From positions 310,001-374,000 of the forward strand of contig JAGTXO010000021.1 of the NCBI GenBank assembly GCA_019448385.1: a stretch of 64,000 nucleotides of DNA. Direction: 5' to 3'. Numbering within the stretch: position 1 is the first letter of the stretch; each line of letters starts with the position of its first letter. Below, piece by piece: positions 1 to 64,000 of this stretch. The notes below the pieces were generated by a model. It was not told the DNA's origin and did no database searches. It was given only the letters and a program-made list of their open reading frames with translations. This stretch comes from Diacronema lutheri (taxonomy: Eukaryota > Haptophyta > Pavlovophyceae > Pavlovales > Pavlovaceae). The position numbers and the translations under genes were made by a program.

Positions 1-1353
1 AGCCGCTTTCCAAAGAGGCCTTCGACGCGCGCCAGCAGGCCGCCGCCGCCGCGGACACCGCGTCCGCGGGCGGGAAGCGATCGGGGCAGGCGCGCAGCGA
101 CGCCAAGCACGGCGGCGGCGGCGGTAGCGCGGTCAGCGGTGGCGCGGTGGACGAGGCGATGGGTGATGCAGTGCGGCGTGCACACCCGCAGTCCAAGGCG
201 GCCTTCTACCAGCGCGCCGCCGAGATGACCGACGACGAGATCATCGAGCAGCGCCTCGCGCAGCTGCCCGCAGGCGGGCTGACGCCTGGGACCGACATAT
301 TCTCTTCGCACGAGGCCGAGTCGCTCGAGGCGAACCTGGCGCACATGGCGCACGCGCACGGCTTCGTCGTGCCGTACGCCGAGTACGTCGTCGACCTGCC
401 CGGCCTCGTGCGCTACCTGCAGGAGAAGGTCTGGGTTGGCTGCACGTCGCTGCTGACGAACCATGTCTTCCACTCAGCGGCCAGCTGCCAGGCGCACATG
501 GTGCGCGCACGCGCGCGCGCGCACGCCGGCGCGGCGGGCGGCAGTTCGCGAGCGCCGCGCAAGTGAGGGCCGCGTCCGCCCGTTCCGCCGCCACCGCCTT
601 GCATCGGCCCCGCCTGACGCGAGCGCGTGGGACCCCGCGCGCTGGACGCCCGCGAACACGCGCCGCGCGCCGCGCCGCGGCGCCCGCGCGTAGAAAGACA
701 AGGGCACGTGCCGCTTCGAGCTGGAGGGGCACGAGGACGAGTTTTACGACTATTACGACCTGCACGCGTTGGCGGATGATTCGCCCAATTGGCACGAGGA
801 GCTGCTTGCGCCCGGCGAGGCCGCAGCTGAGGATTTGGACATGGAGGCAGCGGCGGAGGCGGCCGCTGCCGAGGACGCGGCGGCCGGGGAGGCGGGCGAG
901 GAGGGTGGCGTCACGCGCGCGCACGACGATGCCGAGTACGTACGCGTGCGCGTCGTGTACAGGCCGGCCGCCGCCGCGCCGCCGCCGGCGGGCGGCTCGG
1001 GCGCCGGCGCCGGCGCGGCCGCGGCTGCACGCGCGGAGAACGCGGTTGCCCTCGTCGTCGGCGGCGGCAGGGAGCTTGGCCACCGCTCGCTGCGCCGGTA
1101 CTACGGACAGAGCTACCGGGCAGCGCAGCCCGAGCGCGAGCAGGTGCAGCGCCTGCTGCTCGCGTACCAGCAGATGGGCGTGCTGCGCGCCGCGCCACAG
1201 CAGGCGGGCGTGCGCGGCGGCGCGGGCGCGCGTAGCGACCGCGCGAGGCGCGACCTGACCAAGCAGCAGCGCTCGCAGCTGTCGCTCGGCGTGAAGGGCA
1301 ACATGCTCATGCGCAAGCGCGGTCAGCCCTCGCAAAACATCATTTTCGGTTGA
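1..1353 (+). CDS. REI1/ZNF622-type cytoplasmic 60S ribosome biogenesis factor (5' partial)
   Basis: Two exons are visible, 1-500 and 694-1353, and the start lies before the window. The intron 501-693 (GTGCGC...TAG) joins in phase 0, giving AHM followed by KDKGTCRFELEG. This matches the last zinc-finger region of REI1/ZNF622, which helps release Arx1 and recycle export factors from cytoplasmic pre-60S particles. Family landmarks are the PLSKEAFDAR segment near the window edge, the GFVVPYAEYVVDLPGLVRYL block, the acidic linker and the C-terminal ELGHRSLRRYYGQSY block, which is the most conserved part of the family. Oddly, the CxxC half of the two internal zinc fingers is missing (DIFSSHE and CTSLLTNHVF where the family has CLFC and CLWC), although the HxxxH halves remain. 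Identification is confident; zinc binding by these fingers is doubtful. Confidence 0.85.
501..693 (+). other. Intron of the REI1-like gene
   Basis: The donor is GTGCGC and the acceptor is CGCGTAG. It carries a (CG)n-rich tract near its start. Splicing in phase 0 restores family homology on both sides. Confidence 0.8.
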
Positions 1354-2587
1354 GTGCAGAGATGGGCGCGGCCCCACTGTCATGATGATCATGTTACTTA
1401 CATCCTGGAGACCCCGGCGTGACATGCAACACAGACGCGATGCCAACACCGGGCGACGGCTGCCTCGCAAAATTTGATGTCACGCCGCGTCGCGCCGGCT
1501 CGAGCCCGAGCGCGCCATTCATGCCGCCGTCGAAGGCATTCCTCTCCACGTGCCCCGTGGATGGCTTCTCAAACCAGCTTCTTGCGCTGTTCGCCGCGGC
1601 CGCGCTGGCGCACGACCTTGGTGGCCTCCCGTTCTGGATCCCGCCGTTCGTCGTTGACAACCTCGTCGAGCAGCACCGAAACGTGCCGGAAGCGAAGCGC
1701 GCGAGCTTTTGCGCATTATGCTACGAGCACGTGGCGCGCGCGCGCACCATCCCTGCGGACGAGCTCGTCAACGTCTCACGCATCGAGGCAGTGGGCGGCG
1801 TGCGCTTCCCGGCCAGCGCCCTGGTCGGCCAGAGCTTCCATCGCTCGCGCGTCGTGCTCGACGTGTGCAAGATGCAGCTCCACGGGCTCGTGTTTGGCGG
1901 CACACACTGTGAGCCACCGGACCGCGTCGGCGCTGCGTCGATGGGCGCGCGCGCGCGGATCGCCGCGCAGGGGGCGGCCACGTATGCCTGCGTACGCGAG
2001 GGCGTCTCGCGCTCCCTCTTGAACGCCTCGTCGACGGCTGCGCCCCTCTGGGTCCGCGTCGGCTCGGCCGTACGGCCCTACTTTCGGCTATGTGGATCCC
2101 CGCCCCGCCGTTTCCCTGCCCTCTTCGAGCCGAGCGTTGCGGTCTTGGCCGTGAGCGACGGCGTGTGGCCGCGGGTGCTGCGCAGGCGGACGAGCCTCGC
2201 CCTCAATTGTGGCCCGCGTCGGCCCGCGCCCGAGCCACCGAAGCGCACGGAGCGTGCGTGTGCGCACATTCGCCTTTCGCTGCCCGGCGAGCCGAAGGGC
2301 TGGGACAAGCTCGGCTCGGAATTCACCGAGGCGATCCCCGAGCAGGTGGTTGCGCTGCGCAAGTGGCTCGCCGCCATGCTTCCGAAGCAGGTGTCCGTGC
2401 TCATCCTGTCCGACGCGCCGTGGCTGCTGCAGCGCCTCATCCCCGAGCTCGGCGATGCGAACGGATGCGGATGCATGGCCACTGGTCGGTGCGTCTTTGC
2501 TGAATCTGTCCTCGACAACCTCATCGAGGAGCACGCGCGCGTGACGAACGTGAGCACTTCGGAGCCCTTCCGCGCGGCCACATCGCA

Positions 2588-2639
2588 TCCGAATTTCGGG
2601 ATGCAGCGAAGTTCCGGAGTTCGGACTTCAATTCATCTG
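2588..2639 (+). mobile_element. 52-bp exact copy of the MULE right terminus
   Basis: This segment is identical over all 52 bases to 4821-4872, the terminal 52 bp of the right inverted repeat of the neighbouring MULE. It is bracketed by the direct repeat CATCGCA (2581-2587 and 2640-2646), as a target duplication would be. It lacks a second terminus, so it is not a two-ended element. It could be a minimal mobile derivative, the product of abortive transposition, or templated repair. Confidence 0.8.
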
Positions 2640-2968
2640 CATCGCAGCTCGCGTGCTCGGTCGCAGGCCACTTGCTGCTCACGCCAAGCTCGACGTTCAG
2701 CACGATCATACGGCTGCACGCGCTGCGACGCGCGCAGCCGACCAGCTTGGTCTACACGCAGGCGCGCGTTGACTTCCAAGCGCCCGCCGCCACTTTGCCC
2801 CTCCTGTCGCAACTGCGCCGTTGCGCCGGGGCCGAAAGCCGCGAAGCAGACGACGAGGCGCGCAAGGTGTGCATTGTCGCCGCGGTTGTGCAGGCGCTGC
2901 GTGCAACGTCAATGCAGCTCGAGCACTTGCACTCACGTAAGGGTGCGCGCACACGGGCCCCATTTTAC

Positions 2969-3251
2969 CAGATGAATTGAAGTCCGAACTCCGGAACTTC
3001 GCTGCATCCCGAAATTCGGATCGCAAGACTGCGCAGTACTTGCGGTCCGAATTTCGGATCGCACACGCGCGGCGAGTCCTAGATTCCGGAGAGCAGAAGC
3101 GTCGCCGTGATCCTCGCGAGTGAGCGCAATGGCGCGCGTGCCGCGCCCGCTACGCATGCCCTGAACACCCTCACACCCGCCCACGCCCGCGCGACGCACG
3201 CCGAACGCGCGCGCAGGCCCTGGCCGCGCCGACGACCACGCGCGCGCGGCG
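2969..3251 (+). repeat. MULE left terminal inverted repeat
   Basis: The reverse complement of 4590-4872 matches over the full 283 bp with about two substitutions. Near the outer end there are shorter palindromic blocks built on TCCGAATTTCGGA, which may be transposase binding sites. Confidence 0.9.
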
Positions 3252-4166
3252 ACCGCTCGCGTTCCCGGCCGCGCAGCCGGCGGCGACGCTGATGATGACG
3301 CACACGACACGGACGGCGCAGACGAAGCTGACCTGCCGGCCGGGGATTTTGATGGCATTGATCTCGCCGAGCGCCTGGCGACGAGCCTCCAAGGTGAGGA
3401 CGACGGCGCGTACGTACGCTTTGAACCGGGCACCATCCGCTTGGCCGACCTGAACCTCTTGCCAGACGAACCGCTCGTCTGCCGGCAAACGACGCTCGTG
3501 AGCTGCTCATGCCAATACCCCATCTCGCACGGGTGAGCAGCCGTGCGCAGCCGCGCGCAAGTACGCAGGCGCAGCGCTGCAGAGCTCGCACTTCTGATCC
3601 ACCGCCTGCCCGGCATCCGCGCGCGCCCGGCCGCTTCATGCGCAGGGCTCCGTGCAGGCACATGCTCGCCGTGCGCTTCAAGTACCAGCTCGACAACCGC
3701 ATCGTCGACCCGCTCACGGCAGAGGACTTCGCTCTTGGCTGGCGTGTGCGCGAGCAGGGCTGGATCAACGGGCGCGTCGCCGATCTGCGCTTCCGGCCTC
3801 GCCAGCAGGCGCCTGGCAGCGGCAGTTCGATCCCGCTCACCGCGGCTGAGCGCGAGCAGGCGATCATGAGCCAGCTGCGCCCATTGGCGCGGCTGTGCGC
3901 GAAGTCGGAGAAGCACACGACTGGCCTCATCACCGTCAGCCGCACCACGTCGACGCGTCGAGCCTGCGACCGGCATCACTACGCTGAACCCGCGCAAGCG
4001 GCCGGCCTCTGCAGCTGTGGAGGGCATCCCTCACATCGATGAGCTCGCTAAGCGCACCACTGGGGCCCAGCAGAAGAAGCGCAAGCCAAACGTTGGCGCG
4101 CCGCGCAAGGCCAAGGAGAGAGCGAGCGCGGACGCAGGTCGAACGCCGGCGCGGGCGCTGGATTGA
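3243..4166 (+). pseudogene. MULE transposase C-terminal fragment with SWIM zinc finger
   Basis: An open frame from 3243 reaches a donor at 3533 (GTGAGC). The acceptor at 3645 rejoins it in phase to give CSCQYPISHGAPCRHMLAV. This is a textbook CxCx(n)CxH SWIM finger as found C-terminal to the DDE domain in MULE/FAR1-type transposases. The following RFKYQLDNRIVDPLTAEDF stretch and a basic tail (LNPRKRPASAA, QQKKRKPNVGAPRKAKE, ending at 4166) also fit that family's C-terminus. The frame changes once between about 3930 and 3980, by a second intron or a frameshift. There is no ATG before the SWIM region and no catalytic domain, so this is a remnant and not a functional transposase. Confidence 0.75.
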
Positions 4167-4589
4167 GCGCGGGGGCGGAGTCGAGCGCGGGCGCGGGTTC
4201 GAGCGCGGGCGCGGATACAACGCGGGTGCGGGGTCGCGGCGCGGGCGCGAGCGTGGGGGCGGGCGCGGATGCGGGCGCGGACGCGGAGGCAGAGGCGCGA
4301 CGACAGGCACGGCGTAAACACTAATGCAGGCTCTTATATGAACGTTCAATCATGCATGCATCGCGGAAGTGGAGGGCATCTGAACTTCCCCACCAACAAG
4401 CAGCACGCGGTGTGTGCTTGTCGCCTCTTGCTTCTTCGCCGGCTCGTGCCAATGTACCGCCGAGGCGCGCAGGCTTCGTTGCGCACAGATGTCGGACAGC
4501 ACGGCACGCAACAAATGCTAGCCAGGGCAATGTCCATGCCCGAATAGGTCGCCGCCCGTGATCCCATGGCCGTGTACGCGGCGAACGTG

Positions 4590-4872
4590 CGCCGCGCGCG
4601 CGTGGTCGTCGGCGCGGCCAGGGCCTGCGCGTGCGTTCGGCGTGCGTCGCGCGGGCGTGGGCGGGTGTGAGGGTGTTCAGGGCATGCGTAGCGGGCGCGG
4701 CACGCGCGCCATTGCGCTCACTCGCGAGGATCACGGCGACGCTTCTGCTCTCCGGAATCTAAGACTCGCCGCGCGTGTGCGATCCGAAATTCGGACCGCA
4801 AGTACTGCGCAGTCTTGCGATCCGAATTTCGGGATGCAGCGAAGTTCCGGAGTTCGGACTTCAATTCATCTG
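4590..4872 (-). repeat. MULE right terminal inverted repeat
   Basis: This is the partner of 2969-3251. Its outermost 52 bp also occur alone at 2588-2639. The flanking 9-bp duplication CCATTTTAC follows at 4873-4881. Confidence 0.9.
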
Positions 4873-5024
4873 CCATTTTACAGGAGGCTCACGCACGCAG
4901 CACGCGCAAGGGCAAGTCTCGGGTCGGGCCCATGCACGAGGCCTGTAAGATGGGCCCATGCATGAGGCCCATCAAGGTCGAGAAAGGTCCCCTTCTTACA
5001 CTCACGACCCTCCGTGGCGTGCAT

Positions 5025-8000
5025 TCAGCGTCGCCTCCCACGCGCCCGTTCAATCGTGTCCGCCTCCTCGGAAACCATCGGGGACGAGGCCGCGTTCCAA
5101 ATCGGGTTGCCTGCGCGGTGGTCGACGCGCGAAACGTTGGGCATCATGCCTCAGCGCGGCGAGCGTCGCAGCGCCGCCCTACCCCGCAGCCATCCACGAG
5201 CACGTGCCTTCGCGAGTTGGGCGATGCAGCGCTGCGAGGGCGGACACCACGCTGTGCGCGCCCGAGCATGCGCTGACGGCCCCGCACAAGCGCGCGAGGA
5301 GAAAGGGCCCTTTCTCCTTGCTTGCGATGCGGCGTTGCGTTTGCACGTCGCCACGCGCGGACGCCGCGCAGCGCGCGCGGCGGTCCGTTCGTGGTCTGTG
5401 CGGCGCGCACCCATGAGCGGCCCGTGGTTGCCCGCGACCGTCGAGTCAAAGACAGTGCCCGCCGGACCTTCGTTGAGCTTCCAGTAGCCGACGAGGCCCT
5501 GCTCGCTGCCCGTCAGGTGCTGCGTTCCGTGGCACACCATGCGCGCGATGCGGCAGGGGCGCGCGATTTTGCGAGCGCAGTGGGGTACTCACCCGCGTCA
5601 GCGCCGATTTGCGGCCACAGCGGCGAGCGGGCGCCCCCCCACGTATCCTTTTTTTTCCCGTTTTTTGGGGTGTTTGCGCGGCGAAGGGGGGGGGGGGGGG
5701 GCAGCGGCGCGCAAGGCGCGCAACGCGGATGCAGCGCGCCGCACCCGCCGCATGTCCTCGCGAATCGCGTCGGCTGTTCGCGCAAAGTTCCACACGCGCA
5801 GCTCGGTCACGACGCCATGGAACGCGCCCATCTGGTCGCCGGTGCGCGCGCCGATGAAAAGCCGATCAAGCCCGCCCAGAAGTGGGCCGATCGGCACGGC
5901 GCGCACGTCGTCGTCGTAGCCGTTGATGAAGAGTGCGATGGAACCATTGGAAGTGGCCGTGCCTGCGACGTGCGTCCACGCGCCTGCGCGAATTGACGAA
6001 ATGCACATACGTACAATTCAAAAAGGGGTGGTTGGGAGAGGCGCGCACGGCTTGGGCTGAGCGCGCGTGCGCGCTCGAGCGGAGGGCGCGGGGCCGCGCG
6101 ACCGGCCAGGAGAGCGCGCGCCGGCCTCCAGTGCATGCCGCCCAGGTACGGGGAACGGCAGGTACCGGCACTGCCGCATCCGCACTGCCAGGAGCGGCTG
6201 GCTCGCGGCGGCGGGCTTCGGCGCGCACCCAACTTGATGCTCGTGTTCGACTCGAGGACGACGCGCTCCCCCGACGCGAGCAGCGTCGCGTGCTGCAGCT
6301 TGCCGCGCTCGTTCATGCGCAGCTGATGTGACCACGTCGCTTGAGGGTAGGCCTCGTTTGAACGGCAGATGAGGTTCATCCCGCCTATGGAGTGTAACGG
6401 ACGCACCCATGCTTCGAGGGTGTACGCGCTGGGCACGAGGGAGGGCGGGTGTGGGACCATCACCTCGTCCTTGTCGCCGTCAAACTCGAGCTGGAAGCCC
6501 CCAAAGCTGGCCTGCAGCACGTCGTCACGCACGACACCGTTCTCGACGCCGCCGATCACAAGCGCGCGGCCGTCGACGAGTTGGAGGCTGCCGCCGGCGC
6601 GCGCGGCGGTCGACTCCCACAACGTCCAGCGCATGCTGTTCGTGTCGAGAAGCGCGAAGGCGTTTGATTCGCCCGCAGAGTCGTACCCGCCGAAGACGAC
6701 GAGGGTCTCACAAAGGAGGGTGCATGCATGCAGCCAGCTGCGGCGCCGTGTGCGCGACGGGGGCGGGCGTTGGTTGGCGGTGGCGGGAGGGGAACAGGGG
6801 CGAGGGAGGGGAGGGGTGAAGCGGGTGGACGGAGGTGCGAGATGAGACACGGGTCGGGGACGAAGCATGTTGGAAGGGGGGGGGCGGGGGAGGGGGGGGG
6901 GGGGGGGGGGGGCGCGCGGCGCAAGGCGTGGTAGTGGTGGTGGGGGGGGGGGGGGGGGGGGGGCTGTCGCACGCGAGTGACCGGCGGTGGTGGTGGTGGG
7001 GGGGGGGATTGGGGGGGGAGGGGGGGGGAGGGGCCTGTCGCACGCGAGTGACCGGCGGTGGTGGTGGTGGGGGGGGGGGGGGGGGGGGGAGGGGGGGGGG
7101 AGGGCCCTGTCGCACGCGAGTGACCGGCGGTGGTGGTGGTGGGGGGGGGATTGGGGGGGGGGGGGGGGAGGGGGAGGGGCCTGTCGCTCGCGAGTGACCG
7201 GCGGTGGTGTTGGTGGGGGGGGGGATTGGGGGGGGAGGGGGGGGGAGGGGCCTGTCGCACGCGAGTGACCGGCGGTGGTGGTGGTGGGGGGGGGGGGGGG
7301 GGGAGGGGGGGGGGGGGGAGGGCCCTGTCGCACGCGAGTGACCGGCGGTGGTGGTGGTGGGGGGGGGGGGGGGGGGGGGGGATTGGGGGGGGAGGGGGGG
7401 GGGGGAGGGCCCTGTCGCACGCGAGTGACCGGCGGTGGTGGTGGTGGGGGGGGGGGATTGGGGGGGGAGGGGGGGGGGGGGGGGAGGGCCCTGTCGCTCG
7501 CGAGTGACCGGCGGTGGTGTTGGTGGGGGGGGGATTGGGGGGGGGGGGGAGGGCCCTGTCGCTCGCGAGTGACCGGCGGTGGTGGTGGTGGGGGGGGGAT
7601 TGGGGGGGGGGGGGGGGAGGGGCCTGTCGCACGCGAGTGACCGGCGGTGGTGGTGGTGGGGGGGGGGGATTGGGGGGGGGGGGGGGGGGGAGGGCCCTGT
7701 CGCACGCGAGTGACCGGCGGTGGTGGTGGTGGGGGGGGGATTGGGGGGGGGGGGGGGGGAGGGCCCTGTCGCACGCGAGTGACCGGCGGTGGTGGTGGTG
7801 GTGGGGGGGGGATTGGGGGGGGAGGGGGGGGGGGGGAGGGGCCTGTCGCACGCGAGTGACCGGCGGTGGTGGTGGTGGGGGGGGGGGGGGGGGGGATTGG
7901 GGGGGGAGGGGGGGGGGGGGGGAGGGCCCTGTCGCTCGCGAGTGACCGGCGGTGGTGGTGGTGGGGGGGGGGATTGGGGGGGGAGGGGGGGGGAGGGCCC

Positions 8001-8091
8001 TGTCGCACGCGAGTGACCGGCGGTGGTGGGGGGTGGGGGGGGGGGGGGAGGGGGGGGGGGGGCTGTCGCACGCGAGTGACCGGCGGTGGTG

Positions 8092-8122
<31 letters not shown>

Positions 8123-10501
8123 GGGGAGGGGCCTGTCGCTCGCGAGTGACCGGCGGTGGTGTTGGTGGGGGGGGGATTGGGGGGGGGGGGGGGAGGGCCC
8201 TGTCGCTCGCGAGTGACCGGCGGTGGTGGTGGTGGGGGGGGGATTGGGGGGGGGGGGGGGAGGGCCCTGTCGCACGCGAGTGACCGGCGGTGGTGGGGGG
8301 TGGGGGGGGGGGGGGGAGGGGGGGGGGGGGGGGGCTGTCGCACGCGAGTGACCGGCGGTGGTGGTGTGGGGGGGGGGGGGGGGGGGGGGAGGGGCCTGTC
8401 GCACGCGAGTGACCGGCGGTGGTGGTGGTGGGGGGGGGATTGGGGGGGGGGGGGGGGAGGGGCCTGTCGCTCGCGAGTGACCGGCGGTGGTGGGGGGGGG
8501 GGGGGATTGGGAGGGGATTGGGGGGGGGGGGGGGGGGGGGGGGGCTGTCGCACGCGAGTGACCGGCGGTGGTGGTGGTGGGGGGGGGGGAGGGGAGGGGC
8601 CTGTCGCACGCGAGTGACCGGCGGTGGTAGTGGGGGGGGGGGGGGGGAGGGGCCTGTCGCACGCGAGTGACCGGCGGTGGTGGTGGTGGGGGGGGGGATT
8701 GGGGGGGGGGGGGGGGGAGGGGCCTGTCGCTCGCGAGTGACCGGCGGTGGTGGGGGGGGGGGGGAGGGGCCTGTCGCTCGCGAGTGACCGGCGGTGGTGG
8801 TGGTGGGGGGGGGATTGGGGGGGGGGGGGAGGGCCCTGTCGCACGCGAGTGACCGGCGGTGGTGGTGGGGGGGGGGGGGGGGGGAGGGCCCTGTCGCACG
8901 CGAGTGACCGGCGGTGGTGGTGGGGGGGGGGGGATTGGGGGGGGAGGGGGGAGGGGGGGGAGGGCCCTGTCGCACGCGAGTGACCGGCGGTGGTGGTGGT
9001 GGTGGGGGGGGGGGGGGGGGGGGGGGGGGGAAGGGGCCTGTCGCACGCGAGTGACCGGCGCGGTCGATTCCGCCGGCCACACGGCGCGCGCGCACCGCTC
9101 CCTCGGCACCTCGCCGCTCGTCTTGACCACCGACCACACGCCGCCTCCGTGAAGGGCCGTGTCAAAGACGCACACATCGGCAAAGATGGAGTCCGACACG
9201 GAGTCCGGCGCCGAGTCCGGCGCCGAGTCCGGCGCGCCAACGTTGGCTGCGCGCCCGCCGTAGACGAAGAGCTTCTCGCCGACAGCGACCATGCTGTGCC
9301 CAAGGCGCGCGCGCACGGCCGTCGACGCGGCCGAGATGCGCGCGGGCTCCCACTGCGGCAGCGACGTGCCCGTGCCGAGCGTGTGCAGTGACGCTGTGAC
9401 GGTGACGCCCGTCCAACCGCCGAAGAGGAAGAGGGTGTTGCCCACGGCCGCGGCGGCGGCGAAGGAGCGCGCGCCGGGCTTGAGGCCCGACGGTCGGAGC
9501 TGCTGCCACTCTGTCGTCGCCATCTCAAACGCCCACAGCCCGTCGAGCGGCGCGCTGCTCGGCTCAAGGCCCGCGCCGGACTCGCCGCCGTAAATAAAAA
9601 GCCTCGTGCCAATCAGCGCGCACGCCGCGCCAAACGATGGCGGTGGGCTCGGACCGTCGGCGGCGGTCGCATCGGACCACTTCATACGGTCCGTGTGCAG
9701 GATCCGGATCGCGTTCGACGGCCGCTCGTCGCCCATCGTGCCACCAATCACGAGCACGCGGCGGCCGATGGCGACGGACGCGGCGCATGCGATTGGGCGC
9801 GGCGGCGCGCCAGAGAGCGTCGGCTGGTTCCACTTGAGGCGGATGATCTCGGGCTGGCGCGTCACGATCGTTTGAAACGGCGAGCCCTCGATGTTGAGGC
9901 CCTCCAGCTCGACAAAGGCGGAATAGGTGCCCACAGCCGCGAACGTGACCGACGCGTGATACGAGCCGTCCCCCAAGTCGCGGATCGACGTGGCGGCGGG
10001 CGCTGGACCCTCGGTGCGCACGACGAAAAGGTCGCCGCCGTTGCGCGTCAGGCTGCCGTACGTGTCGCGCGCGATCACGAACACGTGCATCGTCTCGTGC
10101 ACGACCGCGTGCCCGACGCCGCGGCCAGTGAACATGCAGCGTACGGCGGACGCGCCCTGCGAGACGAGGAAGGGCGACGTGCCGAGCGGCATCTGCGTGA
10201 CACTCGCGCCAAGTGCAAGCTTGTCGTCCTCCTGCACGCGCACGAACACGTCGTCGCCGTCGCGCACCACGCGCGCGATGATCTGGTTTGCGAGCAGCGC
10301 GGAGCCATCCGCCGCCGCGACGCCAGTCGCGACGTGCTTCTGCGAGAGGCGCTCGCCCGCCTCCGTCCCGTAGCGCTGGAGCGCGACGAGCGCCAGCCAC
10401 TTGATCCGCTGGTTTCCCTCGCCGCACTCGACGACGATCACGTCGTCGCGCACGTGCACGCGCACGCGCATGGCCTCGGCGACCAACGCGCCGAGTGCCA
10501 C
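5025..10501 (-). CDS. Filamin-repeat / Kelch / LamG-jellyroll protein
   Basis: Five exons (9081-10501, 6229-6737, 5745-5983, 5411-5519, 5025-5149) join with fully consistent phases into an 800-aa protein. Residues about 110-220 form a filamin/ABP-type immunoglobulin repeat (DGSYHASVTFAAVGTYSAF). Kelch repeats follow, with the signatures RVLVIGGTMGD, RLFIYGGES, TLFLFGGWTG, KLFVYGGRAANVG and, across the giant intron, TLVVFGGYDS. The C-terminus is a LamG/concanavalin-like jellyroll (YTLEAWVRPL, WTHVAGTATSNGSIALFING, EQGLVGYWKLNEG). There is no signal peptide or membrane segment, suggesting a cytoplasmic scaffold. Exact partners are unknown. The start at 10501 lies 40 bp from the start of the divergent LRR gene. 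The last exon is the least certain part of the model. Confidence 0.8.
6738..9080 (-). other. 2.3-kb intron expanded by a minisatellite
   Basis: The donor GTGGCC lies at 9080 and the acceptor CGCAG at 6738. Splicing gives RERCARAVW followed by LHACTLLCETLVVFGG, restoring a Kelch blade. It is about ten times longer than other introns in the window because of the repeat array at 6870-9065. Confidence 0.8.
6870..9065. repeat. Minisatellite array, about 31 units of 50-90 bp
   Basis: Each unit holds a conserved core on the + strand, CTGTCGCACGCGAGTGACC followed by GGCGGTGGTGGTGGTG, with a CAC/CTC variant (TCGCAC or TCGCTC). Cores are separated by long G-runs that often contain one GATTGGG. I count about 31 cores. 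The array contains no stop codon in any of the three minus-strand frames over most of its length, which creates proline-rich open frames that are not genes. The + strand has very high G-quadruplex potential. Confidence 0.95.
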
Positions 10502-10541
10502 CTCGCAGGCCGTTACAAATCAGGAGAGACTGCGAGAGCGG

Positions 10542-12821
10542 ATGGGCGCGAGCGCGAGCGTGGAGCCGCGCTTCGCGCCACTCTTTGAGCACGGGCGCGC
10601 GCACGCCGGGTGCACGATCGCGCAGCCAAAGCTGCGCGGCATTACGCTCGCGCAGTTCCGCCGGCTCGTCCACCACGCGGCCGAGCTTTGCGCGCAGGAG
10701 CGGTGGATGGCCGATGGCGTCCCGCTCGCTCGCGGCGCGCTCACGCTGCGCGATGTCGAGCAGCGCATCGTCGCGCCACTCGCCGCGCAGCGCGGCGGGC
10801 GTTCGCTTGTCGAGATGTTCGCGCACGCGCCGCAGCTGCCACGCTGGTACGTGGCCGTCCGCGCCGATACGCGCGCGGCGGATGCGCTTCGGATGCTCGA
10901 GCAGCACGCGTTTGACAGGTGCCTCGCGGACGACGATGCGATATATTGGCTGCCGCCGCTCGCGCTTTCGGCGGACGAGGCGGCGGCGGAGCGAATACTC
11001 CCACCCCTGCAACGCGCTGCCGCCGCCGCGCTCACGCTCGTCGACGGCATCGTCAGCTTGCTCGACGGCGCGGGCGATGCCGACGACGGCCAGACGGCGG
11101 CCGCCGGCGGCCACGGCCGGGACACGTCGTCCGGACGCTCGCGCTACTTCGACGCGGCGTGGCCTGCGTACGCGCTCTTTCTCGCCTGCAACGTGGAGCG
11201 CCCGAGCGGCGCGGCCCCAATGCATGACGTGTACGCCCTCGAGCCGCACAGCGCCGGTCGCGGCGCCGACGGCAGAGCGCGCGCGCTCGCGATTGGACTC
11301 GTTGACGGCTTCGCCGCGCGCGACGGGGGCTCGGCGCACACCAAGGCGCGGCGCGAGCAGCACTTTTTGCTCAACGCGCTCGACGGCGCCAGCGCGTTCT
11401 CGCTCGCGCGCGCGCTGAAGGGCGCGCGCGTGCACGCCGCGGCCGCGGTCGGTCGAGGGGGCGGCGCTGGTGCTGCTGACGCCGAGGAGGGCGATCCGAG
11501 CGCGTCAGAGAGCACGCTGATCCTCGCGGAGGCGGCGCATCTCGACGCCGGCGCCGCTGTCGTCGACGCGACCGTGGCGACGGCCTTCTCCGTGCCGCTT
11601 CTCGGAATGTTCCTGGAACGCGCGGCAGGCGGTCCGTCCGCGGCCGCTGCGGGCTGCGGCGGCGGCATCGCAGGCGCGGGCGAGGACGCGCGTGCGCTCT
11701 CGCGTGCGCTCCGCGCGCTCCGCTCCGCGCGCCGCGCGCGCCTCGCCGTCTGCTGCCTCGAGCCACCGTCCGCATCTGTGTGCCGAGCCCTCACGCGCGC
11801 GCTCCCGGACTCGCTCGCCGAGCTGCGCGCCGTCCGGCTGCACGCGGCTGTGCTGCCCGCGCTGATCGGCCGGCTGCCAACGGTGGCACCAAATTCTCCG
11901 ATGCCTACCGTCCTCCCCCTCCGCGCGCTCGAGCTGCGCGAGTGCGGCCTTAGCGGCGTGCACGCCGCGGCGCTCGCGGCCGCCGTCGTGACTCAACGGC
12001 TGCCCGCGCTCGTGTCGCTCGAGCTGCCCAACAATGGCGGCCTGGGCGACGATGGGTGCGTGGCGCTCGCGCGCGTGCTCGTGCGTGCCGCACACCTGCG
12101 CAACCTCTGCCTCGCCGAGTGCAACGTGGGTGACAGAGGCGCCGCGACGCTCGGCGAGGCGCTCGCCGGCCGCACGGGCGGCACCGACGCTGGCGGCGCC
12201 GACGCGAGCGGACGCACCGAGCGCTCGCTGCTTGAGACGCTCGACGTGAGCTTCAATCTGATTGGTGACGACGGCGCGGCCGGGCTGGCCCACGGCCTCG
12301 CGCACAACGCAACGCTTACGCGCCTCGACCTCAAACTCAACCAGGTTCAGGACCGCGGCGCGGCGGCGCTCGCCGCAAGCCTGCACTCCGAAACGGCGCT
12401 CACGGCGCTCGACCTGTTCTACAATGGCGTGGGCGACAACGGCGCGGTCGCGCTCGCCGACTGCCTGCGGAGCAACACAACGCTCGCGACGCTCGACCTG
12501 TTTTACAACGACGTTGGCGACGTGGGCGCTGCGGCGCTCAGCGCGAGCCTCGCGACCAACCGCGCGCTGCGCCGACTTGACGTCCGCGAGAATGAGCGCG
12601 TCACCGACGTGGAGGTGCGCAGGCTGGCTGCCGCATGGCGCAGCTCGGGCAGGCCGGCGGACGCGCTCGGCGCGATCAGCCCGCCGGCGCTCACCGCACC
12701 GGCAGCCGTCCACGCGTCGGGCGCGCGGCGCAGCGTCTCGAACGGCGGCGGCGGGCCGAGCGCAGACGCGTGGCATCCGGGCGCGGCGCGGGCCCCAGGA
12801 CTGACGCACATCCATTCGTAG
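10542..12821 (+). CDS. Leucine-rich-repeat protein with predicted N-myristoylation site
   Basis: The 759-aa single-exon frame starts MGASASVEPRF. Gly2 and Ser6 fit an N-myristoylation signal, so membrane attachment is plausible. The first 440 residues show no family I recognise. From about residue 450 there are leucine-rich repeats of the 28-residue ribonuclease-inhibitor/NLR type, with units such as LETLDVSFNLIGDDGAAGLA, LTRLDLKLNQVQDRGAAALA and LTALDLFYNGVGDNGAVALA. No NACHT or kinase domain is visible. The ATG at 10542 was chosen over upstream in-frame codons because those overlap the divergent Kelch gene. The stop TAG at 12819 is followed by a G14 run. Confidence 0.75.
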   Translation: MGASASVEPRFAPLFEHGRAHAGCTIAQPKLRGITLAQFRRLVHHAAELCAQERWMADGVPLARGALTLRDVEQRIVAPLAAQRGGRSLVEMFAHAPQLPRWYVAVRADTRAADALRMLEQHAFDRCLADDDAIYWLPPLALSADEAAAERILPPLQRAAAAALTLVDGIVSLLDGAGDADDGQTAAAGGHGRDTSSGRSRYFDAAWPAYALFLACNVERPSGAAPMHDVYALEPHSAGRGADGRARALAIGLVDGFAARDGGSAHTKARREQHFLLNALDGASAFSLARALKGARVHAAAAVGRGGGAGAADAEEGDPSASESTLILAEAAHLDAGAAVVDATVATAFSVPLLGMFLERAAGGPSAAAAGCGGGIAGAGEDARALSRALRALRSARRARLAVCCLEPPSASVCRALTRALPDSLAELRAVRLHAAVLPALIGRLPTVAPNSPMPTVLPLRALELRECGLSGVHAAALAAAVVTQRLPALVSLELPNNGGLGDDGCVALARVLVRAAHLRNLCLAECNVGDRGAATLGEALAGRTGGTDAGGADASGRTERSLLETLDVSFNLIGDDGAAGLAHGLAHNATLTRLDLKLNQVQDRGAAALAASLHSETALTALDLFYNGVGDNGAVALADCLRSNTTLATLDLFYNDVGDVGAAALSASLATNRALRRLDVRENERVTDVEVRRLAAAWRSSGRPADALGAISPPALTAPAAVHASGARRSVSNGGGGPSADAWHPGAARAPGLTHIHS

Positions 12822-12847
12822 CGAATCATCATGAGGCAGGACTCAAA

Positions 12848-12861
12848 GGGGGGGGGGGGGG
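12848..12861 (+). repeat. Poly(G) tract between convergent genes
   Basis: About fourteen G residues followed by a (GT)n stretch fill the 59-bp gap between the LRR gene stop and the tRNA-binding gene stop. Confidence 0.9.
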
Positions 12862-12880
12862 TGCGGGTGTGTGTGTGTGC

Positions 12881-13582
12881 TCAGCTGATGGAGCCGCCCG
12901 CGACGGTGGGCGCGGTACATTGCCCTGTGGTGCCGTCCTCGTCCAGGCGCACAACGAGCGGTTCGCCCAGGTAGGTTGCGACACGGCCCGCGTCGGTGCG
13001 CAGGCCGGCGCTCATCTTCTCGAGGAGCTTCTTCTTCTTCATCTGGTTGGACGAGGCGGGCTCGACGTCGGCGGGCGGTGCGGCGGCCTCGGCGAGCGCA
13101 AGCACGCGCGCGCCGGGCTGCGCGCCTTCAGGCGGGTCGACAAACTCGACCTTGCCCTTGTCCGCGGACGACGCGCAAAAGACCATCCCGTTCGACTCGA
13201 AGCCGGCGAGCTTCGCCGGCTTCAGGTTGCACACGACGAGGACAAGGCGGTCGGCGAGCTGCTCAAGCTTGTAATGGGCGCGTAGGCCGGACGCAATCTC
13301 GCGCGGCTGCGCCTCGCCCACGTCGATCCGCTCGCAGAAGAGCTTCTCCGAGTCAGGGTGCGCCCACGCCTCGACGATGCGCCCGACGCGCACGTCCAGC
13401 GTCGAAAACTTGGGGGGCGCCTCGTCCTCGGCGGGCGGCGCGCTGCACATGCGCGCGGCAGGGGCGGCGTCCGCGAGGCGCGAGCGCGCCAGCGCGGCCG
13501 GCCGCGCGGCCGATCCGAGCCAGCCGCCGCGAAGGCCGAGCAGCGGCGCGGGCAAGCTCAAAAAGATCGTGGCGGCCTTCAT
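12881..13582 (-). CDS. EMAP-II/Arc1p-type tRNA-binding OB-fold protein, probably organelle-targeted
   Basis: The 233-aa protein has a C-terminal EMAP-II-like OB fold: STLDVRVGRIVEAWAHPDSE, then REIASGLR, LVLVVCNLKPAKLAGFESNG and a GE-x-V-x-P-type PPEGAQPGARV loop. This domain binds tRNA structure-nonspecifically in AIMP1, Arc1p and some tRNA synthetases. The first 45 residues (MKAATIFLSLPAPLLGLRGG...) are hydrophobic then Ala/Arg-rich, resembling a signal-plus-transit plastid leader. It is a stand-alone form without a synthetase domain. A lysine-rich KKKK stretch lies near the C-terminus. Its start codon is 26 bp from that of the divergent palmitoyltransferase. Confidence 0.8.
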   Translation of the reverse strand: MKAATIFLSLPAPLLGLRGGWLGSAARPAALARSRLADAAPAARMCSAPPAEDEAPPKFSTLDVRVGRIVEAWAHPDSEKLFCERIDVGEAQPREIASGLRAHYKLEQLADRLVLVVCNLKPAKLAGFESNGMVFCASSADKGKVEFVDPPEGAQPGARVLALAEAAAPPADVEPASSNQMKKKKLLEKMSAGLRTDAGRVATYLGEPLVVRLDEDGTTGQCTAPTVAGGSIS

Positions 13583-13608
13583 TGCGCTCCGTCCTTTGAA
13601 ATGCGATC

Positions 13609-15329
13609 GTGGAAAAGCGGAAAAGGTTGACCTCCTCGAGTTCCTCACAGGCGCTGTGCGGCGCGGCCGGCATGGCGGGCGGCGAGCCGGCAGGCCTCGC
13701 CGCGGGCAGGCCCGTGCCCACGAACGTTCCAACGGGCGACGCGCTCTTGACCGAGCCGCTCACGCAAAGCGCGTCGCACGCGGCGGCTCCGGGCGAGTCG
13801 AGCTTGGCCACACGTGCCGCGCTCGAGCGTGTCGGACCTGCGGCCGGCGTCGCGCCGAGCGGGGCGGGCGCCGGCGTGGCGCAGGATGGCACGCAGCGCG
13901 CTGGTGCACCGATTGCCGAGGCCTCGGTGGCTTTTGAGCCCGCGTCTGAGCCCTCGGCCGCGCCCGGCGCCGAGGCCGAGGCTGAGCCGGAGCCGTCCGC
14001 CGAATTCGTGCCAATGTCTGCGATCAGCAGCGACGATGACTACGACGAGGCGCGGCGGGCGGCGCGGCGTGGCGAGGCCGACCTACTCCCGCGCTCGCCG
14101 CAGCTCGCGCCCGAGCTCGCGACCGACGCGGGCGCCCGCTCCCCCAGCTACAAGACGTGGCCGGGAAAGAACCGCTTCTACTGCGGCGGGCGCGTGATGA
14201 CGGGGCCCAAGGAGGACGACCACCTCAAGATGGGCACGTGGGCGGCGATGCTGCTGCCCGTCGCGCTATTCATGGGCGCCGCCGGCGCCGACCTCCTCCT
14301 CGAGTTGCGCCCGCTCTTCTACGCGCTTTGCGTCCTCGTCTTCCTGGACATTTCCCTCCTGGTCGCTACGTCCTATTCCGACCCCGGCATCATCCCGCGG
14401 CAGCCGCACGCGCGGCCGGAGAAGGGCAACCACTTCCGGAGCTACGACGTGGGCGGCACGCGCGTCACCGAGTTGTGGTGCACCACGTGCAGCTTGTACC
14501 GCCCGCCAGGCTGCTCGCACTGCCGTGACTGTGACAACTGTGTCCGTGACTGGGACCATCACTGCCCAGTGCGCGCGCGGCGGCGCGCTCGTGTGCCGCG
14601 GCCGCGGGGCATGGGCGGGCACGCGGCCGCGCGCGCGCGCGCCCTCGCTCCCTGTGGCCTCAAGGCTCTGCGCGGCGCCATCGTGGCCGCTGCTCGTTTC
14701 AACCGGCGGCTGCGCGCGCCACGCGCGCGCCACGCGCACCTCGCGCGCCTCGCGCGCCGCGAACGCTCCCGCCGACTCGTCACCGCACCCTGCCGCGCGC
14801 CGCACCTGCCGCAGTTCGTGGGTAACTGCATAGGGCGGCGGAACTACGGTTACTTTTACTGTTACCTCGTCTCCATATCCGCGTCCGCAGCCACGATGTC
14901 GTGGGCATGCGTCGTCGTCTCCACGGGTTCGCGCCGCGCCGCCACGTCGCCTCGCCGCCCTGTGCTCACGCGGCGAGCGCCCTGGACGCACTTAACCCGC
15001 GCCCGATCGGCGGCCGGCACGGCTTGCGCGCAGGCCCCGAGTGGGAGCGGCACTTCTCGCCGACGCGCATCGCCACGATGGCGGTGGCTGCGATTTTGCT
15101 CTTCGCGCTCGCAGTCTCGCTCGTCATCGGCTGCTTCACCGTCTTCCATGCAAGCCTCATCCTTGCAAACGTAACGACCAAGGAGTGGTGCAAGAAAAAA
15201 GAGCGCTCAGCGCTCCGAGACGATAATCGCGTGCACCGCGTCTTCTACGCGTGCTGCGAGCCGTCCGAGGTCACTTTCACGGAGCTGGTGCCCAAGAATC
15301 TCGTCGGGAACTATGCCGAGCTGCTGTGA
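13609..15329 (+). CDS. DHHC-type protein S-palmitoyltransferase
   Basis: Three exons (13609-14568, 14815-14926, 15034-15329) encode 455 aa. The cysteine-rich domain reads CTTCSLYRPPGCSHCRDC and then WDHHCP, with the DHHC tetrad at residues 316-319. It continues across intron 1 as FVGNCIGRRNYGYFY. Two hydrophobic segments precede it (WAAMLLPVALFMGAAGADLL, FYALCVLVFLDISLLVATSY) and two follow, giving the usual four-pass Golgi/plasma-membrane topology. A long acidic, disordered N-terminus precedes the domain, and an alternative ATG at 13672 would shorten it. Intron 1 (246 bp) has no in-frame stop, so retention would insert 82 residues inside the catalytic domain. The C-terminal tail ends LVGNYAELL. 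Confidence 0.92.
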
Positions 15330-15529
15330 GACGATGCGCAGATGCGCCGCGGCGTGCACCTCCGGCATCAGACGCGGGCGCAGGCAGAGTGTGCATGTGC
15401 ATGATGAATGTAAGATCTTCTCCCCAGCGCCACCAACCCGGCCAGTCTCAGAACCCTAACCAAATAATCGCGCTTTCCTCTGGCTGCCTTCTCATCCGCG
15501 AGGGCCGCCCACCGGCGGCGCCCCGCATG

Positions 15530-16303
15530 TCACGGCTGCTGCTGCGCGCGCGGCTGCAGCGCATACATGCGCACGGCACACAGCTCGGACGGAAAGCGCG
15601 TTTGCCGGACCTCCTTGCGCAGCTCGAGGTCGGCGGCGTCGAAGAGCTGCTTGACGAGCTTGTTTGTCCGCATCACCGAATGGTCTTGGCTGTCGACGAG
15701 GTACGCGCCGTCGATGATGCCATGCTCGGTTGGCGAGGCGTTATTGTCCTTAACGACGATCCAGCCGCCCGGCCGGAGGCCGGCCGCGCACCTGCGGAGG
15801 AAGGCGACGAACTCGGTGTCGGTGAGGTGGCCGATGACCCACTGGATCCACACCAGGTCGTACTGCGCCGCCGTGGGCGTGAACTCCTGCAGCGACGACG
15901 TGAAAAACTCGCCCATCCGCGGCTCGGCCGCGAGCTCGATGCGCGCCTGCTCGACATACTTGGGGACGAGCTCGACGAGGTCGACCTTGAGCGCGAGCTT
16001 GGTGAGCACATCGCGCGTAACGCGCCCGATCCCCGCGCCGCAGTCCAGCGCGCGACCGACGGGCAGCACGCCGGCGCCGAGCACGGCGCCGGCGAACGCG
16101 AGGCTTGAGTCGGCGTCGGGCGACGAGACGACCGCGTACCCGCCGAGGACGCCGTCCATCGTCGCGTCGACGGCGCCCCAGTACGCGCTGGCATTCTCGG
16201 TCGTCACCGTGCGGAACGCTTCGTGGCTTCCGTCCGCAAGCACGAGCGCCGGCTCGACCGGCTCGGCCTCGCCACGCGAGCTGGCCGAGCGTGTCCTTGT
16301 CAT
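15530..16303 (-). CDS. Protein N-terminal methyltransferase 1 (NTMT1/METTL11A family)
   Basis: The 257-aa SAM-dependent methyltransferase carries the family motifs AYWGAVDATMDGVLGGY, the SAM-binding DCGAGIGRVTRDVL, and IQWVIGHLTDTEFVAFLRRC, with GGWIVVKDNN as the late strand. NTMT1 enzymes methylate the alpha-amino group of proteins bearing X-Pro-Lys N-termini after Met removal. Catalytic-pocket residues of the family (Trp in YWG, Asn in KDNN) are present. Length matches the family, apart from a 25-residue N-terminal extension. The start at 16303 leaves only 20 bp to the start of the divergent Nudix gene. Confidence 0.9.
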   Translation of the reverse strand: MTRTRSASSRGEAEPVEPALVLADGSHEAFRTVTTENASAYWGAVDATMDGVLGGYAVVSSPDADSSLAFAGAVLGAGVLPVGRALDCGAGIGRVTRDVLTKLALKVDLVELVPKYVEQARIELAAEPRMGEFFTSSLQEFTPTAAQYDLVWIQWVIGHLTDTEFVAFLRRCAAGLRPGGWIVVKDNNASPTEHGIIDGAYLVDSQDHSVMRTNKLVKQLFDAADLELRKEVRQTRFPSELCAVRMYALQPRAQQQP

Positions 16304-16323
16304 TGCGTTCGCGCCAACCCGCG

Positions 16324-17151
16324 ATGCCGGTCGGGTATGAGTACATCGGGGAGGCACAGCTTTGGTATGCGCGCGGGCTGCCGCCGACGCGCGAGCTCGT
16401 CGCATACTTGCTCGTCGTCGTGCTCATCGCAAGCCACTTCAGCTCGCTGCTCGTCGCGCCCAATCGCGCCACGGCCGAGCCGTGCGCCGCTGTTGAGAAG
16501 CTGAGCCCGCGCGCGCAGCCGTCCGACCGCGCGTACCGCGAGTTCCTCTTCTTCATGCCCGTGCCGACGTGCGACGTGCTGCTGCTCACGCCGGCGCACA
16601 ACGCGACGCTTCTCTTCAAGCGCGCGAACCGTCCCGTGCAGGGCGTGTGGTACTCGCTCGGCGGGCGCGTGCTGAAGAACGAGACGTTGCGAGCGTGCGC
16701 CGTGCGCAAGCTGCTCGCCGAGTTCGGGCTGAGGCGGCGCGAGGAGAGCCTGCTGCACGCGGGCACGATGGAGGAGCACTTCCCCGACTCGGCCTTTGAC
16801 GGCATCAACTCGCACTGCATCAACAGCGTCTTCGCCTGCGTGCTGTCGCCCGCAGAGCTGCGCGTGTTGCCCGACGGCTCGGCGTCGGCCGGCACGCGTA
16901 CGGCCGGCGCGCTCGATGGGCAGCACTCGCGCGCGCGCTGGTTTGCGGTCGATGACCCGGCGCTGCACCCGTACGTTGCGACCAAGCTCGACCTCGTGCG
17001 CGTCGCGCTCGCCCGGCAGGCGTGGGGCGCGGCGGGCGTCGGCGGGCGGCGCCTTGCACTCGCCGCTCGCGATACGACCGCGAACGCGCTGCAGACACTG
17101 AGAACGCACCGTCCTGTGCACACGCTAGGCGAGGCACTATATAGGCGATAG
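16324..17151 (+). CDS. Membrane-anchored Nudix protein of the GDP-mannose mannosyl hydrolase type
   Basis: The 275-aa protein has an N-terminal hydrophobic segment (LVAYLLVVVLIASHF, residues about 24-38) that should act as a signal anchor. The Nudix region contains LGGRVLKNETL followed by ACAVRKLLAEFGL. The usual REUxEE is altered to RKLLAE, losing two of the three box glutamates. A degenerate box is also characteristic of GDP-mannose mannosyl hydrolases, which use GGRVxKxETL and cleave GDP-hexoses at the sugar carbon. HAGTMEEHFPDSAFDGINSH and the late DGQHSRARWF agree with that subfamily. A role in lumenal or Golgi nucleotide-sugar turnover is inference. Confidence 0.75.
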   Translation: MPVGYEYIGEAQLWYARGLPPTRELVAYLLVVVLIASHFSSLLVAPNRATAEPCAAVEKLSPRAQPSDRAYREFLFFMPVPTCDVLLLTPAHNATLLFKRANRPVQGVWYSLGGRVLKNETLRACAVRKLLAEFGLRRREESLLHAGTMEEHFPDSAFDGINSHCINSVFACVLSPAELRVLPDGSASAGTRTAGALDGQHSRARWFAVDDPALHPYVATKLDLVRVALARQAWGAAGVGGRRLALAARDTTANALQTLRTHRPVHTLGEALYRR

Positions 17152-17313
17152 TGGGGGGTCCGTGTCTCCGTGTCTGCAGCGCGGACGGAGGCGCGAGAGT
17201 GAGAACGCCCTCGCCGCCGGCGCGCCTCCTTGAACTCAGGAATCATTGGCCAGCGCCGGCGCCCGCACAGCGCCCGCGACACGCGCATGGCGCGCGCGTC
17301 CAACGCCGCGTGC

Positions 17314-18345
17314 TCACTTCGGCAGCGTCGCCTCGGCGATGAGCACCGCGTTGAGCGCGGCGCCCCGCAGCAGCTGGTCGCCGCACACGAAAAGATCGAG
17401 GCCGTACTCACCGAATACGAGGGACTGCCTGATACGGCCGACCTCGACGTCGTGCTCGCCCGTCGCGGTGAGCGGCATCGGGTAGGCATTGCGCGCGGGC
17501 TCGTCCACCACACGCACGCCTGGCGCCGAGCGTAGCAGCTCGCGCGCGCCGTCGGCGGTAATTGGCCTCGCGGTTTGAATTGTGATCGCCTCAGAGTGCG
17601 CGCGCAGCGTCGGGATCCGGACGGCGGTGCACGAGACGGCAAGGTCCGGTGCGGCGAAGATCTTGCGCGTCTCGTTCGTCACCTTCATCTCCTCCTTGGT
17701 GTACCCGTTCTCGGTGAACGCGTCGATGTGCGGGATCACGTTGAACGGGAGGGCGTGCGCAAAGACCTTTGGCGTCGGCTCCTCGCCGCGCAGCGACAGC
17801 GCGAGGCCGGAGCGGAGCTCCTCCATGCCCTCGGCGCCGGCGCCGCTCGCCGCCTGGTACGACGAGACGATCACCTTGGTTAGGCCGAACGCGACGTGCA
17901 GCGGGTAGAGCGCCATCGCGGCGATCGCCGTCGTGCAGTTTGGGTTTGCGACCAGCCGCGCCGAGCCGATCGCGTGCGCGTTCACCTCGGGGACGACGAG
18001 GGGGACGGAGGGGTCCATGCGGAAAGCTGAAGAATTATCGATCACAATCGGCCCACCGGGCGCCGCGAGCGCTGCCGCGTGCTCCAGCGCGAACGCGCCG
18101 GAGACGGCAAGGAAGGCATACGTGCTCTCGCGCACCGCCTCGACGCTAAATGCCTCGACGCTCACATCGCCGAACGGCGTGGAAAGCGCCTTGCCCGCAG
18201 AGCGCTCAGACGCGAACAGCCGCAGCCGCCCCACCGGGAATGACCTCGCCTTGAGCACGTTGCACACCTCGACACCCACGGCGCCTGTCGCGCCAACGAG
18301 CGCCACCTCCATCTTTTCGCGGCGCTCTGTCCGGGAAGTTGACAT
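17314..18345 (-). CDS. asd: Aspartate-semialdehyde dehydrogenase
   Basis: The 343-aa enzyme reduces aspartyl phosphate to aspartate semialdehyde with NADPH, the branch-point step to lysine, threonine, methionine and isoleucine. It has the N-terminal nucleotide-binding loop ALVGATGAVGVEV, the IDNSSAFR block, the active-site cysteine in VANPNCTTAI, the YQAASGAGAEGM segment and the base-histidine region VRIPTLRAHSE. The last residues CGDQLLRGAALNAVLIAE are typical. The start at MSTSRTERR is used; an upstream ATG at 18399 would add MRLEAARRSLWIG and could supply a transit peptide. All landmark residues are present. Confidence 0.95.
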   Translation of the reverse strand: MSTSRTERREKMEVALVGATGAVGVEVCNVLKARSFPVGRLRLFASERSAGKALSTPFGDVSVEAFSVEAVRESTYAFLAVSGAFALEHAAALAAPGGPIVIDNSSAFRMDPSVPLVVPEVNAHAIGSARLVANPNCTTAIAAMALYPLHVAFGLTKVIVSSYQAASGAGAEGMEELRSGLALSLRGEEPTPKVFAHALPFNVIPHIDAFTENGYTKEEMKVTNETRKIFAAPDLAVSCTAVRIPTLRAHSEAITIQTARPITADGARELLRSAPGVRVVDEPARNAYPMPLTATGEHDVEVGRIRQSLVFGEYGLDLFVCGDQLLRGAALNAVLIAEATLPK

Positions 18346-18435
18346 CGGCTGGCGCGAAAATCCTATCCAAAGCGACCGTCGTGCAGCTTCGAGCCGCAAA
18401 GCTGGCCCGGCGCGCTCTTCAATCCGTCCCTCGCA

Positions 18436-19310
18436 ATGATCGGCGTGTTTACGACCGTGATGCTGATCGGCTTGGCGTCCTCGTTGTTTAGCAGCATGGA
18501 CGTGGCGTCAGTGAAGATTTGCGAGCGCCTCGACCGGCTCAATGCCCTTTTTGCGACAGTAGCGCACGCCGCCGACGTCCGCGCGGCAAGTGCTCGCGTA
18601 CGCCGAATACGTGTGGAAGCACTCGCGTCCTGCCAACGAGGCGCAGTCACTGCAGGAGCTGCAGTCCGCGCTCCGGCTGCAGGTGATCGTCTCGCTGCAG
18701 CGCTGGCTCTTCACGCAGATCGAGCTCCTCCGGCTGCTCGACACGGCGACGGTCATGCAGACCATCTGCCGCATACGCACGCTCATCGTATTACCTGACG
18801 AACGCGCGATTGAGTAGGGCCACTGCGACGGCCACAGCCTGTCCATCATCACCGAGGGTTCGGCGAGCGTCGTCGTCGACGGCGGGCGAGCCCGCCTCGA
18901 TCTTCGAGCAGGGCGACTTTTTCGGCGAGCTTTGCCTGTTCGACGGCACACTGACAAGCGCGTCGCGCGGCCTCGTCAAACACGCTGAGCAAACGCGCGC
19001 TGCTGCAGACGCCAAGCAGCGTGCGCATGACCTACCGCACGACGGTGCGATGGACATTTCCCCCAATCGATTGGCGCAATGTGGGTGGCCGGCTGGCCGC
19101 GGCCGGCGGAGCGCTGCGGCGAGGGCGGCGAGGGCCCGCCACTAGAGCCATGCTGGCCCGGGCGAGCGCGACGAGCCGCCACCACTGCCCGCGTACCTTC
19201 CCGACGTGGCCGAGAACGCGGCGCCGGTTGACAGGCGGCGTTCGCTCGCCAAGGACGCCAAGGCCGAGAATGCGGCGCGGTACGCGCGCTCAAGCTGGAG
19301 TGATGCGACG
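18436..19310 (+). pseudogene. Decayed cyclic-nucleotide-gated/HCN-type channel C-terminal fragment
   Basis: Family pieces appear in order but in different frames: an S6-like segment (GVFTTVMLIGLASSLFSS), a C-linker (RQVLAYAEYVWKHSR, LQSALRLQVIVSLQRWLF) and pieces of a cyclic-nucleotide-binding fold (GHSLSIITEGSASVVVDGG, then IFEQGDFFGELCLFDG). The frame changes near 18560 and again near 18880, and a TAG lies at 18816. The homologous residues are too close together for introns to explain this. S1-S5 and the pore are absent. An acidic/proline-rich tail (DEPPPLPAYLPDVAENAAP) may be its old C-terminus. It is a broken host gene fragment, or one carrying assembly indels. Confidence 0.6.
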
Positions 19311-19316
19311 GCAGCC

Positions 19317-19319
<3 letters not shown>

Positions 19320-19351
<32 letters not shown>

Positions 19352-19372
19352 ACCCCCCCCCCCACCCCCCCC
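19320..19372 (+). repeat. Poly(C) tract of about 53 bp with two A interruptions
   Basis: This lies between the channel fragment and the 3' end of the UBX gene, whose stop codon is 18 bp further on. On the sense strand of that gene it reads as poly(G) right after the stop. Confidence 0.95.
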
Positions 19373-19389
19373 GTGACATGGCGTGCTAT

Positions 19390-20439
19390 TCACCTTCCTG
19401 TCACAGGGCCGGCGGCCGCAGTCACGTGCAGCACAGCCGAAGGGAGCAGCCCAAGCTCACCGACGGTGCGCAAGTGCGCGCCGACAGGGTGCGCGCTGCG
19501 CACAAGCCCCGAGCGCGCGACGACGAGCGCGAGCTCGGGCGCGCGGCTCACGACGCGCACGTCACCTGAGCCGCCGAGCGCCACGCCGCACAGCTCGGCG
19601 TGCGCGAGGATCGCGTCGAGCAGCGGCTGCGTCGTCTCGCTCTCGCGCAGGCGGAGCGCGAAAGACGATGAGCCACCGCCGTCCACCTCCGGGAAGCGGC
19701 ACTGCAGCCGCGCCTCCGCCTCCGCCTCCGGTGACGGCGCGCGGGTCGCTTGCGCACGCGCGCGCGCCGCGTGCTGCGCGGCGAGCTGCGCGGAGAGGGC
19801 GACCGCGTCGTCGAGGGAGATGGCGAGCTGCTCGACAGACGGCGGTGCGGGCGGGCTGGCGGCGGGCGGCGCGACACGCTCGGCCGTGCGAAACGCACCG
19901 CCATTCGACGTCGGCCCAATGGTCGCACGGCCAAAGCCGACGGCGCCGGCAGCTGAGGGCCACTCGGCAAGAGAGAGCGCGAGCGCGCGCTGCAGCTCGT
20001 TATCGTCGTCGTCGTCGTCGTCACCGGCGCCGTCCGCCCGCGTAGCCAACGAGCCGACCGCAGATGGGCCGGCGTCGGCGCTGCCGCTCGCGCCCGCTGC
20101 GTCGCAAGAGCCGCCGTCGCCGCCGCCGTGCGCGCCGCCGAGCGCCGCGCCATTGCTTCCGTCGCGCACCACGAGCCGCTGGATGGGCGCGCGCAACGCC
20201 GTGTACTCGAGAAGCACGCGCCGCGCGTCGTCGCGCACGCGCCACGTCTCTCCCTCGTACGTGCACTGCGAGTGCACGACCTCGTGCGCCGCACCCGCGC
20301 GCAGCTGCGCGTACTCGCGCTCCGAGCCGTCGGGTGCGATCCAGAGCAGCGCCGCCGACCGTGCCGCATTGCTCCGCACGGGGAACTCAAACTCGAGCAC
20401 GACGCCTTCCGCGGGGCGCGTGATGGTCTGAGAGCCCAT
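19390..20439 (-). CDS. VHL-beta-like / UIM / UBX domain protein
   Basis: The 349-aa protein combines three parts. Residues about 8-85 resemble the von Hippel-Lindau beta domain (SAALLWIAPDGSEREYAQL, then HEVVHSQCTYEGETWRVRD). A D7 run then leads into a ubiquitin-interacting-motif-like helix, NELQRALALSLAEW. The C-terminal 100 residues look like a UBX fold (RLQCRFPEVDGGGSSSFALR ... HLRTVGELGLLPSAVLHV). UBX domains recruit the p97/Cdc48 ATPase. Together this suggests an adaptor linking ubiquitin recognition to p97, which is inference. The FPR loop typical of many UBX domains is not obvious. The start MGSQTIT was chosen at 20439; the open frame extends further upstream antisense to ARPC2 and was not used. 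Confidence 0.65.
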   Translation of the reverse strand: MGSQTITRPAEGVVLEFEFPVRSNAARSAALLWIAPDGSEREYAQLRAGAAHEVVHSQCTYEGETWRVRDDARRVLLEYTALRAPIQRLVVRDGSNGAALGGAHGGGDGGSCDAAGASGSADAGPSAVGSLATRADGAGDDDDDDDNELQRALALSLAEWPSAAGAVGFGRATIGPTSNGGAFRTAERVAPPAASPPAPPSVEQLAISLDDAVALSAQLAAQHAARARAQATRAPSPEAEAEARLQCRFPEVDGGGSSSFALRLRESETTQPLLDAILAHAELCGVALGGSGDVRVVSRAPELALVVARSGLVRSAHPVGAHLRTVGELGLLPSAVLHVTAAAGPVTGR

Positions 20440-20622
20440 CCAGGGCTTAGCGCCTGGGCCCGCGCCAAGTGCGGCTGCCGCGCTGACGCCCCGCTCCCGG
20501 CGCGAGCGAGCGCGTAGGTAGTGGGCGGCCTCGGCCCAGCGACCGTGCAAAAGACTTGAAAAGTTATCAGTTTGTGTGCCCGCCCGCTCGCCCGCCCGCC
20601 GGTGCGGCACAGTGTGCGCGCC

Positions 20623-21954
20623 ATGATCCACCTGGACGCGGGCAACCGCATCGTCGCGGAGACGATCACGTCGCAGCTGAGCAGGCACGAGCGCCGCGTT
20701 CCACGGCCATCTGCGCTGGCCTGAGCGCGCCGCGCGCGCGCACGCTGACGCGAGTGCGCGCGCGCGCACACCGCCGTTTGCAGCGAGACGAGGTATGCGG
20801 TCGACGTGACGGCCGCGGACCACAACGACGTGCTGTACAAGGTGGCGTCGGACATGGGCAGCACGCACCTCGTCCTCGTCTCCGTCTTCGTCCCCTGCTT
20901 TGCGGAGGTCATCGAGCAAGTCGGGCCAGGCTATCTCGCCTCGCGGTACGGCGAGCTGCTCCGTCCGACGGCCGAGTGCGGATTCTCCCTCTCGCTTCTG
21001 CTCGACCTCGACGCGCTCGCCGCGGCGACGGAGGCGCGGCGCGCCGAGGTCATCACCCTCGCTAGCTGCGTGCGGCGCGACATCGAAGGCGCGGCACTCT
21101 GGGTTTGCTTTGGCGCCCTCCTGCATCGGACGCCCGTCGCGCGGCCGCTCTTCGTCGCGCACGTGCGGCCGGGCGAGCCCATGTTCGTCGTGCCCGCCGC
21201 CGACCGCGTCGTCGTCATCTTTGCCCTCGCATTCACCGACCCGACCGAGCTCGCGCTCGCCAGCATCTTCCTTCAGGTGCGACCAGCCCCCGTCAGATCT
21301 GGCCCGTGCCGGCCGCCTTGCAGGAGGGCGGTGGGCGCGTGGGTGCGCGAGTCGTGCGAGCGGACGCGCGGGCTGGCGCGCCCGTGGCTCGCGCGCACCG
21401 CACCGCGCGCGCGCGCGCTCATCCTCGCACCTTCGCCCGCCCGACTCGCCCGGCCCACGCTCACCACGGCACGCGCGCCCACATTTTAAAAACCGCTCGC
21501 TCGCCGGACGCAGGAGCTTGAGGTCGTGCGCCGGACCGAGCGCTCGCTCGCGACGGCGCCTCTCGTCTCGCTCTCGCCCAGGCCACCGATGGAGCTCGAG
21601 CCGTTCGCGCAGCAGCTCGACGTGGCGGCCGGCGCGCCGCTCGGCTTCTTGTCCTTTGCGCTTTCAGTCCGGCACCTCGAGGGGCCCGGCCGACTCGAGA
21701 AGGCGGTCGGGATGGTCGGCAGTTACAGGTCCTACGTGCTGTATCACGTCAAGTGCACCAAGTCGAACATGCACTCGCGCATGCGCGCGCGCGTCAACGG
21801 CTGGCTGCAGGTGCTTAACCGCGCAGTGCCCGACAGACATGGCGTCGAACGCAAAACCATTGGTGGACGCACCTTCAAGCGCACGGGCACGGGCTCGATG
21901 CCTGTGGCCGTGGGAAGCCTGAGCCTCTCGGACGCCGGCCAGCTGGCGGCGTGA
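20623..21954 (+). CDS. ARPC2: Arp2/3 complex subunit 2 (ARPC2/p34)
   Basis: Three exons (20623-20697, 20788-21276, 21514-21954) encode 334 aa. The N-terminus MIHLDAGNRIVAETI matches the family start MILLEVNNRIIEETL. Then come DVTAADHNDVLYKV, a central ECGFSLSLLLDLDAL, and the diagnostic C-terminal block GSYRSYVLYHVKCTK, NMHSRMRARVNGWLQVLNRA, RKTIGGRTFKR. ARPC2 forms the structural core of the seven-subunit Arp2/3 complex with ARPC4 and contacts the mother filament. It is slightly longer than the roughly 300-residue animal protein. The first intron (90 bp) uses GTTCCA and CGAG. WASP, which activates Arp2/3, is encoded 8 kb away. Confidence 0.95.
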
Positions 21955-21997
21955 TCGCTGAAGTGTGCCCAGGGCCCCTTTGTGGAGAATCACAGGC

Positions 21998-23197
21998 TCA
22001 GTCACCCGCTGAATTGCCCCCCACCACACCCGCTCCTACACCATCCGCGCCAACTGAAAGCGGCGGCTTCGGCCCGCCAAAGTACTTGGCGAGCCGCGCG
22101 TGCGCCGGCCGCCTTGGCGTGTGCGACGGCGCGGTGCGCGCGCTTGCGGGCAGCCACTCGCCGCAAGCGCCGCCGCGTGGCAGCGCGAAGACCGCGCACG
22201 CGCCGCTGCTCCCATCGATCCGAAGGAGCTCGGCCGGCCCGCCGTACACGTCGCTCATGCCGACGTCGACTCGCCAGACGCGGTTCGCGCACGCGCAGTT
22301 GACGCCGCGCGGCTGCGGCGTGTGCCCGACGACGAGCCGCGAGCAGCCCGTCGCGCGCAGCACGTCGTCGAGTTCGGCACAGACCTCGTGCGGCAGCCCG
22401 CTGCCCAGCTCGTCGTAGTCCGGGTCGCCGGACAACACCCGCGTCCAGACGGGCGAATCGACGCCGCTGAGCGCCGCGCGCGGCCACGCGCCGTCGCCGC
22501 GCGCCCATGCGACCGCCTGCGCGTTCCATGCGGCGAGGAGCGGCACGTGCGCGGCGCGCACACCTGCGTGTGCGAAGAGCGTCTCGCCCACGATCAGCGC
22601 GATCGGTGCGGCGAGCGCGCGCGCGACGATCCCGCCCGGCGCCATCGCGACGCGGCGGGCGCGCTCGTGCGGCGCGGTCGCCGCCGCCGCGTCGGACGGG
22701 TCGAGCGCGGCAAAGCCAGCGTCGATGGCAATGTGCCAGCGGCGCATGAGCCGATCGAAGGGCGCAAAGCCGCCATCGGGCACGTAGTCTAGCACACCGA
22801 GCATGTTGAGCGCCTCGTGGTTCCCCATCAGCCAGCACACCTCGCCTCCGCGCTCGCGCGCACCGCGCCGTAACCGTCGGAGCAAGCGGAGCGGCTCGAG
22901 GTCATCGGCGTGACGGTCAAACAAATCGCCCGTTTGAACGAGCACCGCGTCGCCCGCCGCCCACCGCCCCGCCGCGTCCGTCACGCCCGCCGCGGCGAGC
23001 AGCCGGCGCAGCGCTCGCCCGTCGCCGTGCACGTCGCCTACGGCGTAAACGGTGCGCTCGCCTGCAAGCGGCGGCGCGCGCGACGGGAGGCGGAGCTCGA
23101 GTGCCGAGCGCACGGAGCGCTGCGCGGCCGTGCCGCCGCTCGGGGCGGGCAGCACGCAGACGGCGAGTAGGAGAATCCAAACGATCGCGGCGCCCAT
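21998..23197 (-). CDS. Shewanella-like (SLP) protein phosphatase, secreted or lumenal
   Basis: The 399-aa PPP-fold metallophosphatase has a clear signal peptide (MGAAIVWILLLAVCVLPAPSG). Its metal-binding motifs are in order: GDVHGD, GDLFDRH, GNHEALN, and the late HAGV and GHTPQPRG. The GDLFDR and HTPQ variants and the bacterial-like spacing point to the SLP class and not to PP1/PP2A. In plants and Apicomplexa, SLPs sit in plastid, ER or vesicular compartments. A cysteine pair (NCACAN) follows the last motif. The C-terminal 50 residues are low complexity. A 53-bp poly(C) tract lies about 270 bp upstream of the start. Confidence 0.85.
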   Translation of the reverse strand: MGAAIVWILLLAVCVLPAPSGGTAAQRSVRSALELRLPSRAPPLAGERTVYAVGDVHGDGRALRRLLAAAGVTDAAGRWAAGDAVLVQTGDLFDRHADDLEPLRLLRRLRRGARERGGEVCWLMGNHEALNMLGVLDYVPDGGFAPFDRLMRRWHIAIDAGFAALDPSDAAAATAPHERARRVAMAPGGIVARALAAPIALIVGETLFAHAGVRAAHVPLLAAWNAQAVAWARGDGAWPRAALSGVDSPVWTRVLSGDPDYDELGSGLPHEVCAELDDVLRATGCSRLVVGHTPQPRGVNCACANRVWRVDVGMSDVYGGPAELLRIDGSSGACAVFALPRGGACGEWLPASARTAPSHTPRRPAHARLAKYFGGPKPPLSVGADGVGAGVVGGNSAGD

Positions 23198-23469
23198 GCT
23201 GGCTTGGATGACTTCCGAGTTCCGAAGAGTTTCACACTTGCGCGACGTCGAGGGCGTGTGGCGTGCGCGCGTCGTCCGCGTCGGCGCTGGGGTCGGGCGG
23301 ACGGTCCGAAGGGGTGCCGTCCGCCGTGCCGTCGGCCGCGCCGCCTCACCGGTACGCCGTCTCTATCGACTCTTCTTCAGAGGGACTGCCTCCCCCCCTT
23401 CCCCCCTTCCTTCCTTCCCGATCCTACCACCTCACACCTCCCCCCTTCCCCCCTTCCCCCGCGCGCACT

Positions 23470-23528
<59 letters not shown>

Positions 23529-23538
23529 CCCGCACCGC
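23198..23538. repeat. Spacer with long poly(C) tract (about 23470-23525)
   Basis: This 341-bp gap separates the SLP phosphatase start from the fibrillin stop. It is pyrimidine-rich from 23387 and ends in about 54 consecutive C residues, 14 bp from the fibrillin stop codon. No gene is seen. Confidence 0.9.
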
Positions 23539-24153
23539 TCACCTATCAAAGGACGCGCCCGTGCGCTTGAGCACGTATATGTTCTCCGGCTTGGTGCCGC
23601 CCTGCGCCCAGAGAATCCGAAAATCATCGTCGGTGTACACGAGCCGCCACGTACCGCACTGAGAGAGGGGCTTGTCCTTGACGATGGGCAGGCCAAGGAG
23701 GAAAAAGCTGATTGACTTAAAGTTGACGCGCCACAGCGCGTCGCCGAGCACGTCCCATGTCGCCTGCAGCTCACCCGTGACGAGGTCGATGGCCTGCGGG
23801 CCGAGGTGGACAAAGTTTTTGTAGCGGCCTTGCCGGAGATCAAAATGCTGCTCCACGCGGCCGACGAAGGGCCCAATCTTCCCCGCCGAGCCGCCCGAGG
23901 TTGAGGTGTACACCAGCTGCCACTGTCCGTCCACGAGCTCGCTCGTCGCGAGGTGCGCCGTCGGGTTCAGCTCCTCGAGCAGCTTTGCAAGCGCCTGGAT
24001 CTGCGCGGCGGTGGACACGTCCGCCGTGAGCCCATTTTGTGTGCCAGCGGCGAGGCGCACGATTGAGCTTTTGAGCGGACGCGCCGCCGCCGGCGCCGCC
24101 GCGCGGCCGGCTGGCAGAGCCGCGAGCACGCAGGCCCAAAATAATGGTGCCAT
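23539..24153 (-). CDS. Plastid lipid-associated protein (PAP/fibrillin)
   Basis: The 204-aa lipocalin-like protein has the fibrillin signature: an early [15 protein letters not shown] (family WxLxYTS), a central [19 protein letters not shown] and a C-terminal [19 protein letters not shown]. The latter is the RxxYxDDxxRI block that ends PAP domains. Fibrillins coat plastoglobules and thylakoids and bind lipophilic molecules. The N-terminus ([20 protein letters not shown]) is signal-peptide-like and is followed by a basic Ser/Arg region, as expected for a secondary-plastid leader. The start is 43 bp from the divergent J-protein, with an AT-rich spacer. Confidence 0.92.
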
Positions 24154-24196
24154 ATGCTTGAATTTCAAAATTTTAATTGCACTCCTGCCCCAAACA
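24154..24196. promoter_or_regulatory. AT-rich bidirectional promoter spacer (PAP / J-protein)
   Basis: The entire 43-bp region between two start codons is AT-rich in an otherwise GC-rich window. It contains TTGAATTTCAAAATTTTAAT, with an internal GAATTTC palindrome-like core. Both genes must share it as promoter or 5' UTR. Confidence 0.6.
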
Positions 24197-25603
24197 ATGA
24201 TGGCGCCACGTATGCTCGTCCTGCTCCTCCTCGCCACGATCCTCGTCTCGGGGGATGACCTGTACGAGGCGCTCGGCGTGGCGCGCACGGCAACGGAGCG
24301 CGAGCTACGTTCCGCCTACCGCAAACTTGCGCTCAAGCACCACCCCGACAAGCAGGGGCGGTCGGAGCGCGAGCCGAACGCGGCCGAGCGCTTTCTCGCG
24401 ATCAGTCGCGCGTACCAGATCCTCGCGGACAAGGAGAAGCGCGCGGTGTACGACCGGTACGGCGAGGACGGCGTGCGTCGCTTTGAGGCCGGCGAGCCGC
24501 CCGCCCAGCCCGACGCGGGCGCGCACGCGCCCGCAGGCGCGCGCGCGGGCTTCCCCGGGCACACCCGGCGCGAGGCCACGTTCGTGTTTGCGGACGCGGA
24601 CGAGCTTTTCCGCCACTTTTTCGGCGTGGAAGAGGCGGACATGGAGGCGGAGCTGCGGTGGTCCAGCCCGCCGCCGGCCGCCGGCGCTCCGCGCTCCGCC
24701 GGCGGCAGCAGGCTCGCGAAGAGCCGCTTTGCTGGCGGCGGCTCGTTCGGCCGCTCCGCCGCGCGCGCCGGCGGCGCGGCGCGCTTCTCGGCGGGCGAAC
24801 CGGTGCGGGCGGCGGGCGTGTTCGCGCGCAGCTCGACCGTTCGTGAGCTGAGCAGCGCCGATCTCGAGCGCCTCCTCGTCGGCGCCGCCACGCCGCACGG
24901 CGGGCCTGGCGGCGGCGCGTCGGCGCCCGTGCGGTTCGTCTTCTTCCACTCGCGCGCCGCGCCGGCGGCCTCGGCGTTCATCGCCGCGCTGCTCGACAAG
25001 CTCGCGCCCGTTCTCGACGGCATCGTCGACGTTTACGCGCTCGACGCGCACGCTGACGACGGCGCAACGCGGCTGGCGGCCATGCTGAATGTCGAAGCAC
25101 TGCCCGCACTGCAGGCTTTTTCCGCCACGTCCGGGCGGCGGCTCGCGCTCGCGCTCGACGAGGAGGTGGGCGCGCTTAGCTCGGCCGCGCTCGGCCGCTT
25201 TGCGCTGATGGCGCTTGAGCCCGGCTCGGCCCCCGTTGACGACAGCGAAAGCCTTGGTCGCTTTGTCGCGGTGTGCGGCGCACGCGCGCGCTGCGGGTGC
25301 GCTCTGCTCCTCCCCGCGCGCGACGAGGCGTCGCCGCTCTGGCACGCGCTCGGCCACCGGCTGGCGCCCGATTGGGAGCTCGCGCACGCCGTTCCAGGCA
25401 GCGCGCGCGACGACTCGAGCGCGTGGGCGGACGAGCTCGCGAAGGTCGCGGGGGGCGGCCACTCGCCCTCGGTCGGCGTGCTCGAGACGGGCGCACGCGG
25501 TGGCACGCCCAGCTTTGTGGCGGCCTACACCGGCCCGCCGGCCTACGCGCCGCTCCGCGCCTTCTTTGATGGCGCGTGCGTCGCTCGCGTGCCGGTGCGC
25601 TGA
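24197..25603 (+). CDS. ER/secretory J-domain protein with thioredoxin-like C-terminus
   Basis: The 468-aa protein starts with a signal peptide ([19 protein letters not shown]). A J domain follows directly: [20 protein letters not shown], the catalytic KHHPDKQG loop, and [19 protein letters not shown]. The J domain stimulates Hsp70/BiP ATPase. A Gly/Ala/Arg-rich linker leads to a region resembling a thioredoxin fold ([20 protein letters not shown] ... [20 protein letters not shown]), but without a CxxC active site. The overall plan resembles DNAJC16/ERdj-type chaperones. A Cys pair ([13 protein letters not shown]) occurs near residue 360. No KDEL-like retention signal is seen at the C-terminus. 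Confidence 0.85.
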
Positions 25604-25873
25604 GCGGCTCGCGTGCCGGTGTGCTGAGCGGGGTGAATAGCAGAGAAAATGTGCTGTTTGAAATCCTTGGTACGTCAGCTGTCAACGGACAGGCCCGGAC
25701 CGCGGACCGCGCCGTATGTAGGTTGCCACGGATCGCCACCGTATCAACATCGAGCGCGACTCATTCCCGCCCCCACCCCCCTCCGCCCTGCGCCCCACCG
25801 CCGCTTGGCAGCGGTGGCCGCACACGCGCGCATGTGGATTGGATGCGCGGGGAGGTGCGCGAGCGCAGCGCGC

Positions 25874-26483
25874 CTAGGCAGTCGCGGGTGGGTTGGAGGT
25901 GGAAATCTTGTACTTGTTGAGGTCGACGCCATACTTCTTGGCCGTCTTGTCAATGCCGTACTTGTCGATCGTCTTCATCGTCCGGCACGCGAGCTTCATC
26001 CGGATCCAGCCGTTGAGCTCGGGCGAATAATACTTCTTGGCGTGCAGGTTGATCGCCTGCTTGCGCGAGGACACGCGGTGCGAGAACGAGATCGAGTTGG
26101 CGTTGTTCGGGCCTCGGCCCGTCATCTGGCACTTTTGGCCGCTGTTCGCGCCCATCGACACGTCGGCGCGCGAGACCTGGCCGGCGGTGCGCCGTGCCGC
26201 GCCAGGCCGCGAGCACGCCGCGGGCGGGCGGGCGAACACGCGGAGGGCGGGGGCACAGGCGCGCGGCTGAGCCCGACGCCCCGCCCCGCCGCGCGGAGAG
26301 CTGCAGCCGCGCGCCCACCAACCGGCACGGCAGCGCGAGCGCCACACGCGCCTGCCCGGGCGCGATTCATTAGCCGGCGCGCGCGGTCACCTGCGACCGC
26401 ATGGCGCCCATCGACGGCGCGAGGACGTACGCATAGCTTTGGCTGACGGCGAAGAGCATCGCGAGGAGCAGAGTCATGCGCAT
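25874..26483 (-). CDS. Plastid 50S ribosomal protein bL28, nucleus-encoded
   Basis: Exon 1 (26391-26483) encodes the leader MRMTLLLAMLFAVSQSYAYV followed by LAPSMGAMRSQ. Exon 2 (25874-26176) encodes the mature protein. The 214-bp intron is in phase 0. The leader is a signal peptide followed by a short Ser/Arg transit region, as used by secondary plastids to cross four membranes. Mature residues KCQMTGRGPNNANSISFSHR, NLHAKKYYSPELNGW and KTIDKYGIDKTAKKYG are characteristic of bL28. It has a longer C-terminus than bacterial L28, as in plastid forms. The total is 131 aa. It is head-to-head with NDUFV1. Confidence 0.93.
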
Positions 26484-26635
26484 AGCTGCCGTCTGCACCG
26501 AGCCGCGCCTGCCGTCCCCGAGGTTTGATGGAGGAGCAGAACGTGCGTGCCTCCTATTCCCAGTCCGGACGGCCGAACGCCAGAAGGCCCCAAAGCCAGT
26601 CCGGAAGCTTTGTTCGCGAAAACCCGCCGGCGGCC

Positions 26636-28795
26636 ATGCTCTTGTCGAGGGCGGCGCGCGTCGAGCGGCCTGCAGCGCTCGCGCTCACCCGCGCGTTCAG
26701 CACGGGCCGCGTGCACGGCGGCCTCAAGGATGAGGACCGCATCTTCACCAACCTCTATTGCGACGGCAGCCCCTTCCTCGATGGCGCGATGAAGCGCGGT
26801 GACTGGTACCGGACGAAGGACCTCGTGCAGCTCGGCCCGGAGCGGATCATCGGCGAGATCAAGCGGTCAGGCCTGCGCGGCCGCGGCGGCGCCGGCTTCC
26901 CTTCCGGTCTGAAGTGGTCCTTCATGCCAAAGAACAACACCGACAAGCCGCAGTGCGTCGCGCCGCGCCGCGCGGGGCGCACCGCGCATCGGCGCGCGCC
27001 GCGCCCGCGAGCTCGCCTGCTCGCGCGCGCTTGAACGGCGGGTTGTGCGCCTCGCGCCACGCACCGCGTGTGCCCTGACGTGCCCGCCTGCGCTCGACCG
27101 CCGCGACATTCCCTCGCGTCGCCCGCGTCGCCGTACCCGCGTGGCCCGTGTCGCTGTAGGTACCTCGTCGTCAACGCGGACGAGTCGGAGCCGGGCACGT
27201 GCAAGGACCGCGAGATCATGCGGCACGACCCGCACAAGCTCATCGAGGGCTGCCTCGTCGCTGGCTCGGCGATGCGCGCGAACGCGGCGTACATTTACAT
27301 CCGCGGCGAGTTTGTCTACGAGGCGGCTGTTCTTGAGAGGGCCGTTGCAGAGGCGTACGCGCAGCCGCAGCAGCAACCGCCGCCGCAGCCGCCGCAGCAG
27401 CCAGCAGCTGCAGCCGCAGCAGCAGCCGCAGCAGCCGCAGCCGCCGCAGCGGCAGCCGCAGCAGCAGCAGCAGCAGTTCTCTCTCTCTCCGCGCGCGCGC
27501 GTATGCGCCCCTGCCCCGCGGGAAAGGCAAGTGCTCACAACCGACCCCCCTGGCTCGCACGGCGCGGGCTCGCAGGTACAAGGCGGGCCTGCTCGGCAAG
27601 AACGCGTGTGGCTCAGGCATCGACTTTGACGTGCACGTCCACCGCGGCGGCGGCGCGTACATCTGCGGCGAGGAGACGGGCCTGATCGAGTCGCTCGAGG
27701 GCAAGACGGGCAAGCCGCGGCTCAAGCCGCCATTCCCGGCGAACGCGGGCCTGTACGGATGTCCGACGACGGTGCGCGGCGACATGCGTCGGGCGGGCTG
27801 CGCGGCGCGAGGGGCGCACGAGGCGACGCGGGGTGGGGCGCTGGTTTTCAAAATCGCACGTGCGACGGCCTTTCGCAGCGCCCGCCCTCGGCCGTGCGCT
27901 TCGCCCGCTGGCTCATGCCCTTGCCCCCTGCCCCTCCTATCACACTCTCCTGGCTCATGCCCTTGCCCCCTGCCCCTCCCCCTATCACATCCTCCTGGCT
28001 CATGCCCTTGCCCCCTGCCCCTCCTATCACACTCTCCTGGCTCATGCCCTTGCCCCCTGCCCCTCCCCCTATCACATCCTCCTGGCTCATGCCCTTGCCC
28101 CCTGCCCCTCCCCCTATCACGTCCTGCTCGTGCAGGTAACGAATGTTGAAACCGTCGCGGTCTCGCCCACAATCCTGCGGCGCGGCGGCGATTGGTTCGC
28201 GTCGTTTGGGCGCAAGAACAATTCGGGCACCAAGCTCTTTTGCATCTCGGGGCACGTCAACAACCCGATCACTGTGGAGGAGGAGATGAGCATACCGCTC
28301 CGGTGCGGGCGGTGTTTCCCCCCTCCCTCCCCCCCCCCCCCCCCCCCCCTTTTCCCCCCTTTTCCCCCCTTTTCCCCCTTCCCTCCCCTCTCTCCCCTCC
28401 CCCCCCCGCTTCCCCTCACCTTCCCCTCACCTCTCTTTTTGGCCACGTGCAGATCGCGGCCATCGTGCGCTCTCTGCGCACACGCCCCTTTCGCCCTCTC
28501 CTCTCACAATTCCCCCCCCCCCCCCCCCCCCCCCAACCCACCCACCACCAGCGAGCTACTCGAGAAGCACTGCGGCGGCGTGCGCGGCGGCTGGGACAAC
28601 CTGCTCGCCGTCATCCCCGGAGGCTCCTCGGTGCCAGTGATGACCAAGGCGGTGTGCGATGACGTGCTGATGGACTTTGACGCGCTCAAGGAGGTCGGCT
28701 CTGGCCTCGGCACCGCGGCTGTGACTGTCTTTGACAAGTCGACGGACATTGTCGCAGCGATCGGCCGCCTGTCCAAATTCTACGCACACGAGAGT

Positions 28796-28827
<32 letters not shown>

Positions 28828-29397
28828 GACGTGGATGAACAAGATCATGGACCGCATGGTGCGCTTTGCACAACCCCGCTGCCCTGCCGCATGCCCCCTG
28901 CCCCGCCCCTTCTCTTCTGCCCTGCTCCCTCGCCTTGACTCCCCCGCCTTGCGCTGCCCCTCCCCCCTGCCCCCCCCCCCTCCCCCCCCCCTCTCCTTTC
29001 CTTCCCTTCTTGACACCTTCCCAGGTGACGGGCGACGCCAAGCTCGAGGAGATCGACATGCTCTACGAGATCTCGCAGCAGATCGAGGGGCACACCATCT
29101 GCGCGCTCGGCGACGCGGCTGCGTGGCCCGTGCAGGGCCTCATCCGCGCCTTCCGACCTGAGATGGAGGTGAGCGGGCGCCATGCGCCATGCTGCGGGAT
29201 CTCTCGGATCTCTCGGATTCTCGGATTTCTCGGATTTTCGGATGTCGTCGCATGCGCGGCTTGGCTCGCATGCGCGGTGTGTGCTGTGCGACTGTGTTTT
29301 GGTGCCGCGCTCACGAGCACTCCAATGCGCCCCGCCCACTGTGTGTGCCGTGCTTCTCTCAGGCACGCATCATGAAGAAGGCGGCGGGCAAGCTCTA
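26636..29397 (+). CDS. NDUFV1: NADH:ubiquinone oxidoreductase 51-kDa flavoprotein (complex I)
   Basis: Seven exons (26636-26952, 27160-27354, 27576-27771, 28136-28302, 28552-28858, 29025-29168, 29362-29397) give 453 aa with every phase matching. The leader [20 protein letters not shown] then FSTGR is a mitochondrial presequence. The NADH/FMN glycine-rich [10 protein letters not shown] lies at about 82-91. KYLVVNADE-like [39 protein letters not shown] and NISGHVN-like CISGHVNNP follow. The 4Fe-4S ligands are [11 protein letters not shown] (about 373-383) plus the Cys in GHTICALGD. The subunit accepts electrons from NADH in the matrix arm. It is near the length of the animal protein. An upstream in-frame ATG at 26525 is less likely because it precedes the presequence. 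Confidence 0.96.
27355..27575 (+). other. NDUFV1 intron 2 with GCCGCAG repeats
   Basis: The donor is GTACGC and the acceptor CTCGCAG. The interior has about 100 bp of CAG/GCCGCAG trinucleotide-like repeats followed by (CT)4. It would read as poly-Gln or poly-Ala if retained, but splicing restores the invariant [13 protein letters not shown] join. Confidence 0.8.
27772..28135 (+). repeat. NDUFV1 intron 3 with a five-unit minisatellite
   Basis: Five tandem copies of a 34-37-bp unit (27910-28118) begin CTGGCTCATGCCCTTG, continue with CCCCTGCCCCTCC and end TATCAC. Alternate units differ by CCC and by CATCCT versus CACTCT, suggesting a higher-order pair. The unit is pyrimidine-rich and ends 17 bp before the acceptor. 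Confidence 0.9.
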
Positions 29398-29554
29398 GGC
29401 GGGCGAGACTGGTGCGAAACGGGCGACGATGCGCAGGAACGGGGCAGCTTGATGTCGGCGGGGAAGGGGTAGCTTGACAAGGCGACGTGTGGCGAGCGCC
29501 TCGCATCGTCAGTGTGAGTCAGTCAGAATCTGAGTGAAGTGTCTGCAAGTGGCT

Positions 29555-30473
29555 TCAGTCGCTCCACTCGTCGTCGTCGTCGTTGTGTGCGCGTTGGTTG
29601 AGGTCGCGCCTGCGCTGCGCAATGGCGGCCGCGAGAGTGGCGGCGAGGGAGTTGCGGCTCGGCTCAGTCATCGCCGACAGCGACGGCAGAACGGCGGCCG
29701 GCGCGCGGCTTGCAGCTGAGCGCAGGGGCTTGCTCCGTCGAATCTCATCAAGCATGGAACTGTGCGCGTCCGTCGTCCTCGTTGGTGCATTCGGCACCGA
29801 ACCGGCGGCGTCGGCGGCCGCGAGGTGCGAGCGCGCGGCGAGGAGCATGTCTGCGGTGAACGGCACCTTTGGTCCAGCGGCTGGCGCGGCTGGCGCGGCT
29901 TGCGCACGCGGCGCGGCGACGGCTATGCTGATTTGCGCGACTGGGAGAGGCGGCGGCGGTGGCGGTGGCGGTGGCGGCGGTGGCGGCGGCGGCGGTCGCT
30001 GTGGAGGCGAGGCGGCGCACGGGGACGCGGGGATTACTGGGGCCTGCCCCGGGGCGATGGCGGTGGTGGGCGGCCGCGGCAATGGCGGTGCACCTGCTCC
30101 TGCGCTTGGCGGCGGTGCCTGCCCCGGGGCGATGGCGGCGGTGAGCGGCCGCGGCAATGGCGGTGCTCCTGCGCTTGGCGGCGGTGGTGGCAGTGGCGGC
30201 GGTGGAGGCGGTGGCGGCGGCGGCGCGGGCAAATGTGCGCGCGGGGCGCACGACGCATCGGCTGCGGGCGTGTCGGACATGTCCGGTGTATCGGATGCGT
30301 CCGGTGTATCCGAGTGTGGCGGCTGGTGCGGTTCCGCGCCGGGCGGCGAGGCGAAAAAGCCCCACAGCTGGCGCACGGCGCCATGGGTCTGCTCGGCAAG
30401 GCTCGGCTGCGACGGCAGGCGTGGGCCATGCGGGGCGACGACTGGGAAATGCTGTGATGTTGTCGGTAGGAGG

Positions 30474-30504
<31 letters not shown>

Positions 30505-30508
30505 GTGG

Positions 30509-30539
<31 letters not shown>

Positions 30540-32482
30540 AGCGCTGCGCGACGGCCAGCGCTCACGCCGCCCTGCGCGCCTGCGTGCGATGGAGCTGCGC
30601 GCGCGCCGCGCGCAGACGTCGGTAGCGCCGTCGGCGGGTCCGGAGCGCTGCCGCGCGGTTCAAAATTGGGCGCCATGAAAGGCCCCTCTCGCCACCCGTT
30701 CGCGCATTGCCTGCCAATGCCGGCGCCTGCGCTCTCGGCGCACGCGCCGGCGCTCGGGCGCGCGCGCGCCGATGGCCGGTAGCTTGATGGCGCCTCCGAC
30801 GCACTTTCGTCGTCGCGCTCGTCGGCACCACTGTCCGCGCCCACGCGAACTGCCGTTACTGCGCCGTGCGGGTGGGAGGCGCTGCCGCCCGCGCCGCACG
30901 CTGCGTTCCCGCCTTTGCGCGCCGCACCCGCGTGGCCGCTGCGCGGTTGCGCAGTGTGGCCATCCGCGCTCGCCCACTCAGCGCGTCCACAGTCAGCGCG
31001 TCCACAGTCAGCGCGTCCACAGTCAGCGCGTCCACCGTCAGCGCGTCCACAGTCAGCCCGCCCGTAGTCACCCGCGACACAGCCAGCGCGCACGAACGTT
31101 GCAATGGGCGGTGGGCGCAGTAGCGTGCCCGCGGCGCGCGCACGCTCTCCCGGACACAGCACACCGTCGTCCGGACTGCGGTGGCCGTTCGAGGCGAATC
31201 GTTTCAGTTTCGTCGAGAAGGGGAGCTGCGGCTGCGGCTGTGACACGGGCGGCGGCGGCGGAGGTGGCGGCGGCGGCGGCGGCGGCGGCGAATTTGGCCG
31301 CGCGTGGCGCGCGGCCGACGCGGTCGGGAGATGCGAGCGCGCTGACTCGGTCGCGGACGCAAACTCGTAGGGCGCGCGCTCGGCGTGCGCCTCCGTACCG
31401 CAGCCGCCGCTACCGCCGGGGGCGGCACAACGCCTGGCGTCTGCCTGCGGCGCGCTCGCGCCGCCGACGCACGCTGCGCTGAAGCGCCCGCGCCGTGCGC
31501 CGTCCGTGAAATCCGTGCACATGTCCGTGAAATCCGTGCGGATGTCCGTGCACGGAGTGCACGCGTCCGTGCTGCGCGCGCACCGCGGCATGTCCGCGCC
31601 GGCGCAGCCGCCGGCGCACGGCCCGCGTGGCCGCGCGGCGCCGTCGAGCGCCGCTCCGCCCGCGCTTTGGCGGTACGGGTCGAGGTGGTACTGCTCGTAC
31701 TGCTCGTACTGCACAATTGTATTGACGACCAGTTGTGCGGCGATGGGGTCCTCGAGGTCGCGCCTGCGAATGCCCGCGCTTTTAAAGATGGCCTTCCACT
31801 CCGGCGGGATATTGCGCAGCTCGAAGCCACCTTCCGCCGAGAAGCCGACGTGCGACAGGTGCTGCACGTTGGTCGGCCGGCCGATCGAGATCTCAGGCGC
31901 GAGCGGCTGCTCGTCGCGCGCGGGTGCCCCAGAGCTCGTGGACGCGCCGCCGCCGAGCCAACGGGTGAGCGCGCCGAGTAGCCCGCCGCTGCCGGCGGAG
32001 GCGGCACCAGCCCAAACGCCTTCTCGACCGCCAATTCCACTGCCGCCGCCCGTGACCTCGTTCTGCCGAGCGGACGGCGTGCGCGCGGCGGGCGCCTCAC
32101 GCGGCGCCATCGCGCTCACCATCGCGAGGAAGCGCTGAGCGTCGGCGGCGCGTGCAAAGCTGAGCCCTACAAATTCGCGCTCGAGCTCGACGGCGTGAAA
32201 CGTAGGCACGCTCGTCTCCACGTACGGCTGCTCGAAGCGCAGGTAGGCCTCGAAGAGCAGCCGCACGGGCGGGCCGCGCGCGAAGAGCGACAGCGTCTGC
32301 ACCTGCGCCGCCGCCTTGTCAACCGCGTAGACGAGCGTGCCATCAACGTGGCAATCGGCCCAACTCGAGCCGCCGAGATCGGCGCGGTACAGGTGCGCCG
32401 CGCCCATGCAAACCGGCGCGCGGCTGCCCAACGCCAGCGCAATCTCCGCCCGCTCCGGCGCGCCCACCGCCTGGTGCAGCAT
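29555..32482 (-). CDS. WASP-family Arp2/3 activator
   Basis: The 975-aa single-exon protein has the canonical WASP order. An N-terminal WH1/EVH1 domain (HLYRADLGGSSWADCHVDGT ... HAVELEREFVGLSFARAADA) is followed by a CRIB/GBD motif (ISIGRPTNVQHLSHVGF, then NIPPEWKAIFKSAGIRRRDL). A very long low-complexity and polyproline region comes next, then a single WH2 (HSSMLDEIRRSKPLRSA), a central helix (LAATLAAAIAQRRRDLN) and an acidic tail DDDDEWSD with the conserved Trp. CRIB binding to Rho GTPases should relieve autoinhibition; the tail binds Arp2/3. The middle contains a GRADC pentapeptide repeat and FTDxC repeats. It is about twice the length of animal WASP because of the linker. Confidence 0.95.
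30975..31065 (-). repeat. 15-bp tandem repeat encoding GRADC/GRADG pentapeptides
   Basis: About six copies of GTCAGCGCGTCCACA on the + strand lie inside the WASP linker. The array is in frame, so length changes would alter only the number of pentapeptides. Confidence 0.9.
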
Positions 32483-32523
32483 CCGCGCCGGCGGCCCAAA
32501 TAATTCAAACTTGTGAGACTGGG

Positions 32524-33480
32524 ATGGCCGCGGCGACGATCGCGGACGGCGGCGCGGAGCTCAGGGCCCTGCGCCGGCTCACGGAGGCGCAGGCGCAGGA
32601 GATCGGCGACTTGCGAGAGCAGGTGAACGCGTTTCGCCTCGTCCACGACGACGACGGCGAGGCGCAGCTGCTCGAGCTCGATGAGGTGCGCCGCGAGCTC
32701 CTGACGCTGCGCGACATTGTCTGGCCCGAGGTGCTCGAGCTGCGCGCCGCGCGCGCGGACGGCGAGGCGGAGGTCGCGCGGCTGCGCGACGAAATGGAGG
32801 CGATACAAGTAGTCGCTCTCGCCGTCGACGGCACGCGCGCCCAGCTCGCCGACGCGCTCGGCGAGAACGACGGGCTCAAGGCGCGCTGCAACGCCCTCAT
32901 CGTCGAGCTCGAGCTTGCGGTCGAGCGCGCCGAGCGCGCGGACGCGCGGCTGCGCGAGCTGGAGGGCGAGGGTGAGCGCGAGGGGCTGCTTGCGCAGCTG
33001 CACGCCGCGCGCGCTGCCGAGGCGCGTCAGCGCGAGCGCGCCGACGGCCTCGCGCTCGAGCTTGCGAACGCGAGGCTCGCGATCGCGGCGAGCCGCGGCG
33101 CCGGCGCGGCGGCGGCGGCGGCGGCCGGCCGCGCGACGAGCCCGCGGCGGCAGCTGCTGCGCGAGACGGAGGAGCGCGCGCGTGGCGGGCAGGCGTTGAG
33201 CAGCGCCGCCGAGGCCGCACGTAGGTGGGTGGGCGTCTCAGCAGCCCTCGAGCGCGCGCCGGCGCCACGCGCGGAGCGGCGGCTGGCACCGCGCGCACCT
33301 CTGTCGCCGTCCGACGATGGCGACGACGGCGACGGCAGCGCGCCGTCGCGCGCGGCGGCGGTGGCGGAGCGCGCGCGCTCGGACCGGCTCGCCGACGAGG
33401 TGCTCAGCGCAAAGCTCAAGCAGCTGCACGCCTCGTTCCGCGAGGCCGCGCCATCGCGCGTTGCTGCGAACGGTGCGGGG
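32524..33480 (+). CDS. Coiled-coil protein of unknown function (319 aa)
   Basis: I do not recognise the family. The single exon starts MAAATIADGGAELRAL and shows near-continuous heptads from residue 10 to about 180 (RLTEAQAQEIGDLREQVNAF, RDEMEAIQVVALAVDG, VERAERADARLRELEGEGER). An Ala run follows, then a Ser/Arg-rich stretch with an acidic DDGDDGDG patch, then a final short helix KLKQLHASFREA. No signal or membrane segment is present. The start is 41 bp from the WASP start, and the short spacer contains AAATAATTCAAAC. Confidence 0.6.
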
Positions 33481-33721
33481 TGAGCCGCGGGTGTGCGCCC
33501 CGTCGACCCCGTGCGCCGAACCGGGCGCCGTCGCGATGGTGTGCGCGGGTGGGAAACGGCACGTTCGCCGCGCGGCGCATGCAGGGCCGGGCCACCGCCT
33601 GACTGTCAACGTGGCGTGAAAAGGCCTGGGTGGGTCGCTCTGGATCACCATCGCCTTTCGTCGGTCAGTGCTCGTACGACAATTTTCCCGCCCTCAAACA
33701 CCCGGCGGGGCCGGCGGGTAT

Positions 33722-34789
33722 ATGGCGGAGTTGCCAGCAGCCTGGCCGTCGCCGGCCGGCCCCCCCCGGCTCTCCATCCTTGGCGAGGTCGCTTTTGGCG
33801 TCGTCGACGCCGTGGCGTCCCACTTCACGATCGGCACTGGGTCGGTCGGTCGCCTGCTCGCGGGCGCGGCCGCGCACGACCAGCGACGGCTAGAACGGGA
33901 GGCGCGCATTGGCGCGCTTGCGGCGGAGCGCACTGCGGCGACGTCCGCGCGCGGCGCACACGTCATAGCGCACGCCGATCGAGCACTCGTTGAGAAGGTG
34001 GCGCGCGTGCGCAGCGCGGAGGTGGCGCTGACGGCCGCAGGCGTTGAGCTCGCGCGCGAGCGGGGTCTCCACGCACGCCTGCTGTGCGAGCTCGAGCTGC
34101 TCAAGGGCGAGGCGGGCATGTGCTTGCCGCCTGTGCGTGGGTCAATGCAGTCTGGCCGCGCTTACCTCGAGCAACTCGAGGCGTCCAAGGTCGAGCTCGA
34201 CCGGAGCACCGAGCACGCGCGCGCCGCGCTACGCGAGGCGCAGGCGAGGGGCGCGCAGGTTGCGCGTGCTACGGCGGCGGGCGGTGCCGGCGGCGGCGAC
34301 GGTGGTGGCGAGTGCGGTGCGCGCGGCAGCGGTGGCGCAGGCAGCGGCAGCGCGAGCGCGCCCGCTCGCGAGGCCACCCGCCCGTTGGTGCGGCCAACGC
34401 CGCCTCCATCAGCCAAGCGTGCGCGCATGCAGCCGCGCACGGCAGCCGCGGCGATGCACATCCCAGAGCCATCGACGTCGCGCACGACGTGCATGCCAGC
34501 CGGGCTGCATGGCGGGACGTCCGCGGCCGCGCCCGTGCCACTGGGCGCGTGCGGGCCTGCCGTCGGCGCCGGCGCGCTGTGGCCAGATGAGATGCTGCGC
34601 GCCTCTGGGCCCCACACACATGGAAGCGCAACCGGCACGGGAGCGCGCCCGGCGCGGCGCAACGATGCGATCGTCCCGTTGACGGCCAATGCGTCGATTG
34701 GCGCGTCCACGCACTGGCAGGTCACTCACGTCCATCCACCGCGCGACAAGTCGGGCGGCTTCAAGCCGCCGCTCATGCGCAAGGACTGA
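33722..34789 (+). CDS. Unknown protein with coiled coil and disordered tail (355 aa)
   Basis: No family is recognised. The frame starts at the ATG 33722 (MAELPAAWPSPAG). A hydrophobic patch (LGEVAFGVVDAVASHF) is followed by amphipathic helices (DQRRLEREARIGALAAERTA, AYLEQLEASKVELDRS) that predict a short coiled coil. A Gly/Ser linker, a basic PPPSAKRARMQPR segment that could be a nuclear localisation signal, and a C-terminus ending SGGFKPPLMRKD complete it. It has the codon composition of its neighbours and lies in tandem with the preceding coiled-coil gene, which is unusual in this mostly alternating window. Confidence 0.45.
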   Translation: MAELPAAWPSPAGPPRLSILGEVAFGVVDAVASHFTIGTGSVGRLLAGAAAHDQRRLEREARIGALAAERTAATSARGAHVIAHADRALVEKVARVRSAEVALTAAGVELARERGLHARLLCELELLKGEAGMCLPPVRGSMQSGRAYLEQLEASKVELDRSTEHARAALREAQARGAQVARATAAGGAGGGDGGGECGARGSGGAGSGSASAPAREATRPLVRPTPPPSAKRARMQPRTAAAAMHIPEPSTSRTTCMPAGLHGGTSAAAPVPLGACGPAVGAGALWPDEMLRASGPHTHGSATGTGARPARRNDAIVPLTANASIGASTHWQVTHVHPPRDKSGGFKPPLMRKD

Positions 34790-35186
34790 CCCGCTCACGG
34801 TGCGCGCGGCGGTGCGTGACCACGAGCGCATGGGTGGCGATGGTCGAGTGACGCCTGCGGTGGCGTGGACGGCGCCTGCTGCCGGCGCGGCGGCGGCGGC
34901 GGCGAGCGGGCAGGCCGCACATTGGCTAGGCGCGCGCGCGCGCCGCGCGAGTGTGCGTGTGTGTGTGTGTGGTGCACAAGCTCATCGCTCCGAGTTCGGA
35001 CCTACGCCGTGCGCGCCCTTGCGCCGGCCGTGTGTCCGCCCTCCCGCCAACTGGTCCCCTAGCAACTGCCCCATGTGAGTACTACTCATGGAAATCATAT
35101 CGAAATATTGATGATAATAATATTCTTCTCCGCGCCGCACAAGCATGGCGCCGTGGTGCAGAGGACGGTGAGGGCTCGGACGGACG
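34790..35186. other. Intergenic region with an AT-rich island
   Basis: No gene is seen. There is a (GT)n run near 34950 and, at about 35086-35135, a conspicuous AT-rich stretch (AAATATTGATGATAATAATA) in otherwise GC-rich DNA. It ends about 50 bp before the TTL-like start and is the best promoter candidate for that gene. Confidence 0.6.
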
Positions 35187-37250
35187 ATGGTGCGGCTCCG
35201 GCTGTCGACGCTCATCCTGCTCGTGCTCGTTGGGCAGGCAGCGGTGATCTTTCTGCTTGGCATACGCTTTGCAGAAGAGCACACACGCGATGCTGCCAAG
35301 GGCGCGCCGGGTGGCGCCGACGAGCCGCTGAGCTCGTCGGCTGGTCACGCCGACACGCTCATTCTCGCGCGCAACGCGGACGCGCCCATCGAGAACGAGG
35401 ATGTGGACGAAGATGAGGAGGATGAGGACGGCGTCGTGACGACACCCACGCCGGGCCGGCCGTTCCGCGTGCCTCCCGATGGCGAGCTCGCCGACGAGCC
35501 GACGGTCGCTTGAGAGCGGCCGGGCGCGGCCCACGCAGACGACACGTCGACGGGCGGTGCTGAAGACGCCGACGCTGCACTCGACGCATTTGACGATGCG
35601 CTCGATGCGGTCGCCGAGCCGGACGCGCGCGCGGCCGATGAGGGGACAGCGGCGGCGGAAGCGCCACCTACCGAGCGCCTCGACCGCTACGACCCGCGTG
35701 CGTTTGTCGAGGCGACGACCGCTGGCATCGTGCGCGCGCCGCGGCGCGCGGGCCAGAACGACATGCTCACGGCAACGGTTCACAACTGCTCGAAGAAGTT
35801 CAGGCTGGGCGAAGGGAAGAAGCACCTCGAGCGCTCGGTCGCCAGCGCGTTCCGCGAGCTCGGCGTGTGCGAGACGGTCGAGTCGGATCATGACGTGCTA
35901 TGGGGCGAGCAGTGGGACTGGGCCTGGGAGCCGCGTCGGCGCAATTCTTTCAACTACAAGCACGGCAACCTTGTCAACACGATCCCGGGCTTCCAAGACA
36001 CGAGGACGAACGCCCCGGTCGGCCTCGCGCGCATGCACGTGGCCTGCACTGAGCGCTGCGGCCCGGATCGGGCGCGCGCATGGTGCGCGTATACCAAGCG
36101 CGCGTTCTGCATCACTCGGCTCGGATCCGAGGTATCCTCTGGTGTTGCCGACTTTTACAAGTACTCGATGGCGCTCGCGCTTGAGCAGGGCGTCAAGCTT
36201 CCGCTCTTTTGGATCATCAAGAAGCAGAGACGTTCGTACGGCTCGCACTTTGTGCGAATCGTCGCGCTGCGCAGGCGCGACCTGATGTCGAACGGCAACT
36301 TTGAGCGCTGGATCAACGTCTCGATCCCCGAGGGCCATTGGGCGATCCAGGAATACGTCAAACGCCCACTCACGTACCGCGCGCGCAAGGTTGATGTGCG
36401 CGCCTGGGGCCTCGTCACGTCCATCAACCCGCTTCGCGTCTACCTGCTCGACGGCGCGTTCCCAAAGGTGTCGACGTTTGCGTACAACGGGTCGACCACG
36501 CAGCTTGCAAACGAGTGCATGCACGTGATCATGCCGCTCGGTGAGGGGTGCATGGCGTATGCCGACCAGCTCGTCCGGCCATATCCGCCCTCCACGCGCT
36601 CGCGCCTTTTCTTCGAGCACATCCGCGGCGACCGTTCCAAGATTGCCGTCAACTGGACGGAAACGTGGGCTGAGGAGGTTTGGCCTCAGATCGTGATCAA
36701 GACGCTCATGGTGCTGATCGAGTCTCGGTCGCAGCCGCTCAAGCTCGACCGCCTGATCAAGGGCGCGCGCAGGGGGCGCAAGCGCTTCCTCTTCCTTTCG
36801 CCTGATTTTGTGATCGACGCGAACGGCGGTGCACACATGGTCGACCTCAACGCGAACGGCCTCATGATTGGCGACCAATATGCCGAGCTGTTCGACGTGC
36901 AGAACGAGACCAAGGCAGCGATGGTCATGCTCGGCGTCACCGGCTTCCCGAGCGCGCCAGAGTACGCCGCCGAGCTGCGCGCGGCCATTGGCGACTTTTG
37001 CTCCCAGGTCGCGCCGTGCGACGGCGAGGATAAGGCGGCGCTTGCCGAGCTCGTGCACGAGGAGCGGCACATGTCCAACGGGTGGACGCGCATCTTCCCG
37101 TCAGAGCTCCTCTCGCGCCACTGGGGGTCGCTTGACCACTCCATACGCAAAGGCGATCGAGCGACCCTCACGGCGCAGGACAAGCTGACAGATGCCTTCA
37201 TCAGGACGACCTGGAGGCCGGGCCACGGCGGCGACCAGTACGTCAGCTGA
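35187..37250 (+). CDS. Tubulin-tyrosine-ligase-like (TTL domain) protein with N-terminal signal anchor and an in-frame TGA
   Basis: The protein starts MVRLRLSTLILLVLVGQAAV, a signal anchor. An acidic stalk (ENEDVDEDEEDEDGV) follows, then a TGA at 35511. The same frame continues open without a break into an acidic stretch (GAEDADAALDAFDDALDAV) and a TTL-like ATP-grasp domain: HAWQRKxGx-like VNTIPGFQD, KVDVRAWGLVTSINPLRVYL, WPQIVIKTLMVLI, and the metal-binding-like FVIDANGGAHMVDLNANG. It is a divergent TTL without the HLTN motif. An in-frame 48-nt intron (35469-35516), readthrough, or a base error could account for the TGA. If the two halves are separate, the TTL part would start at 35763. A lumenal TTL-like enzyme would be unlikely to act on tubulin. 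Confidence 0.7.
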
Positions 37251-37261
37251 CGGGGCGGGGG

Positions 37262-37264
37262 GCT

Positions 37265-37300
<36 letters not shown>
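37262..37300 (+). repeat. Poly(G) tract (about 36 consecutive G)
   Basis: This lies between the TTL-like stop (37250) and the TPRG1L-like stop (37334), which face each other. It starts 12 bp after the + strand stop codon. Confidence 0.95.
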
Positions 37301-37333
37301 CTCTGCTCGGCAGGACGCAATTGAGCCTCGCGT

Positions 37334-37996
37334 TCAGAAGGCAATTGAGCCTCGCGTTCTCCACTCGCCCAGCCGATTCTCGTTGTATACAAGCGCGGGG
37401 ATGCCGAGCAACGAGTCGAGGACAATGTCGCTCACGACCGGCACGACTGCCATGCCTTCGACGCCGTTGAGCGCGCGCTGCAGCGCGTTCTGGAAGTCGT
37501 CGACGCTCTCGAGCGGCTCGATGAGGGGCGCGCCGTCGCCGCTCTCCATGTGCGAGCAGAAGATGAGCGTGCGCTCGCCCATCTTTGCACTGCGCGGGTT
37601 CCACCGGTCCCATTTGCTCAACTGCTCGCCGCGCAGGGTGATGCGAACGCCCGGGCGCGCGACGGCGGCGCCACGCGAGAGGGCCTGCAAGCCCTCGGCG
37701 AGCGACTGCGAGGCGAAGCGCACGCGCCCGAGCGTGATCGACTCGATGGCCGCCAGCCGTAGCCGTGTGTACTTCTCGACGCGCTGCGCGAGAAAGTTGT
37801 ATTTGATGCGCAGCAGCGCGTGCTCCGTGAGGACGACGAGGCGCTCCTGCTCGAAGTTCCAATGGTTGACGAAGGTGAGCAGCCAAATGCCTAGCATCGC
37901 GCCGTCGGCTGGCGTCACCAGCGCGCGCGCCGCCGCGAGGCCCACCTCGAGCACCGTCAGCCGCCGCGAGAGCGACGCCGAGGGCTGCGCACTCAT
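37334..37996 (-). CDS. TPRG1/TPRG1L-family (hSac2-domain) protein
   Basis: The 220-aa protein matches the tumour-protein-p63-regulated-gene family over its length. Landmarks are WLLTFVNHWNFEQERLVVLT, IKYNFLAQRVEKYTRLRLAA, IESITLGRVRF and the invariant tail YNENRLGEWRTRGSIAF, against YNxNKLGxxxARGSIGF in animals. In vertebrates TPRG1L (mover) is a membrane-peripheral, vesicle-associated protein. The domain has a PH-like fold related to that in Sac2/INPP5F. No transmembrane segment is present. The function in an alga is unknown. It is head-to-head with acyl-protein thioesterase (49 bp between starts). Confidence 0.85.
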   Translation of the reverse strand: MSAQPSASLSRRLTVLEVGLAAARALVTPADGAMLGIWLLTFVNHWNFEQERLVVLTEHALLRIKYNFLAQRVEKYTRLRLAAIESITLGRVRFASQSLAEGLQALSRGAAVARPGVRITLRGEQLSKWDRWNPRSAKMGERTLIFCSHMESGDGAPLIEPLESVDDFQNALQRALNGVEGMAVVPVVSDIVLDSLLGIPALVYNENRLGEWRTRGSIAF

Positions 37997-38045
37997 CGTG
38001 CGGCTTCCCTCAAAAACGCAAGGTCGTTGTCGGTGGCCTCCGCGT

Positions 38046-38876
38046 ATGCGCCTGCTCGTCGCGGCGGCACTCATCTCGCGGAGCGCCGGCGTGCGCACCT
38101 CAGCGGGCGCGCGCGCCTTGCGATCGGTGCGCATGTCCACGTCCGCGTGGGACCGCACATCGCTCGACCGCGCGACGCAGACGATCACGATTACCGCCGC
38201 GGCCGACGAGCCGTCGGCGTCGATCGTGATCCTGCACGGCCTGGGCGACACCGCGCAGGGCTGGGCGGACGTGGCGGCGATGTGGGCGGGCGCGCTGCCG
38301 TCGGCGCGTTTCGTGCTGCCTACAGCTCCGCTCCTCCCAGTCACGCTCAACGGCGGCATGCGCATGCCCGCGTGGTACGACATCGCGCGTCTTGACGGCG
38401 ACGCCGACCGGCAGACGTGCGACGGCATCGGCGAGTCGAAGGCGACGATCGACGCGCTCGTGTCGCGAGAGGCCGCGCTCGTCGGTGGTGCAGGCCGTGT
38501 CGTCCTCGCAGGCTTTTCGCAGGGCGGCGCCCTCGCGCTCTACGCCGGGCTGCAGCGCGAGTCAGAGCCGCTCGCGGCCGTCATCTCGATGTCGGCGTAC
38601 CTGCCCGCGCGCGGCGCGTGGAGCGTCGCGCCCGCGTCGCGAGGCGTGCCCGTCGGCTTCTTCCACGGCGACGCTGACCAGGTTGTCCGGCCCTCGTGGG
38701 CCGACATGTCTGTGGCCGAGTTGCGCGGGGCGCAGCAGGTCGCGGCCGTCTCGCTCAAGACGTACGTCGGCATGGCGCATTCGGCGACGCAGGAGGAGAT
38801 TTCGGACGTGGCCGCATTCATGGCACGCGCTCTCGGCCTCGGACCGCCGGACGCCGCGGCCGGCTCGCGGCTCTGA
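38046..38876 (+). CDS. Acyl-protein thioesterase (LYPLA1/APT family)
   Basis: The 276-aa alpha/beta hydrolase has SIVILHGLGDTAQGWADV (oxyanion loop), the nucleophile elbow VVLAGFSQGGALALY, the acid residue in PVGFFHGDADQVV and the histidine in YVGMAHSATQEE, completing a Ser-Asp-His triad. These enzymes remove palmitate from cysteines of peripheral membrane proteins and are the opposing activity to DHHC transferases. An N-terminal extension of about 45 residues (MRLLVAAALISRSAGVRTSA) could be a mitochondrial or plastid leader, or translation may begin at the internal MSTSAWDR. Stop at 38876. Confidence 0.93.
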   Translation: MRLLVAAALISRSAGVRTSAGARALRSVRMSTSAWDRTSLDRATQTITITAAADEPSASIVILHGLGDTAQGWADVAAMWAGALPSARFVLPTAPLLPVTLNGGMRMPAWYDIARLDGDADRQTCDGIGESKATIDALVSREAALVGGAGRVVLAGFSQGGALALYAGLQRESEPLAAVISMSAYLPARGAWSVAPASRGVPVGFFHGDADQVVRPSWADMSVAELRGAQQVAAVSLKTYVGMAHSATQEEISDVAAFMARALGLGPPDAAAGSRL

Positions 38877-39043
38877 CTTCCAAACTGCCGCTGCGCGCAC
38901 GCGGAAGAAGAGAAGCGTGTGAGGCATCCCGTTTCAGCAACCTTTGCTTAAACGGGATGCTTACGCCTGTCTCGCTGGTTGTCATTGGACAGACTACTCT
39001 TTGATACGTCCTACGCACACGTATCCAGCCCCAGTCTGTCGCC

Positions 39044-41244
39044 TCAGTCCTCGCCGCCCTTCTTTGGCCTGCGCTTCTTCGTCTTCTTGCTCACCTGGTC
39101 GAGGATGGAGAGCGACTGCTTCTTGAGCGTCTCGCGGTCAACGATGTCCTCCTCGAGGTCCTCCTCAAACTCCTCGTCGGACGCGCCGTCGTCCTGCGCC
39201 GACGGGTCCTGCGCGCGCAGCGGCGCGCGGGCGGCGAGCAGCGGCGTGCGCGCGCGCGCGCGCAGCGGCGGGTGACGCGGCGAAAGCGCTGGCCGCGTGC
39301 GTGCGCGCGGCGGAGTGCTGGGAGGGCACGCGCGGCCCAACGGCAGCGGAGGTGCGGCTGCGTGCCAGCCGCCGTGCATGGGCCGCTCGCGCACGCGGCG
39401 TGCTGCTTGCTGCCCGACTCGGCGACGGCGTGCGCGCGCCGCGTTCGCCTCGCGCCCCGCGCCGCTCGTGCCGTGCGCGCGCACCTTGATGCGGAGGTTG
39501 TTCTCAACCGCCGGCTCCTGCAACGCCGCGCTCTTCTTGAGCTCAGCGTCAATCGAGATGCCCTCCCGCTCGAGCGCCTGCGCGGACGAGCGGGCGGGCA
39601 CGACGCGGCGCGCGAGAGGGGCGAAGGGCGCGGCGTGCAGGCGGCAGGGCGGGGCATGCCCGCGGTGAGCTGGCCGTGCACGCGCGGTGGGCGGGCGACG
39701 CGACGCAGCGGCGCCGTCTGCACCACCGTCACTCGCGCTGCCCGGCGCCCTCGCGCACGCCGCGGCGCGCCAGGCGGCGCGGCGCGCCGGCGCGGCCGGG
39801 CGGCTCGCGCGCGCACCTCCTCCTCAATGCGCATGGCGTCGAGGACGAGGCGTAAGCGCGCCTCGTTCTGCAGCAGCACGTCGACGAGCGTGTCGTCCGA
39901 GAGCGGCACGGGCCTCTCGCCCGACGGGAGCGGCACGGCGTCAAGCTTCTCGGACAAGTGCTGGATGCCCGCCTTGACGTTGATCAGGATGCGCGACATC
40001 CTCTCGTACTTGTGCCGCTGTCGCTCGGCTTTGACCTCCTCCTCCGCGGCGGCTGAGGCGGCGAGCGGGTCGGCGATCGCCGACGGCACGCGCTCGAGCG
40101 TCGCGACGTCGTTGTGCGCGGCGTACGTGAGCGCCTCGACGCGCTCGTGCAGCGCGCGCTTCTGCTCGACGAGCGCGTCAATCTTCTTCTGCGACTCGTC
40201 GGTCATCTGGACGAGGCTGCGGTGCGTGTCCTCTTGCGTGATGAACTTTTGGATCACCTCGTTCACGTCTGATACGCCCGTCGCCTCCTTGATCTCGCGG
40301 AAGGCTGCCTCGTACGCGGCGATCTTGAGCTGCTCCTCGGCGATGTCCGCCTCCGAGACCGTCGTGTCGCCGCCTGGCTGCGCGCGGCGGAGCTCTTCGG
40401 CGTGCTCGGCCTCCTTGGCGGCCTCACGGCGCGCCTTCTCGCGGCGCTCGAGCTCCGCGTTCAGGTCGTGCTTCTTGTTGACGAGCGCACGCCGTTCCTG
40501 CAGCTCGCGCTCGCGCGCCTTGCGCTCCTCGCCGACGATCGCCTCAAATTTGGTCAGCTCTTGCTTTGCCATCTCCTTGGAGTGGTTGGCGTCGTGCGAC
40601 ATGAGGAGGAGCTCCTCGTAGTCCGCCTCCTTCGCCTTGAGCGTCGCCTCCGATGCGTGCAGCTGGTTGGCGAACGTGATGCGCTCGTCCTTGAGCCGTC
40701 GGACGATCTGCTCGTAGGTCTTGCGCACCTCCTGCGCGTCGTCGTATCGCTGCACGGCCTTCTCGAGGCGCTTCTCGAGCGCCTTGATCTCGCGGACGAG
40801 CGGGTTGTCGCTCGTTGGTCGCTTCGACTCCTTGGACAAGTCGCGCAGTCGGTCCGTCATCTTGTCGAGCTCGCGCCGCTTGTTCATGTTTGCGTGCGCG
40901 AGCTCGTCGTGCTTCCGCCGGAGCGCCGTGATCTGCTCGTCGAGCTTCTTGAGCTCGGCGGACACGTCCCTGCGCGCCGGCTTGGGCGGCTCACCCTGCG
41001 CCACCTTCTCGCCGCCGCCGCCGCCGCCGCCGCCTCGCGCGCCGCGCGCGCTCGACGCGCCGTTGCCGCCGGTCGTCGCCGCAAGATTTGCGGCCGATTT
41101 GCCGGCCGCAATGTCGTGCGACGCGCGCGCCTCCTCCTGGAGGGCGGCGAAGCGCTTGTGCAGCTCTGTCAGCTCTTCGTCCTGGTCGCCGCCATACGCC
41201 ACCTGCCGCGCGCGCCCCGCCTTGCGCCCGCCTGCCGCGACCAT
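39044..41244 (-). CDS. Outer dynein arm docking complex subunit, ODAD3/CCDC151-like
   Basis: Three exons (39817-41244, 39485-39577, 39044-39208) join in phase 0 into 561 aa. It is coiled coil for almost the whole length (ELKKLDEQITALRRKHDELA, NPLVREIKALEKRLEKAVQR). The signature EIKEATGVSDVNEVIQKFIT with QEDTHRSLVQM is shared by ciliary docking proteins of the CCDC151/ODA10 and CCDC63/114 families. Spacing and the C-terminal DREtLKKQS helix after an acidic DEEFEEDLEEDIV patch favour CCDC151. The protein helps attach outer dynein arms to axonemal doublets, so the organism is flagellated. A Gly run ([11 protein letters not shown]) separates the head from the coiled coil. Telling ODAD3 from ODAD1 needs a search. 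Confidence 0.82.
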
Positions 41245-41353
41245 GGGCTGAACGGACGCACCCGCACGATGGCGTTGGATCGTTACACGAAGGGCAGAAC
41301 GGACCCCGCCCCACTCCCTTTGAATTTGAGAGGGGGGCAAACGCGCGGGAGCC

Positions 41354-42407
41354 ATGTCCTCCGTGCTGCGGCGCGAGGTGGACGACGCCTGGCGCGCGCG
41401 GCTGCATGAGCGCGAGGAGCGGCTTGCCGCGGACGCGCGCGCGCCGCCTCGCCCGCCGCTGCCCGCCGCGCACGTCGCCGCGCTCGCCGCCGCGCGCGCG
41501 GCCGCCGCGCGCGCGCTCGAGCCGGCGGCGGCGCGCCGGGCCGCCGCGGGCACGTTGGCCGAGCCGGGCGACGGCACGCCGCTGGCGCCGATGCGCGAGG
41601 CGGTGATCGACGCGAGCGCTGGGCCATCGCTCCTCGGCCGGCTCGGCGCCGCTGAGGCCGAGGCTGTTCGCTGGCGCGAGCACGCGTCGATGCTCACCGA
41701 TGCGCGCGCGCGCGCCGACGAGCGCGTCGCGGGCGCGCAGCGCGCGCTCGAGGCGGAGGCGCAGCTGCGGCAGGACGCCGAGTTCGAGCTGTACGACTCG
41801 AGCACGGCGCTCCGTGACCGCGAGCGCGAGCTCGCTCTCGTCCGCGCAGTCCTCGACGGCCGCGTGCGCGAGCGCGATGCCGTCGTGCACGCGCTGCGCG
41901 CTCGGCTCGCAACTGCCGACTCGCTGCGCGCGCGCGAGCTGCGCGTGCGCGCGCGCGAACGCAGCGTAGCGCGGCGCGCGCGCGAGCTGGGCGGCCTCAC
42001 CCGCGCGCGGGCCCTCGAGGCTGACCGCGCCGCACGTTCCGCCGCGCGCTGGCGCGACGCGGCGGCGTGCGCGCGCGCGCCGCTCGCCACGCTCGCCGAC
42101 GCGCTCGGCGCGACGCTCGCGCGCGCGCACGCGGCGGAGCAGGAGCGCGTGGGCGCGCAGCTGCTGCTGCTGCAGACGCACCAGGCGCTCGGCACCGACA
42201 TTGCCGCCTCGCCCGCCCTCGCGCGCATGCAAGAGGCCGTGCGCGCGTACGCGGCAGGGCCGGCGGCGGACGGCGCGGCGGACGGAGGCGGCGTGCAAAG
42301 TGGCGCGCGCGCGTCCGTCCTGCTCACGGACGCGGCGCTCGTCTCGCAGGGCGCGCTCGAGGCCCTCGCGCGCATCGAGACTGCCGAGCGCCTCGACGTC
42401 GCGTTGC

Positions 42408-42441
<34 letters not shown>

Positions 42442-45400
42442 GCCGATACTCGCATGGACGGGCGATGGCGGCGGCGGTGTCGGCCGGGGCGGAGGCGGCG
42501 CCACGGGTGACACACTGAGCGCGCGCCTCGACGATCGCGCGACGGCCGCGCGCTTTGACGCGGTGCTCGACGCGGTCGACCTCGCGACGCTGCGCTGGGA
42601 GCAGGACGCGCAAATCTCGCGCCTCGACGCACCGTACTCTTCTCCCGGACAGAGCGTGCGACACGCGTACGATGGCGGCGACGGCGGCGCCGGCAGCGAC
42701 GCGGAGAGCAGTGGGCTGCGCGCGGACGCTGACGCGGCTGGCGACGGGCGCGGCGCTGGGCGCGGCGCCGGCCCGCTCGTGCGCGCGCGCGGCGAGACGG
42801 AGGCGGAGGCGGAGGCGGAGGCGGAGTGGTCGTGGCTCGCGCGGCTCGTGCGCGCGCTCGAGGCGGGCGAGCTTTCGGGCGAGCGCCTCGTCGCCGCCTC
42901 CGCCGAGCTCGAGGCGTTTGCGCGCACCGTGAGCTCGCGCGAGCTCGCCGCCGCGCCCTCCGCCGAGCGCGCGCGCCTGGCGGCACGCGCGGCGGCGGCG
43001 AGCGGCGCGGCGGCGAGCGCGCTGCGCTCGGCGGAGGGCGGCGGCGCCTCAGCGCTGCTCGAAAGCCGAGACGCGACGCTCCTACGACGCGCGCGTGAGC
43101 GCGCGACCGCCGAAGTCGCCGAATGCCATGCGCTGCTTGCCGACGCGCTCACTCGCGCAGATGCAGCCGAGGCGCGTGTCGCGAGCGCCGGCGCCGAGGC
43201 CGGCGGAGCGTCGGAACGCGCGCGTGCGCTCGCCGAGCGCGTCGCGGAGCTCAGCGCGCAGTTGGCCGACGCGCGCATCGGCGCGACGCAGGCGCAGGCG
43301 CGCGCGGACGCGAGCGCGGCGCGCGCGGCCGACGCTGAGGCGTGTCTCAGCCACGCGGAGGGGAGGGTGGCCGTGCTGGCGCAGTTCGCGGCGATCGGGG
43401 CGGGCGCGGGCGTCTCGTTCGGCGCTAGCGATGGTGGCGACGACGTGCGTGCGCCGCCTGCCGAACGCGGCGCAGGCGACGGCGCGGGCGCCGAGGCGGC
43501 GAGCCGCAGCACCGGTCGAGCAGACGGGGGCACCCTGGCGCTCACGCGCCAGCTGGCGGAGGTGCGTGCCGAGCTGCGCAGCGCGCGGCGGCAACTCGCC
43601 GAGTCGGAGCTCGCGCGCGCGGCGGACGCGGCGGAGGGCGCGCGCGCGCATGTCGGAGGCGGCGTGGCCGGCGGCGTGGCCGGCGGCGTGGCCGGCGGCG
43701 TGGCCGGCGGCGTGGCCGGCGCGGCCGGCGCGGCTGGTGAGCTGAGTGGCAGGATGGCGGCCGCTCGTGAGGAGCTTGCCGCACTCGGCGCGCGGCTCGA
43801 CGCGCGCCGCGCGGAGGAGAGCGCGCTCTCCGACGCGATCGCGAGCGTCCGCGCGGCACTCGAGTGCGAGCGCGCCGCTGTGCGCGACGCGAGCGCGCAG
43901 CTCAAGGTGGCGGAGGCGACGCACGCGCAGCTCGCGGCGGCGCGCGCGGAGGCGCGCGCGCACGTCGAGCGGCTGCGCGATGAGGGCGATGCGCTGCGCG
44001 TTGCGGCGACCGCGGCGCGCGCCGACGCGGAGCGCGCGCGCGAGGAGGCGGAGGCGGCCGACGCGCGCGCGCGCGCGGCGCGAGAGCGCGCGCGCGAGGA
44101 GGCGGAGGCGGCCGACGCCGTCGGCGCGGCGCGCGACGCCGACGCGGCGCGCGCGGCCGCGGATGGCGGCGGCGGCGGCGGCGGTGGCGCGTCCGGTGCG
44201 CAGGCGCAGTCCGGTGCGCAGGCACAGTCCGGTGCGCAGGCGCAGCTGGTCGCCGAGCTGAGCCGCAAGGTGAGGGCGCGAGCCAAGGCGTTTGGGCTAA
44301 GGGTTGGGCTTGGGCATTTGATGGGCGTTTGGGCTACGGGTTGGGCTTGGGCATTTGATGCGTGCAGACTTTGCCGCCGCGCGCGGGGGCGACGCGCTGA
44401 GCGCGCTGGGATGCACACCGCCTCGCCGCGCCGTGTGACCCCTTCCTCCCAATCGCGTGCTGCCCGTGCGCACGCGCGCGCGCCACGCGAGCGTCCCTGC
44501 CTCCCCGACCGCCGCCCCGCCCGTGCGCGTTGCCGCCCGCACCGGTTGCCGCGCGCCTTGCCCCCCACACCCCCCCTCCCCTCCCTCGCGCGCGCTCTCA
44601 GCTTTACACCGCGCGCGAGCTGCTGAGCGCGCAGCAGGACCAACTGCGCTCGTCCGAGCGCGAGAGCGCGCTCGCGCGCGTGCGAGCCACGCAGCGCGCG
44701 CTCGCGCACGCCAGCCTTTCGCTCGCCCTGCGCTCCTGGGCAACCGTCGACAGCAGGGCGCGCCCCGCCAGCGCGAGCGCCGCGACGGCGCGCGCGTCGG
44801 CGACGGGCCTGCGCGCGCTCTCGCCGCCGCGCGCGCGCGCGTTCGCCGCTCCCATGCGGCAGGGCGCCGCCGCCGCCGCCGCCCCCAGCGCGCGCGTCGT
44901 GTACGTGGCGATGCCAACGCTGTCCGCGCCTGCCACGACGTTGCCCATCGCTCGCGTCGAGCCCTTCTCGCGAGATGACGCCGCCACCGACGCCGCCGGC
45001 AAAACGGGCGAATTAGGCGCGCCGACCGCCGCGCACCACGCCCCGCCCAGCGACGGGCAGCTAGCTCGAGCCTACAACCCCGCGCGCCAGCCGCTGCCGC
45101 CATCGTGCGCATCGGCCCCGGCCTCGGCGTGCGCAGAGGCCGCGCGCGGCGATGCAGCCCCCGCCCAGGGTGCGCCAGCCGCCATCGTGCCAGCCGCCAT
45201 CGTGCCAGCCGCCATCGTGCCAGCCGCCATCGTGCAGCCGCAGCGCCAGCGCGTGAGCCTGCCGCCTGCGCTCGGTGCGCTCGGCAGCGCGCGCGGCCCC
45301 ACGGGCGGCTGCGCCGCGGCAGAAACGGGCGGCGGCGCGGGCGGCGGCGCGGGCGGCGGCGCGGGCGGCTGCTGCGCGCCGGAAACGGGGCGCGCGCGCG

Positions 45401-45792
45401 CGCTGCCGCTCGCACCTCTTGGCAAGGCGGCCGTGCAGGCGGCTGTGCCTGCGCCCGCGCAGGGCGACGTCGGTGCGCCCAGCTGCTCGTCGAGCATGGA
45501 GCCGCTCGGACGCGCGTCGCCTGCCGCGGAGCGCGGGCTTCCGGCTGCCAAGATTTTGCTCGGCGCGGCTGGCGGGGAGGAGCTACCGCCTCCCCGGCGA
45601 GGGGCGGAGACGCCGGAGCAGGACGTCGACGCGGCCGCGGCCGTGACGGCGCTGAGGCCGACTGCCGCGGCGGAAAGCGAGCCGGTCGCGCTGCACGCGC
45701 AGCCTGCCGTGCAGCCGCCCACCGCGTCGATCGCCGCGAACACCGCCGAGGCCGACACGCGCGAGACGACCGCTCGGTGCGGGCACCGCCCC

Positions 45793-45826
<34 letters not shown>

Positions 45827-46283
45827 ACCACCACCACCATTCCCTCGATGCCGTCCGAGCGCACGAGCGCGTGCGCGCGAGGCGTCCAATTGTGGGAAGG
45901 CCGCATGCCGTGCCCTGCTCGCGCCCACTCCGCCTCCCCTCACCCGCCTCGCCCGGGCCCTCGCGCGCCCGCTGATCGGCGCCCGGGCTTTCGCGCGCTC
46001 GCTGATCGGCGCTCGCCCGTCGCTCATCCCGCGCAGGGCCGGCGCGCCGCCATCGTGCGGCCCGCCGCCGTCGCAAGGCACTCGCAGTCCGACGCAGAGG
46101 ACGGCCGATCCGGGCCTCGAGGCGCGGAGCGCACCGGCGGCCATGCTTACGGCCGACGGTGCGGACGACGACCCGCTCGCGCGCTTCGACATGAGGGCGG
46201 GGGCCGCGCACGACGGTTTGTCGGACGATGCATCGATCGCATTTGAAAGCCTTGATGGGGATGATGACGACATGGGCTGGTAG
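41354..46283 (+). CDS. Large coiled-coil protein (1428 aa), unknown
   Basis: Three exons (41354-44269, 44602-45776, 46088-46283) join with matching phases. Residues about 1-970 are Ala/Arg/Glu-rich coiled coil, beginning MSSVLRREVDDAWRARLHER. They include an AGGV repeat (GGVAGGVAGGVAGGVAG) and an AQSGAQAQSG repeat. The middle is disordered with a 15-bp repeat encoding AAIVP four times. The last exon is acidic and ends DDASIAFESLDGDDDDMGW. No domain is recognised. The gene lies 109 bp head-to-head with the ODAD3-like gene. The length and coiled-coil style suit a centrosomal or axonemal protein, but that is only inference. The C-terminal acidic segment with a terminal Trp recalls acidic Arp2/3-binding tails. 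Confidence 0.7.
44270..44601 (+). other. Intron 1 of the 1428-aa coiled-coil gene, with a 23-bp duplication
   Basis: Donor GTGAGG, acceptor CTCTCAG. The block GGGTTGGGCTTGGGCATTTG followed by ATG occurs at about 44302 and again at about 44338. Confidence 0.75.
45177..45240 (+). repeat. 15-bp tandem repeat (four copies) encoding AAIVP
   Basis: Four copies of GCCAGCCGCCATCGT lie in frame within exon 2 of the 1428-aa gene. Confidence 0.9.
45777..46087 (+). other. Intron 2 of the 1428-aa coiled-coil gene, with poly(C)
   Basis: Donor GTGCGG, acceptor CTCGCAG. It contains about 31 consecutive C residues near its 5' end (45794-45824) and a directly repeated CGCTGATCGGCGC motif further on. Confidence 0.7.
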
Positions 46284-46627
46284 CTTGTTTTGCCGAACAC
46301 GCCCCCGCCGCGTCCTTGCCGTCCCCGCCGTCCCCGCTGCCGGCGTGCACAGGGTCGACGCCCTAACTTCGGTCCGACGTTGCGCGCGCGCTCTCTTTCG
46401 CTCGCTCCGTTTGTCCAGCCTCGGCCCCGTGCACGCCCCCCCTGCTGACCCGCCTGTAAGCGTCGTTAGTATTTTCACTTGCGGTGGCTTGGACGGCGTG
46501 TATCGCCTGCACGCGGGCGGCGGCACGCGACCGGCAGCGCGCGGCGATTAGGCACGGGCGGGCCCTTTGGGCCCGTCGGGCCTCGCTGCTAGCTCGCTGA
46601 CGGGGGACACCGGCTCCCATGATCACA
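46284..46627. other. Intergenic region between convergent genes
   Basis: This 344-bp gap separates the stops of the coiled-coil and calycin-like genes. It is less GC-rich near 46440-46480. I see no gene, repeat or RNA structure in it. Confidence 0.6.
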
Positions 46628-47290
46628 TCACCGACCGACGACCCTGCGGAAGCGGTCGGTCGTGCATCGCGTCTCGTTGGTCGCGACAACCGTCGTGCGC
46701 ATCGTCGCGGTGAGGACGAGGCCGTCGGCGGAGATGCTGTTCTCGACCTTCTCGACGAGCCCGAGCGAGGGGAACTGCTTGCGGATGAGGAGGACACGAG
46801 GCCCCCACGAGGAGCTGATCAAGCACTTGACACCCGCCTCCACCTCCTCCCGCCACTCGTCCGCGTCAGCCATCCGCCAGTGCTGAGTGAGCTCGAGCGA
46901 GCTCGCGAGCGTATAGACGTGCGTCACGCGGTCGCGTGAGCCTTCATCCATCGCAAAGCGTTTGGTGGCGGGAAGCGCGGCGGCGACCCGGCGCTTGAAA
47001 GGGCTGCCAACTTTGAGAGCCAGCCACCTGTCGTAGTCGTCGCGGTGCGCTTCGAGCCGCCAGAGGCCGCAGAACTCCGCCTTCCACTCCTCGCCCGCGC
47101 CCGCGGCCGCCTCGTGGTACGAGGGCGTGGGGCGGACGGCCTCGTCGCAGAAGTCCGCGCCGAGCGCCGTGTGGAACGACTCCTCATCGTCGTCGCGCTC
47201 CTCGCTCGACCGGCACGGCACGCTGCGCGCCAAGCCGAGCTCCGAGGCGCAAAGCGACGCGAGCTCCACGACCATGACCATCGCATCCAC
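46628..47290 (-). CDS. Calycin/FABP-like protein, tentative
   Basis: The 220-aa protein is not confidently recognised. The stretch EFCGLWRLEAHRDDYDRWLA, LKVGSPFKRRVAAALPATKR, followed by alternating strands (TLASSLELTQHWRMAD, VEKVENSISADGLVLTATMR, ETRCTTDRFRRV), has the rhythm of cytosolic fatty-acid-binding proteins. Those open with GxWxLxxxxNFDxYLKxxGV and end with a CxxxFxR strand. A 65-residue N-terminal extension precedes it. If correct, it would bind a hydrophobic ligand in a beta-barrel. The start is 46 bp from that of divergent RRP40. Confidence 0.5.
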   Translation of the reverse strand: MDAMVMVVELASLCASELGLARSVPCRSSEERDDDEESFHTALGADFCDEAVRPTPSYHEAAAGAGEEWKAEFCGLWRLEAHRDDYDRWLALKVGSPFKRRVAAALPATKRFAMDEGSRDRVTHVYTLASSLELTQHWRMADADEWREEVEAGVKCLISSSWGPRVLLIRKQFPSLGLVEKVENSISADGLVLTATMRTTVVATNETRCTTDRFRRVVGR

Positions 47291-47336
47291 AAGGACGAAA
47301 CAAAAAGTGGTTCCGTTCGCGTGGGAATCCCGCGCG

Positions 47337-48128
47337 ATGGCGGCAGGCGACGCGGCCCGATCGCCCGGGGAGGGCGAGCTCGTTGTCGTCGGGCCGTCAA
47401 AGGCGGTGGCGCAGGAGGGCGAGCTCGTCTACCCGGGCGATCGGATCACGTTTGGTGCCACTGCGCCACCGCTTGTCATGCTCGGCGCCGGCGTCCTCCG
47501 CGAGGAGGGGCACGTGATCGCGAGCAAGGCTGGCATCCTCCGGTTCGACGCGGCCGAGCGCCGGCTGTCGGTCGAGGCAGATCAGCGGCGGTACGTGCCC
47601 GCGCTGGGCGAGCATGTGGTGGGCGTGGTGGTGGAGAAGCTCTCCGAGGAGTATCGCGTCGACCTCGGCTGCAGCTCCCCCGCGGCGCTGCCCGTGCTCG
47701 CGTTCGACGGCGCCACTCGGCGCAACCGGCCAAACCTGCACGTCGGCTCGCTCGTCTTTGCGCGCGTCGTGCTCGCGCACAAGGACATGGAGCCGGAGCT
47801 GAGCTGTGCGGCGCCGGTGGGCGTCATGTCCAAGGATTGGATGACGGGCCAGTCCCTCTTTGGCGAGCTCAAGGGCGGCACGACGTTCCGCTGCTCGCTC
47901 GCGCACGCGCGCAGCCTCGCGGCAGACGACCGGCCCGGCGGGGAGCTCCTCGCGCTCATCGGCGAGCACGTGCCATTCGAGGTGGCCGTCGGCGCGAACG
48001 GCCGCGTTTGGCTGAACGCGGGCACCGTCGCTCAGCTCGTCGCGATCCAAACCGTCGTGTCGCGCGCGATGGATGCGCCCGCGGAGCAGCGCGCGCGGAT
48101 TGTGGCCGATGCGCTGGCACGCCGCTGA
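47337..48128 (+). CDS. EXOSC3: RNA exosome cap subunit RRP40 (EXOSC3)
   Basis: The 263-aa protein has the family's N-terminal domain, then the S1 domain with QRRYVPALGEHVVGVVVEKL, YRVDLG and the diagnostic FDGATRRNRPNLHVGSLVFA, AHKDMEPELSC. The KH-like C-terminus contains PFEVAVGANGRVWLNAGTVA, including the GxNGRxW signature. RRP40 sits on the cap of the nine-subunit exosome and guides RNA into the channel. Length matches animal and yeast orthologues. The ATG at 47337 was chosen because it fits the family start and avoids overlap with the divergent gene. Confidence 0.95.
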   Translation: MAAGDAARSPGEGELVVVGPSKAVAQEGELVYPGDRITFGATAPPLVMLGAGVLREEGHVIASKAGILRFDAAERRLSVEADQRRYVPALGEHVVGVVVEKLSEEYRVDLGCSSPAALPVLAFDGATRRNRPNLHVGSLVFARVVLAHKDMEPELSCAAPVGVMSKDWMTGQSLFGELKGGTTFRCSLAHARSLAADDRPGGELLALIGEHVPFEVAVGANGRVWLNAGTVAQLVAIQTVVSRAMDAPAEQRARIVADALARR

Positions 48129-48170
48129 AGTAGTGCCCGTTCTAGCTCTAGCTCGCGAAGCAGGGACGAA

Positions 48171-49532
48171 TCACGCGCTTGGCGGCCGCAGGAGCGAGGC
48201 CGTGAGGCGCGCTTCAATGGTCGTCGCCTCGCTCGGCAGCGCGGGCTCGAACTTCACCTTGGCCTCATCCGCCATGTGCATTCGCGCGACGATCTCCGGC
48301 ACAGCGCGCCGATCGGGCCCGGCGCCGCCGTCGTCAGGCGACGCGTCGCCATTCAAGTCCGAGCACTTGTCGCGGTCGGCACGCGATGCAGTCGACCCGT
48401 CGTCGCGCTCAATGGAGCGCCTGCCCGCAGATGAGCGGGGCGAGCGGCGGTTCGTAGGCGTGGCGGGCGGCTCAGGGCGGGTCGATTTGACATGATTCGC
48501 AGCCTCGCCAGCGCGTTGGTCGAGCTTGGGAGTTGGCGACGTGGCAGGTGAGTCTGCGTGCGACTGCACGCGCGCGCGAGAGAGCATGCCAAGTAGTATT
48601 GTCGTCGACGCGTCAGACTGCGCCGACTCGCGCTCGAGTGCGTCGAGCTGCGTAAGGGCGGGGACCACGGACCAGAGCTCGGTCGTGCCGATCTCCACCA
48701 CGCCGTGCTTGAGCGGGTGCAGCGCGATCGAGCGGATCTTGTGGTGCTTGATGAGCGGCAGCCGGCCCATGATCGCGATCTCCAGCGTCGACGCGTCCGG
48801 CAGCAGCGTGGGCGTGCGCAGGCGCCACGCCTGCTCGATCGGGTCGCCCTTGTTGATCGAAAACGTCTGGCTGCGCCGCATGCACGTCCCGTCGCGCGCG
48901 TAGAAGCGCACCGCCTTGAGCTCGCCCACCTGCCCAAAGTTTTGCCAGTAGATCGCATACTCCGCGCCCGACGTCTCGACGACCGACTGCAGCAGCTCGC
49001 CTGAGACCTCGAGCGCGTGCGGCTTGGCGGCGGTGGCGCGCACTTGCGGCGTGAACAGGTCACACGCGGGCACCGCCGTCCAATCGAGCTTGGACGAACC
49101 AAGCTCAAGGACGCCCTCGATCTCGCCGCGTTGGCAATGCGCGAAGGCGACCGACTTGATCCGGTAGTACATAGCGAGCTGCAGGCGCGCAAACGTTTTG
49201 ATGTCGACGGCGCGCACGTTGCGCACGAGTTGTGTCCCCTTACTTGCCCACACAGAACCGACGTCGCCTTGCCCGTGCGCGTAGCGCCGGCCAACGTCGG
49301 GCTCCATCAGTGTGCCGTCATGCGCGTACCACGCCTCGGCCTTGAGCACGCTGGCCACGCTCGACCAGCGCCAGAAGATGGCGTACTCGGCGCCCGTCGT
49401 GTCGAGCGCGCTACGCAGCTGTGAGCTCGTTACGCCCTCGGCGCGCGGCTTGCCGCGCGCGCGGCTCACCGCGTTGACCGCTACGCCGGCGAGCATTCGT
49501 GTCGGTCGGCGAACCCACGCCCGGCCGAACAA
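48171..49532 (-). CDS. Double GAF-like domain protein, copy 1
   Basis: The 453-aa protein contains two internal repeats of about 130 residues. Repeat 1 has LDTTGAEYAIFWRWSSVASV, LKAEAWYAHDGTLMEPDVG, GDVGSVWASKGTQLVRNV and IKSVAFAHCQRGEIEGVLEL. Repeat 2 has VETSGAEYAIYWQNFGQVGE, LKAVRFYARDGTCMRRS and IRSIALHPLKHGVVEIGT. The pattern of strands, a ligand-pocket-like loop and a final GVLELGS strand resembles a GAF domain, but I cannot name the family. A disordered Ser/Asp-rich region and a short C-terminal helix (EATTIEARLTASLLR) follow. Copy 2 lies immediately upstream in the same orientation, a tandem duplication. Confidence 0.55.
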   Translation of the reverse strand: MFGRAWVRRPTRMLAGVAVNAVSRARGKPRAEGVTSSQLRSALDTTGAEYAIFWRWSSVASVLKAEAWYAHDGTLMEPDVGRRYAHGQGDVGSVWASKGTQLVRNVRAVDIKTFARLQLAMYYRIKSVAFAHCQRGEIEGVLELGSSKLDWTAVPACDLFTPQVRATAAKPHALEVSGELLQSVVETSGAEYAIYWQNFGQVGELKAVRFYARDGTCMRRSQTFSINKGDPIEQAWRLRTPTLLPDASTLEIAIMGRLPLIKHHKIRSIALHPLKHGVVEIGTTELWSVVPALTQLDALERESAQSDASTTILLGMLSRARVQSHADSPATSPTPKLDQRAGEAANHVKSTRPEPPATPTNRRSPRSSAGRRSIERDDGSTASRADRDKCSDLNGDASPDDGGAGPDRRAVPEIVARMHMADEAKVKFEPALPSEATTIEARLTASLLRPPSA

Positions 49533-49552
49533 GTTTGCCTCTTAAGGAACCC

Positions 49553-49566
49553 CCCATAATTATGGG
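49553..49566. promoter_or_regulatory. CArG-like perfect palindrome upstream of GAF copy 1
   Basis: CCCATAATTATGGG is a perfect 14-bp palindrome, 21 bp upstream of the copy 1 start codon, in an AT-poor region. It has a CC-(A/T)8-GG core. A related element sits at the same place in copy 2. Confidence 0.5.
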
Positions 49567-49790
49567 CACTTACCCGCGCGTCACAACGCGTCTACGACCT
49601 GGGCCGACGGCCACCGCGCGCAGACTCACAATTCTCAAGTGACAGCCTCACACAGGCCTTCCTCAAAAGCGTCGCAGAGCCAACGAACATCAACATTCCT
49701 CCGGCCGATCCTGGTGGGCTTGCGCGGCGAAGGAACGGCCGCCGACGCGACCGTGCCCGCGGCGTGCGGCGGGCGCCTCGCGCGGCTGGC

Positions 49791-51173
49791 TCATGTGCGC
49801 TGTGCCGCCGTGTTTCGGAGGAGCGAGGCGGTCAGGCACGCCTCGACGCTGGCGACCTCAGCGCTCACAGCCTCGCTCACCTGCGCCGCGCCCGCCTCTC
49901 CGTCCGCCGGCGCCACGCGCGCGACGCGATCCGCAACGCCGCCGGCCTCGCCGCCGCCGTCGGACGACATGTCCGTGTTGAGGTCGGCCGCGTCCGAGCG
50001 CGGCGAGGGCGGCGCGCTCTCGCGCTCAGCGCGCGCGCTGTCGACGTGCGCCTGCGCAAAAATGGGCCCAGACGACGTCGGCGAGCCCAGCGCATGATCC
50101 TCTGATCGGATGCTCGAGCGGCCGGAGCCGCCGTCGGGCTCGTCCGAGCGTGCGCTCTCGGACGAAGCTTCGGGCGGGTCGCCCGCCGGCGCGCCGGCCC
50201 GCGCCGCGCCGGGCTCGTCGTTCGAGCCCGCCGGCCCGCGCGACGTCGGCGACGCCGGGTTGGCCGCGCCGGCGCGTGCGCGCAGGCCGAGACGGCCGTG
50301 CGACTCGGACTCGCGCTCGAGTGCGTCGAGCTGCGGAAGGGCGGGGACCACGGACCAGAGCTCAGTCGTGCCGTACTCCACCACGCCGTGCTTGAGCGGG
50401 TGCAGCGCGATCGAGCGGATCTTGTGGTGCTTGACGAGCGGCAGCCGGCAGAAGGAGTCGATTACGAGCGTCGATGCGTCCGGCAGCAGCGTGGGCGTGC
50501 GCAGGCGCCACACGTGCTCGATTGGGTCGCCGCGGTCTATCGAAAACGTCTGGCTGCGCCGCATGCACGTCCCGTCGCGCGCGTAGAAGCGCACAGCCTT
50601 GAGCTCGCCCACCTGCCCAAAGTTTTGCCAGTAGATCGCGTACTCCGCGCCCGACGTCTCGACGACCGACTGCAGCAGCTCGCGCGAGATCTCGAGCGCG
50701 GGCGGCTCGGCGGCGGTGGTTCGAACGTCCTGCGCGAACAGGTTGCACGCGGGCACCGCCTTCCAGTCAAGCTTGGACGTGCCGAGCTCGAGGATGCCCT
50801 CAACCGCGCCGCCCCTGCAGTGCGCGAACGCGACCGACTTGATCCGGTAGTAGCACGCGAGCTGCAGGCGCGTGAACGTCTTGATGTCGACGGCGCACAC
50901 GTCGCGAATGAGCCGCGTCCCCTTGCTTGCCCACACAGAGCCGACGTCGCCCTTCCCGTGCGCGTAGCTCCGACCGACGTCGGGCTCCATCAGCGTGCCG
51001 TCATGCGCGAACCACGCCTCGGCCTTGAGGACGCCGGCCTCGCTCGACCAGCGCCAAAAGATGGCATACTCGGCGCCCGTCGTGTCGAGCACGCGCCGCA
51101 GCTGGAAGGCCGTGATGCCCTCGGCGCGCGGCTTGCCGCGCGCGCGGCTACCCGCTTGGGGGCTGCTGTGCAT
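49791..51173 (-). CDS. Double GAF-like domain protein, copy 2
   Basis: The 460-aa paralogue of the preceding gene is nearly identical through both GAF-like repeats (for example VETSGAEYAIYWQNFGQVGE and HKIRSIALHPLKHGVVEYGT). It diverges completely in the disordered region after LDALERES, which here is Ala/Pro/Ser-rich. The C-terminal helix is kept (VASVEACLTASLLRNTA). The retained ends with a divergent middle suggest selection on the paired domains and the terminal helix. The N-terminus MHSSPQAGSRARGKPRAEG aligns with copy 1 from SRARGKPRAEGV onward. It shows no membrane segment or kinase domain. Confidence 0.55.
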   Translation of the reverse strand: MHSSPQAGSRARGKPRAEGITAFQLRRVLDTTGAEYAIFWRWSSEAGVLKAEAWFAHDGTLMEPDVGRSYAHGKGDVGSVWASKGTRLIRDVCAVDIKTFTRLQLACYYRIKSVAFAHCRGGAVEGILELGTSKLDWKAVPACNLFAQDVRTTAAEPPALEISRELLQSVVETSGAEYAIYWQNFGQVGELKAVRFYARDGTCMRRSQTFSIDRGDPIEHVWRLRTPTLLPDASTLVIDSFCRLPLVKHHKIRSIALHPLKHGVVEYGTTELWSVVPALPQLDALERESESHGRLGLRARAGAANPASPTSRGPAGSNDEPGAARAGAPAGDPPEASSESARSDEPDGGSGRSSIRSEDHALGSPTSSGPIFAQAHVDSARAERESAPPSPRSDAADLNTDMSSDGGGEAGGVADRVARVAPADGEAGAAQVSEAVSAEVASVEACLTASLLRNTAAQRT

Positions 51174-51203
51174 CGCCCGCCGTGCCTCCTTGAAGAGTGG
51201 GTG

Positions 51204-51213
51204 CCTTTTATGG
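51204..51213. promoter_or_regulatory. Consensus CArG box upstream of GAF copy 2
   Basis: CCTTTTATGG fits CC(A/T)6GG, the MADS-box/SRF site. It lies 31 bp upstream of the copy 2 start. Functional use is inferred only from its conserved placement in both paralogues. Confidence 0.45.
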
Positions 51214-51316
51214 GTACTCGCAACTTACTACCGTAGGAGCCTAGTGAAGCCCGACGGCCTCGTGCCGAAACGATGCGACCCACTCTGATTCCGACTTGAG
51301 TCATTTCGCAGCGAAT

Positions 51317-51606
51317 TCATCGCGCGGGCTTCCGCCGCTTGCGCGTGCCGGCGGCACCGCCCTGCAGCCAGGCGATGACGCATTGCGCGGGCCGGCGGCA
51401 CGCGCGCAGCTGCTCGCAGAAGGCGGGCAGCTCGGCGAGCACCGACAGGTGCAGCTCGTCCTCGCACCCTATCGCGCGCACCTGCGGCGGCGCGCGCGGT
51501 GTGAGCGCCGCGCCAACCGCGCGCGCTCGCGGCGTGGGCGAGCGCGGCTCGGAGAACGCAACCACCGGCGCTCGCACCCACCCACCGGCTCCCTCTCTCC
51601 CTCTCT

Positions 51607-51692
<86 letters not shown>

Positions 51693-54600
51693 CCCTCGCG
51701 CGCGCGCGGTGCGCGCCGCACCTGCTCGGCGTGCGTGGCGACCATCGCCATGAAGGGCACGTTCTCGGGCAGCGCGCACAGCGCCGCAAACGTAGGCGCA
51801 GCGTGCGCGCCGTCCGGCGGCTGCTGCGCAGCCGGCGCCGCCGCGCCCGCCGCGTTGACGCTCTGGCGCGCCTGATCCTTTGGCGCGCTTTCAGCATGGC
51901 CGCCGCTCGTGCCGGGCTGCGGCGCGCGCTGCCGGTTGGCGTTGGCGTCGCCGAGGAAGACGACGTCGAGGATTGTAAGCGCGGTGACAAACGCGCACAG
52001 CGCCTCGCGCTCGGCCGGGCTCACCTCCGCCGCGCTCGGCGCGCGCGCGCCGTCGCGCGCGCCCGTCGGGTTGCCCGCGCCGCCGCCGCCGCCGCCGCCG
52101 CGGCCAGGCCGCGCGTCGCGCTCGTCGGCGGCGGGCACGCCGTCAGCGGGCGTGCCGCCCGCCGCACCGTCCGCCTCGCGCACCAGCTGCAGCACGAGCT
52201 CCGATTTGGCCGCCCTGCCGTGCGCGCGCCATTGACGAAGCGCGTTCGTCACGAGCGCGGCAAAATTCTCAACGTTGTACTGCGGCGTGGGCACGCGCGC
52301 CGCGTCGAGGCGCGCGAGCACGGACGAGCGCATCGCCTCGAGCGCGGGCGAGTCCTCGTTGAGGATCATCGAGAGATGGAAGCGCATGGACGAGAGCAGC
52401 AACTGCTGCAGCCGCCACTGCAGCACAGGCGCGCCCGGCGCGCACGCGGCGGCGGGCGCGCCGCAGGCGTCGACGTCGCCGCCGTCCGTGCCGTTGGCGG
52501 CGCCGGCGCCGGCGAGCTCGTAGAACTCGGCCGCGTAGAAGCGCGCGGCCGAGCGCATCGGCAGCGTGACGCCCCTGCCGTCGTCCTCCGCGAGCTGCGC
52601 GAGCGCATGGGCGACTGTGCGCACGCACGCGCTGCACGCCGAGTCCTGCACGGTAGACGGTGGACGGTGGACGGTGGACGGTGGACGTTGGACGGTGGAC
52701 ATTGGACGGTGGACGGTGGACGTTGGACGGTGGACGGCGGCGGCGATGGACGCCGCAGCGGCGCGCGCGCGCGCGGCGGAGGGGCGGGGAGCGGATTGAG
52801 CGCGCGGCGGAGGGGCGGGGAGCGGATTGAGCGCGCGGCGGAGGGGCGGGGAGCGGATTGAGCGCGCGGCGGAGGGGCGTGGCGCAACGTGGCGCTCGGA
52901 GTGCAGCGCCGGCGGCAGGCCGCGCCAACCTGCCGCATGAGCGCGAGCAGCGGCTTGTGCCGCTCGCGCAGCTCGGCGAGCAGCTCGATCAGCTGGTTGT
53001 GCGGGCCTGCCGCCCGGCGCGGCGCGGCACGGCGCAACGTGCAATTAGTTCATGCGCATGAAAGCGCAAACACCTGCGATCCAAGGCGTGTCGCGCGCGC
53101 ACGCGCGTGCGCGCACGTTCCGAGCCCAGCACGAAGACGTTGGGCGGCTGCACCGCTGAGAGGTCGTGTGTCGCAAATGACACGCGCGCGCCCGCGCGCC
53201 GCTGCCGTCGGCGGCTCGCCCGCTCGACGCCCGTCGGGCTCGGCGGCGAGGACGGGCGCGGCGGAGATGCGCATGGGACGCGCGCCTCCGCCAGAGTCGA
53301 CGCGGGGCGCTTGCCCCACGCGCCGTCCGCGCCGCCGCGCCGCGCGCAGGCGCCGTCGGCTCGCGCGCTCGGCACGGCCGTTACGGCCGTTACGGCCGTT
53401 ACGCTATAGTCGGCGGCGGACGCGGCGGCGACGCGCGGCTCGACGGCAGGCGGCGAGGCGGGCACCGACTGCAGCGTGACGCACGTGCCGAGCGCGCGAG
53501 CCGACGGCGCCTGCGCGGGCGCGTCGGCCGCGCAGCCCGGCGCATCACCACCCGGCGCATCGCCACCACGCCCGCTGCATGCCGCCGCATCCCCGCTGCT
53601 CGCTCCGAGCGTTGCGTGCGTCGCGCTGGTCGACGTGTCACACGCCGCCGGCTCCGCCGCGGCGGGCGCGGCGCGCGCGGCGTCCGCGAGGTGGGCGCGT
53701 AGCCGCTGCTCGTGCGCCTCCTCGTCGACGGCGCGCAGCTGCGCGGCGACCACGTCGACGCGCGCGAGCTGCTCGAGCACGGGCATGAGCACGGCGCGCA
53801 GATGCGCGAGCAGCGTGGCAGACGCGACGACGCCGGTTGGCGTCGCCACAGCTGGCGCGCCGGGCGCGGCCGCGACGGTCGGTGCGAGCGACGCGACGGT
53901 TAGTGCGAGCGACGCGACGGTCGGTGCGAGCGACGCGCCGGCGCCGATGGCGCGCGCATCCCTCGCGGCGAGCTGCGCGGCCGTCGACTCGAGCGCAACG
54001 GCGCCAGCCAGCTCGAGCAGCGCGGGAACCGTCTGCACGCGCTGGTCGGCCGCGGGCCGCGCGGCGACGGCCGCGCCGGCCGCGCCGGCCACACCGACCA
54101 CGCGCTCCGCCGCCGCGTGCGCGCGTGGCGGCGCGATGGGCACAGCAACGGAGAGCATGCCGCCCACCGCCCCACCCGAGCCCACGCTCGCCAGCCGCTG
54201 CGCGATCAGCGCGGACGCCGAGCTCGCGCGCTCGCGCGTCGGCGCGCGTGGGCCGACGGGCGCGTCGCCAGCGTCGGCGTCGTCGCCATCCGGGCCGGCG
54301 GCGGTGCCAGCGAGGCGCGCGCGCAGCACGTTGCACCGCTCGGTGAGGGCGAGCCGCTCGGCGCGCTCGCGCGCGAGCTCCGCCTCGAGTGCGTCGCAGC
54401 GCGCCTCGGACGCGCGCAACGCCGCCTGCAGCGCGCGGACGGCCGGGTCGGACGGGTCGGCGGCGCGCGGGCGCGGGTGCGCGCCGTCGCTCGCGTGCGG
54501 CGGGTAGACGTGGTACTCTCCAGCCATCGTCGCGACCACCTCGGCGAGCATCGTCGCCGCCGCGCTCAGCGGCGGTTCCGCCGCGCCGGCCGGCGGCTCC

Positions 54601-54743
54601 GCCGCGCCGTCGCGCCGCGCGTCCGCGGTCGGCGCGCCGTCGAGCGGCTCGCCCAGCGCGCCCTCGTCGTCGCCAGCGAGCGCGTCACCCGCGTCCGCCG
54701 CGCTCATGAAGCCGGACTGCCTGCGCTTCTTGATGCGCCGCAT
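51317..54743 (-). CDS. Unknown 930-aa protein
   Basis: Four exons (53117-54743, 52930-53006, 51722-52645, 51317-51481) join with matching phases. The N-terminus is basic (MRRIKKRRQSGFMSAADAGD), followed by a short coiled coil (ALRASEARCDALEAELARER). A long Ala/Ser/Pro-rich region has repeats such as TVASLALTVASLAPTVA and TAVTAVTAV. More ordered segments follow: QLIELLAELRERHKPLLALM, SACVRTVAHALAQLAEDDGR, MRSAARFYAAEFYELAG, WRLQQLLLSSMRFHLSMIL, CAFVTALTILDVVFLGD, and a final CEDELHLSVLAELPAFCEQL helix ending in the basic tail GTRKRRKPAR. These look like a helical repeat or scaffold protein, but I do not recognise the family. It is head-to-head with the KDM3-like gene. Confidence 0.65.
51604..51687 (+). 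repeat. (CT)n microsatellite, about 84 bp, in an intron
   Basis: This lies in the intron 51482-51721 of the 930-aa gene. On the sense strand it is (GA)n, so it does not serve as a polypyrimidine tract. Confidence 0.95.
52646..52929. repeat. Intron built largely of two minisatellites
   Basis: The 284-bp intron of the 930-aa gene contains about ten copies of a GGACGGTGGAC/GGACGTTGGAC-type repeat (52655-52735). Three to four copies of a 31-bp unit beginning GAGCGCGCGGCGGAGGGGCG follow (52770-52880). Confidence 0.9.
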
Positions 54744-54869
54744 CGCGCGCGCGCGCCACGAGCTACGAGCGCACCGTTTTGAGTGAGCCCTCCGCTCGAC
54801 TTGAGTGAAGCAAGAGCGCGCTCTCGCGTGCGGCGGGTAGTCGGTGTGGCGGCGTCGTCCGCGTCGTCC

Positions 54870-55877
54870 ATGCTGCGCCGCCCGCGGAGGGAGGCGAGGG
54901 CCGAGGCGACGGCGGTCGGTGCGGCCGACGAGGCGGCGCCGGGCGTGGTGGTGGCGAGCGCGGAGGTGGCGCCGCCCCACCCCAAGCGGCGCAAGCCCGC
55001 CTTCGGGCCGCTCGCGACGCCGACGACGCCCGCCGCCGACGTGCTGAGCGCGCTGCACGCCGCGTTCGGCGCGCTGCCTGCACACTTTGACCGGTCGCGC
55101 TGCCCGTGCCAGCGGCCGGGCGTCAAGCAGGGCGGGCGCACGTTCCTCTGCACCGGCTGCGGCGTCTGGTTTCACGCTGCGTGCGTCGGCCTCAGCGGCG
55201 TTGAGCTGCTCCGGCAGTACAGCAGCCGACTGACGGGTGGCGCGCGCTGGCGCTGCCCGCGCTGCGCTGGCGCGGGCGCGGAGGGCAGCGCGGCGAACGG
55301 CACGCTGCGCGACGATGCGGTGCTCATCACGCACGAGCCCGCCGCCGTCGCCCAGCCTGCCGCCACGCTCGCGTCGCGCGCCGGCGCGCGCGCGCCCGGA
55401 AAACGCGCGCACGCCGCCACGCCGCCCACGCCGCCCGCGCACGAGCCGGCAGAGGCTCCGATCGCGCGCGCCGACGGCTCGGGTGCGCGCGCACGCGCAC
55501 GCACGCCAAGCGCCCGGCACGTGGCCGCGGTGGGCGAACCGCTTGTGCCGCTCGTGCGCGCGCCGCGCACGCGCCCGTTGGGCGGCGCGCGCGCGCGCGG
55601 CGCAGCAGCAGCAGCGCGCGCGCGGGCCGCCGCCGAGCCCGCCGATGCCGTGCGCGCTCTGGCGGCGATCGACCACGCGGCAGACGGCGGCGGCGTGAGC
55701 GCGCATGGGGGCGCAGCCGCCGCCGGCGCCGCCCTGTCCGACGAGCAGCTCCTCGACGGTGCGCGGCCGTGCGCGCGCCGTCGACTGCTGCTCGTGCTAC
55801 GCGTGCGGCACGAGGGCGAGCGGCTCGTGCGCGGCGCGGCCGATGGCCCGGTCGCGGGCAGCTACTCGGCCTTCTTC

Positions 55878-55914
<37 letters not shown>

Positions 55915-58900
55915 ACGCGGGCGGCGGCAGCGGTGGGATGCGCGCCCCAGGCGAAGGCGCGACGGCAGCGGCGCCGCCGCGCGCGCGCTTCTCGCGCCGG
56001 TGGGCCGAGCGCGCTGCAGGCGGGGCGGCGGCACGTGGCGTGTGCGCGCCTGCCGTCGCCGAAGCCGATGCCACGCCGTGCGCCCGCGCGCTGCCGGCGG
56101 GGTGCGGCAGGGCCGGCGGCGGCGGCGTGGCCGGCGGCGGGCGCGGCCGCAGCCGCGGCGGCGACTTTGTGGTCGTTGAGTCAGGCGACACACAGTGGGA
56201 TGCGAGTGAGTTTGAATTTGTCCGATACGTGGTCGTGCCAGCCGATACGGAATACAGCGCGTGCGAGCAGGCGGACGCGCTCCGCCGCCTCCTCGCGCGC
56301 GGCGGCTTGGCCTCTCTGCCGTACACCGCGCTCGAGGCGCGCGGGCCCGCTGACGCGACTGGCGCCGGCCGTGCACCCACGCCGGCGGCGGGGACGTTCG
56401 CAGCGGCGCCCGACGCGGCCACGGCTGGCGGTGCGAGCGGTGCGCGGCGCGGCCGGGGTCAGCCCAGCGCCGCGCCGGCCGCGCCGCCCGGGGCGTCTGG
56501 CGCACGCCCGCACGTGGCGGCGGCCGCGGGCACGGTGGCGGCGCAGTCGGCGGTGGCAGCGGAGGCGGTGGCGATGGCGTCGACGGAGGGCGAGCGCGGC
56601 ACGGACGCGGAGGTGCGTGCTCTGCTCCTCTCGTCGTGCTCGGCGCACCTCCTCGAGCTCCTCGACCGCCAAGCGTACCTTGCCAACCCGCGCGGCTCGC
56701 CACTCGAGGCTTCACTGTGGAGCCAAGCCCCACTCACAGCCCTCGTCGAGTCGGACAGTGAGTGGGGCCAGTATGGCTACCGGCTGCGCTGCGATGGGTG
56801 CGAAACGTCCATTTTTGACCTGCACTGGCGGTGCGCCGCTCGGCCGCGCGGCGCGCGCGCGCGCCTGGGCGTGCGCGCTGCGTGCGCTGGGCTGCGGCAG
56901 CCGCGGCGGAGCGTGCGTTTTAGGGAGGGGAGGGGGTTGGGTGGGGGGAGGAAGGGGGGGTGGGCGGGGACGCAGTCTGCGCGCGGGGCTGGCGAGCGAT
57001 CGCACGGCCACGCGCTGCGCGCATGCTGCGCGCATGCTTGCTGCGGGTTGTGGTACTGCCCGCCCCGCCGTCTTGTCCACCCCCCGCCTCCTCCCCGCCT
57101 CGTCCTGGCCGCCGCCCTCGACACGCGCACGCGCACAATTCGCGCCACGCCCCGACGCCAACTCGAAGCCGAGCGTGAAGTCGAAACAATCCAAACCCCA
57201 ATTCCAACCCTCACCCGCCCTCGTGCCATCCCCAGCCCTCCGTTCCCACCCCTCACCGCAACACTCACCCTACCCCAATCCCCATTTCTACCCCCTCCCC
57301 AATCCAACCCCATCCCATCACCGCAACACTCACCCTACCCCAATCCCCATTTCTACCCCCTCCCCAATCCAACCCCATCCCATCCCATCCCTACCCCATC
57401 CCATCCCATCCCTACCCCATCCCATCCCAACTGCAGCTGCGAGTGCGGCAACCTTGACCTGTGCCTCGAATGCTTCAGCGCGCGAACGCCCGTCCAGTAC
57501 CGCGAATGCTCGTTCCCGCCCTTCGGCGCCGACGGCTGCGCGGGCGCGGTAGCGGGCCGCTCGCACGGCGCGGACGGGGCCTCGGCGGCTGGCGCGCGCG
57601 TGGACACGGACGGGGACGCGGCGCCGGCGCATGAGTTGAAGTCCGGGCCGGCAGACGCGGACGGCTGCGGATTGCCCGCCGCAGACGGCACCGGACTGCT
57701 CGCCGCGCTCGGCGGGCAGTCCGGCTGTGCACCCTCGGCCGCCATTGGCGCGCCCGTCCCGCCCCATGGCGGACGCGACGCGAGCGCCGGCGCTCCGGTG
57801 GGCGACACCGGACTGCCGGCTGCGCCCGACGCCATGATTGCACCCGGCACGGCGAGCGCGAGCGCGCTGGACGCACCTTCCGCCGGCGCGCGCGCGCCGT
57901 CGCTCGCCGCGGCTCCGCGCGCGTGCAGTTGCGGCAGCGCTCGTGCGCATGATGCCGTGGCGTGTGTGACCGCGCGCGCGCCGGCTGCAGCGCTGCCGCG
58001 CGTGGGTGGCGGTGGTGATGCCGCGCGCGGCGCGGGCGGCGGTGCGGCGGGCGGCGCGCCCGCCGGTGCGAACGACGGGCGTAACGACGGGCGGAACGAC
58101 GGGCGTAACGACGATGGCGGGTATGGGTCGGATGGGACGAGCGACGTGGACGGTGTCTTCAGCGCACTGTGGGCGCTTGCGACGAATGGGCTCGAGGATG
58201 GCGCGTTGGACGCCGAGTCGGCGCGCATCGACGAGCGAGCGCCCGCGTGCGCGCCCGCGGCCGACGTGCCGCGCACGCCGCGCGTGGCCGCGGCGTTCGT
58301 CGGTGGTGGTGGCGTGCGCCCGCCCGACGAGGGCGCGGCGGCGGTGCAGCGGCCATGCGCGACGTGCGTCGACGGCGCATTACCGCCGCTGCCCTCGCCC
58401 TCACACGCCCTCGCCTCGCCGCCGCAGGCGCCGGGCGCCTCCGCGACGCCGTCGCCGCGCTCGTCGCAGCTGGCCGACGCGGGCGTGCAGCTGGCGCCGC
58501 TTGCCCTGCCCGCATGCGCGAGCGCGAGCGCGGCGCCATCGCATCCGCCCATGTCGTCACTCGCCGACGGCGAGGCGCCCGCCGCCGCCGCCGCCGCCGC
58601 CACCGCCGCCGCGCGCGGCGCCGCGCGCGGCGCTCGCGCGCCGAGCGCGCAGCCCGCGGGCCCGCGCGCGGCCGCGACCATGGCGGCGGCGGCCAAGCCG
58701 CCCGCATCGGCCGGCCCGCCCGCGTCGGCCGCGCACGAGCCGGCTTTGGCACACGCGGCGGCGCGCGCAGCCGTGCGCGCCGCGCCGCCTTTGGCCACGC
58801 GGCCTGTCGTTACGCAAAGCGTGTTTGGCCATCGCTCTGTGCGGCGCGCGCGCACCTTTGATGCCGTCGAGGCGGCGCGGCTCGCGGCGACGCTGCGCGC

Positions 58901-61639
58901 GCTCGGCGCGGAGCGCGGCACGCCGGCGGGCGGCGCGCGTGCGAAGGGAGCAGAGCGCAGCGCGTACGGCGTGCGCTACGCTGGCGCCTACGCGTCCGCC
59001 GGTGGCGGCGGCATGAGCGGCGGTGCGGCGGGCGGCGGCGGCGTGGCACTTCCGCGCCTGCCTCCCGGCGTGTCGCGCACGCTGCCCGGCTCGCTCGAGA
59101 TACCTCAGCTCGACGCGGCGGCGGCGGCGGACAGGAGCGGCACGGCGCAGTTCAAGGCGATCTGGCGGCAGGGCTTGCCCGTGCTCGTCGTTGGTCTCTG
59201 GCCAGCGCTGCGATGTGACTGGGCGCCGGCCGCGCTCTTGAGAATCTGCGGGCCTGAGGCCGTTACGGTGCGGCCGAGCTCGCGCGCGGCGCGGCGGGCC
59301 GTGGTCACGTCCCTTTGTCCCGTCCCGTCCGTTGGGCACAGCTCGCGCGCGCACGCGCGCGCACGCTCGGGCGGTGGTAACGGAAGGCCGTGCACGAGCG
59401 CGCCCCCAGTTTCGCCCCCTTCTTCCGCCCCGTCGCGCCCGCTCCGCCCTCTCAGCGCGTCGCGCCCGCCGCTCACGCGCGCGCGCGCCGTGTTGCGCCC
59501 GCGCTCGTCGCGTGCGTCGTTTCGCGCCAGCTTTCTGACTGCAACGCCAACGGCGAGCTGACTGAGGGTCTCATACTGGCGCACTTCTGCCAGGCATACC
59601 TGAGCGCCGAGTTTGCGCCCATCTGCCCGCGCACCGGCATGCCGCGCCTACTCAAGCTCAAGGATTGGCCGTGCGACGCCCATTTTTGCGCAAAGCTACC
59701 CGCCGCCTATTTTCACGATCTGATGCAGGCACGCGCCGCGCGCTGTGTGTGCGCTTGCTGGCGCGGCCTGGGGGCGGGCGGGGCGGCAGAGCGCCCGCTG
59801 CGGCGGCGGCTGGATCGCAATGGCGTGCGCACCAGCACCGCCTATTTTTAATGTTGTGCGCATGGGGTGGGTGGTGTGTGCGCTGTGCGCTGTCATGGCA
59901 CAGCGCTGCGTTCTGTGGGCGAGCCATTCTCGAGAATGTTCGAGAATGGCTCGAGAATGTTCGAGAGCGTGCCGAGTGCCTCTGCGTCGCGCGCCGCACG
60001 CGCAGATCGCCGCACGCTCACGCGCGACACCGCCTGACGCTGCGCTCGGCCGCCCGCCCGCCCTCACGCCCGCCCGCCCGTCCGCCCCGCTCGGCAGGTG
60101 ATCCCGCCGCCCCTCCAGCCGCACCTGCGCGCAGACGGCGCGTTCAATTTGGCGGCGCATTTCCCGCCACACCTCGTGCCCCCGGACTTGGGTCCGAAGC
60201 TGTACGTGGCGATGGGCTACTGCGCGCAGACGGGGCGATACGCGCAGACCAACTTGCACTGCGACGTGTCCGACGCTTTCAACCTGCTCGTGAGTGCACC
60301 GAGGACACACACCCTTTCCCCTCCCCCCCCCCCCTCCCCCTCCCCCGTTCCCCCTGAATCCCCTCACCGCCTCCACCGTGCGCTGCCCAGGTGCACTGCG
60401 GCGATCCGGCGCCATCGCTCGCGGCGGAGGAGGCGGCGGAGGGACTCAACGGCAGCGTCGGCGCGGTGTGGGACGTGTGGCTGCCAAAGGACGCGGCGCG
60501 CATCTCCGCCTTTTTAAAAGTGAGGCGCGCTCGTGCGGGACATGCCGTGCTGGGAGGCCGCGCCGGGCTGGGCGGCATATCGCCGCGCCCAATTCGCCGC
60601 CGCGCGAGCGCGCCTCACTTTTCAAAAAGGCGGGTGGGTATGTTGGGCCGCTTTCGGCTGCACTCGACCCGCTCGCTTCAGTCCACCGGAATCTGCACCG
60701 ACCGGACATGCCCACCCATTCCTTACCCCCTGCCCGCCCCCCCCCCCCCCCGCCCCCCCCCCCCCCCCCCCCCCCCCCCCCCACACACACACACAATCAA
60801 ACCCCTTACCCACGTCATACCCACCCCCCTACCCACCCCCCTACCCACCACCGCAGCTGCGCGCCTCCGAGCTCGGCCTTGGCGCGCACACCTCCGACCA
60901 CCCGATCCACGACCAATACTTCTACTTGGGCGAGCGCGAGCGGAAGCGGCTGCGCGACGCGTACGGCATCGACGCGTTCCGCTTCGTGCAGAGGCTGGGC
61001 GATATGGTTGTCATCCCCGCCGGCGCGCCGCACCAGGCGAGCCGCGGCCGCGCGCGCGCGCGCGCGGCGTGCGCCGTTGGGGGCGCGCGCTCGCGCGCGC
61101 CGACTGGCGTTGAGCGGGCGCGCACCCCACTCGCGCACGTCGTTACGCAGGTGCGTAACGTCTCGCCGTGCGTCAAGGTTGCAATGGACTTCGTCTCGCC
61201 GTACAACGTGCACCGCTGCCTACAGCTGAGCGACGAGTTCCGCCGGCTCCGCGCCGGCCACCACCTGTCCGAGGACAAGCTGCAGGTACAGGCGATGCTC
61301 TACCACGCGATGTGCGCGGTCCTGCCCCAGGCGCTCGCGCACGCCGACGGGCCGGCGGGCGCGCATGGCGCGGCCAATGCTGCGGTGGACGGCGCGGCGG
61401 CTGGCAGCGCGCGCACAGCCGCCGCTTCGTGCGAAGTCGGCGCGTCGGGCGCGCCGGGCGCGCCGGCTGGCCTGCCGGGCTCGGCAGGCGTGCTAGCGGG
61501 CGCACGTGCTGCCAACGGCGCGGGCGGTGCGGATGTCAAGCGGTCCGCGAGCGCGTGCGGCCCTGGCTCCGCCGGCGAGGGTGACGAGGGCGATGCGCCG
61601 CGTTCGGCCGGCGTGCGCGAATGCGTGGCTGCGGTGTGA
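54870..61639 (+). CDS. KDM3/JMJD1-type JmjC histone demethylase with PHD finger
   Basis: Seven exons (54870-56830, 57437-59267, 59531-59728, 60098-60289, 60391-60519, 60857-61036, 61151-61639) give 1659 aa, all phases matching. A PHD finger (CPCQRPGVKQGG, FLCTGCGVWFHAACVGLSG, WRCPRCAG) lies at about 72-132. A KDM3-type zinc finger spans intron 1 (LRCDGCETSIFDLHWR | CECGNLDLCLECF). The JmjC domain follows: LSDCNANGELTEGLILAHF, the Fe(II) ligands H1384 and D1386 in NLHCDVSD, HDQYFYLGERERKRL, and the third ligand H1496 in VIPAGAPHQ. Family members demethylate H3K9me1/2 with 2-oxoglutarate. Introns 3 and 6 appear to be GC-AG. Long Ala/Gly-rich linkers inflate the protein. Confidence 0.92.
56831..57436 (+). 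other. KDM3-like gene intron 1 (606 bp) with tandem duplications
   Basis: Donor GTGCGC, acceptor CTGCAG. A block of about 60 bp (CCGCAACACTCACCC ... CCCTCCCCAATCCAACCC) is duplicated at 57255-57375, followed by CCCATCCCATCCCTA repeats. The length is divisible by three and one frame is stop-free, which can mislead gene finders. Confidence 0.8.
60507..60632. repeat. Foldback inverted repeat spanning the exon 5 splice donor of the KDM3-like gene
   Basis: The arms 60507-60533 and 60605-60632 are complementary over 27 bp with a single extra base (the left arm begins CGCCTTTTTAAAAGTGAGGC). The left arm contains the donor GTGAGG at 60520 and the last codons of exon 5. A roughly 71-nt loop separates the arms. 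Confidence 0.85.
60520..60856 (+). other. KDM3-like gene intron 5 with poly(C)
   Basis: Donor GTGAGG, acceptor CCGCAG. It contains a 40-bp C-rich run at about 60740-60781 followed by (CA)5 and CCCCCTACCCA repeats before the acceptor. Confidence 0.8.
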
Positions 61640-61687
61640 GCGGCGCGCCGGCGCTTGTGGGTCGGCACCGTGAGTACTGAGTCAGTG

Positions 61688-62911
61688 ATGCCCAGGTGTC
61701 TGAACGTGGGTAGGTCTGCATGGCGCCAAAGTGGTGAGCCCCGTTGCATGCCGCGCGGCAAGGGCGGTGCGGACGCGCTGCGCTGGGCCTTCTTCCTTGT
61801 GGCGTGCCTCTCGGGCGTGCTGCTCGTCCTGCACATGGCGAGCCTGCGCGGCTCTGTGCTGGCCGGCAGCCTCGTCGCGCCGCGCCGGCCACTCGCCGGC
61901 GGCGCGTCCGGCGCGCGCAACGCGACGTTGCCGGACCGGTGCTACACGGCGCCGCACACGGAGTACGAGGGGAGCGTCGAGATCTGGGGCGAGACCAACA
62001 TCCTCCCGTCCGCCGCCGCGTGCTGCGCCGCGTGCCGTGCGCACCGCGCTGCCGAGGAAGCCGCCGGGCGCGTAGGCCGCGGCTGCGTGCTGTGGGTCTT
62101 TTGCGCGCGGGCGGGCGGGTGCGGTGGTGGGCAGAAGGCGGGCGCGTGCTGGGGCAAGCGCAACGAGCGCGAGCACGATGGCCCTTCACCGCGCGTGCGC
62201 GCGCGCGGCGCGGGCGTGCCGTGGACGTCGGGCGCCGCGTTCACCGACGCCGAGGCGGCGGCCGCGTTCGCGGCGGAGCGCGCGGCGCTCGCGGCGGTGG
62301 CGGAGCGGCGCGAGCGCGTGGGCAACCCGCGCGTCTTCTTCGACGTCGAGATCGACGGCACGCCGAGCGGGCGCGTCGAGTTTGCGCTGTACGCGCGCGA
62401 ATCGCCGCGGCACGCCGAGAACTTTCGAGCAATGTGCACGGGAGAGCGGGGCGGGAAGAAAACGTTTGAAGGCATGCGCTTCTACAGGATCATCGACCGC
62501 TTCATCGACCAGGCCGGCGTGAACGGCGTCAACTCGATCTGGGACGAGCCGTTTGACGACGACCCGGCCGGCCTCGCGATGCGCCACGACCGCGGCGGGC
62601 TCCTCAGCTCCGCAAATTCAGGGCCCGATTCGAACACGGGCCACTTTTCAATTGTGGTCGCGCCGGCGCCACACCTCGACGGGAGCTACACCATCTTCGG
62701 CGAGGTCGTCGCTGGGATGGAGGTCGTCGCCGCGATCAACCGGCTCGCCCTGCCCCGGCTGCCCGGCGTGGCAGGCAGCGCGGTCGTCGTGCGCGCCGGG
62801 TGCGTGCGTTCATGCGAGCCGCGACCCGACGTGCGGCCAAAGTGCGCGACGCGCGGCACGACCGAGGCGACGGTGCAGGGGCGGCGCATTGTGCATCCGT
62901 GCGTCGACTAA
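61688..62911 (+). CDS. Membrane-anchored cyclophilin-type peptidyl-prolyl isomerase with Cys-rich N-domain
   Basis: The 407-aa protein has a signal anchor (WAFFLVACLSGVLLVLHMAS), then a cysteine-rich region (CYTAPHTEYEGSVEIWG ... AACCAACRAHRAA, GCVLWVFCARAGGCGGGQK, ACWGKR). The cysteine spacing resembles a PAN/apple-type domain. The cyclophilin domain follows: RVFFDVEIDGTPSGRVEFAL, NFRAMCTGERGGKKTFEGMR, FYRIIDRFIDQAG (catalytic Arg in FYRII), LLSSANSGPDSNTGHFSIVV and HLDGSYTIFGEVVAGMEVV. It is probably a type II membrane protein of the secretory pathway, aiding folding. An alternative ATG at 61748 would trim 20 residues without losing the anchor. A C-terminal Cys-containing tail (RAGCVRSCEPRPDVRPKC) is extra. 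Confidence 0.88.
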   Translation: MPRCLNVGRSAWRQSGEPRCMPRGKGGADALRWAFFLVACLSGVLLVLHMASLRGSVLAGSLVAPRRPLAGGASGARNATLPDRCYTAPHTEYEGSVEIWGETNILPSAAACCAACRAHRAAEEAAGRVGRGCVLWVFCARAGGCGGGQKAGACWGKRNEREHDGPSPRVRARGAGVPWTSGAAFTDAEAAAAFAAERAALAAVAERRERVGNPRVFFDVEIDGTPSGRVEFALYARESPRHAENFRAMCTGERGGKKTFEGMRFYRIIDRFIDQAGVNGVNSIWDEPFDDDPAGLAMRHDRGGLLSSANSGPDSNTGHFSIVVAPAPHLDGSYTIFGEVVAGMEVVAAINRLALPRLPGVAGSAVVVRAGCVRSCEPRPDVRPKCATRGTTEATVQGRRIVHPCVD

Positions 62912-63226
62912 GCCGCTCGCCTGCCGCGTGCCGCCGCCCTGCGTCCGTCCCGTCCGTCGGCGGGCGACGGCGCGACGCGGGCTGGTGGGACGAGAGCGGG
63001 ACGGAGTCGTCGTCGCTCCACTCGCTGCTCGCACGCACGTGCGCAGTGACTCCACCGGGAAGCAGCTCGGCTCAGCCCGTCAGACGACCGAGTTTGCCTC
63101 TGACTGAAGTCAAGGACTCCAGTCAGAGAAAGGGTCCAGGGGACGTGGGCGCACCTTTGTCCCGCCACGTGCGAGGAGGCGGGAGGCGGCCGTGCATGCG
63201 AGAGGGGCCGGAGGTGCTGCGCCGCG
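62912..63226. other. Intergenic region with a 9-bp hairpin
   Basis: The 315-bp spacer contains CTCTGACTG (63098-63106) and its exact complement CAGTCAGAG (63120-63128), a 9-bp stem with a 13-nt loop about 100 bp upstream of the zinc-finger start. No gene is seen. Confidence 0.6.
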
Positions 63227-64000
63227 ATGAAAGCCCGCCGGCGCACGGAGGACGCGGGCGACGAGCGCGGGGAGGAGGGCGAGGGTGAGGATGTGGAGGA
63301 CGGCGCGCCGCGCTCGCCCGCCGCCGAGCCCATCGATGACGACCAGCGGATCTACCGGTGTGAGTACGCCGGGTGCAACCAGCGCTTCAAGCACTCGAGC
63401 GCGCTCAATCGGCACCTGCGGCGACACACGGGCGAGCGGCCGTACGCGTGCGCGCACCCAGGTTGCGGCAAGGCGTTCCGCGAGTCGGGCGCGCTTGCGC
63501 TCCACGAGCGCGTCCACACGGGCGAGCGGCCGTTCGCGTGCCTGTTTGTCGGCTGCGGCAAGGCGTTCAAGGCGTCGGGCGCGCTCAGCCGGCACGGGCG
63601 CGTGCACACGGAGGAGCGGCCGTTTGCGTGCGAGTTTGCGGGCTGCGGCAAGGCGTTCAAGGACTCGTGTGCCCTCACCGTCCATCGCCGCGTCCACACG
63701 GGCGAGCGACCATACGCGTGCGAGTTTGCGGGCTGCGGCAAGCGCTTCAAGGAGTCCGGAACGCTCAGCCGGCACGAGGTGCTGCACGCGCGCAAGCAGT
63801 GCGGCCAGCTGTCGCGGCGCGAGGCGGCGTCGGCCGCTACACTCGACGCCCAGGCCGACGCGGCCGCCGTGCTTCTCCCGTTTGCGCTCGGCCAGCCGTT
63901 GCCGGCCGCGCCTGCCGCGCTCGGCTACACGATCGGCACGCCCGTCGCGTCCGCTGCCGCCGGCGCGGCGGGCGCGGGTGGCGGCGTGAGTGCGCCGGCC
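63227..64000 (+). CDS. C2H2 zinc-finger protein with five TFIIIA-type fingers (3' partial)
   Basis: The frame runs off the window end. It starts MKARRRTEDAGDERGEEGEG, an acidic N-terminus, and then has five fingers with Cx4C-x12-Hx3H spacing: CEYAGCNQRFKHSSALNRHL, CAHPGCGKAFRESGALALHE, CLFVGCGKAFKASGALSRHG, CEFAGCGKAFKDSCALTVHR and CEFAGCGKRFKESGTLSRHE. Four canonical linkers of the HTGERPYAC type separate them (one is HTEERPFAC). All Cys and His ligands are intact. The visible C-terminal part is Ala/Pro-rich. The paralogous fingers suggest internal duplication. It is a likely sequence-specific DNA-binding protein, though RNA binding as in TFIIIA cannot be excluded. Confidence 0.9.
   Translation, partial: MKARRRTEDAGDERGEEGEGEDVEDGAPRSPAAEPIDDDQRIYRCEYAGCNQRFKHSSALNRHLRRHTGERPYACAHPGCGKAFRESGALALHERVHTGERPFACLFVGCGKAFKASGALSRHGRVHTEERPFACEFAGCGKAFKDSCALTVHRRVHTGERPYACEFAGCGKRFKESGTLSRHEVLHARKQCGQLSRREAASAATLDAQADAAAVLLPFALGQPLPAAPAALGYTIGTPVASAAAGAAGAGGGVSAPA

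Follow-up and report, generated by a model that had tools for sequence, protein, structure and literature searches.

The element at 2969–4872 of the window (the whole 64-kb stretch analysed, C88 310001–374000 of Diacronema lutheri) is very probably a non-autonomous Mutator-like element (MULE) that has lost its 5′ and central part, has kept both terminal inverted repeats (TIRs) and was moved by the transposase of a longer relative. It is 1,904 bp long and is called the window copy, or the C88 copy, below. A 9-bp target site duplication (TSD) was found at all three complete copies of this element, its TIRs are 283 bp long, and longer members of the family at C53, C78 and C85 encode the DDE domain. 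MULEs generate TSDs of 8–11 bp, usually 9 bp, and their TIRs are often long, though some MULEs have none; a SWIM finger follows the DDE domain in many MULEs but not in all.

In the mechanism we propose, the 5′ and central portions of a parent transposon, the DDE catalytic domain among them, would have been deleted and both TIRs retained, transposase from a longer relative would bind these TIRs and cut the derivative out (cut-and-paste), and insertion via a 9-bp staggered cut would generate the TSD. Since the window copy carries no MULE transposase domain, it could have moved only in trans, and we infer both this mobilisation and the cut-and-paste route from what is known of MULEs.

Ends, interior and copies of the element

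The element starts with CAG and ends with CTG, and a perfect 9-bp TSD, CCATTTTAC, abuts these ends on both sides (Table). The chance of a 9-bp match at a given place is approximately 2e-5 at the base composition of the window. The TIRs are identical at 281 of 283 positions, the mismatches being at TIR positions 111 and 241, and an inverted-repeat search gave gap-free arms of 292 nt (287/292 identical); among the ungapped inverted repeats that it returned for the 64-kb window, this one was the longest. Removal of the predicted GT-AG intron yields an interior that reads SCSCQYPISHGAPCRHMLAV, a SWIM motif of the form CxC-x6-GxPCxH. Hence, the TIRs with about two differences, the flanking 9-bp repeat and the spliced SWIM motif given in the preliminary description were all recovered, and the remnant of a transposase C-terminus that it had reported agrees with the Pfam search, in which SWIM was the only match in the spliced frame and the MULE domain present in C53, C78 and C85 was not found. 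The SWIM match (PF04434, E 0.0012) scored 18.8 bits, under the curated cut-off of 19.6, and the assignment is thus based on the motif and on homology and not on the curated score; a related transposase of the same genome in which the SWIM motif is unsplit (C76) scored 19.8.

Table. Coordinates of the element, of the TIR-derived stretch upstream of it and of the host gene region, in window positions
Feature	Position	Strand	Basis
Host gene region, stop-to-stop frame from 1389, hit twice	1389–2968	+	
CATCGC, putative first 6 bp of the TSD of an earlier insertion	2581–2586		
53-bp TIR end, identical to TIR positions 1–53	2587–2639	-	
CATCGCAGC, putative complete 9-bp TSD copy from the earlier insertion	2640–2648		
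Left TSD, CCATTTTAC	2960–2968		sequence
Left 283-bp TIR, begins CAGATGAATTG	2969–3251	+	inverted-repeat search; genome matches
Subterminal palindrome in left TIR (19-nt arms, 11 nt between)	3009–3057		
Interior, 3′ part of parent transposon from the inner TIR edge on	3252–4589	+	alignment
Transposase exon remnant, ends in CxC half of SWIM motif	3253–3532	+	
Predicted GT-AG intron splitting the SWIM motif, 113 bp	3533–3645	+	
Last transposase exon remnant, CxH half of SWIM motif	3646–4120 (right end approximate)	+	
Right 283-bp TIR	4590–4872	-	inverted-repeat search
Subterminal palindrome in right TIR	4784–4832		
Right TSD, CCATTTTAC	4873–4881		

We considered whether the SWIM remnant might still be coding and rejected this, because the frame of the first exon remnant contains no ATG ahead of the motif and the frame is shifted after it, in the last exon, where 7 bp are inserted near 3947 relative to C85. 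In all, 28 substitutions separate the interior from that of C85, together with six alignment gaps, the 7-bp insertion among them and the final one lying at the alignment end. The window copy has no transposase of its own and is not an autonomous MULE. A search of solved structures with the C76 protein returned none at E up to 1. A viral carrier was rejected as well, as none of the nine pattern matches obtained when viral contigs were scanned with a transposase frame from a sister family at C4 was confirmed as a relative.

The palindrome near the end of the TIR folds strongly as single-stranded DNA (z -7.8 for 2969–3060 of the window and -6.1 for C53), a TIR-like stretch at C86 gave z -3.8, and the initial 100 bp of the sister family element at C4 gave no strong subterminal hairpin (z -1.0). 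Searches of the 64-kb window using the Rfam gathering thresholds and of the same window for tRNA genes each gave 0 matches.

Two repetitive regions lie elsewhere in the window. Tandem arrays at 6941–9060, with units of approximately 50–120 bp (71 bp in the longest array), are very G-rich on the plus strand (GC skew 0.64–0.68 over 7001–9000) and lie inside a minus-strand frame of 1,570 aa, in which they read as long proline runs; this frame matches kelch and filamin and, weakly, laminin-G. At 63425–63756 there are 90-bp tandem units, whose consensus we take to resemble C2H2 zinc fingers.

The genome (43,492,796 bases in 103 contigs) was searched with the TIR and with the interior of the window copy. 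The TIR search that the preliminary description had called for gave 47 matches including the window's own, a good part of them to the internal palindrome, and the interior gave 40, again including the window's own (68 candidates, 40 scored). Among the interior matches, the sister family accounts for five at 66 % identity, and its GC-rich repeat for the majority of the weaker matches. The closest copies are those at C5, C9 and C69, which are 99.4–99.6 % identical to the window copy (8 and 7 differences for C5 and C9, and 11 over 1,866 positions for C69), and the four form a young group. Only element positions 241, 987 and 1072 are private to the window copy among them. Three of the four, the window copy and those at C5 and C9, are complete at 1,904 bp and are flanked by three different perfect 9-bp TSDs (CCATTTTAC, GAGTGAACG and CGCGGAATT, respectively). 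In the C69 copy the left end is rearranged and a clean TSD is absent.

More distant copies are damaged or incomplete. Those at C34 and C75:1349188 include the same deletion junction at approximately 94 % identity and are both damaged, and the 9 bp to the left of the C34 copy are not repeated within the stretch compared. The copy at C75:1363894 represents a second deletion type, with a TSD identified by eye beside an altered TIR end (CCTGTCGAG and CCTATCGAG, matching at 8 of 9 positions). No TSD was found at the solo TIR fragments at C82 (268 bp) and C9:1975683–1975746 (64 bp). Five further pieces (C5:934556, C82:1460993, C74:367018, C34:56360 and C4:579793) include only the inner TIR, from position 92–116 on, at 79–84 % identity, and C86:1023705 includes TIR positions 22–280 at 77 % and is without the outermost end; none of these six TIR-like pieces forms an ungapped inverted repeat of at least 60 nt. 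Five TSDs chosen by hand, including the one that matches at 8 of 9 positions, have a G+C content of 24/45 against 72 % for the window (binomial 0.005), which is a hint only.

TIR sequence in a host gene and changes shared between TIRs

A further piece of TIR, which was absent from the preliminary description, lies 329 bp upstream of the element in the frame of a host gene. This 59-bp stretch (2581–2639) consists of a 53-bp TIR end, identical in several copies, and 6 bp that match part of a TSD, and it shifts the frame of the host gene. The gene has no significant Pfam family. Its DNA is conserved with a paralogue over 1443–2900, ending short of the insertion site at 2968, and the element at 2969 lies beyond the conserved part, shortly downstream of a possible splice donor at 2937. 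When the paralogue (C75:1495247–1495873) was compared to the window, it aligned on both sides of the 59-bp stretch and did not include it; on the paralogue the two alignments share 4 bp, which fits an excess of exactly 59 bp in the window. With the 59 bp omitted the host gene reads on, and 466 residues align without a gap at this place, at 68 % identity. The stretch is best read as the scar of an imperfect excision of another copy, which would have broken the host gene frame, and, as the rest of the frame is open, this probably happened recently. It is conceivable that the element at 2969 is itself a short hop of the copy that left the scar.

It is unlikely, though it deserves weighing, that the 59 bp are instead filler DNA, a copied TIR piece having patched a break in the host gene and the 6-bp repeat having arisen from repair or by chance. 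TIR-end fragments without a direct repeat do occur in this genome, namely the 64-bp and 268-bp solo fragments at C9 and C82, and approximately 54 bp at the left TIR edge of C53, absent in C78, suggest that break patching probably occurs here. However, the fragment in the host gene stops precisely at the TIR terminus, and directly after it comes CATCGCAGC, the first six bases of which also precede the fragment, a match with a probability by chance of approximately 7e-4, and this is the pattern expected if one copy of a 9-bp TSD had lost 3 bp on its inner side. We thus favour imperfect excision.

The TIRs of individual copies share changes. Eight bp of TIR that are present in C34, C53, C78, C82, both pieces of C85 and C75:1363894 are missing from both TIRs of the window, C5, C9 and C69 copies, and the C9 copy has a change at position 40 in both its TIRs. 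At TIR position 111 the left and right TIRs differ not only in the window copy but also in the C9 copy, which leaves the window copy with a single private TIR mismatch out of its two. On the simplest reading of these patterns, the TIRs would have been homogenised when sequence was copied from one TIR of an element to the other, as happens in gap repair; for the 8-bp difference, recurrent slippage is a possible source. Because changes are common to both TIRs of a copy, divergence between TIRs is not a clean clock, and its use for dating was rejected.

Longer relatives and a sister family

A search of the genome with the MULE transposase domain PF10551 gave 20 matches, 17 of them above the cut-off. 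Three of the relatives found, at C53, C78 and C85, have the TIR and the 3′ coding part in common with the window copy and include PF10551 over the cut-off (E 8.6e-17 for the C53 exon), upstream of the same intron-split SWIM finger. Candidate acidic residues lie in stretches reading FDTTWG, TDGD and SES, as identified by eye. These TIR-sharing relatives, together with the copies flanked by TSDs in the same genome, bear out the Mutator-like identity first proposed from the window.

The C53 and C78 relatives are 98.8 % identical from the TIR on, and each runs from the left TIR through the MULE domain into the 3′ part as far as derivative position 1094, beyond which no right TIR was found in the stretches compared. 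In C85 the 3′ part is contiguous with the right TIR, and it is 96.4 % identical to the window copy over 1,636 aligned positions, with element positions 285–1904 aligning as a single piece. Hence, the window copy looks like an internal-deletion derivative of an element whose length, when C53 and C85 are combined, is estimated at approximately 5.3 kb. Approximately 3.4 kb would have been lost, with the left break, as placed by eye, at the inner edge of the left TIR.

Two irregularities were seen in these relatives. The C85 copy is split into two pieces in opposite orientations, 440548–444976 and 468319–469126, which overlap by a few bases, such that its first 808 bp lie approximately 23 kb beyond its right TIR; this looks as after an inversion or an assembly fault, and no matching TSD was found at its two ends. 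The additional 54 bp or so in C53 (L031 1202–1267 versus L032 6461 for C78) are bounded by a repeat of AAAGCAGATGAAT and look like a patched break at a transposon end.

The coding state of the relatives was judged against the transposase frames of the C4 element, C85 being compared from C4 residue 132 on. C53 has in-frame stops at two well-aligned places and an N-terminal frame change, C78 has an in-frame stop at one well-aligned place, and each has two further stops in the poorly aligned N-terminal stretch. C85 has no in-frame stop other than one common to all three, which lies in a presumed intron. Though the search for a full-length transposase called for by the preliminary description did recover relatives with the MULE domain, none of the copies of the window element's family that we examined is both whole and coding-intact, because C53 and C78 are without a right TIR and include stops, and the first 808 bp of C85 are detached. 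Hence, we infer the source of the transposase. The dN/dS values (NG86) of 0.29 for C85–C53, 0.35 for C85–C4 and 0.29 for C4–C13 hint at constraint; they cover 200 codons, the first ones aligned around the MULE exon, some of which may be non-coding, and C4 and C37 showed no differences.

The sister family is represented by a 4,410-bp element in C4:326500–335000, and related DNA is also found at C13, C37, C92 and C93. The C4 element has long open transposase frames (PF10551, E 3.2e-16). It resembles the window family in the MULE domain, in a SWIM motif that is split by an intron at the same place (by eye) and in a 9-bp TSD, GTCGAGTTG, on both sides of the one sister copy examined. The families share 71 % DNA identity over the aligned transposase stretch, and they differ in their TIRs, which in the C4 element are 416 bp long, 99 % complementary and have another end, CGGGCAAATTG, compared to 283 bp in the window family. 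PF10551 matches with equal scores at C9:166827, C13:182846, C33:712099 and C34:546179, each in an open frame of 899 aa, are perhaps a further MULE family.

MULEs tend to acquire fragments of host genes (PMC6446971), and the interior of the window copy carries only a gene fragment, which raises the question of whether the element is a Pack-MULE, with a captured piece of a host gene, for example one of SWIM type, between MULE TIRs. This is very improbable and was rejected for the interior as aligned, because the interior comes from the parent element: it aligns in one piece with C85, running into the same right TIR, and C85 encodes the MULE domain upstream of the aligned part. Inverted repeats are a known hazard for assembly, but misassembly or a segmental duplication is scarcely credible as the origin of this one, because the assembly is from PacBio reads and the complete copies lie on three contigs with three different flanks and three different perfect 9-bp TSDs. 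The published assembly of D. lutheri NIVA-4/92 is described as PacBio, polished with Illumina reads, with a stated theoretical coverage of x368 (PMC8379373).

Comparison with known systems

Internal-deletion derivatives of MuDR in maize were reportedly attributed to interrupted gap repair by Hsia and Schnable in 1996. These derivatives resemble the window copy in that internal sequence was lost and the TIRs were kept. Unlike them, the window copy would have lost its approximately 3.4 kb from the inner edge of the left TIR.

Among algae, the MULE-Cc groups of red algae are listed in a row of Table 1 of a MULE survey with TIRs of 244 and 640 bp, TSDs of 9 bp and not indicated, and SWIM (PMC6446971). 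They and the window family are alike, by description only, in the 9-bp TSD, TIRs of hundreds of bp and a DDE domain followed by SWIM, and they differ in their hosts, which are red algal and haptophyte, respectively. Neither "Haptophy" nor "Emiliania" occurs in the main text of that survey. Approximately 22.9 % of the D. lutheri genome is reported as repeats, with LTR and LINE elements the majority of those annotated, and "transpos", "Mutator" and "MULE" are absent from the main text of the genome paper (PMC8379373). The Mutator passages in a paper on Tisochrysis lutea (PMC10138859) are entries in its reference list, on maize work and on chromatin. In the titles and opening lines of abstracts of the open-access papers that our searches gave, we found no description of a MULE from a haptophyte, Emiliania huxleyi included.

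The kind of element described here is well known, and what is new is one more member of this kind in a little-studied haptophyte host. More informative are the scar and the linked changes in the TIRs. More tentatively, the MULE system of this haptophyte might still be jumping, with a transposase of the C85 type or from the sister family moving the 1.9-kb derivatives, imperfect excisions breaking genes and conversion acting between TIRs. The analysis gives a haptophyte MULE family with good support, which includes relatives that code for transposase, recent copies and what is likely to be an excision scar. Because the C5 copy lies 101 bp before the first in-frame ATG, the predicted start, of a frame matching a Na/H exchanger, and the C9 copy 237 bp before that of a frame matching a La-domain protein, MULE copies near genes could be a source of mutations in this aquaculture alga.
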